Shown: piece by piece, positions 1 to 51,444 of the stretch
How the letters are laid out: the number at the start of each line of letters is the position of its first letter
How positions within the stretch are numbered: the first letter of the stretch is position 1
Source: Zhongshania sp.
Lineage (GTDB): Bacteria; Pseudomonadota; Gammaproteobacteria; Pseudomonadales; Spongiibacteraceae
NCBI RefSeq assembly: GCF_029212375.1
Contig: NZ_JARGNU010000013.1
Location: 1 to 51,444 of the forward strand
DNA: 51,444 bases
Direction of reading: 5' to 3'
The notes under the pieces: model-generated
The model's database searches: none
What the model was told of the DNA's origin: nothing
The model's input: only the letters and a program-made list of their open reading frames with translations
Made by a program: the position numbers and the translations under genes

Positions 1-1
1 G

Positions 2-28
2 GTTCAGTATGAGAAATTAGCAAATTAA
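2..28 (+). pseudogene. Possible last codons of an IS3-family transposase
   Basis: The window opens inside a frame reading V-Q-Y-E-K-L-A-N-stop. A tail of the type SPxQYEK near the C-terminus is common in IS3-family OrfB (DDE/rve) transposases, and the stop is followed at once by a GTGTCCGGTTTTGTTGACC-like stretch (30-48) that could be the terminal inverted repeat of such an element. Only nine codons are visible, so this is weak and rests on pattern memory. The rest of the element would lie left of the window. Confidence 0.28.
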
Positions 29-130
29 TGTGTCCGGTTTTGTTGACCAGAACACCGGTATCTGGTGGGGTAACCGTGAACGGCTTAGGTGGTGTACTGA
101 ATTCTGAATCAAGTTCAGAGTGACTAAATA

Positions 131-171
131 GGGGGTGCGGTAGAATGACGTAATTTTGCATTCACACCCCC
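131..171. repeat. Hairpin with GGGGGTG/CACCCCC arms
   Basis: GGGGGTG (131-137) plus GAATG (143-147) pair with CATTC (159-163) plus CACCCCC (165-171), giving twelve pairs interrupted by an internal loop. There is no T-run on either side, so it is not a typical intrinsic terminator. It could be the structured end of a mobile element or a remnant of one. Confidence 0.5.
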
Positions 172-249
172 GTAAAAACACAGTCATGCCAGACTTACAA
201 AAGCCGCCATTCTACCCCAGCCCCAATTTAGGGAGTTATGCAAATTGAG

Positions 250-267
250 TTACTCCCATTCTATTGT
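250..267 (-). other. Distal guaA 3'-end copy (candidate att site)
   Basis: Read on the minus strand the 18 bases are ACA ATA GAA TGG GAG TAA, coding T-I-E-W-E-stop. The real guaA ends ACC ATT GAG TGG GAG TGA (9185-9202), the same peptide, with 14 of 18 bases equal and all four differences silent. Just left of both copies lie similar landmarks: GGG then TTA then CAAATT (231-246 here, 9169-9180 at guaA). I infer that this is the displaced attachment site of an element integrated at the guaA 3' end. Confidence 0.55.
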
Positions 268-358
268 AAATAAGCAATTTTTTCTCTTTAATTTCATATA
301 GTTATTTTTATACATTTATCCAATACCATGAAAAATACCATGCTCAGAAATTTCCTAA

Positions 359-553
359 TATTTTTCAATTCTTATTGCTGAGTGGCTCGATCAACGACTA
401 TCGACGCGCAATGAAGGCTCCCAAAATCATATCCAATTACTAAGTTTTATGCAGCAGTGGTGTCGGGTGATTAAACTCTGTCTACCAACTGATGTTACAT
501 ACCAAGCACAAATAAATGGTTTATCTCTCGATCATTTTCTGTGGCCACCCTGA
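359..553 (+). pseudogene. Open frame, possible remnant of an unknown protein
   Basis: A frame of 64 codons is open from just after a stop at 356 to a TGA at 551. Its only internal ATG (449-451) would give 34 residues. The translation has the composition of a real protein (a stretch rich in W, Q, L and H) but I recognise no family, and it lacks a start with a ribosome-binding site. It may be the C-terminal piece of a gene cut by rearrangement at the left edge of the accessory region, or chance. Confidence 0.2.
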
Positions 554-557
554 ACTA

Positions 558-1088
558 TTATTTTCTTGTCAGCATCGATTCAATATGAAGCTCCATCGCA
601 ATACGCCCACGCAGCCCTCTGTGTTTTTCGTCGTCAAGCTTTCTAGCGAGCTCCACCGTTAATTGACTTCTATCAATCCGACAAAATCCAAGCCGTTCAT
701 AGAACGGAGCATTCCAGGGAACATCGCTAAATGTTGTCAACGTCACTCGCGGCAAGCCTTCTTTCCGCGCCCAGCACACGACTCTTTGAATCAGTGCTCG
801 TCCCAGGCCCCGAACTTGATGCTCAGGCAGCACGTCAACTTCCACAATAAACGCGGTGTCGGCCTCCCGCACAACAATGATAAAGCCGACCGGTTGCTGC
901 TCCTGTGTCAGTGCGACCCAAAGACGCCCCTGTTGCATGGCTTCAACCAGTTGCCCCAGCGGCACCACACTCACCCTTTCTTCAGGTGTAATAACATGGT
1001 CGGGAAACAGCCTGGCGGCAGAACGCTCGATAGACGCCAACTTTACAAGGTCTTCTTCCCGCGCTTTTTCAATCGTGTATTGATTCAT
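558..1088 (-). CDS. GNAT-family N-acetyltransferase
   Basis: The 176-residue protein has the GNAT fold signature. The acetyl-CoA pyrophosphate loop is seen as QVRGLGRAL at residues 91-99, after the core beta strand (FIVEVDVLPEH, 80-90), and the motif-B region NAPFYERLGF lies at 126-135. GNAT enzymes move an acetyl group from acetyl-CoA to an amine; the substrate cannot be told here. The ATG at 1088 is preceded by only a weak ribosome-binding site. It lies 58 bp after the uracil-DNA glycosylase gene on the same strand and may be cotranscribed. Nothing suggests a toxin-antitoxin role, since no partner gene precedes it. Confidence 0.85.
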   Translation of the reverse strand: MNQYTIEKAREEDLVKLASIERSAARLFPDHVITPEERVSVVPLGQLVEAMQQGRLWVALTQEQQPVGFIIVVREADTAFIVEVDVLPEHQVRGLGRALIQRVVCWARKEGLPRVTLTTFSDVPWNAPFYERLGFCRIDRSQLTVELARKLDDEKHRGLRGRIAMELHIESMLTRK

Positions 1089-1146
1089 AAAACACTATTT
1101 CAGTATTTCTGGCTGCTCATTCAAAATCTGCCACACACCACCGGCA

Positions 1147-1734
1147 CTACTGATTCAGACATTTTTTTGTTAAGCGCTTCAGTTCTGGCAGAACATCCCT
1201 CGCAAACCAGAGGTTACGCGCCAGCCAGGTATAATTGCGTGGCGAAGGATGCGGCAAGGCAAAATATTCAGGCAAATGCTTACGCCAATTCTTCACCGTA
1301 TCGGTCAAGGTTCTGCTTCTGCTAGCCAAATAATATTGCTGTGCGTATTGACCGATCAGGAGCGTCAACTGGATCTCTGGCAGACAGGCCAGTAATTCGG
1401 CATGCCACCGGGGTGCGCATTCCGGGCGCGGCGGCAGGTCGCCCGAACGTCCCTTGCCCGGATAACAAAACCCCATGGGCACAATCGCCACTTGGCTTTC
1501 GTCGTAAAAAATCTCCTGGCTTACACCCAACCAATCTCTCAGCCGCTCACCACTGGGGTCATCCCAGGGGATTCCACTCGCATGCACCCGTGCTCCCGGG
1601 GCTTGACCGATAATCAACAGGCGCGCTCCCTCAGCTGCCCGGACAACAGGTCGAGGGGAATGCGGCAAATGCCTAGCACACAACTCGCAGTTTCGCGCGT
1701 CATTGAGGACGTCGACCAGCTGAAAGTCAGTCAC
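1147..1734 (-). CDS. Uracil-DNA glycosylase family protein (Family 4/5-like)
   Basis: The 195-residue protein resembles single-domain uracil-DNA glycosylases that excise uracil from DNA for base-excision repair. Motif 1 appears as GQAPG (43-47) and motif 2 as HPSPRN (162-167). Four cysteines, C16-x2-C19 near the N-terminus and C90-x15-C106 in the middle, match the spacing of the 4Fe-4S ligands of Family 4/5 enzymes. In motif 1 the E/D found after GQAPG in many relatives is replaced (GQAPGARVH), so the exact catalytic type is open. It is probably accessory to the housekeeping Ung. It is followed by a GNAT gene on the same strand. Confidence 0.8.
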   Translation of the reverse strand: MTDFQLVDVLNDARNCELCARHLPHSPRPVVRAAEGARLLIIGQAPGARVHASGIPWDDPSGERLRDWLGVSQEIFYDESQVAIVPMGFCYPGKGRSGDLPPRPECAPRWHAELLACLPEIQLTLLIGQYAQQYYLASRSRTLTDTVKNWRKHLPEYFALPHPSPRNYTWLARNLWFARDVLPELKRLTKKCLNQ

Positions 1735-1800
1735 CTGGGATTCCTGAGAGTCATTTCTTTAGTTCGGGAAGCATTGATCACAACCACATCGATCTCGTTA

Positions 1801-2466
1801 TTAACTTGCTATTTTCAAACTCAGCGCGGTATTTTTATTCCGTAGAAAATTATACAGCCGAGCTGGATAGTCCGGCATGACGGCCATTCGCACTGACTCC
1901 CGTGCTGCCAAATGTCGCCTCCATTCAAGCACCTTTGGACAGTGCTCGAAAAAACCGAACTCATCGATCTGCTCGAATACATCGAAATAACGAAAAACCG
2001 GCGCGAAGAATGCGTCCACCATGGAAAACCTGTCACAGGAGAAATAAGGCGCGGAAGATAGTTCGCTTTCCAGGCGTTGAAACTGAAGGGCCAGCGCATC
2101 ACGCTTTTGGCTCAACACCGCGTTATCGGGCGCCGAATAAAATCCCGCTATGTTGTTTAAAATACTGGAACTGAATTCCATCCAGGATCGATGCTGCGCC
2201 CTCGCCAATGGATCTTCCGGGTGCAGGGCGCGAGGGAAGGCTTCTTCCAGATACTCACAAATCACTGCGGATTCAAACAACGCCCGTCCTCCCACATCCA
2301 GGACCGGTGTTTTTCCCAGCGGGGAAATCTCCAAGAACCATAGCGGCTTATTGGCGAGATCGACATCCCTCCGCCGATGATCTATATGCTTCTCCTCCAT
2401 GACTATCGCCACGCGCTGGACATAGGGACACAGCGCATGACTGACCAAGGTCAACGAATGGTTCAT
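1801..2466 (-). CDS. Glutathione S-transferase family protein
   Basis: The 221-residue protein has an N-terminal thioredoxin-like domain with the CPYVQRV motif near residue 13, the cis-proline segment (GKTPVLDV) and a SNAIL-like ESAVICEYLEE glutathione-binding turn, followed by an all-helical C-terminal domain. It looks closest to the SspA/omega-like branch that keeps a cysteine at the active site. A start six codons upstream (2484) exists, but the ATG at 2466 is preceded by GAGG at good spacing and starts at the usual point before the first beta strand. A glutathione-dependent detoxification or thiol-transfer role is inferred; the substrate is unknown. Confidence 0.85.
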   Translation of the reverse strand: MNHSLTLVSHALCPYVQRVAIVMEEKHIDHRRRDVDLANKPLWFLEISPLGKTPVLDVGGRALFESAVICEYLEEAFPRALHPEDPLARAQHRSWMEFSSSILNNIAGFYSAPDNAVLSQKRDALALQFQRLESELSSAPYFSCDRFSMVDAFFAPVFRYFDVFEQIDEFGFFEHCPKVLEWRRHLAARESVRMAVMPDYPARLYNFLRNKNTALSLKIAS

Positions 2467-2582
2467 AGGATATACCTCTGCCATTGTGTGAATAGTTTTT
2501 GACTTGGCCCCATGAAAAACCTCTCACCCAATGCAAATATTGCCGTGAATCACGGGGCTTACGCTACGAAAACCACTTATTT

Positions 2583-2960
2583 TCAAGCGACTCGATCCGT
2601 TTCCGGACGAAAAAGGTATCCGGCAAAAAGTATCGCCACCGCCAATCCGAGATGCAGCCAGCGATCCGCCTGGTTGATATGGATTATCCCAAGCAACATA
2701 TCGCCCCTGGTGAAAAATCCGATGATCGCGACCAGGAAATACAACCCACCGATGACTTTGATCACCCGGTCTTCACGGCCAGCAAATACCAGGGCACTGA
2801 CGATAAAGCCCAACCCGGTTATCAGGTGAACCAGATTGTGCGCCAGGTTCACCGCAAACAGGCCATGGGGGGATACCAGGGGATTAGGTATAAAACCCAA
2901 CACGGTAACTGCAATGAATGTGAAGCCCAATGCCAGGGCAACATTGCGACTATTGAACAT
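2583..2960 (-). CDS. DUF4383 integral membrane protein
   Basis: The 125-residue protein has four predicted membrane segments and the NLAHNLVHLITGLGF signature typical of DUF4383 proteins, with a second amphipathic pair around NQADRWLHLGLA. I chose the ATG at 2960 because AAGGAG lies at good spacing before it; an in-frame start 18 codons upstream has none. The function of the family is unknown. It sits between a GST and a secreted YHS protein on the same strand, a grouping that suggests a stress-linked cassette, but that is inference. Confidence 0.85.
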   Translation of the reverse strand: MFNSRNVALALGFTFIAVTVLGFIPNPLVSPHGLFAVNLAHNLVHLITGLGFIVSALVFAGREDRVIKVIGGLYFLVAIIGFFTRGDMLLGIIHINQADRWLHLGLAVAILFAGYLFRPETDRVA

Positions 2961-3047
2961 ACCAAAACTCCTTATTGAATGATTGGTGAATATGACGGGA
3001 CATCGTCCCGCCATATTTATCGCCCGAGTAACGTGCTGACCGCTCGA

Positions 3048-3500
3048 TTAAAGCGACGCTGGCGATTTGTCCTTGATTTTTTTCCAGGTTGTATTGGCCG
3101 TCTTGATACGCCCAGGCACGTCTTTCAACCACTCGTCCTGAATCCCTGCATCCAGATTGAGGTACAGCGTGCCATCGACTACACGCCAGACCTCCGGGTC
3201 ACCAATAAACTTTTTACCCACCGATACGCCGAATGCGCAGTAGCCACCGAATGCCGGTACATATTTTTCCGGGTTCGCCATAAACTGCTGCTGATTGGCT
3301 TTGCTGGAGAACAGATAGGTTGCACCTGCATGCTCGGCAACAAAATTACCGTTGCCTCGCAGGGGCCGCTTGCCGGTATGGTAGGACACCACGTCGTAAC
3401 CCTGTACGGCAGGCGCGCTGTGGAGATAATCGCCGGCCATCGCCCCAAAGGAGATACCCAGCAGAGCAATCACGGCGAGTAATGTGTGTTTGATTTTCAT
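3048..3500 (-). CDS. Secreted YHS-domain protein
   Basis: The 150-residue protein starts with a signal peptide (KIKHTLLAVIALLGISFGAMA) whose likely cleavage follows AMA. The mature part opens with the YHS-type GYDVVSYHTGKRPLRG segment and continues with YLFSSKANQQQFMANPEKY and GGYCAFGVSVGKK, all typical of YHS proteins in Proteobacteria. YHS domains often bind metals; here one cysteine (GGYCAFG) and several histidines are present. The ATG at 3500 has GAGG nine bases upstream and is preferred over a TTG at 3527. It follows the CMD-family gene with a short gap, probably in one operon. It should act in the periplasm. Confidence 0.85.
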   Translation of the reverse strand: MKIKHTLLAVIALLGISFGAMAGDYLHSAPAVQGYDVVSYHTGKRPLRGNGNFVAEHAGATYLFSSKANQQQFMANPEKYVPAFGGYCAFGVSVGKKFIGDPEVWRVVDGTLYLNLDAGIQDEWLKDVPGRIKTANTTWKKIKDKSPASL

Positions 3501-3535
3501 TGTCTTAAACCTCGTCTTAAATCTCAAAAATTAAA

Positions 3536-4090
3536 CTAAACCGCCCGACTCAGGGAAGATGTCGAAACCAGTGGGAAATCGACCTCCGTATCGGCGATAT
3601 GATTGAAGTAGTTGGTGAAAATATTCATGCAGGTAACGGCGATAATCTCGACGATCTGGCCATCGGAAAAACCGGCCTGCCTGACAGCCGCCAATTCACT
3701 ATCGGCGACACGACCCCGCTGATCCACGATGGCAGCAGCAAAGGACAATGCCGCCTGGGTAGTGGTATCAGTCGATTGCGCCTTCAGGTTGTTGGCCAGC
3801 TCGGACTCCGCAACCCCCGCCCCCTTACCCAGAAGCGTATGGGCAGAAGCGCAGTAGTCGCACTGGTTTTTACCTGCTGCGACCAGGGCAATCTGCTCAC
3901 GTAACTTCGGGTCAAGGTCACCGGAAGCCAGGGCCGACATCTGTTTCAGATAGGCATCAAGCACCGCCGGCGACTGGGCGAGCGTCTTGAAGATATTCGG
4001 GACAAGTCCCAGCTGGCGCTTAACTGCGTCCAGCAACTTTCGCGCAGCGTCACTGGCCTGTTCTGGTTGGACTGGTTGTATTCGTGCCAT
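3536..4090 (-). CDS. Carboxymuconolactone decarboxylase-family (AhpD-like) protein
   Basis: The 184-residue all-helical protein carries the AhpD-type redox motif C77-D-Y-C80 with H84 (CDYCASAH) and the upstream acidic position in KLREQIALV. AhpD-like proteins reduce peroxides or hydroperoxides with paired cysteines; the family is often labelled 'peroxidase-related enzyme'. The intact CxxC and the histidine argue for a working redox centre rather than the decarboxylase branch. It is the first gene of the run CMD-YHS-DUF4383-GST, all minus strand, which would be a plausible oxidant-response unit. The AraC regulator gene at 5070 lies upstream and divergent, with the kinase gene between them. Confidence 0.85.
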   Translation of the reverse strand: MARIQPVQPEQASDAARKLLDAVKRQLGLVPNIFKTLAQSPAVLDAYLKQMSALASGDLDPKLREQIALVAAGKNQCDYCASAHTLLGKGAGVAESELANNLKAQSTDTTTQAALSFAAAIVDQRGRVADSELAAVRQAGFSDGQIVEIIAVTCMNIFTNYFNHIADTEVDFPLVSTSSLSRAV

Positions 4091-4210
4091 TTCAAAATTC
4101 CTCTCGTCATCTGATAAGGAGACCGATATTGATCTCCGGAAATATAATCACCTAACAGAGAGAGTTTATTAATATCGAAAAAACCTTATTAAATACTTAT
4201 TCGTATTTTT

Positions 4211-4876
4211 TTATACACGATTAAATTTATTGCTGAGCAGCGGCGCCACATAGCGCTTCCATAACCGGGTGCACACACGCAGGCGGTTGGCCCGCGACAA
4301 CAACTGCAATTCTTCGGCGCTCGGCGGATCTTGCGCGACCGCAAACTGCATGCGCAAACGAAGCACCTTTGCCCTGTCAGTCAATACCAGTTTGGAAAAA
4401 AGGAACTTGCCGAGAAGAGACAAAGGCCCTCTCCCCTTCGGCCTGAAATGGACCGATGCGTAGTCGATTAGATACAACTTGCCCCGGGTGTCTATTATTA
4501 TATTGCGCAAGCGCAAGTCATTGTGGGTCACGCCGCGTTGATGTAACAGGGACACACTTCGTGCCAGCTGACTGTCGATGCCTGCCCACCCCCCAAGATC
4601 GCGCCGATCAGGGTGGCGGCCGTTTATGACCGCCATCGCCAAACCATACCTACCGTGGCGACCATAGAATTCAGGCACACCGGGCACGCCCTGCAACCGC
4701 TCCAGGGCCTTGATCTCCCTGCTCAGCAAAATACGGCACACCGTCGCGCGCAAAAGCGGATGAGCGTGGTCGTAGCTTTTGACGACCAGCACCACGTCCC
4801 CACAAACAAACCGTCCCACATGGGCCTTAAATGATGAGGGGGCCGACTGAAGCCGTCGGTCTTCGTAGCAACCCAC
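4211..4876 (-). CDS. InaA/Kdo-kinase-like protein kinase-fold protein
   Basis: The 221-residue protein has a small kinase fold. A candidate ATP lysine is K33 (VVKSY), the catalytic loop is HNDLRLRNII (118-127) with D120 and N125, and the metal-binding aspartate is D138 (LIDYA). This layout is that of the WaaP/InaA/RIO-like lipopolysaccharide-kinase clan, which phosphorylate sugars or proteins. No lipopolysaccharide gene is nearby, so the substrate is unknown. The start is a GTG with a weak ribosome-binding site and could lie further in; the N-lobe looks short. It appears to be a stand-alone gene inside the accessory region. Confidence 0.75.
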   Translation of the reverse strand: MGCYEDRRLQSAPSSFKAHVGRFVCGDVVLVVKSYDHAHPLLRATVCRILLSREIKALERLQGVPGVPEFYGRHGRYGLAMAVINGRHPDRRDLGGWAGIDSQLARSVSLLHQRGVTHNDLRLRNIIIDTRGKLYLIDYASVHFRPKGRGPLSLLGKFLFSKLVLTDRAKVLRLRMQFAVAQDPPSAEELQLLSRANRLRVCTRLWKRYVAPLLSNKFNRV

Positions 4877-5069
4877 CTAATAGGCTAGCTTGCTGGAGAC
4901 CTGAAAATCCGACAGATGCATAAAATGTGGCACTCCTTTTTAACAACATCACCCGTACAAAATGGCAGACCACATTGCACACGGCATAAAAGAGTGTATG
5001 ATTTCAGCAGTATCTCGCACGAACCATACTTAATAGCCCTTCAATCACACTAAATCGTATTTTATTTTA

Positions 5070-6008
5070 ATGGACGCATTAACCGATATTCTCAATACCC
5101 TGCGCCTGAAAAGCAGCCTCTACTTCCGCACCGAACTGACGGCGCCCTGGGGAATTCAGGTTCCCCCCAAGGGTCGCGTGGCGCGATTCCATATCGCTAT
5201 TCGTGGTCAATGCTGGCTGCGAATCGACGGGCAGGACGAGGACGTGTTTATGGCCAACGGCGACCTGGTGATTATTGCCCATGGTGCCAGCCATATCCTC
5301 GCGGATTCCCAGGAGACGCCCCCAACCGATCTGGCAGACGTGTTTGAGGCAATCGCCTATCCCGGCAGCGGGCCGTTGGTCTATGGCGGTGGCGGCGCCG
5401 GCTGCTGCCTGGTCTGCGGCGAATTTGCTTTCGATGACCGAGAAAATCATCCCCTGCTGGATAACCTGCCACTGCTACTCAAGGTTACCGGAGACCAAAG
5501 CTACAACTCCAAATGGCTGGACTGCGTCATCGGTTTTATCGCCCATGAAGCGGCCAACCTGGACCCCGGCGCCAATGCCATTATTGACCGCCTGTCGGAA
5601 ATTATTTTTATCCAGGTCATTCGGGCCACTCTGGCCTCAGCCAGTAAGCCAATTCCTTTCCTTTCAGCCTTTACCGACCCGAGAGTCAGCCGGGTCCTTT
5701 CCGAGATCCACAGTGATCCGGCCGCGGACTGGAGTGTCGAATCCCTGGGCCGCATTGCCAACATGTCGCGCTCGGCCTTTTCCAATCGATTCACAGAGCT
5801 CGCGAATATGACACCCCTGCAATACGTTATTTTTGTCCGCATGCAGATAGCGGCTCGCCTCTTGGTCGACACCAATGACTCATTGCCGGCCATTGCGGAA
5901 AATGTTGGCTATAAATCCGAAGCTGCTTTCAGCCTCGCCTTCAAGCGGCAATTCGATGTCAGGCCCGGCGAGTATCGTCGCAAGCATAAGGCCGCTGCAG
6001 CCGCCTGA
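5070..6008 (+). CDS. AraC-family regulator with N-terminal cupin domain
   Basis: The 312-residue protein has an N-terminal cupin_6-type sensor domain (about 10-190: GRVARFHIAIRGQCWLRI, GDLVIIAHGASHIL, LVCGEFAFD) and a C-terminal double helix-turn-helix (about 210-305), with SVESLGRIANMSRSAFSNRF as first helix pair and AIAENVGYKSEAAFSLAFKR as second. Regulators of this type often control a divergent or adjacent oxidoreductase. Candidate targets are the minus-strand CMD-YHS-DUF4383-GST run or itself; this is inference. The ATG at 5070 has no strong ribosome-binding site and follows an AT-rich leader. Confidence 0.9.
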   Translation: MDALTDILNTLRLKSSLYFRTELTAPWGIQVPPKGRVARFHIAIRGQCWLRIDGQDEDVFMANGDLVIIAHGASHILADSQETPPTDLADVFEAIAYPGSGPLVYGGGGAGCCLVCGEFAFDDRENHPLLDNLPLLLKVTGDQSYNSKWLDCVIGFIAHEAANLDPGANAIIDRLSEIIFIQVIRATLASASKPIPFLSAFTDPRVSRVLSEIHSDPAADWSVESLGRIANMSRSAFSNRFTELANMTPLQYVIFVRMQIAARLLVDTNDSLPAIAENVGYKSEAAFSLAFKRQFDVRPGEYRRKHKAAAAA

Positions 6009-6146
6009 CCCGGTGCCTGGTGGCACATGCGCCCAAACCAGATTCTGCCGACGTCGCTCACCTTGCTCAGGGTCTGATGAGAATGGCGGCGCTTACTTAA
6101 GTGATTGGGTGCTCGGAAAACCGGTCAGCACTACCGGTAAGACGGC

Positions 6147-6704
6147 TTACCGTGAACTCAACAACTGCTTCGCCATTTTCTTGGCGAGCAGCGCGGCATC
6201 GCGATCACCACGGGTATGCGCGCGCACAATGGCACCATCGACCAGCAGTGCCAGCTGCTCGGCCATTAACTGTCTTTGCCGCCGGCCAGAAATCTCCATC
6301 AGGCTGTTTTCGATCAAGTCCTGAATCGCGGCTTTATGTTCAGCGGCCAGCATGTAAATCGCATGTGTTTGTTCAGCATATTCAGCGCTGGCATTGATAA
6401 AATTGCAGCCAGAAAAGTGATCGCTGTGAAACCACGGGTCCAATACATCAAAGATCGCCAATGTCGATGACTTTCCAACGGTTCTGGCTTGTTCAATGGC
6501 CTCGCCAACTGCCTGTATCAATTGCTCATGCCGTTGTTGTAAGACCGCAACGACCAGCTCGTCCTTGGTACGAAAGTGTTTATACAGGGTCGCCTTTGAA
6601 ACCCCGGATTCAGCCAGTATCCGGTCAATACCGGTAGCGTGGTAACCATATTCATTGAAAAGCCGATAGGCGGTATCCATCAAATGTTGTTTGCGCGGCT
6701 GCAT
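6147..6704 (-). CDS. TetR-family repressor of the VOC/FMN-protein operon
   Basis: The 185-residue protein has an N-terminal HTH (MDTAYRLFNEYGYHATGID, then ILAESGVSKATLYKHFRTKDEL) and a helical ligand domain with the CNFINASAEYAE segment seen in one large TetR subgroup. An upstream start at 6845 would run through the divergent gene and the operators; the ATG at 6704 gives the normal TetR length. It is divergent from the VOC gene at 6844, and two TGAACA-N4-TGTTCA palindromes lie in the gap, so it most likely represses both itself and that operon until a small molecule binds. Confidence 0.9.
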   Translation of the reverse strand: MQPRKQHLMDTAYRLFNEYGYHATGIDRILAESGVSKATLYKHFRTKDELVVAVLQQRHEQLIQAVGEAIEQARTVGKSSTLAIFDVLDPWFHSDHFSGCNFINASAEYAEQTHAIYMLAAEHKAAIQDLIENSLMEISGRRQRQLMAEQLALLVDGAIVRAHTRGDRDAALLAKKMAKQLLSSR

Positions 6705-6755
6705 GGTCGGTGTTTTCCTGGAGGATAAAAGCAACGACAGGATACAGAAAAAAGC

Positions 6756-6777
6756 TTGACATGAACAGATCTGTTCA
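6756..6777 (+). promoter_or_regulatory. Operator 1 overlapping a -35 box
   Basis: TTGACA (6756-6761) is followed directly by TGAACAGATCTGTTCA (6762-6777), a perfect 16-bp palindrome. The palindrome would fill the spacer of a sigma-70 promoter reading to the VOC gene (a weak -10 would fall near 6780). This is a classic position for a TetR-type repressor. Confidence 0.75.
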
Positions 6778-6794
6778 CCTAACCTGCGCCCAGA

Positions 6795-6812
6795 GTGAAC
6801 AGAATTGTTCAC
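6795..6812. promoter_or_regulatory. Operator 2
   Basis: GTGAACAGAATTGTTCAC (6795-6812) repeats the operator-1 half sites TGAACA/TGTTCA with the same 4-bp centre spacing. The centres of the two palindromes are 34 bp apart, a little over three helical turns, so two dimers could bind on the same face of the DNA. Confidence 0.75.
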
Positions 6813-6843
6813 CCTCTTGAACTTTATCATCGGAGGGATACCC

Positions 6844-7245
6844 ATGCACCAAAGTACTCAAGGCATTCACCACCTGGGACTAACGGTAAAAGACATCCAC
6901 GACACATGCGGATTCTTTTGCGATCGAGTAGGTTTTAAAGTCGTCGGCGAAAAGCCGGATTATCCGGCGATATTTGTCAGCGACGGCACAATCATGTTGA
7001 CGCTCTGGCAGGCCAAGAGCGATAACCCGACGGTTTCTTTTGACCGTCACCACAATATTGGGCTGCATCATTTTGCACTCAGGGTCGCAGATCACAAGGC
7101 TCTGGAGGTACTGCACAACAGGCTTGAAGGTCTGGCTGGCGTTGATATTGAATTCAAACCTGAACCCCTGGGACAAACCGATATCATGCATATGATGTGC
7201 ACCATACCGGGAGGCATCAGGGTCGAGTTTATTACCACCGGCTGA
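6844..7245 (+). CDS. VOC-family (glyoxalase/dioxygenase-like) protein
   Basis: The 133-residue protein is a single VOC module of two beta-alpha-beta-beta-beta units. It opens with GIHHLGLTVKDIHDTCGFFC and has GLHHFALRV in the middle and a final GGIRVEFI strand with the metal-type glutamate; H residues in both HHLGL and HHFAL and the E near the end are the usual metal ligands. Members include glyoxalase I, fosfomycin-resistance and dioxygenase enzymes; which one is not evident. The ATG at 6844 has GGAGGG upstream. It heads an operon with the FMN-binding protein and a GNAT gene, controlled by the divergent TetR. Confidence 0.87.
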   Translation: MHQSTQGIHHLGLTVKDIHDTCGFFCDRVGFKVVGEKPDYPAIFVSDGTIMLTLWQAKSDNPTVSFDRHHNIGLHHFALRVADHKALEVLHNRLEGLAGVDIEFKPEPLGQTDIMHMMCTIPGGIRVEFITTG

Positions 7246-7254
7246 GACTGCACT

Positions 7255-8175
7255 TTGAATAGTCATACACAAGATACCTGGCACCCCGGTGAACTGAGCG
7301 TACAAACCCGTGCCGGTGTACAGGAAAAAATGTCCCGCCTCGGGCCGAGACTGATACGGAACTACATGCCGGAACAGCACCGGGAATTCTTCGCCAGCCT
7401 CCCCATGGTAATTCTCGGCAGTGAAGATAAAGACTGTCACGTCTGGGCCAGCCCGCTATTCGGCGATCCTGGTTTTATCCGGTCACCCTCCTCCCAACAA
7501 CTCATTATTGATGCATCAAGCTATTATTCGGAGACGATTCTTCCGCACCTGCAAGTTAGCTGTCAGCTGGGATTGCTCGGTATTGACCTTGAAACGCGTC
7601 GCCGCAACCGACTGAACGGCATTGTTGTCAAAAAGGACCAGAATCAGGTCACTATCGATGTTCAACAGAGTTTCGGTAATTGCCCCCAGTATATTCAGCC
7701 ACGTCGGCTACAAGCCCAACCGCGCGAGGGCAAAATCACTACCGAATGCTTCAACAACTGGAGTAGCGAGTTGCAAGACGTCATTACCAGGGCCGATACC
7801 TGCTTTATTGCCAGCGTCTATTCAAGCGAGCGCGCTGACAAAAGCTCCGGCATGGATGTTTCCCATCGCGGAGGCCAGCCCGGATTCCTTGGCTTTGACG
7901 ATCATCATCGACTAATCATCCCCGATTATCCTGGCAATTCGTTTTTCAACACGATTGGCAACCTGACGGTTGACCCCCGGGCCGGTTTGCTCTTTCTAGA
8001 TTTTCAAGGAGGAAACATCATCACCCTGACCATGACCGCCGAGGTAATCTGGGAAACGGAGGATCCAATCCTTTGCGGAGACCACGACAGAATGATTCGA
8101 TTGTCACTAAAGGAGGGCTATGTTATCCACAATGCCCTTCCCTATCGCTGGGAATCAATGGGTAATGCGATATGA
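7255..8175 (+). CDS. Pyridoxamine-5'-phosphate-oxidase-related FMN-binding protein
   Basis: The 306-residue protein matches the larger PNPOx-like flavin-binding family, with the opening WHPGELSVQTRAGVQEK, then PEQHREFFASLPMVILGS and VWASPLFGDPGFIRSP in the first split-barrel half, and GFLGFDDHHRLIIPDYPGN with GLLFLDF in the second. The likely start is TTG at 7255, since the family's conserved HPGEL segment begins only nine residues later; ATG at 7330 would cut it off. It lies 9 bp after the VOC gene and overlaps the next gene by ATGA, so the three are one operon. Redox action on a small molecule is inferred. Confidence 0.85.
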   Translation: MNSHTQDTWHPGELSVQTRAGVQEKMSRLGPRLIRNYMPEQHREFFASLPMVILGSEDKDCHVWASPLFGDPGFIRSPSSQQLIIDASSYYSETILPHLQVSCQLGLLGIDLETRRRNRLNGIVVKKDQNQVTIDVQQSFGNCPQYIQPRRLQAQPREGKITTECFNNWSSELQDVITRADTCFIASVYSSERADKSSGMDVSHRGGQPGFLGFDDHHRLIIPDYPGNSFFNTIGNLTVDPRAGLLFLDFQGGNIITLTMTAEVIWETEDPILCGDHDRMIRLSLKEGYVIHNALPYRWESMGNAI

Positions 8176-8633
8176 GCTCGATTGAATATAGAGTATTAAA
8201 TCAGGTCAATCCCGACCCGTTATTATCCCTGTTAAACAAGAAAAGAATCCGGTCTCATTTGGTGAGTCACCAACGCTTTGACAGGGAATCGTTACAATTA
8301 TGGATCAAGACAAAAATCGAAATGGATGCGACTCCCGGCTGTCGAGTGCGAGCCATTATGGTTGATGGTCACTGTATCGGCTGGTGCGGTATACAGCACG
8401 ACAGTGGCGAATATGAAATCGCCGTTGTGTTGGATGACAGTCACTGGGGACTGGGACGAAGAATATTCCGTGACCTCATGACCTGGGCAAAAGAGCTGGG
8501 GCATAAAACGGTATCCATTCATTTCCTCCATACCCGACCGGAATATAAATTCCTCAAGAAAATTGCACAAAGCATGCACGAAAGCCAAATACTCGGGAAC
8601 AGGTTTACGACATATACGCTGGCGGTGGAATAA
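8172..8633 (+). CDS. GNAT-family acetyltransferase
   Basis: The 153-residue protein has a GNAT core, with VDGHCIGWCGIQHDSGEYEI as beta strands 2-4 and a degenerate acetyl-CoA loop DDSHWGLGRRIFRDLMTWA. The C-terminal part (LKKIAQSMHESQILGNRFTTYTL) replaces the common NxxxxxLYEKxGF helix, so it is a divergent member. Its ATG overlaps the stop of the FMN-protein gene (ATGA, 8172-8175), which implies translational coupling in the TetR-controlled operon. Confidence 0.75.
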   Translation: MSSIEYRVLNQVNPDPLLSLLNKKRIRSHLVSHQRFDRESLQLWIKTKIEMDATPGCRVRAIMVDGHCIGWCGIQHDSGEYEIAVVLDDSHWGLGRRIFRDLMTWAKELGHKTVSIHFLHTRPEYKFLKKIAQSMHESQILGNRFTTYTLAVE

Positions 8634-8733
8634 CTTTTTGCTCCAGGAATAAGCGGTATATTTATCGGGGGTTGAGCGACATTCTTTTTGCAATCGTCTT
8701 TTTACAATAGCCCCTGCTCGATGTGATCACCAA

Positions 8734-9069
8734 TCAGCACAGCCCATTACGCAACTCTCCCAAAGCACTCTTCAATCGCCCCGCCAGTTGCCTGGTTAAC
8801 TCTCCTGCCGAAACCTCTTTACACCCTGTCGTGTTTTGCCCTGCCCATAACGGTGAGAAATCGCCACTCGCGTGGCTCTCTGCTATGACGCGAAACGGCG
8901 CAATAGCAGATGGGCTATACCATGCAATTTTCATGGGATTCGACCAGCGTGGAAAAGGTAAAGCAAATTGAAGCTGTACTGGTATACCAGGTTTCCCGAT
9001 TGTTCCAGACCGTGCGCAGTTCAGATTCCTTGATACCATGCCAGCATTAATATGCCTCTCATGGTGCAA
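8734..9069 (-). pseudogene. Truncated nitronate monooxygenase (C-terminal remnant)
   Basis: A minus-strand frame ends with SPSAIAPFRVIAESHASGD, FSPLWAGQ and SAGELTRQLAGRL, which match the last part of nitronate monooxygenase/2-nitropropane dioxygenase (NPD) proteins, whose C-terminus carries the F-x-x-LWAGQ motif and a final AAELTRxL helix. The catalytic TIM-barrel part that should precede it (about 250 residues) is missing, and the frame opens without family-like sequence before GTIGKPG. It is therefore a gene remnant, probably cut during island rearrangement. It lies between the GNAT gene and the guaA end, and accounts for most of the 8634-9184 gap; nothing else is seen there. Confidence 0.65.
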
Positions 9070-9166
9070 ACTCTTTCTGCCTTGCTACCCTCACTCATAC
9101 CATGAGAAATGCAGTTGATGATACAGATTATATTATCAATTGGAGTTATTTTATTTCTATATTTCA

Positions 9167-9202
9167 ATGGGTTACAAATTTCCGTCACTCCCACTCAATG
9201 GT
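9167..9202 (-). other. guaA 3'-end attachment region
   Basis: The last codons of guaA (ACC ATT GAG TGG GAG TGA, 9185-9202 on the minus strand) form the proximal partner of the copy at 250-267. Downstream of the stop, CAAATT (9175-9180), TTA (9172-9174) and GGG (9169-9171) recur in the same order as left of the distal copy. GAGTGGGAGTGA at the end of GMP synthase is a known integration core for genomic islands. Confidence 0.5.
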
Positions 9203-10768
9203 CGCTGGTGGCTTGCTGCTTACATCATAGGCTACGCGTGAAACTTGTTTTATCTCGTTGATAATGCGGTTTGAAACTGTCTCTAGCAGCTCGTAAGGTA
9301 GGTGCGCCCAGCGCGCGGTCATGAAGTCGATGGTCTCTACAGCGCGCAGTGCAATCACGTATTCATAGCGGCGGGCGTCCCCTACTACACCAACCGATTT
9401 CACCGGCAGGAACACGGCAAAGGCTTGGCTGGTTTTGTGGTACCAGTCGGCGCGGTGCAGCTCTTCTAAGAAGATGGCGTCGGCTTCGCGAAGAATATCG
9501 GCATATTCTTTTTTCACTTCGCCTAAAATCCGCACACCCAAACCTGGACCAGGGAAAGGATGGCGATAGACCATATCGTAAGGCAGGCCTAGCTCTAAAC
9601 CAATGCGGCGCACTTCGTCTTTAAAGAGTTCACGCAGTGGTTCTACCAAGTCCATCGCCATATCGTCTGGCAGGCCGCCGACATTGTGGTGAGATTTTAT
9701 GACGTGGGCTTTGCCGGTTTTTGAGGCGGCAGATTCAATCACGTCGGGGTAAATTGTGCCCTGTGCAAGGAAGTTAACATCCTTGAGGGTGGTGGCTTCT
9801 TGATCGAAAATTTCGATAAAAGTATTGCCGATGGATTTACGTTTTTTCTCTGGGTCGGCTTCGCCGGCCAGCTTGCTTAGAAACGCTTCTTCGGCATCGA
9901 CGCGAATCACTTTCACGCCCATGTTTTTGGCGAACATTTCCATCACCTGATCGCCTTCGTTTTTACGAAGCAGGCCGTTATCAACAAACACGCAAGTAAG
10001 CTGGGTGCCAATGGCCTTGTGCAATAAGGCTGCCACTACTGAACTGTCTACGCCGCCGGAAAGACCCAGCAATACTTTTTGATCGCCGACTTGGGCGCGC
10101 ACTTTGGCAATGGCGTCTTCAACAATATTGGCGGGTGTCCACAGTGCTTCGCAGCCGCAGAGTTTCAGCACAAAATGTTCGAATATACGCTGGCCTTGCA
10201 GAGTGTGAGTCACTTCGGGGTGAAACTGCACACCATAGAATTTCTTGGCTTCGCACTGCATTGCCGCAATTGGGCACGATGGTGTAGAGGCCAAAACTTC
10301 AAAGCCTTCGGGCAGGCGAATAACCTTGTCACCGTGGCTCATCCACACATCAAGTAACGCCTTGCCGTCTTTACTGTCGATATGGTCAGCAATATCGGCG
10401 GTTAGCGCGCCAGCGGTTTCCAGTTTGATTTGGGCATAGCCAAATTCGTGAACTGGCGAGCCTTCGACTTTGCCGCCCATTTGCTCGGCCATGGTCTGCA
10501 TGCCGTAGCAAATGCCCAATACCGGCACACCCAGTTCGAATACCAATTGTGGCGCTCGTGGCGAACCAGCTACCGTTACCGACTCAGGCCCACCCGCCAA
10601 AATAAAGCCTGAGGGTTTGAATTCTTGGATATCTGCATCGTCAATATCAAAGGCGCGGATTTCGCAATACACGCCAATTTCACGAATACGCCGTGCAATC
10701 AGCTGGGTGTACTGAGAGCCAAAATCTAGAATCAATATACGGTGGGCGTGGATATCTGGGATTGACAC
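9185..10768 (-). CDS. guaA: GMP synthase (glutamine-hydrolysing)
   Basis: GuaA converts XMP, glutamine and ATP to GMP in the cytoplasm. The 527-residue protein has the class-I amidotransferase domain with the nucleophile in GICYGMQ (Cys87 with the start used here, next to E. coli Cys86) and H/E in FHPEVTHT, then the ATP-pyrophosphatase domain with [14 protein letters not shown] near residue 230, and the C-terminal dimerisation domain ending ATIEWE. I prefer GTG at 10768 (GAGAG upstream, family-like N-terminus [20 protein letters not shown]) over ATG at 10807, which has no ribosome-binding site and lies next to a terminator. guaB lies upstream. Confidence 0.97.
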
Positions 10769-10816
10769 GGCAATTCTCTCAACAAGGTTCACGGCAAATG
10801 TGAACATAAATAAAAC

Positions 10817-10845
10817 AGCAAACCCGCTGCGGTAGCGGGTTTGTT
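10817..10845 (-). terminator. Hairpin between guaB and guaA
   Basis: CAAACCCGCT (10819-10828) and AGCGGGTTTG (10834-10843) form a perfect 10-bp stem with a 5-nt loop. On the minus strand it is followed by TGCTGTTTTATTT, a moderate U-tract. It could end part of the guaB transcripts or attenuate guaA, and it argues against the ATG at 10807 as the start of guaA. Confidence 0.7.
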
Positions 10846-10873
10846 AATTCAAAAAAATAACGGCCATTAGCCC

Positions 10874-12340
10874 CTAGGTAGGGTAGTTAGGCGCTTCTTT
10901 GGTAATGCTCACGTCGTGTACATGGCTTTCATTCATACCCGCCGAGGTCACCCGTACAAACTCTGGGTTGTTACGCATAGCTTCAATATCGAGACTACCG
11001 GTATAACCCATTGCTGAACGCAAGCCGCCCATTAACTGGTGAACAATCGCGGCCAGCGGGCCTTTGTAGGCAACGCGGCCTTCAATGCCCTCGGGCACGA
11101 GTTTCTCTGCGCCGTCGTCGGCACTTTGGAAATAGCGATCGCTGGAACCTTGGGTTTTGGTCATTGCGCCCAATGAACCCATACCGCGATAGGATTTGTA
11201 GGTACGGCCTTGGAATAGCTCGACCTCACCTGGCGCCTCTTCGGTGCCAGCGAACATCGAGCCCATCATAATGCAGTTTGCACCGGCAACCACGGCCTTA
11301 GACAAATCACCAGAAAAGCGAATACCGCCATCGGCGATGAGCGGTACGCCGGTGCCTTTAAGGGCGGCTGCAACGTTAGCAATAGCGCTAATTTGCGGAA
11401 CACCCACGCCAGTCACAATCCGAGTAGTACAAATTGAGCCAGGGCCGATGCCGACTTTTACCGCATCGGCGCCAGCTTCGAGTAACGCCAATGCCGCCGC
11501 GCCAGTCGCAATATTACCGCCGATCACGTCAACCTGAGGGTAGTTCTCTTTAATCCAGCGCACCCGATTTAATACATTCATGGAATGGCCGTGCGCAGTG
11601 TCAACCACCAATACATCTACACCAGCGGCAACCAGTGCGGCAACGCGGTCGTCGGTGTCGGCGCTAGTGCCAACTGAGGCGCCAACCCGCAATTGACCTG
11701 AGCTGTCTTTGCAGGCGTGGGGGTAAGTCTGGGCATTGTTCATGTCTTTAACGGTGATCATGCCGGTCAATTTAAATTCGTCATTGACCACCAAGACTTT
11801 TTCAATGCGGTGACGGTGCAGCAGCTCTCTTGCCACCGCCATATCTACGCCCTCTTTAACGGTGACCAGTTTTTCTTTGGGGGTCATCATGCTAGAGACA
11901 GGAACGTTTAGTTCTTCTTGAAAGCGCACGTCGCGGCTGGTGACAATACCAACTAGCTCGCCTTTATCGAGTACCGGAACGCCGGAGATTTTGTGACGGC
12001 GGCGCAGCTCAAACAATTCGCTGAGTGGCGCGCTGGCCTCTATGGTAATTGGGTCTTTAACAATGCCGCTTTCGTGCTTTTTAACCGCGCGCACTTCTTG
12101 GGCTTGCTGAGCAATGGTCATGCTCTTGTGAATAATGCCAATACCACCTTCCTGAGCGAGGGCAATGGCCAGCGCGCTTTCAGTGACGGTATCCATTGCG
12201 GCGGACACAAGGGGAATATTCAGCGAGATATTACGAGTCAGCTGAGTTTTTAGGCTAACGTCTTTAGCGGTAACCTCGGAGTAACCTGGGAGCAGAAGAA
12301 CATCATCAAAGGTGAGTGCTTCTTGGGCAATACGTAGCAT
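10874..12340 (-). CDS. guaB: Inosine-5'-monophosphate dehydrogenase
   Basis: GuaB oxidises IMP to XMP with NAD+, the committed step to GMP, and feeds GuaA encoded next to it. The 488-residue protein has the usual length. It opens with [15 protein letters not shown], carries two CBS domains (about 95-205: [19 protein letters not shown] and [16 protein letters not shown]), and has the catalytic loop [20 protein letters not shown] with Cys near 305. The flap region RYFQ and the C-terminal GYTGS are present. The ATG at 12340 has a modest GGA ribosome-binding site. The promoter proposed at 12377-12405 reads into it. Confidence 0.98.
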
Positions 12341-12376
12341 AAATAGATTCCAATGCCGGTGGCTAGAATCCTCGCA

Positions 12377-12405
12377 ATTTTAAGCGATGGGCGGCGCTTA
12401 GTAAA
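12377..12405 (-). promoter_or_regulatory. Likely sigma-70 promoter of guaB
   Basis: On the minus strand TTTACT (12405-12400) and TAAAAT (12382-12377) are separated by exactly 17 bp, matching the -35 and -10 consensus at four and five of six positions. The leader would be about 30 nt to the guaB start codon. Confidence 0.6.
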
Positions 12406-12435
12406 CCGATTCTTGGCGAACAAACCCCTATATCT

Positions 12436-12444
12436 TGCTACAAT
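12436..12444 (+). promoter_or_regulatory. Extended -10 box just before xseA
   Basis: TGCTACAAT is an extended -10 element (TGnTAnnnT). It ends seven bases before the xseA ATG at 12451, so transcription would begin at or next to the start codon. No ribosome-binding site lies between them. Confidence 0.45.
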
Positions 12445-12450
12445 AGCGCC

Positions 12451-13794
12451 ATGACTACACAAGAACCGCCACAACCCCTTACTGTCAGCCAATTAAACGG
12501 TTTGGCAAAACAATTACTCGAAGACTGCTTTGCACAGGTTAATGTAACCGGCGAACTGTCGACTTTGTCGCGCCCCAGCTCCGGCCACTGGTATTTCACC
12601 CTAAAAGACGACCGTGCCCAAATCCGCTGCGCCTTTTTTAAGGGTAAGAATATACGGGTCAATTTCACCCCCGAGCCAGGCCAGCAAGTGAGCGTGCGCG
12701 GCAAGGTTAGCCTTTATGAAGGCCGCGGCGACTACCAGCTTATTGTCGACAGCATGCAGCCCGCCGGCGCTGGTGCGCTAGCCTTGGCCTTTGAAAAGCT
12801 CAAGCAAGAACTGCTGGCCGCAGGCTGGTTCGACCCCGACCACAAAAAGCCGCTACCAACAATTATCAAACACGTTGCAGTGGTCACCTCCCCCACTGGC
12901 GCGGCTATTCACGATATTTTATCGGTGTTTAAACGCCGCTGGCCCGCTATGCAGATCAGTGTGTTGCCGGTGCTGGTACAGGGGAATAATGCTGCGGGAC
13001 AAATCGCCAATGCCATTGCCCAAGCCAACCACTGGGCGCGCACCAAACAGCAAGACTTTGACGTGATTCTGGTTTCTCGCGGCGGTGGCTCATTAGAAGA
13101 TTTATGGCCGTTTAATGAACACATTGTCGCCGCCGCCATTCACGACTCTGAACTCCCAGTAATTAGCGCCGTGGGCCACGAAGTCGATTTCAGCATTAGC
13201 GACTTTGTTGCCGATATTCGCGCCGCCACCCCGTCTGCGGCGGCCGAGCTGCTCAGCCCAGACCAAGCTGAGCTAGTATCTAAGCTCCATTTACTCAAAG
13301 GCCGGCTCACCAAAGCCCAGCAATTGCGGCTGCGACGCTGGCAGGAGCAGTTACTGTCTTTAAGCCGCCGCGTTCGCGACCCGCGCAGCCAGCTCCGCGA
13401 GCAAAGCCAGCGCCTAGACGATTTAGAGCTGCGCCTGCAACGCCAGTGGCAGCAAAGCCAGCGCCGCCGCCAGCAGCGCCTCACCGCTGCCAACCAACAG
13501 CTAGCACTGCTCAATCCTGAGCGTCAGCTAAAAAGTAAACACAGAGAACTCAATGCGCTGCGCAGCAGGATGCAACACGCCATAAAACTGCGACTGCAAC
13601 AGCCGCGAATTGCCTTAAAAAACATGGAGCAGCAGCTCAGAGCCTTGGGCCCCGAGCAAACTTTAAATCGGGGCTATGCCATTATTAGCGATCAAAGTGG
13701 TGGTATCGTCCGCGACGCCGACACCCTGAACAATGGCGAGCAGCTAAACGCAAAATTCGCCAACGGCACCGCGGCGCTTATCGTTAGTAAATAA
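12451..13794 (+). CDS. xseA: Exodeoxyribonuclease VII large subunit
   Basis: XseA forms with XseB the nuclease that degrades single-stranded DNA in both directions during repair. The 447-residue protein has the N-terminal OB-fold (about 1-105: VNVTGELSTLSRPSSGHWYF), the catalytic core with SPTGAAIHDILSVFKRRWP and SRGGGSLEDLWPFNE, and a long arginine/glutamine-rich coiled coil (about 275-385), before a beta-rich tail ending LNRGYAII...ALIVSK. It is divergent from guaB, an order common in gammaproteobacteria, and ends 3 bp from the convergent TetR gene. The start lacks a ribosome-binding site, and a -10 box lies directly upstream, so the mRNA may be leaderless. Confidence 0.96.
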   Translation: MTTQEPPQPLTVSQLNGLAKQLLEDCFAQVNVTGELSTLSRPSSGHWYFTLKDDRAQIRCAFFKGKNIRVNFTPEPGQQVSVRGKVSLYEGRGDYQLIVDSMQPAGAGALALAFEKLKQELLAAGWFDPDHKKPLPTIIKHVAVVTSPTGAAIHDILSVFKRRWPAMQISVLPVLVQGNNAAGQIANAIAQANHWARTKQQDFDVILVSRGGGSLEDLWPFNEHIVAAAIHDSELPVISAVGHEVDFSISDFVADIRAATPSAAAELLSPDQAELVSKLHLLKGRLTKAQQLRLRRWQEQLLSLSRRVRDPRSQLREQSQRLDDLELRLQRQWQQSQRRRQQRLTAANQQLALLNPERQLKSKHRELNALRSRMQHAIKLRLQQPRIALKNMEQQLRALGPEQTLNRGYAIISDQSGGIVRDADTLNNGEQLNAKFANGTAALIVSK

Positions 13795-13797
13795 CGC

Positions 13798-14391
13798 CTA
13801 AGCCAGTGTTTTACGAAAATGGCTTAACAAGGTATGGGTGCTAGTTTGCGCTGTTTTATTTGGGCTTAGCACGCCCATAATACTTGTTAGGTCTTCCCGT
13901 AATATTGCATTGCAGTAAAAGGAATAAACGCATTCTTGGGCGTCAACCTCTGGGCGGTAGGTCGATAATAAATCAACCGTATAATGAAACGGCTCAGCAA
14001 GCGCTTTGCGCGCAATTTCTTGAACCGTGCTACTCGTCGATTCCGTCACCAAGCGCAGCATTAAGCGCCGCAAGACTAAATCGCTGTGGATTAAATCGAG
14101 GAATTTCCCCAGATAGGAAAACAAGGCCTCTTCAGCACTAACCGTCTCCTCGCCATGCACCGGCTTTATTTTTTTCAGCGCGGTCTCCAAATACGTAGAC
14201 GTGCTTTGCACGTAAACATCATCTTTACCCTTAAAATGATCATACAAAGCGCCCTTCGTAAGCTTTGCTGCTTTTGCCAACAAATCCATACTCACGCCGT
14301 TATAACCATGCTTTGCAAACTGCTGCGCACTGCACAGCAATATCATTGCCCGCGTTCGTTCGCGCTTGCCACCCACCTCACCTACTGCCAT
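13798..14391 (-). CDS. TetR-family regulator, divergent from the FadL-like gene
   Basis: The 197-residue protein has a clear N-terminal HTH (AQQFAKHGYNGVSMDLLAKAA then LTKGALYDHFKGKDDVY) and a helical C-terminal domain of the AcrR kind. It reads away from the FadL-like porin gene, and two ATACC-N4-GGTA(T/C) palindromes sit in the gap (14466-14506), so it probably represses that gene and itself, with a lipid or hydrophobic compound as inducer; this is inference from the porin neighbour. It converges tightly with xseA, with no room for a separate terminator. Confidence 0.9.
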   Translation of the reverse strand: MAVGEVGGKRERTRAMILLCSAQQFAKHGYNGVSMDLLAKAAKLTKGALYDHFKGKDDVYVQSTSTYLETALKKIKPVHGEETVSAEEALFSYLGKFLDLIHSDLVLRRLMLRLVTESTSSTVQEIARKALAEPFHYTVDLLSTYRPEVDAQECVYSFYCNAILREDLTSIMGVLSPNKTAQTSTHTLLSHFRKTLA

Positions 14392-14465
14392 CTCACTATC
14401 TCTAATTCATTATTTGCACAGACTTTATACCCAAGCTAATTACGCAGGTAAATCATTGCAACAAC

Positions 14466-14506
14466 ATACCATCCGGTATATTATCGCAAAACATACCGAT
14501 TGGTAC
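14466..14506. promoter_or_regulatory. Two TetR-type operators between tetR and the fadL-like gene
   Basis: ATACCATCCGGTAT (14466-14479) and ATACCGATTGGTAC (14493-14506) share ATACC-N4-GGTA half sites, each preceded by AAC or AAAC. Their centres lie 27 bp apart. A TATAAA box follows at 14509-14514, so bound repressor would block the promoter of the porin gene. Confidence 0.7.
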
Positions 14507-14528
14507 ATTATAAAAATAAGGAATTCCC

Positions 14529-15817
14529 TTGCGCACACCACTGAAAAGCCACATTACACACAATTTACGCTGTCGCGTTGTGGTCTTACTTGCCGCCACC
14601 TTACCCAGTCAAAGCTGGGCCGGCATAGGCGTTCTTCCGCTCGGCTTTGGCGCCGACTCCAATGCCATGGCCGGCACCGACATGGCTTTTTCCAACGACC
14701 CACTGAGCATAAACAACAATACTGCCGGCATCGCAAAATCAAAATCCGCGCAATTTAGCACGGCTATTGAAGGCTTTGGCATGAATGGCATCCGTCACGC
14801 AGACTCACTGGGCAACGACGATCGCTCCGGTATCGATCGCGGCTTACTCGTCAGTGGCGCGTGGTCTACCCCACTTGCAAGCCGCTCCGATATTACTGTT
14901 GGGCTAGGGCTTTTTGCCCAAGGTGGGGTTGGCTACGAATACAAAAACCTTAACACCGCCTTTGGAAATAGCGACGACCTTACTGCGCTATTTGGGGTAT
15001 TTCGACTTGCACCAGCCATTGCGTGGAATATTAGCGACAAGTTGCGCGTGGGATTTAGTGGCTCAATAAACTACTCAGAAGCAGAGCAAGAGGTGTTTCC
15101 AAACACCTCTGATGCGAGCAGTGGTTTCCCCGGTCTCGATATTAAAAACATGAGCGGCGTCAGCTATGCTTGGCGCGCCGGCATACAGTACGACCTCAAC
15201 GACCAATTGTGGCCTACGGCTCCGACACCGAGTTAGTGCTAGAGGACGGCAATGCGGTAGTAAACTTCGACGCTATGGGCCTAGGGCGGGTTAAATACAC
15301 CTCTGCCAAAATTGACGGCTTATCACTACCTAGTGAATTAGGAATTGGTCTTGCATGGAAAATCACCCCGAAGCTTAGTTTGGGCGCCGACCTTAATTGG
15401 TATCGCTGGAGCAAAGCCCTTGGCACGGTCACAACCCAATTATCAGGAGCACAGACCAATGGCGCGCCAGACAAAATAAAAATTAATACTGATTTTGGCG
15501 GGCAAGATCAATACTCAAGTTCGGTCGGCAGCAAATACCAATTAAATGATAAAACTCAATTCTTAGCCGGTGTGAACCACGTCGGCAATGTTATAAAACA
15601 TGGCCATGAATCACCGCTAAACAATCTAATTGCCAAATGGCACTTTAGTGCTGGCTTAAACCACGAGCTAGACCAACATTGGAAAACGTCATTGACCGGT
15701 ACCTATATGGCAAAACTTAAACGCCAATATACCAATACTCAATTACCCTTAGGCAGAGAGGCGCAAGAGGCCTTTAGCGCTTATTCTGTAGCGGTAGGCG
15801 TGACGTATAACTGGTAG
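14529..15817 (+). pseudogene. FadL/OMPP1-family outer-membrane porin, frameshifted
   Basis: The start is TTG at 14529 with AGGA upstream. A signal peptide ends at QSWA, and the mature protein opens with GIGVLPLGFGADSNAMAGTDMA, then NDPLSINNNTAGIA, the FadL-type N-terminal hatch. The frame breaks near 15207-15212: the first frame ends after AGIQYDLNDQL, and the second continues VAYGSDTELVLEDGN to a final SVAVGVTYNW strand. The sequence CAATTGTGGCC would be restored by one extra G, or by ten missing bases if the usual TLG tripeptide is also lost. FadL proteins bring long-chain fatty acids or other hydrophobic compounds across the outer membrane. It is a pseudogene unless this is a sequencing error. 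Confidence 0.8.
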
Positions 15818-15827
15818 AATTTTTTAA

Positions 15828-15858
15828 AAGTACGGCGCTGTTGCCACGCGCCGCACTT
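15828..15858. terminator. Hairpin after the fadL-like gene
   Basis: AAGT-a-CGGCGC (15828-15838) pairs with GCGCCG-c-ACTT (15848-15858). On the minus strand it is followed by TTAAAAAATT. It lies in the convergent gap, 11 bp after the porin stop, and could end transcripts from either side. Confidence 0.5.
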
Positions 15859-15864
15859 AAAATA

Positions 15865-15890
15865 CAACATAGCGAATACTAGCTATGTTG
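15865..15890 (-). terminator. Hairpin after the Crp-family gene
   Basis: CAACATAGC (15865-15873) and GCTATGTTG (15882-15890) form a 9-bp stem with an 8-nt loop, directly after the Crp-family gene on the minus strand and followed by TATTTTAAG. Confidence 0.5.
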
Positions 15891-15898
15891 ATGGAAGA

Positions 15899-16552
15899 TT
15901 AATAACTTTCGGGGAGTTTGCGTTTAATAACAATGTGGCGACCATCAACATCGATGTACTCGCCAATAGTGAGGTCTTTAAGAATACGCGCTACCATTTC
16001 CCGCGATGACCCAACCCGATCCGCAATCTCTTGCTGAGTGAGTTTTTCTTCAATGCGCATACTGCCGTCGTCACCGGCAGGCTGAGCCAGATTTGTTAGC
16101 ACTTTAACTACGCGGCCATACACGTCTTGCAGGGCCAAACTTTTCACATCGTTGGTGAGCTTACGAATACGGCGGGTTAAGTTTTTATTGAGAATACGGG
16201 TGATATTTGGATGCATATCCAGAATAGCTTTAAAATCTTCTTTATAAACAATACGTACCTTGGTGGCTTCCATCGCGCGTACCGAGGCCGAGCGCTTGTC
16301 GTCATCCAACAGGGCTAATTCGCCAAAATAGTCGCCATCTTCAAGGATATTCAGCACAAAGTCTTTGCCGCTTTTATCGCTGCAATACACTTTAACGCGG
16401 CCGGATTCCACTACGTACAGGGAGTCTGCGACATCGCCCTCGTGAATCAAAACCGTGTTTTTGGCGAAGTCCCGCAACACACTGGTGTCGCGCAAAATTT
16501 GAATTTCTTCCGGCATCAGGCCGTCAAATAAATCGACGTTTTCGATACTCAT
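15899..16552 (-). CDS. Crp/Fnr-family transcriptional regulator
   Basis: The 217-residue protein has an N-terminal cyclic-nucleotide-type domain (about 8-120) with the phosphate-binding-cassette-like segment GDYFGELALLDDDKRSASVRA, a central dimer helix, and a C-terminal winged HTH (TQQEIADRVGSSREMVARIL). No FNR-type N-terminal cysteine cluster is present, so oxygen sensing by an iron-sulphur centre is unlikely; whether cAMP or c-di-GMP binds cannot be told. The ATG at 16552 follows GGGGA at good spacing. It stands alone after lysS, separated by a long inverted repeat. Confidence 0.92.
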   Translation of the reverse strand: MSIENVDLFDGLMPEEIQILRDTSVLRDFAKNTVLIHEGDVADSLYVVESGRVKVYCSDKSGKDFVLNILEDGDYFGELALLDDDKRSASVRAMEATKVRIVYKEDFKAILDMHPNITRILNKNLTRRIRKLTNDVKSLALQDVYGRVVKVLTNLAQPAGDDGSMRIEEKLTQQEIADRVGSSREMVARILKDLTIGEYIDVDGRHIVIKRKLPESY

Positions 16553-16631
16553 TACCACATTCCCCAAGGACGATAAAACGTGGAGGCCACTATAGCATAG
16601 TTGCGTAAGTGGCTGTCTAGGCGGGGTTTAC

Positions 16632-16710
16632 GCTAGATGTCGGAAGTCGGATGTCTGACGCCTAAATACGCACTCTGCACACGTCCGACACCAGACTTCC
16701 GACATCAGAC
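16632..16710. repeat. Inverted repeat of 7-nt units downstream of lysS
   Basis: The left arm (16639-16660) consists of consecutive heptamers GTCGGAA, GTCGGAT, GTCTGAC plus G, preceded by a degenerate unit (16632-16638). The right arm (16682-16710), read as its complement, consists of GTCTGAT, GTCGGAA, GTCTGGT, GTCGGAC plus G. The arms are about 84 percent complementary over 25 bp with a 21-nt loop. The right arm ends directly at the lysS stop, so the stem may act as the lysS terminator, although no T-run follows. Confidence 0.75.
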
Positions 16711-18207
16711 CTATTCAGGCCGCATATGCGGAAACAACAACACATCGCGAATCGAGGGCGAGTCGGTGAACAGCATCACCAGGCGGTCGATACCGATACC
16801 TTCACCCGCTGTTGGTGGTAGGCCGTATTCCAGCGCAGCGATGTAGTCGGCGTCGTAGTGCATGGCTTCGTCGTCGCCGCCGTCTTTCTCGGCAACTTGC
16901 GCCATAAAGCGCTCAGCCTGATCTTCTGGGTCATTAAGCTCGGAGAAGCCGTTAGCCAGTTCGCGGCCGCCGACAAAGAATTCAAAGCGGTCGGTCACAA
17001 AGGGATTGCCGTCGCTGCGGCGCGCCAGTGGCGAGACTTCGGTGGGGTATTCGGTGATAAAGGTCGGCTGATCAAGCTTGTGCTCAACAGTCTCTTCAAA
17101 AATTTCGATCTGGATTTTACCCAGGCCCCAAGTATCTTTAACTTTAACACCAAGTTTTACGGCAATCGCAGTGGCCTGGGCCATATCACTGAGCTGTTCA
17201 GCAGTGATTTCGGGGTTGTATTGCAGCACAGAATCAAACACTGACAAGCGGGTAAATGGCTTACCGAAATCGTATTCGCTGCCTTGGTAGTTAATAACCG
17301 TGGTGCCCAAAACTTCCTGCGCGGTATTGCGCAGCATGGCTTCGGTCAAGTCCATCATGTCTTTGTAATCGGCATAGGCTTGGTAGAATTCGATCATGGT
17401 GAATTCTGGATTGTGCCGAGTAGAAAGGCCCTCGTTGCGGAAGTTACGGTTAATTTCAAACACCCGCTCAATACCGCCAACAACCAAACGCTTCAGGTAT
17501 AACTCAGGCGCGATACGCAAATACATATCCATACTCAAAGCATTGTGGTGAGTCACAAAGGGACGTGCGCTGGCTCCACCCGGAATGACCTGCATCATTG
17601 GGGTTTCAACTTCTACAAAATCTTTTTGCTGCAAGAAATTACGGATAGAGCTGATCATTTTTGAGCGAATCGCGAAGGTGCGACGCGAGGATTCATTCAT
17701 GATCAAATCGACATAGCGCTGACGGTAGCGAATTTCCTGATCAGTTAGGCCGTGAAATTTATCCGGCAGTGGTCGCAATGATTTGGTCAGCAGCGAAGTC
17801 TCGGTCATGTTCACATACAGATCGCCTTTGCCCGACTTGTGCACTGGGCCAGTGGCAGAAATAATATCGCCAATGTCCCAAGTTTTAATCTCGTCAGCCA
17901 GTTCTTGGGGAAACTGCTTTTTATCGACATAAACCTGAATACGGCCGGTCATATCTTGCAGCACCATAAACGGCCCACGTTTGGCCATAATGCGGCCAGC
18001 GATACTCGCCTGACGCCCAAGGGCCTCAAGCTCTTCTTTGTCTTTAGCACCTAATTCATCTTGCAAACGCTGAGCGTAGTCTTCACGACGAAAGTGATTA
18101 GGGAAGGCATTGCGTTTTTCGCGAATCGCGCTCAACTTGGCGCGACGCTCGGCGATTAAGCGATTCTCTTCCTGGACCTGTTCTACTTCGTTGTGATTCT
18201 CAGACAT
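16711..18207 (-). CDS. lysS: Lysyl-tRNA synthetase, class II
   Basis: LysS charges tRNA-Lys in the cytoplasm. The 498-residue protein has the OB-fold anticodon domain (about 60-155: [19 protein letters not shown]), motif 1 around [15 protein letters not shown], motif 2 [14 protein letters not shown] and motif 3 [11 protein letters not shown] at the end. The ATG at 18207 has AGGA upstream. It follows prfB as in many gammaproteobacteria, but the gap between the two carries a 141-bp inverted-repeat structure, and a related one lies after the gene. Confidence 0.98.
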
Positions 18208-18220
18208 TTTAAGTTCCTGG

Positions 18221-18361
18221 GTCGGGCGTCGGAGGTCTGACGTCGGACGTATTAAAAGCAGCGCGCTGCTTATTTGTATTTAAAAACTAGGCGCCGATCT
18301 CAGCGCCATACTTAACACTTGTGCGAACTACTCGTCAGACGTCAGACTTCCGACACCCGAC
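18221..18361. repeat. Inverted repeat of 7-nt units between prfB and lysS
   Basis: Each arm is 29 bp (18221-18249 and 18333-18361), made of four heptamers of the form GTCKGRN plus a G; the arms match at 26 of 29 positions as inverted copies. The 83-nt centre holds the palindrome GCAGCGCGCTGC (18258-18269) and a GGCGC/GCGCC pair (18291-18306). The element covers nearly the whole gap between prfB and lysS, so it would form a large cruciform or a branched RNA in a prfB-lysS transcript. Confidence 0.8.
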
Positions 18362-18369
18362 TTGGCCTG

Positions 18370-19468
18370 CTAAAGGCCAAATTTAAGACTTGCTTCAATA
18401 AACTGATCCAAATCGCCATCTAACACCGCATTGCAATTACTGGTTTGCACATTGGTACGCAAATCTTTAATGCGCTGATCGTCTAATACGTAGGAACGAA
18501 TTTGGCTGCCCCAGCCGATATCCGACTTACTGTCTTCCAGCTCTTGCGCGGCGCTATTGCGCTTTTGCATTTCCAGTTCGTAAAGTTTTGCTTTTAGCAT
18601 TTTCCACGCGCTGTCACGGTTTTGATGTTGCGAGCGCTGGTTTTGGCACTGCACCACAATATTCGTCGGCACGTGGGTTAAACGTACCGCCGAGTCGGTT
18701 TTGTTAATGTGCTGCCCACCGGCGCCGCTGGCCCGATAAGTATCGGTACGCACGTCAGATGGATTGATATCAATTTCGATATCGTCGTCAATCTCTGGCG
18801 ATATAAAGACCGAACAGAACGAGGTGTGACGACGATTTCCCGAATCGAAAGGCGATTTCCGTACTAGGCGATGCACACCTGTCTCGGTGCGCAGCCAACC
18901 GAAGGCATATTCGCCTTGAATATGAATAGTCGCGCTTTTAATGCCCGCCACTTCACCGTCTGACAGTTCCACCAATTCAGCTTTGAAGCCCTTGGCTTCT
19001 GCCCAGCGCAAATACATGCGCAACACCATATTGGCCCAGTCCTGCGCCTCGGTGCCGCCAGAACCAGACTGAATATCCAGATAGCAATTGTTTGGGTCCA
19101 TCTCGCCAGAGAACATGCGGCGGAATTCAAGGGCACCTAGGGAGGCTTCTAAGCGGTCGACATCGACCTGCATACCGCTGATGGTGTCTTCGTCACCCTC
19201 TTCAACCGCCATGTCCAAAAGCTCTTTGCAATCGGACACGCCGCTGTCTAATTCATCGATGGTTGCCACCACCGCTTCGAGCGCGGCGCGCTCGCGCCCC
19301 AGCTCTTGGGCGCGCTTGGCGTCGTCCCATACTTTAGGGTCGCCCAGTTCCAGCTCTACCTCAAATAAACGCTCTTTCTTGTTAGCGTAGTCAAAGATAC
19401 CCCCGAAGCACGTCGGTTCTTTCGCTCATGCTTTTTAGGGACTGACGTATCGCGTTGACTTCTAACAT
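18370..19468 (-). CDS. prfB: Peptide chain release factor 2, with programmed +1 frameshift
   Basis: RF2 ends translation at UGA and UAA. The first frame begins ATG at 19468, codes 25 residues (starting [16 protein letters not shown]), and reaches an in-frame TGA at 19393-19391. The slip site CTT TGA C (19396-19390) is preceded by GGGGG, the internal Shine-Dalgarno-like element of the known autoregulatory frameshift. After the +1 shift the second frame runs from 19392 to 18370, giving 365 residues in total, the normal RF2 length. The SPF stop-codon motif ([10 protein letters not shown]) and the GGQ loop ([15 protein letters not shown]) are intact. Confidence 0.97.
19390..19405 (-). promoter_or_regulatory. 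prfB recoding site
   Basis: The minus strand reads GGGGGTATCTTTGAC: a purine-rich element, then CTT and the in-frame TGA followed by C. This is the canonical layout for RF2 autoregulation, where low RF2 lets the ribosome slip to the +1 frame. Confidence 0.95.
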
Positions 19469-19572
19469 TGAAGATTATCCGGTATCACGTGGAAAGGGCG
19501 GCATTTTACCTGATGCGCCAGCTCCCGCAAAGCATCGTGGGGGCAATTACTCACAAGGGGCGATTAAGGAGC

Positions 19573-21339
19573 TCACAACGGGCGCAGATGCTCGACCATA
19601 AGCTGCAAAGACAGGCGCTCGCGAAACAGATTGCTGTCGAGCTTATACACTAGCTCGACGTATTCCGTATCGGGACTCGGCCACACATCGGTATCAATAT
19701 TAAAGGCGATGGCATCAAAAATTTGCTCGCCGCCCTGCTCCGATGCCAACACCATTTTCAGATGCCGCGCGCCGACAATACGCTGCTGCACTAACCGAAA
19801 ACGACCGTGAAACAGCGGCTCAGGAAAGTTCTGCCCCCAAGGGCCGGCGCCGCGCAGCAATTCAGCCCGCTCTAAAGACAAATCCTCAGCAGTCAATTCA
19901 CCGTCGCTATACACCGCGGCAGTTAATTGCTCTGGGCTAGTTAGCTCCGCCACAATGGCGTCAAAGGCCTCAGCAAAACGACTGTAATCTGCCTTGGCCA
20001 AACTCATGCCCGCCGCCATGGCGTGGCCACCAAATTTATTGAGCAAACCGGGATTGCGCTTGGCGATTAAGTCCAGTGCGTCACGCATGTGCAGACCGGG
20101 AATCGAACGCGCCGAGCCTTTTATTTCATCACCATCGGCATCAGCAAAGGCAATTACCGGACGGTGGTAGCGGTCTTTAATACGCGAGGCGAGGATACCC
20201 ACTACGCCTTGGTGCCATGTGGGATCGTAAAGACATATCCCGTTCGGCACCGCTGTGGGATCGAGCTGCAAATGCGCCAATACCCGCATCGCGTCGTCTT
20301 TCATGCTTTGCTCTATCGAGCGACGCTCGCGGTTTAAGTCGTCTAGCTCGGCGGCCAAACTCAGCGCGGTATCGGCATCTTCAGTAAGCAAGCAGCGAAT
20401 ACCCAAACTCATATCGTCTAAGCGGCCCGCCGCGTTTAAACGCGGGCCAATGGCAAAACCCATGTCTGAGGCGACCAAGCGGCCAGATTCTTTACCCGCA
20501 ACCCGCAACAAAGCCTGTATGCCCAGACGACAGCGGCCCGCGCGAATACGGCGCAAGCCCTGTTCAACCAAAATGCGGTTTAGCTGCTCCAGCGGCACCA
20601 CATCGGCCACAGTGCCGAGGGCGACCAAATCCAGGAACTCGGCCAAGTTAGGCTTTGCCCTTTCGGCGCTAAACCAGCCCCGCTGCTGCAATTCACTACG
20701 CAATGCCAGCAGCACATAGAACATCACCCCTACCCCAGCCAATGATTTACCAGCAAAGGGGCAGCCGTGCTGATTGGGATTCACAATCGCGGCGGCTTGG
20801 GGCAGTGAATCGCCAGGCAAGTGGTGATCGGTGACCAATACTGGAATGCCCAGCTTTGCCGCGGCGGCGACGCCGTCGATACTGGAAATGCCGTTATCCA
20901 CGGTAATAATTAAATCTGGCTGGCGCTCAGCCGCTACCGCAACAATCTCAGGGGTAAGGCCATAGCCGTATTCAAAGCGGTTGGGCACTAAATAATCGAC
21001 ATTCGCCGCGCCCAAGGCGCGTAAACCCAATACCGCAAGACTGGTGCTAGTAGCGCCGTCGCAGTCAAAATCGCCAACAATCAATAAGCGATGTTGCTTT
21101 TCCAAAGCATTGGCGAGCAAGGTGCAAGCATCACTCATGCCTTTCATTTCTGGCTTGGGTAAATGCTCTAAGCCAGATTCCAGATCGGCATCGCGAGACA
21201 GGCCACGGCTGGCGTAGAGTCTTTGCAGAAGGGTCGGCACCGCCGCAGAAAATTCTGCGGCGGCGGGTTCACGAAGGATTATCTTGGGAAAATCGCTCAC
21301 GTAATCGAGGAACAGATCATGCGCGAATATTCGCGGCAA
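19573..21339 (-). CDS. recJ: Single-stranded-DNA-specific exonuclease RecJ
   Basis: RecJ degrades single-stranded DNA 5' to 3' in recombination and mismatch repair. The protein (588 residues from the TTG at 21339, or 575 from the GTG at 21300) has the DHH phosphoesterase motifs VGDFDCDGATST, ITVDNGISS and VTDHHLPG, the DHHA1 glycine motif GGHAMAAGMSL, and a C-terminal OB-fold region. The longer start overlaps thrC by 23 bp; neither start has a good ribosome-binding site, so translation is probably coupled to thrC. It lies between thrC and prfB as in Pseudomonas relatives. Confidence 0.96.
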   Translation of the reverse strand: MPRIFAHDLFLDYVSDFPKIILREPAAAEFSAAVPTLLQRLYASRGLSRDADLESGLEHLPKPEMKGMSDACTLLANALEKQHRLLIVGDFDCDGATSTSLAVLGLRALGAANVDYLVPNRFEYGYGLTPEIVAVAAERQPDLIITVDNGISSIDGVAAAAKLGIPVLVTDHHLPGDSLPQAAAIVNPNQHGCPFAGKSLAGVGVMFYVLLALRSELQQRGWFSAERAKPNLAEFLDLVALGTVADVVPLEQLNRILVEQGLRRIRAGRCRLGIQALLRVAGKESGRLVASDMGFAIGPRLNAAGRLDDMSLGIRCLLTEDADTALSLAAELDDLNRERRSIEQSMKDDAMRVLAHLQLDPTAVPNGICLYDPTWHQGVVGILASRIKDRYHRPVIAFADADGDEIKGSARSIPGLHMRDALDLIAKRNPGLLNKFGGHAMAAGMSLAKADYSRFAEAFDAIVAELTSPEQLTAAVYSDGELTAEDLSLERAELLRGAGPWGQNFPEPLFHGRFRLVQQRIVGARHLKMVLASEQGGEQIFDAIAFNIDTDVWPSPDTEYVELVYKLDSNLFRERLSLQLMVEHLRPL

Positions 21340-22714
21340 TCATTGCGTGCACGTCTTCCAGCTTATTGTCGACGACCTCATAGCGCTCGGCCAAATCAAA
21401 GAGATCGCTCATATGGTGTGGCAATGCTGGCGCCGAGGGGTAACCCGCTTTCATCACCGCTTCTGGGAATTTGGCCGGATGCGCCGTGGCCAAGGTAATC
21501 ATTGGCGTAGAGGTATTGCGACGGCATTCGCGGGCAGCTTTAACACCAATCGCGGAATGAGGATCGAGCAGATACTCATTATTCTCGTAAACCGAGGCAA
21601 TCATGGCCACGGTTTCTTCGTCGTTAACGCCGTAGCTGTCGAACAGGCCGCGCACTTTAGCGAAAGCGGCATCTGGAATCGAAACTGTCTCGGTGTTCAT
21701 GCGCGTCATTAAGTCGTCAATGGCGGCGCCATCGCGATCGTAACAGTCGAACAACATACGCTCGAAGTTACTCGATACCACAATGTCCATGCTCGGCGAC
21801 AAGGTGTGCTGCAGCTCGTGCTTCTCAAATTTATTGCCGCTGATAAAACGGTGCAGAATATCGTTTTGGTTGGTTGCTACCACCAACTGCTCGATGGGCA
21901 GGCCCATACACTTAGCCAAATAACCGGCATAGATGTCACCAAAGTTACCGGTAGGCACCGAGAAACTCACTGCGCGATCTGGCGCGCCAACGGCGTAGGC
22001 CGCGTAAAAATAGTAAACGATCTGGGCCATAATCCGCGCCCAGTTAATCGAGTTAACCGCAACCAACTGACGACCTTCCGGCAGGAAACTCTGATCAGCA
22101 AAGCTGGCCTTAACCATGGCTTGGCAGTGATCGAAATGGCCGCGCACCGCGATATTGTGGATGTTCTCGCCCACCACGGTGGTCATCTGGCGGCGCTGCA
22201 CTTCTGATACCCGCTGATAAGGGTGCAGAATAAAAATGTCGATATTCGTGCAGCGCTTGCAGCCTTGAATCGCCGCAGAACCCGTGTCACCGGAGGTCGC
22301 GCCCATAATGACGACTTTCTGCTGACGACGCTCAAGCACGTAATCCAGCAAGCGACCCAGCATTTGCAGGGCAAAATCTTTAAAGGCCAAGGTCGGCCCT
22401 TGGAATAATTCCAACACCCACTCGTTGCGATCTAACTGCACCAGCGGCGCAATCGCGGGGTGGCGAAAATCCACATAGGTATCGTCAATAATCGCTTTAA
22501 GATCATCATCGGGAATACAGCCGCCAACAAAGGGCTGAATAATTTGAAAGGCTAAATCGGTATACGACAAGGACGCCCACGACGCAATCTGCGCTTTGCT
22601 GTACTTGGGCAAAGACTCGGGCACATACAAGCCGCCGTCTGGCGCGAGGCCTGTCAGCAGAACGTCTTCAAAATTCAGGGCGGGCGCTTTGCCGCGGGTG
22701 CTGATGTATTTCAC
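21317..22714 (-). CDS. thrC: Threonine synthase
   Basis: ThrC makes threonine from O-phosphohomoserine with pyridoxal phosphate. The 465-residue protein has the N-terminal YISTRG start, the PLP lysine in GPTLAFKDFALQMLGRLL, and the phosphate-binding GATSGDTGSAAI. The start is GTG at 22714 with GAGAG upstream. It follows hom, its pathway partner, across a gap with a heptamer hairpin, and overlaps recJ. Confidence 0.97.
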   Translation of the reverse strand: MKYISTRGKAPALNFEDVLLTGLAPDGGLYVPESLPKYSKAQIASWASLSYTDLAFQIIQPFVGGCIPDDDLKAIIDDTYVDFRHPAIAPLVQLDRNEWVLELFQGPTLAFKDFALQMLGRLLDYVLERRQQKVVIMGATSGDTGSAAIQGCKRCTNIDIFILHPYQRVSEVQRRQMTTVVGENIHNIAVRGHFDHCQAMVKASFADQSFLPEGRQLVAVNSINWARIMAQIVYYFYAAYAVGAPDRAVSFSVPTGNFGDIYAGYLAKCMGLPIEQLVVATNQNDILHRFISGNKFEKHELQHTLSPSMDIVVSSNFERMLFDCYDRDGAAIDDLMTRMNTETVSIPDAAFAKVRGLFDSYGVNDEETVAMIASVYENNEYLLDPHSAIGVKAARECRRNTSTPMITLATAHPAKFPEAVMKAGYPSAPALPHHMSDLFDLAERYEVVDNKLEDVHAMIAANIRA

Positions 22715-22764
22715 GTGCTTTTAGCTCTCAATGTTCGTTAAATTATAGTAGTTAAACGCTTGAT

Positions 22765-22809
22765 GGGAGACGGGAGACGCAAAAGCCGCACTGGCGTCTC
22801 CCGTCTCCC
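22765..22809. repeat. Perfect 16-bp inverted repeat of 7-nt units between hom and thrC
   Basis: GGGAGACGGGAGACGC (22765-22780) and its exact complement (22794-22809) form a 16-bp stem with a 13-nt loop. Each arm holds two tandem GGGAGAC heptamers. There is no T-run after the stem on the minus strand, so simple rho-independent termination is unlikely. The arms are built on the same 7-nt principle as the repeats beside lysS but with another unit. Confidence 0.8.
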
Positions 22810-22827
22810 GTGCCGCGTAAAGCGGCC

Positions 22828-24135
22828 TTAACCCGCCAATGACTCCACTCTTATCCGAGTCACTTCGCCCACAATGCTTTCCAAACCTTCGATCTGGCTT
22901 ACCGCTGCAGACAGTTTGGCTTCAATGGTGCGGTTGGTCAGGATAATCATCGGCACCAAGTTCGCGCCGTCAGCGGGTTCTTTCTGGATCAGGGCTTCAA
23001 TGCTGATGCCGCCGTCGCTGAGGATCTGGGCGACTTTAGACAGTACACCGGGCTTGTCCACTGCCGCCATGCGCAGATAGTAAGCGGTTTCTACAGCGTC
23101 GATGGGCAGTATCGGATGGGCGCTGAGTGACTCAGTTTTGAATGACAAATACGGTACGCGGCTGCTTTGCGAAGAACTTAAAGTGCGCGCCACATCGATA
23201 ATGTCTGCGACCACCGCAGAAGCGGTCGGCTCACCACCGGCGCCAGCGCCGTAATACAGGCTAGGGCCAACGGCATCTGACTGCACTAACACCGCGTTCA
23301 TAACGCCGTTTACATTGGCGATCAGACGCTTTTCAGGAATTAAGGTCGGGTGAACCCGCAGCTCGATACCTTCGCTGGTGTCACGGGCGATACCCAAATG
23401 TTTGATGCGATAGCCAAGCTCTTCAGCATAGATCACGTCTTCTTGAGCAATACGGCTAATGCCTTCAGTGAAGACCTTGTCGAACTGTAATGGAATACCA
23501 AAGGCCAAGGAGGCAAGGATAACCAGCTTGTGAGCGGCGTCGATGCCCTCCACGTCAAAAGTGGGATCAGCTTCTGCGTAGCCCAGCTCCTGCGCTTCTG
23601 CCAACACATCGGCAAAGTCGCGGCCCTTCTCGCGCATTTCAGAAAGGATAAAGTTACCGGTGCCGTTGATGATCCCGGCCAGCCACTGAATTTTATTGCC
23701 CGCCAAACCTTCGCGCAGGGCCTTAATGATGGGGATACCACCAGCGACGGCAGCTTCAAAGGCAACAGTAACGCCCTTCTCGGCTGCGGCGGCGAAAATC
23801 TCATTGCCGTGCTCGGCGATCAGCGCTTTATTGGCGGTAACCACATGCTTGCCATTGGCAATGGCTTTTAAAACCAATTCTTTGGCAACGGTGGTGCCGC
23901 CAATCAATTCAACCAGAATATCGATTTCGGGGTTTTCAGCCACGGCAAACACGTCGCGGTTAATCGCCACGTCACCGGTGTCGCATTTGGGATTGTCGCG
24001 ACGCGAACCAATTTGCGCCACCACGATGTCGGCGCCAACCCGAGCGGAGATTTCTGCCGCGTTGCGCTTCAATACCGCAAACGTACCGCTGCCCACGGTT
24101 CCTAAACCACATATTCCTACTTTGACCGAATCCAC
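22828..24135 (-). CDS. hom: Homoserine dehydrogenase
   Basis: Hom reduces aspartate semialdehyde to homoserine, the branch to threonine and methionine. The 435-residue protein has the Rossmann motif GICGLGTVGSGTF (8-20), the catalytic domain with NGTGNFILSEMREKG and EGIDAAHKLVILASLAFG, and a C-terminal ACT domain (about 350-430: VDKPGVLSKVAQILSDGGIS) that usually senses threonine. No aspartokinase domain is fused. The start is GTG at 24135 with AGGAG five bases upstream. metZ, which also uses a homoserine ester, lies elsewhere in the window. Confidence 0.97.
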   Translation of the reverse strand: MDSVKVGICGLGTVGSGTFAVLKRNAAEISARVGADIVVAQIGSRRDNPKCDTGDVAINRDVFAVAENPEIDILVELIGGTTVAKELVLKAIANGKHVVTANKALIAEHGNEIFAAAAEKGVTVAFEAAVAGGIPIIKALREGLAGNKIQWLAGIINGTGNFILSEMREKGRDFADVLAEAQELGYAEADPTFDVEGIDAAHKLVILASLAFGIPLQFDKVFTEGISRIAQEDVIYAEELGYRIKHLGIARDTSEGIELRVHPTLIPEKRLIANVNGVMNAVLVQSDAVGPSLYYGAGAGGEPTASAVVADIIDVARTLSSSQSSRVPYLSFKTESLSAHPILPIDAVETAYYLRMAAVDKPGVLSKVAQILSDGGISIEALIQKEPADGANLVPMIILTNRTIEAKLSAAVSQIEGLESIVGEVTRIRVESLAG

Positions 24136-24340
24136 TATTGCTCCTTTAAAACATCAGGCAATATCTCGGGCGCTAAAAACCCGACAATACTGGGACTGGC
24201 ACGGAAACTGTTAAATTCCAAGCCGAAAGGAGTGCATTTTAGTCAAGGTGGGGCGCTAAGGCTATGGTCTGGGGGGATTCAAATGAGTTTATTCGCGCCC
24301 AATATCGCTTTGACGCGACAATGCTGCCTTTAAAGGGTGT
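24136..24340. other. Leader region of hom
   Basis: No gene and no threonine/isoleucine-rich leader peptide is visible. The part nearest hom should hold its promoter; I could not pick a convincing pair of boxes. Confidence 0.4.
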
Positions 24341-24370
24341 AAAAACAAAAAAGCCGCGTCTGCGGCCTTT
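24341..24370 (-). terminator. Intrinsic terminator of the acyl-CoA operon
   Basis: On the minus strand GCCGC (24366-24362) pairs with GCGGC (24357-24353) around the loop AGAC, and GCGGC is followed by TTTTTTGTTTTT. It lies about 35 bp after the thiolase stop, which is a textbook rho-independent layout. Confidence 0.85.
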
Positions 24371-24399
24371 CAAAACACTAAAAATCAAATCACGTAGTT

Positions 24400-25641
24400 T
24401 TAGCCTTCAATACGCTCAATAATAATCGCTGGCGCCATACCGCCGGCGGCACACATGGTCACTAACCCACGCTTTAAACCACGACGCTCTAGCTCATCCA
24501 GCAAGGTGCCAATCAAAATCGCACCAGTTGCGCCAATCGGGTGCCCCAAAGCCATTGCACCACCGTTGACGTTAACCTTGTCACGATCTAATTTTAGGTC
24601 GCGAATATACTTTTCGGCAACCACAGCAAAGGCTTCGTTAATTTCGAATAGATCGATATCGTCGATGGTCAAACCCGCCTTTTTCAGTACTTTCAGCGTT
24701 GCAGGCACTGGCGCATTTAGCATCAGGGTTGGTGAATCGCCCATATTCGCGGTAGCAAGAATTTTAGCGCGAGGCTTTAGGCCATGAGCTTTGGCGTATT
24801 CAGGCGATGTCAATAAAATAGCCGCTGCGCCGTCAACCACACCAGAGGAGTTGCCGCCGTGATGGACGCATTCAAACTCAAGATCTGGATATTCTTTTTT
24901 AATTAGGCCAGCGTAGGTTGTGCCCGCCTCATCCAAAGGCATATGCGCCAATTTGGTAAAGGCAGGATTCAACTGACCAAGGCTTTCAAGTGTTGTGCCT
25001 GGACGAGGAAACTCTTCTTTGTCTAAAGCTAGGCTGCCATCTTCACGGAACACTGGCACCAAGCTCTTATCAAAATGACCGTTGGCAATAGCGTGGGCTG
25101 CACGCTGCTGACTAACAACAGCCAATTGGTCTAAGGCTTCGCGGCTAATGCCCTCTAGCGATGCGATAGCATCGGCACAAATACCTTGATGCGGTTGCGG
25201 GTGAGCTTCGCGCAGCACCATATTGCCGTTATCGAGGAACATTGCTGGATCATTACCATTATGGCCGTAGTTAGACATCATCTCGGTGCCACCGGCAATG
25301 ACCACGTCTTCCATACCCGACATGATGGATGCCGCAGCAAGATTTACTACGGTAATGCCAGAACCGCAAAAGCGATCAAGGGTAACGCCACTACTGCGCA
25401 CATCATAGCCAGCGGTCAATGCAGCCATGCGCCCCAAATCTGCAGACTGCTCACCGCGCTGGGAGCTGGTGCCCCAAATAATATCGTCTACATCAGCGGT
25501 GTTTAACTTATTACGCTCGGCCAAGGCTTTAAGCACAGTGGCACCCAATTGCTGGGGATGAATACCAGCTAATGCGCCCTTACCGGCTTTACCAATACCG
25601 CGAGGCGTGCGGCAGGCGTCAATAATCCATGCTTCTTTCAT
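24400..25641 (-). CDS. Acetyl-CoA C-acyltransferase (thiolase)
   Basis: Thiolases cleave 3-ketoacyl-CoA to acetyl-CoA and a shortened acyl-CoA, or do the reverse. The 413-residue protein has the acylated cysteine in DRFCGSGITVVN, the NEAFAVVAEKY and GGAMALGHPIGATGA motifs, and the second active cysteine in TMCAAGGMAPA. The ATG at 25641 has GAGGA before it and begins MKEAWIIDACRTPRG, as relatives do. It is the last gene of a four-gene set (acyl-CoA dehydrogenase, SDR, hydratase, thiolase) that covers one complete beta-oxidation turn; the chain type is unknown. Confidence 0.93.
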   Translation of the reverse strand: MKEAWIIDACRTPRGIGKAGKGALAGIHPQQLGATVLKALAERNKLNTADVDDIIWGTSSQRGEQSADLGRMAALTAGYDVRSSGVTLDRFCGSGITVVNLAAASIMSGMEDVVIAGGTEMMSNYGHNGNDPAMFLDNGNMVLREAHPQPHQGICADAIASLEGISREALDQLAVVSQQRAAHAIANGHFDKSLVPVFREDGSLALDKEEFPRPGTTLESLGQLNPAFTKLAHMPLDEAGTTYAGLIKKEYPDLEFECVHHGGNSSGVVDGAAAILLTSPEYAKAHGLKPRAKILATANMGDSPTLMLNAPVPATLKVLKKAGLTIDDIDLFEINEAFAVVAEKYIRDLKLDRDKVNVNGGAMALGHPIGATGAILIGTLLDELERRGLKRGLVTMCAAGGMAPAIIIERIEG

Positions 25642-25673
25642 TTTGCTATCCTCGTCTAAGCCCTTGGGGGCGA

Positions 25674-26438
25674 TTAACAACCTTTCCAGTTGGGAGCGCG
25701 CTTCTCAGCGAACGCAGTGGCGCCTTCGATAGCGTCTTTACTACTAAATACCGGATTAACAATTTTGCCTTGATTGGCAAACATTTCGTTTTGCTGCCAA
25801 TCTTGCGAATCAATCACCACCTGCTTACTCGCAATTACCGCCATTGGGCCATTGGCCGCAATGCTACGTGCTAAAGCTTTAGCACCCTCAAGGGCAGTGC
25901 CCGCTGCAACCACGCGGTTCACTAGGCCTAATTCATAGGCGCGCTGGGCGGTGATAAAGTCGCCCGTTAAAGCCATTTCCATGGCGATGCGCGATGGAAT
26001 TTGGCGAGGTAGACGCATCAATCCGCCGGCAGCCGCCGCCAAGCCACGCTTAGCTTCGGGAATACCAAATTTTGCATTATCTGCAACAACCACAAGGTCA
26101 CAGCTAATGGCGATTTCAAAACCGCCCGCCAGTGCGAAGCCTTCAACGGCCGCAATCAGCGGTTTCTTAGGCCCCTGCTCACACAAACCGGCAAAGCCGC
26201 GGCCTTTTACAACCGGCACTTCACCCGTCACAAATGCCTTTAAATCCATACCCGCGCAAAACGTGTTATCAGCGCCGGTAATAATTGCCGCGCGAATTGT
26301 GTCATTGCTATCGAGCTCTTCCATTGCCGCAGCAATGCCTTTGGCAACGGCAAGATTAACGGCATTTTTTGCTTTAGGGCGATTGATGGTGACAATCATC
26401 ACGCCATCTTCAACACTGACTAATACTTCGTCGCTCAT
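25674..26438 (-). CDS. Enoyl-CoA hydratase/isomerase family protein
   Basis: The 254-residue crotonase-fold protein has the oxyanion-hole segment AGMDLKAFVTGE and GFALAGGFEIAISCDLVV, and a glutamate in FGIPEAKRGLAAAAGG at the second catalytic position. The first catalytic glutamate expected near AVEGFALAGGFE is in place. It would hydrate trans-2-enoyl-CoA between the dehydrogenase and SDR steps. The ATG at 26438 follows GGAG. A 33-bp gap leads to the thiolase, while 223 bp with a strong hairpin separate it from the SDR gene. Confidence 0.9.
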   Translation of the reverse strand: MSDEVLVSVEDGVMIVTINRPKAKNAVNLAVAKGIAAAMEELDSNDTIRAAIITGADNTFCAGMDLKAFVTGEVPVVKGRGFAGLCEQGPKKPLIAAVEGFALAGGFEIAISCDLVVVADNAKFGIPEAKRGLAAAAGGLMRLPRQIPSRIAMEMALTGDFITAQRAYELGLVNRVVAAGTALEGAKALARSIAANGPMAVIASKQVVIDSQDWQQNEMFANQGKIVNPVFSSKDAIEGATAFAEKRAPNWKGC

Positions 26439-26614
26439 GTTTATTCTCCATTCATTAATCAGGCCTAGGGGAAACCCTGTGGAAAGCCAGTTACCAACAC
26501 ACATCAATGTGCATTTTATAAATTGGAAGTGGCGCAGTGCTTGAGACCGAGCGCGTCAACAACTCCCCACACCATTCATGTTAAGTAAATTTAATACGTT
26601 GCAGTTGGCATATT

Positions 26615-26639
26615 GACGCTGCGCCAACGGCGCAGCGTC
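26615..26639 (-). terminator. Strong hairpin between the SDR and hydratase genes
   Basis: GACGCTGCGCC (26615-26625) and GGCGCAGCGTC (26629-26639) form a perfect 11-bp GC-rich stem with a 3-nt loop, 22 bp after the SDR stop. No T-run follows, so it may be a processing or stability element that sets different levels for the two halves of the operon. The rest of the 223-bp gap shows nothing clear. Confidence 0.5.
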
Positions 26640-26661
26640 GCTACTAACCGAATCAGCTAAA

Positions 26662-27435
26662 TTAACGAGGCTGCATACGAATCGCGCCATCCAAACGGAT
26701 GGATTCGCCATTCATGTACTCGTTTTCTGCAATCATGACCGACAAATGCGCAATTTCGTCTGGGCGACCGAGGCGCTGGGGGTTAACAACACTGTTTTCC
26801 AGTGACTTGTAAGCGGCTTCGGGCAAGGTGTCGAACAATGGCGTGTGAATCAGACCCGGCACAATGGTATTTACACGAATACCGTAAGACGCCAAATCCC
26901 GCGCCATTGGCAAAGTCATCCCCACTACACCACCTTTAGAGGCACTGTAAGCAACCTGACCAACTTGACCTTCATAAGCCGCGACTGACGCAGTATTAAT
27001 GATAACGCCACGGGCGTTGGCACCGTCGTAGGGCTCGTTTTTAGCCATTTGCTCAGCCGCAAGACGGCAAACATTAAAGGTACCGATCAAGTTTACGTTG
27101 ATAACGTGTTTATAGGCATCCAACGGAAAAGCGCCATTTTTGCCGAAGGTTTTAACGGCGTTGCCGATACCCGCGTAGTTATTGCAAATATGGATAGCGC
27201 CAAATTTCGCCACTACTTCGGCAATCGCCGTTGCTACAGAGACTTCGTCGGCCACGTTCACATTATGGAAACTGACGTTATCGGCGCCCAATTCAGCAAC
27301 AATGGCAGCACCGCGATCGGCATTCATGTCAAAAATGGCAACTTTGCCACCTTTGGCAACATAGGCGCGCACTGTGCCCTCACCTAGTCCTGAGGCGCCG
27401 CCAGTAACAATGGCTACTTTACCGTTAATATCCAT
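26662..27435 (-). CDS. SDR-family 3-hydroxyacyl-CoA dehydrogenase-like protein
   Basis: The 257-residue classical short-chain dehydrogenase has the NAD motif TGGASGLGEGT (11-21), D36-type NAD preference in FDMNADRG, NNYAGIG, and the catalytic S/Y-x3-K in NTASVAAYEG and YSASKGG. The ending VMIAENEYMNGESIRLDGAIRMQPR resembles the human HSD10/type II 3-hydroxyacyl-CoA dehydrogenase group, which fits the context of an acyl-CoA dehydrogenase, hydratase and thiolase. The usual NNAG is NNYAG here, a small departure. It likely oxidises 3-hydroxyacyl-CoA with NAD+. Confidence 0.92.
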   Translation of the reverse strand: MDINGKVAIVTGGASGLGEGTVRAYVAKGGKVAIFDMNADRGAAIVAELGADNVSFHNVNVADEVSVATAIAEVVAKFGAIHICNNYAGIGNAVKTFGKNGAFPLDAYKHVINVNLIGTFNVCRLAAEQMAKNEPYDGANARGVIINTASVAAYEGQVGQVAYSASKGGVVGMTLPMARDLASYGIRVNTIVPGLIHTPLFDTLPEAAYKSLENSVVNPQRLGRPDEIAHLSVMIAENEYMNGESIRLDGAIRMQPR

Positions 27436-27474
27436 GAGTTTTCTCCTGCTTTAGTGAGCGTAAATTATTTGATT

Positions 27475-28620
27475 TCAGCGCTTTTCAAAAATTGAACGCG
27501 CTATGATTTCTTTCATGATTTCTGAGGTACCAGCTAAAATCCGGCTGATACGCGCGTTCGCATACAGATTACAAATTTCATATTCTTGCATATAACCCGC
27601 GCCACCGTGCAACTGAACGCCCTCGTCAACCATGCGGCCCTCAACCTCAGAACAATACAGTTTAGCCTTAGATGCAGAATCTGCTGTTAATCGACCAACA
27701 TTATGTTGCGCTACGCACTGATCAACAAAAGCCTGTGCCACGTCGATCTCGGTGCGCATACTGGCCATTTTAAAACGGGTATTTTGCTGCTCAGACAGTG
27801 GTTTGCCAAAGGCCTTGCGGTCTTCAACGTAGTCTTTAGTCAGTTCAAAGGCGCTCGCCGCTGCCGCGAGCGAGCCGCAAGCGGTAATAAGACGCTCCTC
27901 GGCAAGCCCTTGCATAAGGTGATGCATGCCCCGCCCGACTTCACCTAGTACATTTGTTTTAGGGATTTTTACGTCGTTAAAAAATAGCTCGGCGGTATCT
28001 TGAGCCTTTAAGCCTAATTTATCTAGATTGCGGCCGCGCTCGAAACCTTCCATACCGGCTTCGATAATGAACAAGGTCATTTCACGGGGCTTTTCAGGGT
28101 TCGTTTTTGCCGCAACAATCACCACATCGGCAAGAATGCCGTTAGAAATATACACCTTAGAACCATTTAACAGCCAGTGATCGCCTTTGTCCTCGGCGCG
28201 GCTTTTCATGCCAGCGAGATCAGAACCCGCATCGGGCTCAGTCATTGCAATGGCTAATATGCATTCACCCGACACACATTTAGGAATAAATCGCTGCTTT
28301 TGCTCTGCGCTGCCAAAATGTTTAAAGTACGGCGCCACCAAGCGGCTGTGCAAGGTGTGAAACAAACCCGCCTCGCCATAACGGCCGTCTTCTTCGATCA
28401 TAATTTGTTGGTAGCGAAAATCTTCAAGGTCTAGGCCGCCCAGCTCTTCTGGCGCCCAAGTAAGCAAATAGCCTTGTTCACCCATTTTTAGGTAGATATC
28501 TCGAGGAACAATACCCGCCTTTCGCCACGCTTCGCGATGGGGCACCACTTCTTGCTCTAGAAACCGACGATAGGCATCGCGGAACTGCTGCTGATCTTCT
28601 GTAAAACAATCTCTTTGCAT
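27475..28620 (-). CDS. Acyl-CoA dehydrogenase
   Basis: The 381-residue FAD enzyme has the two signature regions ILAIAMTEPDAGSDLAGM (FAD/substrate) and QLHGGAGYMQEYEICNLYANAR with ISRILAGTSEIMKEIIAR at the end. It should start the acyl-CoA degradation set by introducing the 2,3-double bond, passing electrons to ETF. The ATG at 28620 follows GGTGGGG. It is the first gene of the operon; its promoter lies in the 348-bp gap upstream. Confidence 0.93.
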   Translation of the reverse strand: MQRDCFTEDQQQFRDAYRRFLEQEVVPHREAWRKAGIVPRDIYLKMGEQGYLLTWAPEELGGLDLEDFRYQQIMIEEDGRYGEAGLFHTLHSRLVAPYFKHFGSAEQKQRFIPKCVSGECILAIAMTEPDAGSDLAGMKSRAEDKGDHWLLNGSKVYISNGILADVVIVAAKTNPEKPREMTLFIIEAGMEGFERGRNLDKLGLKAQDTAELFFNDVKIPKTNVLGEVGRGMHHLMQGLAEERLITACGSLAAAASAFELTKDYVEDRKAFGKPLSEQQNTRFKMASMRTEIDVAQAFVDQCVAQHNVGRLTADSASKAKLYCSEVEGRMVDEGVQLHGGAGYMQEYEICNLYANARISRILAGTSEIMKEIIARSIFEKR

Positions 28621-28968
28621 ATCCCCACCGTAAAAAAACACTGGTTTTAGCCAAATAGGCGCAAACCCTTAAATTTCGGCAGGCAAGCGCACGCCGAAAA
28701 ATTCGAGACCTATTCTGTCGTATAAGCAGCGGCGGGAACCATGTCGATAGGCAACAAAAAAAATGACATTTTGTTACAAAAGCGGGGTTAAGCGCGCATT
28801 TTCGTGCGGCGCCTAATTCGAGGTGAAAAGAATTATTAGTGGCAAGCGGTAACTTTAGACACTCCCAGCGCAAACAGAGCGATTTGAGCCATTGCAGGGA
28901 ATGTAAAGCAACCTCAGAAAGTAGGCCTCAATCTAATTGATCACCTCGGAACACTGACTGGGGCTAAG
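28621..28968. other. Upstream region of the acyl-CoA operon
   Basis: The 348-bp gap has no gene. Inverted arms TTTCGGC (28674-28680) and GCCGAAA (28693-28699) lie in the presumed leader of the acyl-CoA dehydrogenase, and an A/T-rich tract (28751-28785) is a possible promoter area. No clear TetR- or FadR-type palindrome was seen. Confidence 0.45.
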
Positions 28969-29325
28969 TTAAAACTTAGCTGGCGCGTAGCCAGTCACTG
29001 CACTAATACCCATTTCGCGGCCTAGCGCGGTAAGCGGGTGAACCACCACCAAGCCTTTCACTGTCTTTTTAAATTTACCCATATCCGCCTGTTCCGCTTT
29101 GGTCAACACGCGGTGAAACCCCAGCTCTTTTAAGGCGTCGGCCTTGCTATTATTTTGCGCTGTTTGCATGCCTTTAATGCTGGCTATTTTGCGATTGAGG
29201 GTGCTCAACTCTTTCTTAAAATGCAGTACGGATTTTTGATCGTCGCGGAGCTTGGCGGCTTCTAATTTGCGGCGAAACAAATCGATCTTGTTGTTAATTA
29301 GCTGAATATCTTGATTCAAATTCAT
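28969..29325 (-). CDS. yibL: YibL-family ribosome-associated protein
   Basis: The 118-residue protein has a coiled N-terminal half (DIQLINNKIDLFRRKLEAAK and on) and the highly conserved C-terminal part KAEQADMGKFKKTVKGLVVV followed by HPLTALGREMGI, which is the hallmark of YibL. YibL is reported to associate with ribosomes in E. coli; its exact role is unclear. The ATG at 29325 starts the family-like sequence; an upstream start 33 codons earlier codes unrelated residues. It stands alone between terminators and the acyl-CoA operon. Confidence 0.88.
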   Translation of the reverse strand: MNLNQDIQLINNKIDLFRRKLEAAKLRDDQKSVLHFKKELSTLNRKIASIKGMQTAQNNSKADALKELGFHRVLTKAEQADMGKFKKTVKGLVVVHPLTALGREMGISAVTGYAPAKF

Positions 29326-29489
29326 ATTGTAAATTTCTCTAAGGGATTGCAAACACGGCAAACCGTGGCCCCAGCCGGCTTCAGTGGCAGGCATATTGCG
29401 CGGCAGTATAACAATAACTGGCAAGCAAGATTCACAAAGCTGCCGCGCTTAGTAATATTACCCAACCCGAAATGCAAACGCACAAACCA

Positions 29490-29516
29490 AAAAACCACCC
29501 CGAAGGGTGGTAAAAA
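29490..29516. terminator. Terminator with UUCG loop
   Basis: ACCACCC (29494-29500) and GGGTGGT (29505-29511) form a 7-bp stem. On the minus strand the loop is TTCG and TTTTTTGG follows the stem, a good intrinsic terminator for the membrane-protein gene ending at 29547. On the plus strand TAAAAAG follows, so it works mainly in the minus direction. Confidence 0.85.
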
Positions 29517-29546
29517 GAGGCCTAAATTTGAAACAGTTGAAACAGA

Positions 29547-30350
29547 TTAGCCGTTTGCGGTAGCACCTACGTTACTGGTAGCTCGCGTTTTGGCCGCCAC
29601 AGCGGCCTCGTCTGGTAAAAAAGATGCCGCAGCGCGAATTAACAGCACTGCTGAACCAAGGCTTAGCAGAGTAGCGATTGTGACCAATGCGGTTGATGGC
29701 TGGTCTAGGTGCAGAGCAATAATTACAAAAGAACCCGCGCCAAAGTTAGCTAAGTAGAATGTGCAAGGGAACAAGATAAACAGCCCCAGCAAGCCCATTG
29801 GACCACTAACCCGCTTGCGCAGCTCGGCTGCAGCAACACTAAAACAAATCACCTGCGCAGCTTCTAACACACCAATTACTAGCGGGTAGTTGAAAATACG
29901 GAAGACGTGCGGACCCCAATACTCGTAAGCGCCACCGTTGATACCGATCATTTCAAAAGTGCAGGACATTGCCAATTCAATCAAAGCCCAACCGTACAAG
30001 GCTTTCTTGGTTAACGTGCCAGCGTTGATTTGCTGACAAATGTAGATCGCTGCACTTGCGTACAAAACCACATAGCCGCTGTGAGTCCACAATGGCTGGG
30101 GAATATTAAATGCAGAAAAATGGGTCCAAATACCTGGTACATAAAACAACAGCATCAGGCCTTCGTCATACAAGGGCTCGGCAAAAGCACCAACCATTGC
30201 AGCCAAAATTATTAAAACATAGAAAGGCGTGCGCTCTTTCGCGCTCATGCGCAGCGCCAACACCAAAAACACCAAGGTCAACGCCCAACTTCCGTAGGTC
30301 AGGATTGCCTGCATCGTTAAATTCAGAGGGTGGTCATAGGGTGCTGTCAT
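29547..30350 (-). CDS. Polytopic membrane protein of unknown function
   Basis: The 267-residue protein has about seven hydrophobic segments (residues about 15-34, 43-62, 66-80, 90-107, 115-135, 150-172, 185-225). It has charged or aromatic loops such as FAEPLYDEG, PGIWTHFSAFNIPQPLW and GGAYEYWGPHVF, and a polar alanine-rich tail. I do not recognise the family; the loop style recalls the AveC-like proteins of actinobacteria, which is only a lead. A strong palindrome at 30416-30436 lies 66 bp upstream, and a terminator follows, so it is a single regulated gene. Confidence 0.75.
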   Translation of the reverse strand: MTAPYDHPLNLTMQAILTYGSWALTLVFLVLALRMSAKERTPFYVLIILAAMVGAFAEPLYDEGLMLLFYVPGIWTHFSAFNIPQPLWTHSGYVVLYASAAIYICQQINAGTLTKKALYGWALIELAMSCTFEMIGINGGAYEYWGPHVFRIFNYPLVIGVLEAAQVICFSVAAAELRKRVSGPMGLLGLFILFPCTFYLANFGAGSFVIIALHLDQPSTALVTIATLLSLGSAVLLIRAAASFLPDEAAVAAKTRATSNVGATANG

Positions 30351-30415
30351 CGCTTATACCTTTTTTTTTATATTCACACGGTAAGCGCCAAGGCGCCTAA
30401 CCCCAAAAAAATCTG

Positions 30416-30436
30416 TTAATGAAACAGTATCATTAA
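30416..30436. promoter_or_regulatory. Palindrome TTAATGA-N7-TCATTAA (candidate operator)
   Basis: The arms TTAATGA (30416-30422) and TCATTAA (30430-30436) are perfect, and the 7-nt centre AACAGTA is itself nearly symmetric (ACnGT core). This layout is typical for TetR-type regulators. It lies upstream of the unknown membrane protein gene. The regulator is not next to it. Confidence 0.65.
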
Positions 30437-30522
30437 ACTTGAAGTTATTGTGTCACAGGTCAATAAGCGATGCAATCCCAGATAAAAATTAACCTAAGCA
30501 GGACGATGACGATGGCGCGGCC

Positions 30523-33500
30523 TTAGCTAGCCGTGCCAGATACCGCTACCGGCGGCACTGTTTCAGGAGGTGCTTCCGGCTCACTCCTTTGCGAGCCCTT
30601 AGGCAGGTATTTAAGAACATAAGGTTTACGGAGCACCAAAAAGGCTGAAGGTACAAAAAACAACGACAAGATCGTGGTCAATACTGTGCCGCCAGCTAGA
30701 ACAATGGCAAACGGTGGCCAAAACCCACCGCCGGCGAAAATAAGAGGGATTAGTCCGGCCACCGTGGTAATGGTGGTCGAGCTAATATGTTTAGTACAGG
30801 TTGCCACAGTTTCAACGATTTCGGCCTTATTTCCCGCCATCGCCAACGGCGAGGCCTTTAGCTCAGTTAAAATAACTATCGCCGCGTTAACCGCCAAGCC
30901 CATCAAACCCATCAAGCCGATAATGGCGGTAAAACCAAAGGGAAACTGGCCCAACCACAGACTTAACATGCCCATGCCCGCCGACTGAATTGCCACTGCA
31001 AATACCAATGCCGTTAAGCGGAAGGAGTCAAAAGCCATCAGCACGGTAACAAGGAGCAATACCGCAATAATACCGACGCTGCCCAATAACTTGCCGACCG
31101 CATTATTGCGCTCTTCGGCCTCACCACCTATTTGTAGGGTATAACCATCGGGAACATGAAAGTCCTCGGCTGCCAATTTAGCCTTAATCCGTCCTAAAAC
31201 CACAGCTGGAAGCACGCCATTAGCCACAAAAACGTCAACGCTATTCATGCGTTGGCCGTCGCGCCGCGATATTCGCGCCAGCGCGGGCCGCAGATTCACG
31301 GATGCCAATGCTGATAGCGGCCTCGGCCCCGTCGGCAGTGCCAGCGGGAATGACATTAGCTTATCCACACTCAACTGCTTTACATTGGCGCCCGACACTC
31401 GCACTGGAATCTGTTGGGTGCGATCAAGCAGACTACTGCTGAGCACGCCGTCGACACTGGCTGCCAATAACTGTGATAAGTCTTTTAAGCCAACCTTGCT
31501 GCGCTGGGCTTCACTTTCATCAACGTCTAACCAGATTTTGGGTACGACTTCGCCAAGGGAATCCCGCACCTGAATAACGTCTTCCGTTTCTAAAGCAATA
31601 CGCCGCAACTGATCGCCCATTGTTTTTAATTGGCTTAATTCACTCCCATACAAGCGCAGCTCTACTGGTGCGTTAGATGGCGGCCCCTGCGCCAAACGCT
31701 GAACAATAATTTGATAATGTGGGAAGGCTGCGTCCAGCTCGGTTTGTAGCTCACCAACAAGACGGTTAGCGGCGCTAAAGTCGACCATAGTAATCATGGC
31801 CTGTGCGTAGTTAGACGAGCCATCGCGGCTGTCTTTTAAATTATAATAAAACGAAGGCCCATTTCGGCCCACAAACCAATTAAGTGCCAATACTTCAGGA
31901 TGCTGTTTAATACGAGCACTGACCTGCTCTGTGGCCTCTCGCGTCTCTTGAATACTGCTGCCCGCGGGTAAAAATAGTTCAAAATTAATCATGTCGCGAT
32001 CGGAGACTGGAAAAAACTGCTCAGGCAGCGTTTTTATTACCAAGAAACCACACAGCGGTAAAATCGTTGACAATACAATGACTCGTCGCGGCCGCTCTAA
32101 AACCCACGCCAATAGCGATCTAAATTTACGGTCCAACTCGGGATGTGCTATACCGCGCCCCTGATCTTTGGCCAGCCAACGGCCAGCAATTGGCGCAATG
32201 ATAAACAGCGAGATTAACCACGAGCCGGCAAGGGAAAATATCACTGCGCGGGCCAAAGCCCCCACAAACTCCCCCGCAGGACCTGGCATTAGCACAATCG
32301 GCATAAAGGTTAACACGGTGGTTAATGTTGAACCCAGCAAGGGCACCCACAGATGTTTTAAGGCCTTGGTGGCGGCGGCAATAGAGGAATCGCCCTGACG
32401 CCGATTACGCATCACAATGTCAACGACCACAATGGCGTTATCGACCATAATTCCCAGCGCAACGATCAAACCCGTAACCGACATCTGGTGGATGGGTAAG
32501 TCGAAAAAGCGCATACACGCCAGCGAAAACAGCATGGTCAACGGCAGCGACACCGCAACAATCACTGCCGACCGCCAGCCGAGGGTGTAGAGCAGAATTA
32601 CAAATATAAAAATAAAGCCCAGTAAAATATTGGATATCAAATCACTGAGGCGAACATCGTTATAGCGCTCCTGCACAAATAATTCCTGCACCCCAATTTC
32701 GACGGGTAGCGTAGATGCAAAGGCGGCCACCTCAGCCTGCAAGGCTGTGGTCCAATGGTCGCCGCGCCGGTCTGGCAACATGCGCGAAGCCACGGCCACC
32801 CCACGCTGACCATCAATAATGGCAAAGTCTGAGGGGGAGTCGGGTTCACCGCGATAAATTTTTGCAATATCTTGAAGCTGTAAGGAACCACCGCTAGCGA
32901 GTGTTAATAGTGGCGTGCGCTTGATGCGTTCCAGCTCATCAAAGCCCCCTTCCAGCTCCAACGACAGACGTTGGCGGCCGTTATTCAACTCACCGGCGGC
33001 GGTTTTAGCATCGCTGTTATTTAGCAGCGCAGCAATTTGCGGCACATCTAAACCGACCGCGGCCGCTTTAACCACGTCGACCTTAACCTGTACTTCTTCA
33101 CGAGGCGCGCCATAAATAGACACTAAATCGGTACCCGATAAGCTGCGCAGGCGGCTGGCCAATTCTTCGGCGTAGCGACCTAAACGCAACTCGTCGCCTG
33201 CGCCCTCGCCCTTCCAAACCAGCGCACCAATCCACGTAAAGGCGTGACCCCGCTCAGAATCTACAACCGGCGCTCCCGCACCGCTTGGCAATAAGTGCCG
33301 CGCCTGTTCAATTTTGTCGCGAATATCAGCCCACAGCATAACGTTTTCTTTGCCATACACTTCGTCGCTAAGCTGTACCACGATCACCGACACGCCGCCG
33401 CTGGAATGCGAGGTCACATGAACAACCTCAGGAACGCGGCGAATCACGTTTTCCAGCGGTTCAGAAATAAGCGTCTCCACTCGCTCAGCGCTAGCGCCTG

Positions 33501-33648
33501 GAAACATGGTGACGACCAGCGCGTGCCGATTCGTCATATGTGGGTCTTCCATGCGCGGTAAGCTGGCAATGGCGGCAAGCCCTGCAACCACAATCAGGGC
33601 GAAGGCCAAGGCCACCATACGCGGATTATTGAGTAGCTTTTGGTTCAT
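30523..33648 (-). CDS. RND-family efflux transporter permease (HAE1-like)
   Basis: The 1041-residue inner-membrane pump has the RND architecture: TM1 (about 10-30), a first periplasmic loop, TM2-6 (about 335-480), a second loop, and TM7-12. It exports substrates by proton antiport with an adaptor and an outer-membrane channel. Compared with AcrB, the TM4 relay reads VDNAIVVVD (402-410), so D407 is kept but D408 is N, and the TM10 region reads GLAVNAAIV where AcrB has K940. It lies 6 bp after the adaptor gene. No outer-membrane channel gene is nearby, so a TolC-like protein from elsewhere would be needed. Confidence 0.93.
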   Translation of the reverse strand: MNQKLLNNPRMVALAFALIVVAGLAAIASLPRMEDPHMTNRHALVVTMFPGASAERVETLISEPLENVIRRVPEVVHVTSHSSGGVSVIVVQLSDEVYGKENVMLWADIRDKIEQARHLLPSGAGAPVVDSERGHAFTWIGALVWKGEGAGDELRLGRYAEELASRLRSLSGTDLVSIYGAPREEVQVKVDVVKAAAVGLDVPQIAALLNNSDAKTAAGELNNGRQRLSLELEGGFDELERIKRTPLLTLASGGSLQLQDIAKIYRGEPDSPSDFAIIDGQRGVAVASRMLPDRRGDHWTTALQAEVAAFASTLPVEIGVQELFVQERYNDVRLSDLISNILLGFIFIFVILLYTLGWRSAVIVAVSLPLTMLFSLACMRFFDLPIHQMSVTGLIVALGIMVDNAIVVVDIVMRNRRQGDSSIAAATKALKHLWVPLLGSTLTTVLTFMPIVLMPGPAGEFVGALARAVIFSLAGSWLISLFIIAPIAGRWLAKDQGRGIAHPELDRKFRSLLAWVLERPRRVIVLSTILPLCGFLVIKTLPEQFFPVSDRDMINFELFLPAGSSIQETREATEQVSARIKQHPEVLALNWFVGRNGPSFYYNLKDSRDGSSNYAQAMITMVDFSAANRLVGELQTELDAAFPHYQIIVQRLAQGPPSNAPVELRLYGSELSQLKTMGDQLRRIALETEDVIQVRDSLGEVVPKIWLDVDESEAQRSKVGLKDLSQLLAASVDGVLSSSLLDRTQQIPVRVSGANVKQLSVDKLMSFPLALPTGPRPLSALASVNLRPALARISRRDGQRMNSVDVFVANGVLPAVVLGRIKAKLAAEDFHVPDGYTLQIGGEAEERNNAVGKLLGSVGIIAVLLLVTVLMAFDSFRLTALVFAVAIQSAGMGMLSLWLGQFPFGFTAIIGLMGLMGLAVNAAIVILTELKASPLAMAGNKAEIVETVATCTKHISSTTITTVAGLIPLIFAGGGFWPPFAIVLAGGTVLTTILSLFFVPSAFLVLRKPYVLKYLPKGSQRSEPEAPPETVPPVAVSGTAS

Positions 33649-33654
33649 CGCCGC

Positions 33655-34728
33655 TTACTCCTGTGCCAGGCTAACATGCAGCCCTGGCGCGAGGCGGTGA
33701 ATGCCCCCACTCACAACACGGTCGCCGCTATTGAGCTCAGCGCTTAAGTAAACTTGGCCACCAAATTGATATACCGGCTGCACCGAGCGCTTTTGAAGTT
33801 GGTAGCTGCCCGCTATTTCTGGATTGGGAGCGAGGTGATAAACCGCCCATGTACCCCGCACATCTTCGAGCAAGGCCTGTAAGGGCAACCAAAAGCCCGC
33901 AACTGCGCGCGTTTCTGGGAGTTGTAAATACGCGGTGTTGCCGTCTACCGCTGGCGCTTGCGCTGGCAGCGATACTCGCACAGTGCGGGTCTGGGTGCGC
34001 CAATCAAGATTTTGCGAAACGGCGATTAAATTGCTCTGCCATTCACCAAAATCACCAAATACGGTCAGCGCTTGGCCTATCACTAAATTGCGACCAAGTT
34101 GATCCGAAATCCCAAAAACCGCCTCATTGCTATTGGTTTGCACCACTTGCATCAGTGCTTGGCCTGGCGCGACAAGAACACCAGCCTCTAATTGCATAGT
34201 GGCTACCTCGCCGGCGAAGGGCGCAATTAGCTGGGATTTTTTCAATTTTAAGGCGACACCCTTTAGCCTAGATTCAACCTGCGCCAATTGCGCGGCAGTG
34301 GCCTGGCGATTTGATCGCAAGCTTTCTAGCTGTCCATCTGAAACATAGGCCTTTTCGTGTAGCGCCTGAAAACGCTGAAGGTCTTTGTCTATTTGCTGCA
34401 ATCGAGTGTTTACTTCGTGCTGCGCTGCCTCTAATTCAGTGCGCTCGATATGCAGCGCTCGCAAATCCAAGGTGGCAAGCAGCTGCCCCGCTTCAACGTG
34501 GTCGCCATCTTCCACATTAACACTGAGCACCTTGCCCGCCAGCTCAAAACCAATCTCAGCGCGCTGACTGCCAATAACCCGACCAGCAAACAAGCGTTTA
34601 GCCTCATAATTAGGCTGACGCTCAATAACAAGACTATTCACCACCCGCTTAGGCATGTCTGCCTGCGCCCACGCCGGCATAAAAATCACTAAACTTAGCA
34701 TTGCCGCTAGGGTATAAACGCGTTTCAT
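33655..34728 (-). CDS. RND efflux periplasmic adaptor (membrane fusion protein)
   Basis: The 357-residue protein has an N-terminal signal peptide ending near PAWAQA, a split lipoyl domain (FELAGKVLSVNVEDGDHVEAG and LIAPFAGEVATMQLEAGVLV), an intervening coiled-coil hairpin (about 95-165) and beta-barrel and membrane-proximal domains. It links the RND pump to the outer-membrane channel. No lipobox cysteine is seen. The ATG at 34728 starts the signal peptide; a GTG at 34743 is possible. It is the first gene of the pump operon and is divergent from a TetR gene with an operator between them. Confidence 0.92.
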   Translation of the reverse strand: MKRVYTLAAMLSLVIFMPAWAQADMPKRVVNSLVIERQPNYEAKRLFAGRVIGSQRAEIGFELAGKVLSVNVEDGDHVEAGQLLATLDLRALHIERTELEAAQHEVNTRLQQIDKDLQRFQALHEKAYVSDGQLESLRSNRQATAAQLAQVESRLKGVALKLKKSQLIAPFAGEVATMQLEAGVLVAPGQALMQVVQTNSNEAVFGISDQLGRNLVIGQALTVFGDFGEWQSNLIAVSQNLDWRTQTRTVRVSLPAQAPAVDGNTAYLQLPETRAVAGFWLPLQALLEDVRGTWAVYHLAPNPEIAGSYQLQKRSVQPVYQFGGQVYLSAELNSGDRVVSGGIHRLAPGLHVSLAQE

Positions 34729-34773
34729 GGTCAAAATTCTCACAGGGAAGCAGATTGGCTCGAATATAGATAA

Positions 34774-34796
34774 ATCATACTAGACTGTCCAGTCTA
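34774..34796. promoter_or_regulatory. TetR operator and -10 box of the RND operon
   Basis: TAGACTG (34781-34787) and CAGTCTA (34790-34796) form an inverted repeat with a 2-bp centre. On the minus strand a TATGAT -10 box (34779-34774) follows it with one base between, so the operator fills the promoter spacer of the adaptor-pump operon. It lies 16 bp before the tetR start on the other side. Confidence 0.75.
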
Positions 34797-34812
34797 TTTT
34801 GTTTAAGTTAAC

Positions 34813-35454
34813 ATGACAAAAAAGCAATGCGAGTTAAACAACGTGCAAGAAAAACGCGGTAGATCGAAAGACGAAGAAAAACGCGGGCAAATCATCGAGG
34901 CCGCGGGAATGCTCTTTGTTGAACACGGCTTTGAAAAAGTCAGCATGGAGGGTATTGCTAAATCCGCTGGCGTTTCCAAGCAAACGGTATATAGCCACTT
35001 TGGCAATAAGCAGCAATTATTCACCGCCGCCATTGACGCCAAATGCGAGGAATACAATCTAGTGCCGGAAAAACAAGGCGCTGAAATGGATTTTGAGACC
35101 TATTTAACTTACTTCTGTACCCACCTAACATCGCTATTAAACAGCGCCGAAGCCATTGGTATATTCCGTGTTTGTGTGCGTGAAGGCGGCAATAGTGAAG
35201 TCGGCGAACTGTTTTGGGCGGCGGGGCCGGGTAAAATTCGCCAGCGCCTACACGGCTATCTCAGCGAGCAATGTCGTCTCGGCCATTTGCAGATTAGCAA
35301 TATTGAATTCGCTACCAGCCAATTGATTGCAATGATCCACAGCGAGACCCAATTTCGCAGCCTGCTCAGCCTTGCGGCAACTAAATCTGCCGCAGACTTA
35401 GACGACTATGCCCGCAGCTGTGTGCAAATGTTTTTAAAAGCCTACCGCGCCTAA
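34813..35454 (+). CDS. TetR-family repressor of the RND operon
   Basis: The 213-residue protein has a basic start (EKRGRSKDEEKR), the HTH AGMLFVEHGFEKVSMEGIAKS then SKQTVYSHFGNKQQLF, and a C-terminal ligand domain of the AcrR C-terminal type (LLNSAEAIGIFRVCVREG). It is divergent from the adaptor-pump operon, the usual place for its repressor, and the palindrome at 34781-34796 is the likely binding site for control of both directions. The inducer is unknown. Confidence 0.92.
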   Translation: MTKKQCELNNVQEKRGRSKDEEKRGQIIEAAGMLFVEHGFEKVSMEGIAKSAGVSKQTVYSHFGNKQQLFTAAIDAKCEEYNLVPEKQGAEMDFETYLTYFCTHLTSLLNSAEAIGIFRVCVREGGNSEVGELFWAAGPGKIRQRLHGYLSEQCRLGHLQISNIEFATSQLIAMIHSETQFRSLLSLAATKSAADLDDYARSCVQMFLKAYRA

Positions 35455-35485
35455 AAATCACGATGAAGGGTTTGGGCGCAGTCGC

Positions 35486-36061
35486 TTAAATTTGATCATC
35501 CACTTCTTTATGCTGGGCTGGCGCCGCACCTAAATCAATAGCGGGTTTAGAGTTGCCAGGCTGCGGGTTTACTACCGCGTACGCAGGCAATTTGATTACC
35601 GCTTTTTGCAATATCATGCTGTTTGGGTAGACCACAGTAGTGCCATCGTCACGGCGTATTAGCACATGAAACAGGGCAATTTCGAGAATACGGCCGGTAA
35701 TATCATCGTCTTTATCAACCACCTTAATGCGGTCGCCAATGCGATAGGGAAAAGCAAAAAAGATAATTACCCCAGCGGTTAAATGACTGAGCATCGACCA
35801 TTGGGCGATTAAGGCAATACCCAGTACCGCCAAAAACGAAGACATAAAAATAAACACTTGGTGGTAGCCAAGACCGAGAAAAAAACACACTAGAACAAAA
35901 CCCAACAGCAATGACCCAAAGTTTACGGTCTTGCGCACGTAGCCAACCCGCAGCGCTGAGTGCTGGTTCTTCTCGGCAAAATTAATTAGCATGCTATTCA
36001 GCATGCGGTTAACGTAAAACATAACCCCGCTAGCAAATAACAAAATAAAGAACTTACTCAT
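35486..36061 (-). CDS. Short MscS-type mechanosensitive channel-like protein
   Basis: The 191-residue protein has three hydrophobic segments (about 3-25, 48-68, 70-92), and then the MscS beta-domain start HLTAGVIIFFAFPYRIGDRI and VVYPNSMILQKAVIK. The large C-terminal alpha/beta cage of MscS is missing, and a proline- and alanine-rich tail replaces it. TM3 lacks the glycine-rich packing of E. coli MscS. A role in osmotic relief is only possible. It follows the transglutaminase gene by 12 bp on the same strand and may be its operon partner. Confidence 0.8.
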   Translation of the reverse strand: MSKFFILLFASGVMFYVNRMLNSMLINFAEKNQHSALRVGYVRKTVNFGSLLLGFVLVCFFLGLGYHQVFIFMSSFLAVLGIALIAQWSMLSHLTAGVIIFFAFPYRIGDRIKVVDKDDDITGRILEIALFHVLIRRDDGTTVVYPNSMILQKAVIKLPAYAVVNPQPGNSKPAIDLGAAPAQHKEVDDQI

Positions 36062-36073
36062 TGGCGATCTACC

Positions 36074-38095
36074 CTATTTATTAATTTTCGTGGTTTGAGA
36101 GTGGCGCTCCATCCATTTTCGCGGACGGCGGGCGCGTTTCAAAAGTGCTAAATTCTGCTGATATCTGCGGCTGTCTTGGGGCAGGTAACTGCACTGGCTA
36201 AACAACTGGGTTTGCGATGCCAGCCAAGCGCCCCAACAAGGCTGTTCACGCTGAACCCGCTGGGCAAAATCATCAGGGGTTTCGCCACTGCGCCGCACAA
36301 GCCTCCGCCGCGCTAAGGCACTGCAACTGGCCAAATAATAGCGCGCCGCCAAATCCTCACCCGCAACCCGAGACTGCCGCAAGCTGAAAAATGCAGCCAC
36401 CCCAAGAGGCACGCCGCCGGCCATTAATACCAGCAACATTAAACGCTGGGGGTTTATATCACCCAACACCTTCAAGAGAAAATTATTTTGAATACCAGAG
36501 TCGTAATTTAATACCCAGCGCGCCCACGCATAATTTATATTGTCGACAAAATAGCGCATCCGCTTAGCCCACTCGTATTTGCGCAGCGACATCGCATCGC
36601 CCGCCAAATAGCCGTCTTGGCCGCGAAACACCGCCTCGGCTCCCAAGCGCACCCGCGACGGCGCCACCGTTGCGGTGGGGTCTACTCGCTGCCAGCCCTG
36701 ACCGTCAATATACACTTCGGCCCAGGCGTGAGCGTCGGACTGATGCACTAGCAAATAACCGTCGCGATCATTAAACTCGCCGCCCTGATAACCCACCACA
36801 ATCCGCGCTGGCACACCCGCCGCGCGCATCAAAAACACAAAACTGCCGGCAAAATGTTCGCAAAAACCCTGGCGAGTGTTAAATAAAAATTCATCAACAC
36901 TGTTCTGGCCCAATCGCGACGGTGTGAGGGTATAAATAAACGCGTTTTGCTTGAAATAGGCTATCGCCGCCGCCACCCGATCTGACTTGTCTGGCCACTG
37001 GAGCAGCCACTCAGCCGCCAGCGCGCGAGCACGGGGATTAGTGTTCCCCGCCAAGCGTAAATTATTAGCGCTAACGGCGGTGGCTTTAGCGTTAGCGTCG
37101 GGCAAATACCGAACTGGCTGACTGCTTACGGCGTATTGCAAACGGCCAGTTAAAGGCCGACTCGCCAACCATTGATGCTGATTACTATAATAAACGTCGT
37201 CGCGCTGCACTACCGCCAGTGGCAGCGCATACAGCCATTTATGCGCGCCAGCTTCCAAGGTAACCGTGTAATTAAGCAAGGGCCTCGTTAACGCTGGCGC
37301 TGCAATTTTATTCGACCACTGCGACCAACTGCTACGACGCCAGCGCCTGCCATCAAACTCATCTAGCACCAAGCCCCGCCAATACAAATCCTCCGGCGCG
37401 GGCTTGGCGCCATGGAAACGCACCCTAAATGCCAGCGCGCCCGATTGGCTGAGTTTGGCAATATCGCCAAATTCCAAAGAGTCAGACATGCCCGTCACGG
37501 CCTCGCCGCCCGGCAGCGGCATGGTCCACAGCGGGCCAATTCGGGGAAAAATCACAAATAGCATCAGCATCAGCGGCAACGATTGCAAGCCCATTACCGC
37601 CACTGCGCGCAGCATTGGCAGCGCCTTGGCGTCGCGGCGATATAGCGATTGCTGGGCCATTAACAACAGTGTTATTTGAATTAACGCCAACAACAGTGCG
37701 CCAATTTGCTGCGAAAACAATAAGCCGCAAGCAACCACAAAATAACTGAGCATTAACACCAGCCAGTGATCACGCGCGGTTTTTAATTCAAGTAATTTTA
37801 AGATGATCGCCAACACCAAAACCGCAATCATGGCTTCCAGTGAAAATAAGGAGGAAAAGCTAAAATACACCCCTGCAACTACCGCCAGTAGCAAGCAAGC
37901 TTTGACCCAGCGCGGCGGAAAAGACCACGCCCTGGTGACAATACGCCAGTACCAAACCGCGACAGCCGCCCACACTCCAATAATCCACACTGGCAAACTG
38001 CCCAACTGCGGCACTATTGCAACCAGCTGGGCAATTAATAGCCACATCACCGATTGCCGCTCTGCCACAAAATTGATTTTTGCGCTGTCCATCAA
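36074..38095 (-). CDS. tgpA: TgpA-like transglutaminase with DUF3488 membrane part
   Basis: The 673-residue protein has an N-terminal block of about six membrane segments (about 12-190, DUF3488), a periplasmic transglutaminase-like core with the triad Cys in RQGFCEHFAGSF, His in SDAHAWAEVYID and Asp in RVDPTA (about 400-480), a further membrane segment (about 545-565) and a DUF4129-like tail. In Pseudomonas aeruginosa the homologue TgpA is essential; its target is unknown. It overlaps the DUF58 gene by 4 bp in the MoxR-DUF58-TgpA operon. Confidence 0.92.
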   Translation of the reverse strand: MMDSAKINFVAERQSVMWLLIAQLVAIVPQLGSLPVWIIGVWAAVAVWYWRIVTRAWSFPPRWVKACLLLAVVAGVYFSFSSLFSLEAMIAVLVLAIILKLLELKTARDHWLVLMLSYFVVACGLLFSQQIGALLLALIQITLLLMAQQSLYRRDAKALPMLRAVAVMGLQSLPLMLMLFVIFPRIGPLWTMPLPGGEAVTGMSDSLEFGDIAKLSQSGALAFRVRFHGAKPAPEDLYWRGLVLDEFDGRRWRRSSWSQWSNKIAAPALTRPLLNYTVTLEAGAHKWLYALPLAVVQRDDVYYSNQHQWLASRPLTGRLQYAVSSQPVRYLPDANAKATAVSANNLRLAGNTNPRARALAAEWLLQWPDKSDRVAAAIAYFKQNAFIYTLTPSRLGQNSVDEFLFNTRQGFCEHFAGSFVFLMRAAGVPARIVVGYQGGEFNDRDGYLLVHQSDAHAWAEVYIDGQGWQRVDPTATVAPSRVRLGAEAVFRGQDGYLAGDAMSLRKYEWAKRMRYFVDNINYAWARWVLNYDSGIQNNFLLKVLGDINPQRLMLLVLMAGGVPLGVAAFFSLRQSRVAGEDLAARYYLASCSALARRRLVRRSGETPDDFAQRVQREQPCWGAWLASQTQLFSQCSYLPQDSRRYQQNLALLKRARRPRKWMERHSQTTKINK

Positions 38096-39045
38096 TACAC
38101 CGCCAGTTCGCGCAGCGCCTTGGCTAACTGCGCCGCACCGCTGCCCGCAGGCAAACTTCGATTTGGCAGTTTTAAGCCAAAAGCCACGCCGCGCTTGTCA
38201 CAATCCAGTGCCCAGGCACACAGCGTGCTTAGGCGATCTTCCACCCCGAGGCCATCGAGGCTATCCCAATCTAAAATCAGCTCATCAGCTTGGGATTGCT
38301 CGTATTGTTTCGTAAGCAAGCCCTGGCCTTTGGCGTACGCTTTCCAAAAAATTCGGCGCGGCGACTGCCCAGCTTGATAGTGACTAAAACCGCTAAATTC
38401 ATCGCTGTCGCTACTCCGGTCGGGAATATTACCCTGGCCATTATCGGCACTGTTAAACAGTGGCCGCAAATACCGCGGCCGCGGATAAACAAGACCGTGC
38501 CAGTCCAACGCGGGAGCGCTCCAACAGCGAATAATCCCAAGCGGGTAGCGCGAGCTCACCTCCATTCGCCCTGGTCGTAAGCGGCCCCGTTGCAGCGCTG
38601 GGTACCTAATAACCACATTGATTGCGCCGGTCTCTGCGTCTATATCGCAAATTTCTGCTTGTTGGTCTGGGAAGCCCAAACTCAGACGATGTCGATGCCG
38701 ACTCGCAGCGGCTACATGCAAGTGAAAACGCGCTTGTTCACCAACAAACACCGGTTCGGCGGCGCCAGCACGTAATACTAGCCCCGCCAAATTTGCATAG
38801 GTGTGGAGAATGGCTACCAAAAAAATACTGAACAACCAAAAACACAGCGCAAAAATGAGGTTATTTTGATAATTAATCGCCAGCAACAAAAGGCCCAGCA
38901 ACATAATGCCAAAGCCTAGGCCGGCACTAGAGGGAACGATGAAAATACGGCGTTGGTTGAGAGTAATTTCGCTGCAGCGCGGGCTGCGCTTGTCTAGCCA
39001 CTTGTTGAATTGTCGACGAAACAGCGCTCGAATCCGGCTTGTCAT
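38092..39045 (-). CDS. DUF58 domain protein
   Basis: The 317-residue protein has two adjacent membrane segments (about 38-80) and a VWA-like DUF58 region with the conserved SHYQAGQSPRRIFWKAYAK segment near 220, and a DELILDWDSLDG strand at the position of the first metal-binding loop. DUF58 proteins work with MoxR ATPases, and the gene lies between the moxR and transglutaminase genes with overlap or near overlap. A chaperone or assembly role at the membrane is inferred from the context. Confidence 0.9.
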   Translation of the reverse strand: MTSRIRALFRRQFNKWLDKRSPRCSEITLNQRRIFIVPSSAGLGFGIMLLGLLLLAINYQNNLIFALCFWLFSIFLVAILHTYANLAGLVLRAGAAEPVFVGEQARFHLHVAAASRHRHRLSLGFPDQQAEICDIDAETGAINVVIRYPALQRGRLRPGRMEVSSRYPLGIIRCWSAPALDWHGLVYPRPRYLRPLFNSADNGQGNIPDRSSDSDEFSGFSHYQAGQSPRRIFWKAYAKGQGLLTKQYEQSQADELILDWDSLDGLGVEDRLSTLCAWALDCDKRGVAFGLKLPNRSLPAGSGAAQLAKALRELAVY

Positions 39046-39047
39046 CG

Positions 39048-39977
39048 CTATACCACTACCGGTACCTGCGACATCAGACGCTTAATCAAGTCGGGGCCAT
39101 CACCCTGACTGTCGGCCGCAGCGCTAAGTCGATGCCCCGCCACCGGCTCTAGCACTAGCTGAATATCGTCGGGCAAAACGTAGTCGCGACCCTGTAGCAT
39201 TGCCCACGCCTTGGCACACTGAATGAGCGCCAGCGCCGCCCGCGTAGACAAACCAAAAGCATAGTGTGAGTCTTGGCGGGTAAAACCAATCAGGCGCTGT
39301 ACATAAGACAGCACGCTGTCGCGCACTTCAATTTTGTCGACGGCGTCTTGCAGGGCAATAATTTTCGCCGCGTTCAGTAGCGGTCGCAACTGGCCTAACA
39401 AGGCGCGAGGATCACCACCGGCGAGCAAACGCCGTTCGGAGCGCTCGTCGGGGTAGCCGAGCGAGATCCGCATTAAAAAGCGGTCGAGCTGAGATTCGGG
39501 CAGCGGAAAGGTACCCGACTGAAACAAGGGGTTTTGGGTTGCCATCACAAAATACGGCTTGGGCAGTACGCGGGTTTCACCCTCAATACTGACCTGCTGC
39601 TCCGCCATGGCTTCTAATAGCGCGCTCTGGGTTTTGGGGCTGGCGCGGTTAATTTCATCAACAAGTAAAAATTGGGTAAAAATCGGGCCTGGATGAAAAT
39701 GAAAGCCATTGCTATTGCGGTCAAATATCGACACCCCGAGAATATCAGCAGGCAGTAAATCGCTAGTAAACTGCATGCGCTGATAATCTAGCCCCGTTAC
39801 CTTGGCAAAGGCATGGGACAAGGTGGTTTTACCCACCCCAGGCACATCTTCAATTAACAGATGCCCCCGTGCCAGCAAGCAGCACAGCGCCTGCTGAATT
39901 TGGCGGTCTTTGCCCAGCACCACGCGGCCAATTTCGGCAACAACCTCTGCAAGAATAGCCACGCTATCAGACGGCAT
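39048..39977 (-). CDS. MoxR-family AAA+ ATPase
   Basis: The 309-residue protein has Walker A DVPGVGKTTLSHAF, Walker B FLLVDEINRASPKTQSAL and sensor 1 FVMATQNPLFQSGTF, all MoxR-typical, with the lid domain at the end. MoxR ATPases act as chaperones for metal insertion or complex assembly. It heads the MoxR-DUF58-TgpA operon and its start overlaps the end of metZ by 11 bp, so the operon may be read through from metZ. Confidence 0.94.
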   Translation of the reverse strand: MPSDSVAILAEVVAEIGRVVLGKDRQIQQALCCLLARGHLLIEDVPGVGKTTLSHAFAKVTGLDYQRMQFTSDLLPADILGVSIFDRNSNGFHFHPGPIFTQFLLVDEINRASPKTQSALLEAMAEQQVSIEGETRVLPKPYFVMATQNPLFQSGTFPLPESQLDRFLMRISLGYPDERSERRLLAGGDPRALLGQLRPLLNAAKIIALQDAVDKIEVRDSVLSYVQRLIGFTRQDSHYAFGLSTRAALALIQCAKAWAMLQGRDYVLPDDIQLVLEPVAGHRLSAAADSQGDGPDLIKRLMSQVPVVV

Positions 39978-41178
39978 CGAGTCCGCGCTGTAAATCAGCT
40001 CGCAGATCGCTAATATCCTCTAGGCCCACTGCAACCCGAATAAGGTTGTCGCGAATCCCCGCGTCGGCGCGCTGTTCTGGCGTGAGGCGTCCGTGGGTGG
40101 TGGTTGCCGGATGCACTATGGTGGTTTTTGCATCGCCAAGATTGGCGGTAATCGACACCAAGCGAGTGGCATCAATAAAGCGCCACGCGGCGGCTTTATC
40201 ACCGCGCACTTCAAAGGACATCACACCGCCAAAGGCTTTTTGCTGCGCCGCGGCCAGTGCGTGCTGGGGGTGATCTTCTAGCCCCGAGTAATATACTTTG
40301 TCGATATTCGGTTGCGCCTGCAGCCACTGCGCCAAGCTCAGAGCGCTGGCGCTGTGAGCCATCATGCGCAGCCGCAGGGTCTCTAGACCCTTGAGAAATA
40401 CCCATGCATTAAAGGGGCTCATGCTCGGCCCCGCCGTGCGAATAAAGCCCAGCACCTCTTCCATTTGTTCGCGGCGACCAACTACGGCGCCACCAATACA
40501 GCGGCCCTGGCCGTCTAGGTATTTAGTCGCCGAATGCACAACGATATCGGCGCCCAAGGCGAGCGGCAGCTGTAAGGCTGGGGTGCAAAAACAGTTATCC
40601 ACCACCAACCAACAGTTGTGCTCGTGAGCCAGATCGGCCAGGGCGCGAATGTCAGCGACTTCCGACAGAGGGTTAGATGGGGTTTCTAAAAACAATAAGC
40701 GCGTGTCAGCGCAAATCGCCGCCCGCCACGCCTCGGGATTAACCAAATCGACAAAGCTGGTGCGAATCCCGAGTTTGCCCAAAAACTTAGTCAGCAGCAC
40801 GGTGGTGGTACCAAACACGCTGCGCGAGCACACAATGTGGTCCCCTGCTTTAAGCAAGGCCATGCAGGTGCTAAGTATTGCCGCCATGCCCGATGAAGTC
40901 GCCACCCCCATTTCGCCGCCTTCCAGCGCCGCTATGCGCTCTTCAAAGGTACGTACCGTGGGGTTGGTGTAGCGCGAGTAAACATTGCCTGGCTGTTCGC
41001 CAGAAAACCGCGCAGCCGCCTCTGCCGCCGAGCCAAAAACATAGCTCGAGGTGGTAAAAATAGGCTCGGAATGCTCGCCTTCGGCCGTGCGTCGCTGACC
41101 GCTGCGCACGGCTTGAGTATCGAGTTCAGCGGCCTGCAGTACGGCCACCCGCTGAGCCAAATATTCCTGTTCAGTCAT
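39967..41178 (-). CDS. metZ: O-succinylhomoserine sulfhydrylase
   Basis: MetZ makes homocysteine directly from O-succinylhomoserine and sulphide with PLP. The 403-residue protein has the Cys/Met-metabolism PLP-enzyme features YSRYTNPTVRTFEERIAALE, SSGMAAILSTCMALLKAGD, and the PLP lysine in HSATKYLDGQGRCIGG. The context next to purF as in Pseudomonas supports metZ over metB or metC. It lies 29 bp after purF on the same strand. Confidence 0.93.
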   Translation of the reverse strand: MTEQEYLAQRVAVLQAAELDTQAVRSGQRRTAEGEHSEPIFTTSSYVFGSAAEAAARFSGEQPGNVYSRYTNPTVRTFEERIAALEGGEMGVATSSGMAAILSTCMALLKAGDHIVCSRSVFGTTTVLLTKFLGKLGIRTSFVDLVNPEAWRAAICADTRLLFLETPSNPLSEVADIRALADLAHEHNCWLVVDNCFCTPALQLPLALGADIVVHSATKYLDGQGRCIGGAVVGRREQMEEVLGFIRTAGPSMSPFNAWVFLKGLETLRLRMMAHSASALSLAQWLQAQPNIDKVYYSGLEDHPQHALAAAQQKAFGGVMSFEVRGDKAAAWRFIDATRLVSITANLGDAKTTIVHPATTTHGRLTPEQRADAGIRDNLIRVAVGLEDISDLRADLQRGLDAV

Positions 41179-41207
41179 GATGCTAATTCACTCCAGACCT
41201 AGCGCGT

Positions 41208-42728
41208 TTAGGATACGTCGTTATGCAAACCAATTAAGCCACCATCACCGGTAGCAGTATTACGTGAGCTTTGACTATCGTCATTGCGATCTGCCGCCAG
41301 CTTGTCTAAATACGCTTGATCGACATCGCCAGTCACATAATGGCCATTAAACACTGAGCACTCAAAATCATTGATTTTGGGATTACCTTCAGAAGAGCAG
41401 TTTACCAAATCGTCGAGATCTTGATATATCAGCCAATCGGCGCCAATTTCAAGGCGAATTTCTTCCACCGAGCGACCGTGGGCAATTAGCTCGTCTACCG
41501 ACGGCATATCGATACCATACACATTTGGGTAGCGTACTGGAGGCGCTGCCGAGGCGAAATACACCTTGCGAGCGCCGGCATCTCTGGCCATTTCGATAAT
41601 CTGCTGGCAGGTGGTGCCGCGCACAATCGAGTCGTCGACCAGCATTACGTTTTTGTCTTTAAACTCTAAGCCAATGGCGTTGAGCTTTTGCTTTACCGAC
41701 TTTTTGCGCGCGCTTTGGCCAGGCATAATAAAGGTGCGGCCAATGTAGCGGTTCTTCACTAGGCCTTCGCGAAACTTCACGCCGAGCTTAGCGGCCATCG
41801 ACTGGGCGGCAATACGGCTGGAATCGGGAATCGGCACAATCACGTCAATATCATGATCGGGATGGTCGCGCAGGATTTTTTCCGCGAGCCGTTCACCTTG
41901 GCGCAGGCGAGATTTATAAACGGAGATACCGTCCATAATTGAATCTGGGCGCGCAAAATACACATGTTCAAAAATGCAGGGCCGGTAATCAGCAGCCGCG
42001 GCGCATTTGCGCACATGAATTTCACCCGTGGTTTGAATATAGACCGCTTCACCAGGCGCTACATCGGCAATCAATTTAAAGCCTAAGGCGTCTAGTGCCA
42101 CGCTCTCTGAGGCAAGCATATATTCTTTGCCGCCCGCAGACTCGCGCACCCCGTAGACCAAAGGGCGAATGCCGTTGGGATCGCGAAAGCCGATAACGCC
42201 GTAGTTAGCGATCATGGCAACCACCGCGTAGCCACCTTTGCAGCGATTGTGAACACCGCTAACCGCCGCAAAAACGTCTTCAGCGGCGGGGACTAATTTA
42301 CCGAGCTTCTGCAATTCGTGAGCAAACACATTGAGCAGTACTTCAGAGTCGGAATCGGTGTTTAGGTGGCGTAAATCCGACTGAAATAGCTCTTGGGATA
42401 ATTCCGCGGCATTGGTCAGATTGCCATTGTGGGCAAGGCTGATACCGTAGGGCGAATTAACGTAAAAAGGCTGGGCCAGCGCCGGGCTGGAGCTACCCGC
42501 AGTGGGGTAACGCACGTGGCCAATACCAATATGGCCCGTTAAGCGCTGCATATGGCGGGTGTGGAACACGTCCTTTACTAGGCCGTTGTCCTTGCGTTGA
42601 TTCAGCTTGCCATCGGCAAAGGTCACAATACCGGCGGCATCCTGGCCTCGGTGTTGCAATACCGTTAAGGCATCATATAAATCTTGGTTTACGTTGGACT
42701 TGGCGACTATGCCTGCAATGCCACACAT
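41208..42728 (-). CDS. purF: Amidophosphoribosyltransferase
   Basis: PurF makes 5-phosphoribosylamine from PRPP and glutamine, the first step of purine synthesis. The 506-residue protein starts [12 protein letters not shown], so Cys2 is the N-terminal nucleophile after methionine removal. The PRPP-binding loop [17 protein letters not shown] is present. The ATG at 42728 has GAGG nine bases upstream. It follows cvpA as in E. coli and Pseudomonas. Confidence 0.98.
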
Positions 42729-42767
42729 GCAGTACTACCTCAATTAGGGTGAAGATCAATGCTGTTT

Positions 42768-43292
42768 TTAAACTGGTTTATTCGACAATAGCGCCGAGCC
42801 CCAATTAACAACATCGTTAAAGCTCTGCTCTGACCAGTCCTTCATCAACAGAAACTCGGGTATCAGCTGTGAGTCCTTCCACCACTGATCATTTTCAATA
42901 CCCGTTAATAGCGACGGGAGTATAACTAATCCGGCCAGCACCACGATCAAACCGCGAGCCGTGCCAAAAATCATGCCCAACAGGCGGTCGGTACCACTTA
43001 AACCGGTGCGTTTTACCACCATGGCTATTAAATGGGTAAGTAAGCTGCCCAACACCAAGGTGGCGGCAAAAAGTAAGACATACGCCAAAATTTCGCGCAA
43101 ATAGACTTTATCAACTAGGTTTTCGAGCAAGGCAAGCGCTTGCACATGAAAGGCGACAGTGACAAAAAAGGCCATGGCCCACGACAGCAACGACAGGGCT
43201 TCTTTGACAAAACCACGAATTAAACTAATTAGTGCCGACATGGTGACTATGCCAATAATGGCCCAGTCTACCCAAACTAACGTGCTTAGCAC
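42768..43292 (-). CDS. cvpA: CvpA family membrane protein
   Basis: The 174-residue protein has four membrane segments (about 8-26, 31-50, 65-87, 108-126) and the conserved VDWAIIGIVTMSALISLIRG and GTDRLLGMIFGTARG segments of CvpA. The homologue is linked to colicin V production and to envelope and bile resistance; its exact action is not known. It is the usual partner upstream of purF. Confidence 0.95.
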   Translation of the reverse strand: MLSTLVWVDWAIIGIVTMSALISLIRGFVKEALSLLSWAMAFFVTVAFHVQALALLENLVDKVYLREILAYVLLFAATLVLGSLLTHLIAMVVKRTGLSGTDRLLGMIFGTARGLIVVLAGLVILPSLLTGIENDQWWKDSQLIPEFLLMKDWSEQSFNDVVNWGSALLSNKPV

Positions 43293-43377
43293 CCTAAACA
43301 GCTCCCGTGGATTTTAGAGACGCGAATTCTAACAAGCCCGCGCCCTCAGCCCAAGTAGATTTCACTTAGGACGTTAA

Positions 43378-44010
43378 TTAGGGTTCAAACCGATTGACGA
43401 TCGACTTCACCTTAAAGCGCTTATTAATGGCCTGCTGCTGGGCAATTGCCTTGTCTTCGCTCAATACCGGCCCGACTAAAACCCGATGCAGCTGCTTTGA
43501 ATTACGCTGAATTGAATCTATAAAGGTTTTATACCCTGCGCTTTGCAGTGATTTTTTTAGCGCCTGCGCGTTGGCACTATTGCCAAACACCCCTACCTGC
43601 ACCACCCAGCCCCGCGGCAGGCCATTTTCATCGAGCCCTGGCTTTTGCGGCTCGGCAGCGGCAATAGACTTACTCGCCACGACGGGTTTTGTATTTGTGG
43701 GCTTTATATTTGCAGACGAAGAGCTGTCGGCCTGCGGCTCTGGGGGCGGTACAACAACTTTCGGCGGGACTGCCGCCGGCTCGTCGTCTACCTTTGCAAT
43801 CGGCTGAGGCGGCACCAAGACCGTATCAGCGGGCAGAATACCTTGGGGCTTTTCCGGTGCCACGTCGATCAGCGGCTCATATTGCGGCGCGGCAGGAATC
43901 TGGCTATGGCGATCAAGTTTTGAGTTCGCCGGCCCAGTAAACAGTAGCGACCACAAAATCACCCCGCCACACAGCAGCACCAGCGCACCAATTAAACGTT
44001 GTCTCATCAT
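43378..44010 (-). CDS. dedD: SPOR-domain protein (DedD-like)
   Basis: The 210-residue protein has one N-terminal membrane segment (about 7-27), a proline- and alanine-rich periplasmic linker, and a C-terminal SPOR domain (about 132-210: GWVVQVGVFGNSANAQAL and HRVLVGPV) that binds denuded peptidoglycan at the division septum. DedD helps cell constriction. Its ATG overlaps the folC stop by 4 bp (ATGA), and the folC-dedD-cvpA-purF order is the conserved one. Confidence 0.93.
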   Translation of the reverse strand: MMRQRLIGALVLLCGGVILWSLLFTGPANSKLDRHSQIPAAPQYEPLIDVAPEKPQGILPADTVLVPPQPIAKVDDEPAAVPPKVVVPPPEPQADSSSSANIKPTNTKPVVASKSIAAAEPQKPGLDENGLPRGWVVQVGVFGNSANAQALKKSLQSAGYKTFIDSIQRNSKQLHRVLVGPVLSEDKAIAQQQAINKRFKVKSIVNRFEP

Positions 44011-45320
44011 AACGTGTTCTCACTGCAGTTACTGGGCTGCTTCGCGCTTGATTTCGCCCATGCTGACAAAACGCCCATCCCCTCTGCCACCGTAAAAAAC
44101 GAACCAAAAACCACCAAACGATCACCTGCTCGCAATAGCGTCATCGCCCGCTGCATACTTGTTAGCACATCGCCACTGCATTCAATGTTATTAAGTTGCA
44201 GACTGCGCAACTCCGCCGCCACATCAACATCCTGCGCTGCGCGGGGATTATCGTGCAGGGTAGCCAATAACCACGTTTCAAAACAGCCCTGCAATATGGT
44301 GCACATCTGGGCAATAGCTTTGTCGGCCATCACCGCAAAAACACATATTGTCTTGCCCGCTACCGGCTGACTTTGCAAGTGTTGGCGCAGTGTAACAACT
44401 GCGGCGGGGTTATGCGCGACATCGAGTACAATATCGACCCCAGCAAGGTCTATATGCTGACAGCGTCCGGCTACTGAGGCCTGCTGCAAGCCTTGGTGAA
44501 TCGCTTGCTCCGATACGGCTAAAGGCAAGCACGCCAAGGCCTGTAAAACGGTCGCTGCATTATCTATTAGGAGCTTGGGCAGCGGTAAGTTTTGATACAC
44601 AAGGGCCTCGCCCCGTGCGTCTACACCCCGCCAGTCCCACGCTAATCGAATTGCGCTAAAGCTAAAGTCTCGATTCCGGCAATGTAGCTTCGCAGCAATA
44701 TCACCGCCGTAATCGAGAAGCGATTGTGGCGGGTCTACATCACCAATCACTGCGGCGCGGCCAGCACGAAAAATGCCCGCTTTTTCGCGTCCTACCGCCT
44801 CGCGGTCACTACCTAACCAAGCTTCATGATCTAGGGCTATGGAGCTGACAATGGCGACATCGGCATCAATGATATTAACGGCATCTAAGCGCCCGCCTAG
44901 ACCAACCTCAAGCACCACCACATCAAGCTCGGCACGCTCAAACAGCCACAGGGCAGCCAGAGTGCCAAACTCAAAATAACTTAAGGAGGTAGATCCCCGC
45001 GCACTATCGATCGCCGCGAAGGCGGCAAGTAATTCGCCGTCGGTCACCGTGCGACCAGCAAGGTTAATCCGCTCGTGATAGCGCAGGAGATGAGGCGAGG
45101 TATAAGTGCCAACGCGGTAGCCTGCGGCGCCGAAAATCGCCGACGCCAATGCCACGCAACTGCCTTTACCATTGGTACCAGCAACACTGAGCACTGGCAT
45201 CGTTAAATTTATACCCAGCGTCTGCGCGACATGTGCCGTGCGCTCCAAGCCCATATCGATTGCGCGCGGATGGAGCGTTTCCAGCCAACGCAACCAGTCA
45301 TCAAGCTGTGCAAAGCGCAT
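44007..45320 (-). CDS. folC: Folylpolyglutamate/dihydrofolate synthase
   Basis: FolC makes dihydrofolate from dihydropteroate and adds further glutamates to tetrahydrofolate. The 437-residue protein is a Mur-ligase-fold enzyme with the ATP loop SVAGTNGKGSCVALASAI (about 46-63), the TSPHLLRYHERI segment, the VGLGGRLDAVN motif and LDVAHNPAA in the second domain. It lies between accD and dedD and overlaps dedD. Confidence 0.97.
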   Translation of the reverse strand: MRFAQLDDWLRWLETLHPRAIDMGLERTAHVAQTLGINLTMPVLSVAGTNGKGSCVALASAIFGAAGYRVGTYTSPHLLRYHERINLAGRTVTDGELLAAFAAIDSARGSTSLSYFEFGTLAALWLFERAELDVVVLEVGLGGRLDAVNIIDADVAIVSSIALDHEAWLGSDREAVGREKAGIFRAGRAAVIGDVDPPQSLLDYGGDIAAKLHCRNRDFSFSAIRLAWDWRGVDARGEALVYQNLPLPKLLIDNAATVLQALACLPLAVSEQAIHQGLQQASVAGRCQHIDLAGVDIVLDVAHNPAAVVTLRQHLQSQPVAGKTICVFAVMADKAIAQMCTILQGCFETWLLATLHDNPRAAQDVDVAAELRSLQLNNIECSGDVLTSMQRAMTLLRAGDRLVVFGSFFTVAEGMGVLSAWAKSSAKQPSNCSENTL

Positions 45321-45334
45321 GTCGTTAACAGAGC

Positions 45335-46204
45335 TTAATGCTGGTAATACGTCAAGCTAGAGAGCAGCCGACTCAATGTGTCGCGCATCTCTGCACGGCG
45401 CACAATCATATCGATAGCACCGTGAGCCAGCAAAAATTCACTGCGCTGGAAGCCCGGCGGCAATTTTTGGCGAATCGTTTGCTCAATAATATTTGGCCCT
45501 GCAAAACCCGCGCGCGCGCCTGGCTCAGCAATATTAATATCACCCAGCAGGGCCAAACTCGCCGACACACCGCCATAGATTGGATCAGTCATTACCGAGA
45601 CATACGGCACGCTGTTTTGTTTCATGCGCTCTAACACCGCGCTGGTCTTGGCCATTTGCATCAAGGAAATAAGGGCTTCCTGCATGCGAGCGCCACCCGA
45701 GGCCGAGAAGCAAATCAGCGGCCAGCCTTCTTTCATAGCGACGTTGGCGGCCTGGGTGAATTTTTCGCCCACCGCCGAGCCCATCGAGCCGCCGTGGAAA
45801 TTAAACTCAAAAGCCACCACGACCACGGGTAGGTCTTTCACCTTACCTTTAAAGGCAATTAGCGCGTCTTTTTCACCAGTGGATTTCTGGGCCGCGGTCA
45901 AACGGTCGCGGTATTTCTTTTTGTCTTTAAATTTGAGGCGGTCAACCGGCTCGATATGCGACAGGATTTCCTCGCGGCCAGCCTCATCAAGAAACAGCGC
46001 AATCCGGCGGCGAGCACCAATACGCATATGGTGGTCGCATTTTGGACACACATCCATATTGCTTTCGAGCTCAGGGCGATACAGTACTGCCTCGCACTTT
46101 ACACACTTTTTCCACAAACCTTCGGGTACCACGCCCTTGGCGCTGCGCCCTTCCGACTCTACTCGGCGCACTCCCGAAGGAAGAATTTTATCTACCCAGC
46201 TCAT
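45335..46204 (-). CDS. accD: Acetyl-CoA carboxylase carboxyltransferase subunit beta
   Basis: AccD with AccA moves the carboxyl group from biotin to acetyl-CoA, the first step of fatty-acid synthesis. The 289-residue protein has the N-terminal zinc ribbon with C34-V-K-C37 and C53-P-K-C56 (approximate), and the crotonase-fold core with [20 protein letters not shown] and [20 protein letters not shown]. It follows trpA in the conserved trp-accD-folC block and is preceded by a 184-bp gap. Confidence 0.98.
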
Positions 46205-46388
46205 AATCCATTCCTGTTAGTTATCTCAATTTATCTGCGCTTGCGCCTATTTCTGCGAACGGTCTACAAGCGCCAATTGTTAGGTATTATGGCGAATTAG
46301 CCACCAAAGGATGGACGCTACTTTAGCGTATTCAGCACAAGAATGGCACGCCCCGTATCACAGCGGGGCCGCGCCAATGCCTAAACAC
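46205..46388. other. trpA-accD gap with a weak hairpin
   Basis: The 184-bp gap holds the arms GCCCCG (46350-46355) and CGGGGC (46364-46369), a 6-bp GC stem 20 bp after the trpA stop, without a clear T-run. An accD promoter is likely in the remaining part, but I could not pick its boxes. Confidence 0.4.
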
Positions 46389-47198
46389 CTAAGCGTCGAT
46401 TGCCTCACGCATTTCACCAATCAACGCCCCAACAGATTGCAGCCATTCACCCTCAGGCTGGCTGCGGTCGGCGTTCACCATACGTTCGATCAGCGCACTA
46501 CCCACCACTACCCCAGCGCACAATGGCGCTAAGGCGGCGGCCGAAGCGCCGTCTTTAATACCAAAACCGACTGTCACGGGTAAATTGGTGTGCGCTTTAA
46601 TTTTAGCGAGTAACTCGGTAACCGCGCCAATATCCAAATGGCCGGCGCCCGTTACCCCTTTTAGCGCTACGCAATAGAGATAACCACTGGCAAGTGCCGC
46701 AATTTTCTCTATTCGCGCAATATCGGTGGTTGGCGCCAGTAGGAAAATATTATCAATACCCGCCGCCTTCAATATCTCACTTAGCTCATGAGCCTCTTCA
46801 GGCGGCATATCAACTGTTAATAAGCCATCGACCCCAGCTGCAGCTGCGCGCTCGGCAAACACCTTATAACCCATCCGTTCAATGGGGTTTGCGTAGCCCA
46901 TTAAAACGACGGCGGTTTTACTGTCGGTCTGCCGAAACTCGGCGACCATGGCGATCGCCATACTCAAACTTACTTTGTGGGCTAAAGCGCGCTCGTGCGC
47001 CAGCTGAATAACTGGGCCCTCGGCCATGGGATCTGAAAACGGAATACCCAGCTCGATGATATCGGCACCTTGGCGCACTAACTCATGCATCAGTCCTACG
47101 GTAACGCCAGGCTGCGGATCACCCGCAACAATATATGGCACCAGCGCTTTGCGCCCGGCAGTTTCTAAGCTTGTAAATAAAGCAGCTAAACGACTCAA
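46389..47198 (-). CDS. trpA: Tryptophan synthase alpha subunit
   Basis: TrpA cleaves indole-3-glycerol phosphate to indole, which passes to TrpB. The 269-residue TIM barrel has the catalytic glutamate in DIIELGIPFSDPMAEGPVIQ and the aspartate in GLLTVDMPPEE, and the phosphate-binding GFGIKDGASA near the end. The start is TTG at 47198 with GGAAG upstream. It follows trpB by 12 bp. Confidence 0.97.
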   Translation of the reverse strand: MSRLAALFTSLETAGRKALVPYIVAGDPQPGVTVGLMHELVRQGADIIELGIPFSDPMAEGPVIQLAHERALAHKVSLSMAIAMVAEFRQTDSKTAVVLMGYANPIERMGYKVFAERAAAAGVDGLLTVDMPPEEAHELSEILKAAGIDNIFLLAPTTDIARIEKIAALASGYLYCVALKGVTGAGHLDIGAVTELLAKIKAHTNLPVTVGFGIKDGASAAALAPLCAGVVVGSALIERMVNADRSQPEGEWLQSVGALIGEMREAIDA

Positions 47199-47210
47199 AG
47201 TACTTCCCCG

Positions 47211-48434
47211 TTATTCAATGCCAATGCCGTCGAGTGTTGCGACGGTATGAATATCTTTATCACCACGGCCAGACAAATTCACCACAATGCACTGCTCTGG
47301 GCTCATGGTCTTTGCCAGTTTTTCGCCGTAGGCAACTGCGTGTGCAGACTCCAGCGCGGGCATGATTCCCTCAACCAAGGTGAGCTTGCGGAATGCCGCC
47401 AAGGCTTCATCATCGTTGATCGCCACGTAGTTCACGCGCCCCATGTCTTTCAGCCACGAATGCTCTGGGCCAACGCCAGGGTAATCCAAACCAGCTGAGA
47501 CTGAATGGGTTTCAATAATTTGCCCAGCCTCATCCTGCATCAGGTAGGTGCGATTACCGTGCAATATACCGGGAATACCGTCGTTTAAGGGCGCTGCGTG
47601 CTCACCGGTTTCAACGCCGTGACCACCGGCCTCTACCCCGTACATCGCCACATCTTCGTCGTTAAGGAAGGGGTGGAATAAGCCAATGGCATTTGAACCA
47701 CCGCCGACACAGGCAACGAGGGCGTCGGGCAGGCGACCGTTCTGTGCCAAACACTGTTCCCGCGCTTCGCGGCCAATCACCGACTGAAAATCGCGAACCA
47801 GCATTGGGTAGGGGTGCGGCCCTGCCGCGGTGCCAATGATGTAAAAAGTATCATCAACATTGGTTACCCAGTAGCGCATCGCTTCGTTCATGGCATCTTT
47901 CAGGGTGCGCGAACCCGACTTTACGGAAATAACCTCTGCCCCGAGTAATTTCATCCGGTAGACATTCAGCGCCTGACGATGAATATCGTCTTCGCCCATA
48001 AAGACCTTGCAGCTCATACCCAGGCGCGCCGCAACGGTCGCCGATGCCACGCCGTGCTGACCAGCGCCGGTTTCGGCGATAACGTGCTTTTTGCCCATGT
48101 ATTTAGCGAGCAAGGCTTGGCCAATCGTATTGTTTACCTTGTGGGCGCCAGTGTGATTGAGATCTTCGCGTTTTAAGAAGATTCGCGCCCCGCCGACTTC
48201 TTCAGACCAGCGTTTGGCGTAATAAAGTGGCGAGGGTCGGCCAACATAGTGGGCCAAATCGTGATCGAACTCCGCTTGGAATTCGGGATCCTTGCGCAAG
48301 CGTTCATAGCCTGCAGAAAGCTCGTCAAGCGCGTGAATCAGGGTTTCAGAAACAAAGCGCCCACCATAGGGACCAAAGTGACCATTGGCATCTGGAAACT
48401 GACTAAAATCCGGTGTTTTTACCTTACTACTCAC
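47211..48434 (-). CDS. trpB: Tryptophan synthase beta subunit
   Basis: TrpB joins indole and serine to tryptophan with PLP. The 407-residue protein has the PLP lysine in [16 protein letters not shown], the [10 protein letters not shown] loop and the phosphate-binding [10 protein letters not shown]. The GTG start at 48434 lies directly after the trpF stop, and GGGAGG from the end of trpF serves as ribosome-binding site, so the two are coupled. Confidence 0.98.
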
Positions 48435-49082
48435 TCAATCCTCCCGTCGGTCAGCGGCGCTGACCGCATCAATAAATCGTGTCATGGCGTCGGCGCATTT
48501 AATACCTGGCGCACTTTCGACCCCACCACTGACATCCAGCGCATAAGGTCGGCAGGCGAGGATTGCGGCGCCAGCATTATTTGGACGCAAACCGCCGGCC
48601 AGCACTAAGGGCAACGACAATTCACTGGGAATACGCTCCCAATTAAAAACCTCACCCGTGCCGCCGGGTACACCCGCCTTATAACTGTCTAATAGTATTG
48701 CAGCCGCACTGCTGTACGCCGCCAATTGCGCTGTTAGATCAATGTCATCGCGCATGCGCAGGGCTTTCATATAGGGCTTAGCAAAAGACTCGCAATAGCC
48801 TGCAGTTTCATCGCCGTGAAATTGCAATAAATCCAAGCTACATGTCGCCAAAACCTCGCGCACATCATCGGCGTTGGCGTTCACAAACAATCCCACTTTG
48901 CTAACAAACGGCGGCAAGCGGGCAATAATTAGCGCCGCCTGCGCCGCAGTGAGCGCCCGAGGGCTTTTAGCGTAAAAAACAAAACCCAAGGCGTCGGCAC
49001 CCGCACTAATGGCAGCCTCGGCATCTTCAGCACGGGTTATTCCACAGATTTTTACGCGGGTACGGGACACTCGGATGTACAA
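48435..49082 (-). CDS. trpF: Phosphoribosylanthranilate isomerase
   Basis: TrpF rearranges phosphoribosylanthranilate in tryptophan synthesis. The 215-residue TIM barrel begins RTRVKICGITRAEDAEAA with the catalytic cysteine in KICGIT, has the aspartate in LLDSYKAGVPGGTGEVF and the phosphate-binding LAGGLRPNN and DVSGGVE. The start is uncertain: TTG at 49082 or GTG at 49070, both without a clear ribosome-binding site. It heads trpFBA; trpC/D/E are not in the window. Confidence 0.96.
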   Translation of the reverse strand: MYIRVSRTRVKICGITRAEDAEAAISAGADALGFVFYAKSPRALTAAQAALIIARLPPFVSKVGLFVNANADDVREVLATCSLDLLQFHGDETAGYCESFAKPYMKALRMRDDIDLTAQLAAYSSAAAILLDSYKAGVPGGTGEVFNWERIPSELSLPLVLAGGLRPNNAGAAILACRPYALDVSGGVESAPGIKCADAMTRFIDAVSAADRRED

Positions 49083-49145
49083 CCAGACAATGAATTGGAG
49101 CGAATATTAACAAATAAGCGGGTGATCTGTCTGTAAAAGCCGCGC

Positions 49146-50009
49146 TTAGGGCACAACAAAATCTGGCCCTAAATACGTTTGTGGCAAATTAAAATGTTCT
49201 GGGTAAGTCACATCGACCAAATACAAGCCATCTGGCTTGGCGGTAACACCACCCTTGCTGCGATCTCGGCCCTCTAAAACTTGGCGGGTCCACCCAGCAG
49301 GCATCTCGCCACTGCCGACAGCGATGAGCACGCCAGCAATATTGCGAACCATATGATGTAAAAAGGCATTGCCGGCAATATCAATAACAACATAGCGCCC
49401 GCGCCGACTGACCTTGGCAAAATGGATATTGCGCATCGCAGTTTTAGATTGGCAAGATGCCGCCCGAAAGCCGCTAAAATCCTGTTCGCCCAGCAAAACC
49501 TGGGCCTCTTGATTCATTAGCTCTTCATCGAGCAAGGATTCAACCAAGGTCACCCCTTTGGCCAAGTGAGCAGAGCGACGAGCTTGATTGAGAATCACAT
49601 AGCGATAGCGACGGGCGGTTGCCGAAAACCGCGCGTGAAAATCCTCAGGCACTTGCTGCGCCCACAGCACCGCAATATCACTGGGCAGCTTGGCATTAAC
49701 CCCCGCCACCCACGCTTTAAGGGAGCGAGTCGCCGGTGCGTCAAAATGCACAATTTGGTGCGTTGCGTGCACCCCAGCGTCGGTCCGCCCTGCGCACATC
49801 ACTACAACCGGCGCAGCGGCAACCGCAGAAATAGCGCCTTCCAGCGCTTCCTGTATTGTTGCCACTTGGGGCTTTAATTGACTCTGCCAACCGCGATAAG
49901 CACTGCCTTGATACTCAAAGGCCAGAGCTATGCGGCTGCCTACCGGTAAACGCTCATCGGCAAAGCGCTCAAAGATTGTCATGCCAACTGCCACATCGTA
50001 TTTAGCCAA
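49146..50009 (-). CDS. truA: tRNA pseudouridine(38-40) synthase
   Basis: TruA makes pseudouridine at positions 38-40 of the tRNA anticodon arm. The 287-residue protein has the catalytic aspartate in CAGRTDAGVHATHQ, preceded by the N-terminal YQGSAYRGWQSQ strand, and FLHHMVRNIAGVL in the second half. The longest start overlaps the fimV end by 8 bp; a start nine codons in (49982) is also possible. It sits between fimV and trpF as in Pseudomonas. Confidence 0.96.
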   Translation of the reverse strand: MAKYDVAVGMTIFERFADERLPVGSRIALAFEYQGSAYRGWQSQLKPQVATIQEALEGAISAVAAAPVVVMCAGRTDAGVHATHQIVHFDAPATRSLKAWVAGVNAKLPSDIAVLWAQQVPEDFHARFSATARRYRYVILNQARRSAHLAKGVTLVESLLDEELMNQEAQVLLGEQDFSGFRAASCQSKTAMRNIHFAKVSRRGRYVVIDIAGNAFLHHMVRNIAGVLIAVGSGEMPAGWTRQVLEGRDRSKGGVTAKPDGLYLVDVTYPEHFNLPQTYLGPDFVVP

Positions 50010-51444
50010 TCAAATCCAGTAACGCCTGAGCGTCGCTTTGCTGCTGAATGTCACCTTCGATGAGGACTTCTTCGAGCATTTCTTTTGCACCTTCGCTGTC
50101 ACCCATGTCCACATAGGCTCTGGCGAGGTCTAGCTTGGTTGCAACTGACTCGTCGTCGAGTAGGTTATCAAAATTCTCGTCGCCCTCGCCCGCATCAAAC
50201 TCGTCAAATACAAGATCTTCAACCGCAATCGCTTCGCCATCGCTGAGCGGATTTAGCGGCGGAGTCGACTCAATATCGTCGCCCTCAACAAAAAAGGCGT
50301 CGTCCAGTGCCGACGCTTCTGTCGCACTTGCCTCGCCTACGCTGGAGCTCAATTCAGTAAAGGGCGTAGACGTGACCGGAATAGCCGGCATATCGAAATC
50401 GCTTAAATCGACATCTAGCTCTGACTGGTCGATTTCAGCGGTATCGTGCTCGGCGGGATCGAGCTCATCACCTAAATCGAAGTCCAGATCGTCTAAGCTA
50501 AGCTCGTCCGCTAGGTCATTTGATAATGGCGCTGTGCTGCGCAAATCCTCGTCAGCGCTGACTACTTCCGCATTGCCATCATCTTGTTCGCCATCTGGGA
50601 CGTCACCTGCGCGTTCAGCGAGAAACGCCTGGTCGCCGACACTAGGACGATCATTACTCATGTCAACGTTATCTGCCTCTACCGCACTAACTCCAGTGTC
50701 AATTTCGGCGTTGTTTTCTCTAAATTCAGGGCTGCTACTATCAAAAGACGAGAAATCCAAATCCAACTCTTCGTCACTATCATCACCAATAGTCGCTAAG
50801 TTGCTGAGCTCTGCGGGGTCGGCAGCCGCACCGGATAAACCGGTATCCAGCTCGCTGTCTTGCAAATCGCCAAATTCAAAATCTAGCTCGTCTCCAGCGT
50901 CAGCGCTTACATCGAGAGGGGCGACACTATCACTGGTAACAATCGACAATGGCGCCTCATCAAGCGCTAAATCACTCTCAGGCAAGCTACCGGCTTCAGC
51001 GCTTGGCTCGTCATCGCTACCCGCCTCGATCATGGGCAGGGAATCATCATCAAAATCAAAATCGAGGTCGGCTAAATCTACATCGAGCGACGCGAGTGTA
51101 TCAGCCTCGGCGCTGCGCAAAGATTGCACATCATCAACTTCGGCATCGCTTTCATTTTCACTTTCACCAAAGTCTGCGCCCAATTCCAACGATGATAAGC
51201 CTTGGCCCTCAGATTCTTCTTCTGCCCCGCTGCCAGTGCTCTCACTTGGCTCACCAGTCAAAATCGTAGCGTCGAGGCTTTCTAGCGCATTATCGTTTAA
51301 GCTATTAGAGGCACTATCCGCAATGTCGGCGTTAACACCTTCGGCAAACGGGCTGTCATCATCCAGTTCAAAATCGAGATCATCGCCTAAGTCAAAATCG
51401 CCATCAAGTTCCAAATCCACAGTATTGACCGCGGGCTTATCGTC
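50002..51444 (-). CDS. fimV: FimV-like protein, C-terminal part (partial at window edge)
   Basis: The frame stays open to the window edge, so only the last 480 or so residues are seen. Most of them are a very acidic, low-complexity cytoplasmic region of D/E/S/A/L-rich repeats (LDFDFDD, LDVDLSDFDM and similar), and the end TKLDLARAYVDMGDSEGAKE with LEEVLIEGDIQQQSDAQALL is the conserved FimV C-terminal TPR-like domain. In Pseudomonas FimV is a pole-organising protein for type IV pili and c-di-GMP/cAMP signalling. The fimV-truA-trpF order supports the call. Confidence 0.93.
   Translation of the reverse strand, partial: DDKPAVNTVDLELDGDFDLGDDLDFELDDDSPFAEGVNADIADSASNSLNDNALESLDATILTGEPSESTGSGAEEESEGQGLSSLELGADFGESENESDAEVDDVQSLRSAEADTLASLDVDLADLDFDFDDDSLPMIEAGSDDEPSAEAGSLPESDLALDEAPLSIVTSDSVAPLDVSADAGDELDFEFGDLQDSELDTGLSGAAADPAELSNLATIGDDSDEELDLDFSSFDSSSPEFRENNAEIDTGVSAVEADNVDMSNDRPSVGDQAFLAERAGDVPDGEQDDGNAEVVSADEDLRSTAPLSNDLADELSLDDLDFDLGDELDPAEHDTAEIDQSELDVDLSDFDMPAIPVTSTPFTELSSSVGEASATEASALDDAFFVEGDDIESTPPLNPLSDGEAIAVEDLVFDEFDAGEGDENFDNLLDDESVATKLDLARAYVDMGDSEGAKEMLEEVLIEGDIQQQSDAQALLDLIG

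Follow-up and report, generated by a model that had tools for sequence, protein, structure and literature searches.

The locus behind guaA in the window (the whole stretch of DNA analysed here, 51,444 nucleotides from Zhongshania sp.) raised the question of why the last codons of this gene occur a second time, and whether the two copies delimit an inserted element. The analysis confirmed that an island occupies positions 268-9184, where it is inserted into the 3' end of guaA. The features of the site and its flank were as follows:

9185..10807, minus strand: guaA (GMP synthase; GATase, GMP_synt_C), host gene with the integration site in its last codons
9185..9202, minus strand: guaA-proximal att core, T-I-E-W-E-stop, GAGTGGGA
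268..9184, no strand: island, without integrase
250..267, minus strand: distal att core, the second copy of the preliminary description
55..150, no strand: copy of a dispersed intergenic repeat, chromosomal flank
1..54, no strand: end of a multi-copy insertion-sequence-like element at the contig boundary; identical 54-55 bp end contigs C18 and C3

The minus strand at 250-267 reads ACA ATA GAA TGG GAG TAA (T-I-E-W-E-stop), and guaA ends at 9185-9202 with ACC ATT GAG TGG GAG TGA. As the preliminary description had stated, 14 of the 18 bases are equal and the four differences are all silent. A six-frame search of the window found IEWE in these two places only. The 18-mer alone was not significant: sites 5041 and 22113 in the window likewise had four mismatches, and 60 window shuffles gave a mean of 0.48 sites at this level. 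The proximal core was GAGTGGGA, and the distal core was GAATGGGA, differing by one base. Furthermore, the octamer ATACCATG occurred at 323, 335, 8917, 9033 and 9097, in every case at most 270 bp from the two core copies, with no other occurrence in 51 kb; base composition predicts 1.6 occurrences in 51 kb on both strands. The core pair is considered real because ATACCATG is confined to both ends and because both ends match the profiles given below, which also support the proposal of an island at the guaA integration site bounded by a second att copy. These octamers had been absent from the preliminary description. A tRNA was ruled out as the integration target, as none was found in the window.

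The C-terminal 171 aa of guaA had a match in all 18 congeneric genomes, and the guaA arrangement without the island was observed in G004 and G014, so that island-free relatives exist. The view that the content is accessory was borne out: the nucleotide matches of 268-9184 in 15 of the 17 congeneric genomes were all short (about 300 bp at most), namely the uracil-DNA-glycosylase paralogue, att ends and other fragments, and the remaining two genomes had no nucleotide match. Past position 54 the flank is an assembly gap, the contig being ended by an insertion-sequence-like copy. The opposite end of the matching element starts C13, the inferred next contig, where it is followed by the guaA-neighbour genes of G004 and G014. 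The possibility of an integrase beyond position 1 was rejected: the contig ends there, and the first 10 kb of C13 contained no att-end match. Window positions 1-600 matched 54 places in the genome including itself, nearly all through the repeat at 55..150. The names mechanosensitive channel, IS3-like and tadA are presumed ones.

The ends of the island and their arm architecture were observed, with the following elements:

251..360, minus strand: right end, composed of arm doublet, 66 nt and core; an HMM that excluded the window gave it 61.3 bits; alignment A1
323..330, minus strand: right-end arm octamer CATGGTAT, starting 66 nt upstream of ATAGAATGGGAG in the core
335..342, minus strand: right-end arm octamer CATGGTAT, 12 nt from that at 323..330
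8917..8924, minus strand: further CATGGTAT octamer
9033..9040, minus strand: left-end arm octamer CATGGTAT
9097..9104, minus strand: CATGGTAT, the second octamer of the left-end arm doublet, in which the first is mutated
9023..9192, minus strand: left end, class B, with core, arm octamers and conserved A/T-rich sequence of about 160 bp; alignment A4

The right-end HMM comprised the full set of 76 non-redundant sites. Among these were L138 and L163, which had no profile match and are regarded as chance, and the weak L155. Alignment A1 held 61 of the 76 together with the window and G001, L138, L163, L155 and 12 others (by choice) being omitted from it, and the invariance of its second octamer and core is by construction. 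The upstream octamer, which lay outside the search pattern, was at least 90% conserved at six of its eight positions over 63 aligned sites. G000, G001 and the two sites of G017 all had an arm-to-core distance of exactly 66 nt. By profile and alignment comparison, the window right end was of the CR2-sul2 unit type.

Many units read TTTACAAT-[A/C]-GAGTGGGA at the right end. It had been suggested that the att copy was brought from the guaA of another host, and this idea was not upheld: what stands left of the core at the distal copy is the conserved right end of the element itself. The silent match is therefore mostly that of an att core mimicking guaA. The landmarks GGG, TTA and CAAATT, said to recur left of both copies, fared no better. 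Of 2000 shuffles, 980 matched the class-B left-end consensus as well as the flank left of 250 did; with the left end of the window itself the likeness was only marginal (91 of 2000). The landmarks were also rejected as the trace of another unit beyond the distal core, where the flank scored at shuffle level and the left-end HMM gave no report.

The left end was of another type than that of the integrase-bearing islands seen here. It scored 118.6 bits (E 1e-36) with the class-B HMM, compared with 5.6 bits for the integrase-bearing type (class A); 14 ends, with the window and G001 excluded, went into this HMM, and one of the 14 is the left end of a 220-bp interval that probably does not form a separate unit. 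Arm spacings of 12/38/27 were common to most members of classes A and B, and the core-to-arm distance was about 63 nt shorter in class B. In the window, two of the four left-end arms were mutated (the inverted octamer and the first one of the doublet), and so this copy may be fixed. Among 369 genomes from the same class as the window, 14 had class B, in 14 sampled genera. Its 17 matches in the 369 genomes comprised 11 adjoining guaA, four adjoining the right end of another unit and two without the core half, so that all 15 that include the core were joined to guaA or another unit. No integrase match was found in up to 1.5 kb beyond the class-B ends of these genomes. Judged by sequence, class B is a separate conserved left-end type, seen here only on integrase-less units. 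Class-B ends on plasmids or in E. coli were considered and rejected, as blastn of one 170-base query against 72,556 plasmid records and 20,395 E. coli records gave no match.

Between its att-framed ends, the island carries about a dozen cargo genes:

8734..9069, minus strand: ORF of 111 aa without Pfam or NCBIfam match
8172..8633, plus strand: GNAT acetyltransferase
7255..8175, plus strand: PPOX-type flavoprotein-like (62.4 bits, cut-off 170)
6805..7245, plus strand: glyoxalase-family protein
6147..6845, minus strand: TetR-family regulator
5070..6008, plus strand: AraC-family regulator with cupin (best NCBIfam RclR, 133.9 bits, below the cut-off of 400)
4211..4876, minus strand: kinase-like protein (every Pfam match under cut-off)
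3536..4090, minus strand: AhpD/peroxidase-related (carboxymuconolactone decarboxylase family)
3048..3527, minus strand: YHS-domain protein (137.9 bits, cut-off 70)
2583..3014, minus strand: DUF4383 protein
1801..2484, minus strand: glutathione S-transferase-like protein
1147..1734, minus strand: uracil-DNA-glycosylase-superfamily protein, with a paralogue elsewhere in the genome
558..1088, minus strand: GNAT acetyltransferase

The ORF at 8734..9069, which has a 74% match over 102 bp elsewhere in the genome, is probably a gene remnant; its end resembles what we take to be the C-terminus of a nitronate monooxygenase. The cargo was rejected as a set of defence genes: PADLOC, run on 10 of the 12 island proteins (the TetR and glyoxalase proteins were left out), gave weak kinase-domain matches for one protein only. 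As for recombination genes, the statement that no integrase lies between the cores held, since none of the 11 PF00589 matches of the window's genome was on contig C8. No tyrosine recombinase was found by PF00589 on the island or its 119-kb contig, nor any transfer family in a Pfam scan of the 13 island ORFs. An IME or ICE has its own integrase and mobilisation genes, which these ORFs lack; attL and attR with integration and transfer genes absent, as in a CIME, are what the island shows.

Units of this kind were also observed in rows behind guaA in other genomes. On nine contigs, chosen for holding several sites and thus not a sample, 44 units (intervals) without an integrase domain were stacked in one orientation. 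The longest row had 13 intervals on one contig; genes inside the units ran in both orientations, and A-, B- and C-type left ends were mixed within rows. Partial or weak site matches set some of the unit borders (for instance G411 C61 13761 and 47309, G433 13977, G413 259149 and G426 54511). Among the PF00589 matches listed for 11 genomes, none fell in the 44 units, the G001 island or the window contig. Cargo was counted for the 25 most frequent families per 100 proteins, and single PADLOC matches are no proof of whole systems. The site scan gave at least 118 loci, with shared contigs and near-identical records kept. No description of guaA unit rows or of the class-B end was recognised in searches of the open-licence PMC literature (preprints excluded).

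Taken together, it is likely, from sequence comparison, that the window island is non-autonomous and that integrases of the GIsul2 family, acting in trans, moved it to guaA. A tyrosine integrase of this family would be supplied by another element in the same cell and would bind the CATGGTAT arm sites. The GAGTGGGA-type core of the island would then recombine with the core at the guaA 3' end, and insertion would restore the last guaA codons and the stop. Because each insertion would again leave a core beside guaA, units would stack in the same orientation after it, and the class-B left end would mark a distinct lineage of non-autonomous units. The GIsul2 integrase excises and integrates the integrase-less CR2-sul2 unit in trans, one related unit for which this has been published, according to the available text of PMC9376610. 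We infer both that the same enzyme family moved the window island and its mode of travel between cells.

A candidate helper was present in the genus. Integrase P0001 of the congeneric G017 was 97.2% identical to plasmid integrases, including that of a plasmid of A. baumannii ATCC 17978, a strain named as a GIsul2 carrier in the available text of PMC9376610. The assembled G000 genome had no member of the family (best match 31%), nor, at E 1e-60, did 38 of the 44 unit-bearing genomes, many of which are MAGs; the helper must therefore be transient, lost or missed. GIsul2-family integrases were also found in phage-like contigs. In IMG/VR contigs, the right end was directly followed by a class-A-like left end in eight of nine stretches, and an integrase was present in eight of nine. 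This order is as expected of attP, the contigs being phage or misfiled integrative elements.

The main rival to an island moved in trans is the decay of integrase-bearing islands, by which a former ICE or IME lost its own integrase beside guaA and kept attL and attR as a CIME. CIMEs and accretion are well described (available text of PMC5704250 and PMC7563491), and islands of class-A type that lost their integrase exist here: G413 unit 1 (151 bits), G411 units 2 (107 bits) and 7 (63 bits), and seven class-A units in the set of at least 118 loci. In addition, P0001-like sequence was found at only two of the 118 loci among those listed (L103, a fragment, and L114), and the guaA-proximal ORF looks like a gene remnant. 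However, repeated independent decay of known islands would leave class-A ends, whereas the window left end is class B, and this class recurs in the 14 genera with no integrase seen. We thus regard decay as unlikely, though a parent that is extinct or was not seen here may have existed. The earlier wording of a decayed or accreted element stands as possible, but the left end differs from those of the integrase-bearing islands seen.

A dedicated class-B recombinase, encoded elsewhere or of a family undetected by PF00589 and acting in place of GIsul2-family integrases, would suit the lack of the GIsul2-family integrase in 38 of the 44 genomes and the shorter core-to-arm distance. However, the octamer, mostly the 12/38/27 spacing, the kind of right end and the target are shared with GIsul2/CR2-sul2-type units, and rows combine all three left-end types, so this explanation appears quite improbable. 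Coincidence or ordinary intergenic sequence, without a site-specific element, is hardly credible: the 18-mer alone is near chance and the left landmarks are chance, but the confined arm octamers, the profile scores of both ends and the island-free relatives argue against it.

Several known systems resemble the island. Like the CR2-sul2 unit, it is integrase-less and att-bounded at the guaA 3' end with core GAGTGGGA (available text of PMC9376610), and its kind of right end, an arm doublet followed by 66 nt and the core, recurs in the 3.3-kb ISCR/sul2 unit of G017. Unlike the CR2-sul2 unit, the island lacks both sul2 and the CR2 transposase, and it has a class-B left end with arm sites where CR2-sul2 has the short CTGGCA-rich class-C end. 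The main text of PMC9376610 does not contain 'arm-type', CATGGTAT or 'integrase-less'. GIsul2, ICERspD18B and other guaA islands, including those of Song 2012 as cited in PMC7775301, share the target and 8-bp core, but GIsul2 and other guaA islands encode integrase, AlpA and transfer genes (available text of PMC7775301), whereas no integrase or transfer family was found here. CIMEs and accretion tandems are likewise framed by attL and attR without recombination genes and stack in tandem at a gene end; CIMEs are decay products by definition (available text of PMC5704250 and PMC7563491). Unlike these, class-B units share a conserved left end not seen on integrase-bearing islands, and the guaA rows extend to 13 intervals on one contig.

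The rows also resemble integron cassette arrays in that their units are co-oriented, often small and without their own recombinase. An integron array is characterised by attC sites and an integron integrase. The guaA units differ from cassettes in their phage-type att with arm sites, the guaA platform and genes in both orientations; no PF00589 match lay inside the guaA rows, and the sites show arm/core architecture. Tentatively, and with somewhat less than even confidence, the whole may be an integron-like cassette system on a phage-type site in Proteobacteria, in which integrase-less units with standardised ends would be collected in rows behind guaA by integrases travelling on phages, ICEs and mobilizable islands. 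Such rows would be exchangeable stores of defence, toxin-antitoxin and stress genes. CR2-sul2 would be one branch; among the papers found, it is the only guaA unit without an integrase whose mobilisation in trans has been demonstrated, and its context there is resistance (available text of PMC9376610). Our results suggest that it belongs to a larger environmental family with diverse cargo and rows of up to about 12 units. Common arm sites would let one integrase of a phage, ICE or IME release many units. If class-B units are indeed mobilised in trans, integrase-based island finders would miss a layer of gene exchange that includes anti-phage defence, as in a Wadjet island. That island was found in the same genus as the window.

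The preliminary description had reported a second copy of the T-I-E-W-E-stop codons that end guaA, and this copy was present, with 14 of 18 bases identical and all differences silent. The 18-base match alone was weak, because two further sites with four mismatches were found in the window and such sites occurred at a mean of 0.48 per 51 kb in 60 shuffles. Moreover, the additional landmarks described to the left of both copies were no better than chance. The features of the two ends were as follows.

250-267, minus strand: second copy of the terminal guaA codons (distal core, right end)
268-9184: island
9185-9202, minus strand: true end of guaA (proximal core, left end)
323, 335, 8917, 9033 and 9097: octamer ATACCATG (arm sites)

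The octamer was absent elsewhere in the window and was thus confined to the surroundings of the two copies, the expectation for the window being 1.6 with both strands counted. In the guaA orientation, the distal end read CATGGTAT-NNNN-CATGGTAT followed by the core. The second octamer started 66 nt before the core in the window, in the congeneric genome G001 and at two places in the congeneric genome G017. A search pattern that joined one octamer to the core across 56-60 unspecified bases was matched in at least 118 stretches of the GTDB species-genome collection, with 133 sites in those; the matches in loci L138 and L163 were taken as chance. The upstream octamer, which lay outside the pattern, was at least 90% conserved at 6 of 8 positions (63 aligned sites). 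Furthermore, the pattern occurred in 5 of 21 genomes of the window's family and in 19 of 369 genomes evenly drawn from its class (window's own counted), while the reversed pattern occurred in none of the 369. The window right end scored 61.3 bits with an HMM of 76 non-redundant sites that left the window out.

The same pattern, with the same arm octamers, was found in nine stretches of eight IMG/VR contigs (L234-L242). A class-A-like left end directly followed the core in eight of the nine stretches. An integrase was also present in eight, 57-82% identical over the main aligned piece to P0001, the GIsul2-family tyrosine integrase of G017, and one was cut by the contig edge. The succession of right end, left end and integrase is that of an undivided attP, so the two ends of the island are the attP halves. 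Among 10 ORFs of three stretches, PHROGs of RecE, RecT, helicase, Cas4-exonuclease and excisionase type were found.

Left-end classes

Class A: CTGGCA-rich; in most members, octamers about 140, 152, 190 and 217 nt from the core; integrase gene directly after; G008, G017, L205-L209
Class B: conserved A/T-rich stretch; octamers 77, 89, 127 and 154 nt from the core
Class C: short, CTGGCA-rich, octamer-free; as on the G017 ISCR/sul2 unit

The octamer spacings 12/38/27 were common to classes A and B. With a class-B HMM of 14 ends, window and G001 left out, the left ends of the window and of G001 scored 118.6 and 127.8 bits, respectively; the class-A HMM gave 5.6 bits on the window left end, where two of the four arms were mutated. 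Of the 18 congeneric genomes, G008 and G017 had a class-A end next to guaA, and the window's genome, G001 and, more weakly, G005 (49 bits) had a class-B end there; G002 had a partial class-B match (18.8 bits).

The island had been described as lacking an integrase, and indeed no PF00589 match was found on its contig C8 (119,648 bp; 11 genomes searched), between the island ends of G001, or in 44 units on nine chosen contigs. In addition, five integrase queries gave no match within up to 1.5 kb beyond 17 class-B matches, one of which ends at a contig edge. The GIsul2 integrase has been reported to excise and insert the integrase-less CR2-sul2 unit (PMC9376610). The window island shares with CR2-sul2 the target, core, right-end type and arm octamers; its distal copy of the core differs by one base. 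Because of these likenesses, mobilisation by a GIsul2-family integrase supplied in trans would be the most likely route of the island, judged from sequence. That the island is instead the decayed remnant of an integrase-bearing guaA island seems unlikely, but is conceivable, since class-A left ends without an integrase occur at the same guaA site.

As for a source of an integrase acting in trans, P0001 and its close kin occurred in two of the 18 congeneric genomes (100% and 84%; others at most 34%) and, among the 44 genomes behind att loci, in six (85-88%), many unit-bearing genomes being MAGs. In G413, G418, G420 and G423, the integrase lay about 83-107 kb from the nearest right end among the matches listed, on the same strand, a distance that would fit an ICE. 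P0001 matched 62 plasmid records, 19 of them in the 95-99% band; the best 15 of those 19 were all at 97.2%, including Acinetobacter baumannii ATCC 17978, a strain reported by name for GIsul2 (PMC9376610).

Class B occurred in 14 of the 369 sampled genomes, in 14 genera (window's own counted). Of the 17 matches, 11 adjoined guaA, four adjoined the right end of another unit and two had no core half. The at least 118 loci held 30 class-B matches in 24 loci (Acetobacter sicerae among them, 75 bits), 14 class-A matches in 12, 41 class-C matches in 38 and 149 right ends in 115; 50 whole units were readable (26 of class C, 17 of class B and 7 of class A). One 170-base class-B query gave no blastn match in 72,556 plasmid and 20,395 E. 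coli records.

Units also stood in rows. When R1 was run on the genomes of 50 loci, 49 loci mapped to 45 genomes, all of which gave matches, as expected, with a maximum of 30 in G411, a Sedimenticola MAG. On the nine chosen contigs, the sites within a row were all on one strand, guaA headed the row in five (G426, G402, G415, G397 and G433), and units measured 220-15,406 bp (median 3,210, n = 44). The class-B HMM exceeded 70 bits in 15 of the 44 units, 14 of which had served as its input. The longest row had 13 co-oriented intervals, a doubtful 220-bp one included (L210-L213, Sedimenticola sp. BM503), and the isolate S. selenatireducens DSM 17993 (G415, L214-L216) had seven co-oriented units; neither row had a PF00589 match. 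In G433, an additional guaA C-terminal fragment (L223:13301-13591, 97 aa, 71%) lay within the row. In G017, a class-C unit of 3.3 kb that encodes Sul2 and an ISCR-type transposase (L047:12862-16168) stood in tandem behind the integrase-bearing guaA island.

Row cargo was scanned in two sets of 100 ORFs of at least 90 aa. Among the most frequent Pfam families of the first set were AbiEii (4), DUF4143/AAA_14 (4), ABC_tran (4), DUF6088 (3), Fic (3), cytochrome b561 (3) and RelE (2); those of the second included proton antiporter (3), methyltransferase (3), cytochrome b561 (2), ParE (2) and Fic (2). PADLOC at 1e-10 gave PDC-S01 (4), AbiEi (3), AbiEii (3) and SoFic (3), among others, in the first, and SoFic (2) plus AbiE, PD-Lambda-2 and JetA members in the second. 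The window island encodes an RclR-like regulator and YHS, AhpD-like, GST-like and GNAT proteins, a mixed set with a flavour of stress response or detoxification; PADLOC gave no convincing defence match for 10 of its 12 proteins. The class-B guaA island of G001 (L032, C1:2286333-2299182), with no PF00589 match, carries the Wadjet proteins JetA, JetB, JetC and JetD and a PDC-S01-type protein; jetA is separated from jetB by a gene for a Tn3-family transposase.

The proposal of an insertion at guaA agreed with relatives lacking the island. In the congeneric G004 and G014, sequence of the type of contig C13 of the window's genome, a small ORF and a large gene, which we take to be mechanosensitive-channel-like, starts 118 and 82 nt past the guaA stop at 75-79% identity; a profile search found no left end of any of the three classes beside guaA in either. 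Relatives gave only short matches to 268-9184. Of 17 relatives, searched over up to about 20 kb (743 bp in one of them), 11 had a neighbour gene, presumably tadA, 1.2-15.7 kb past guaA; in the window's genome this gene lay at C13:8446-8922. Contigs C8 and C13 each open with a terminal piece of an insertion-sequence-like element, the two oppositely oriented and within a dispersed repeat, so the order C8-element-C13 is likely on this sequence evidence. Window positions 1-54 are a multi-copy end of this kind, presumably IS3-like, common to contigs C8, C18 and C3, with the opposite end at C13. Positions 55-150 are a dispersed intergenic repeat, in places tandem, that also lies near several contig ends of the same genome. 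G002 has, far from guaA, another guaA 3' fragment that is degenerate (L027:1501-1701, 51% identity with stops).
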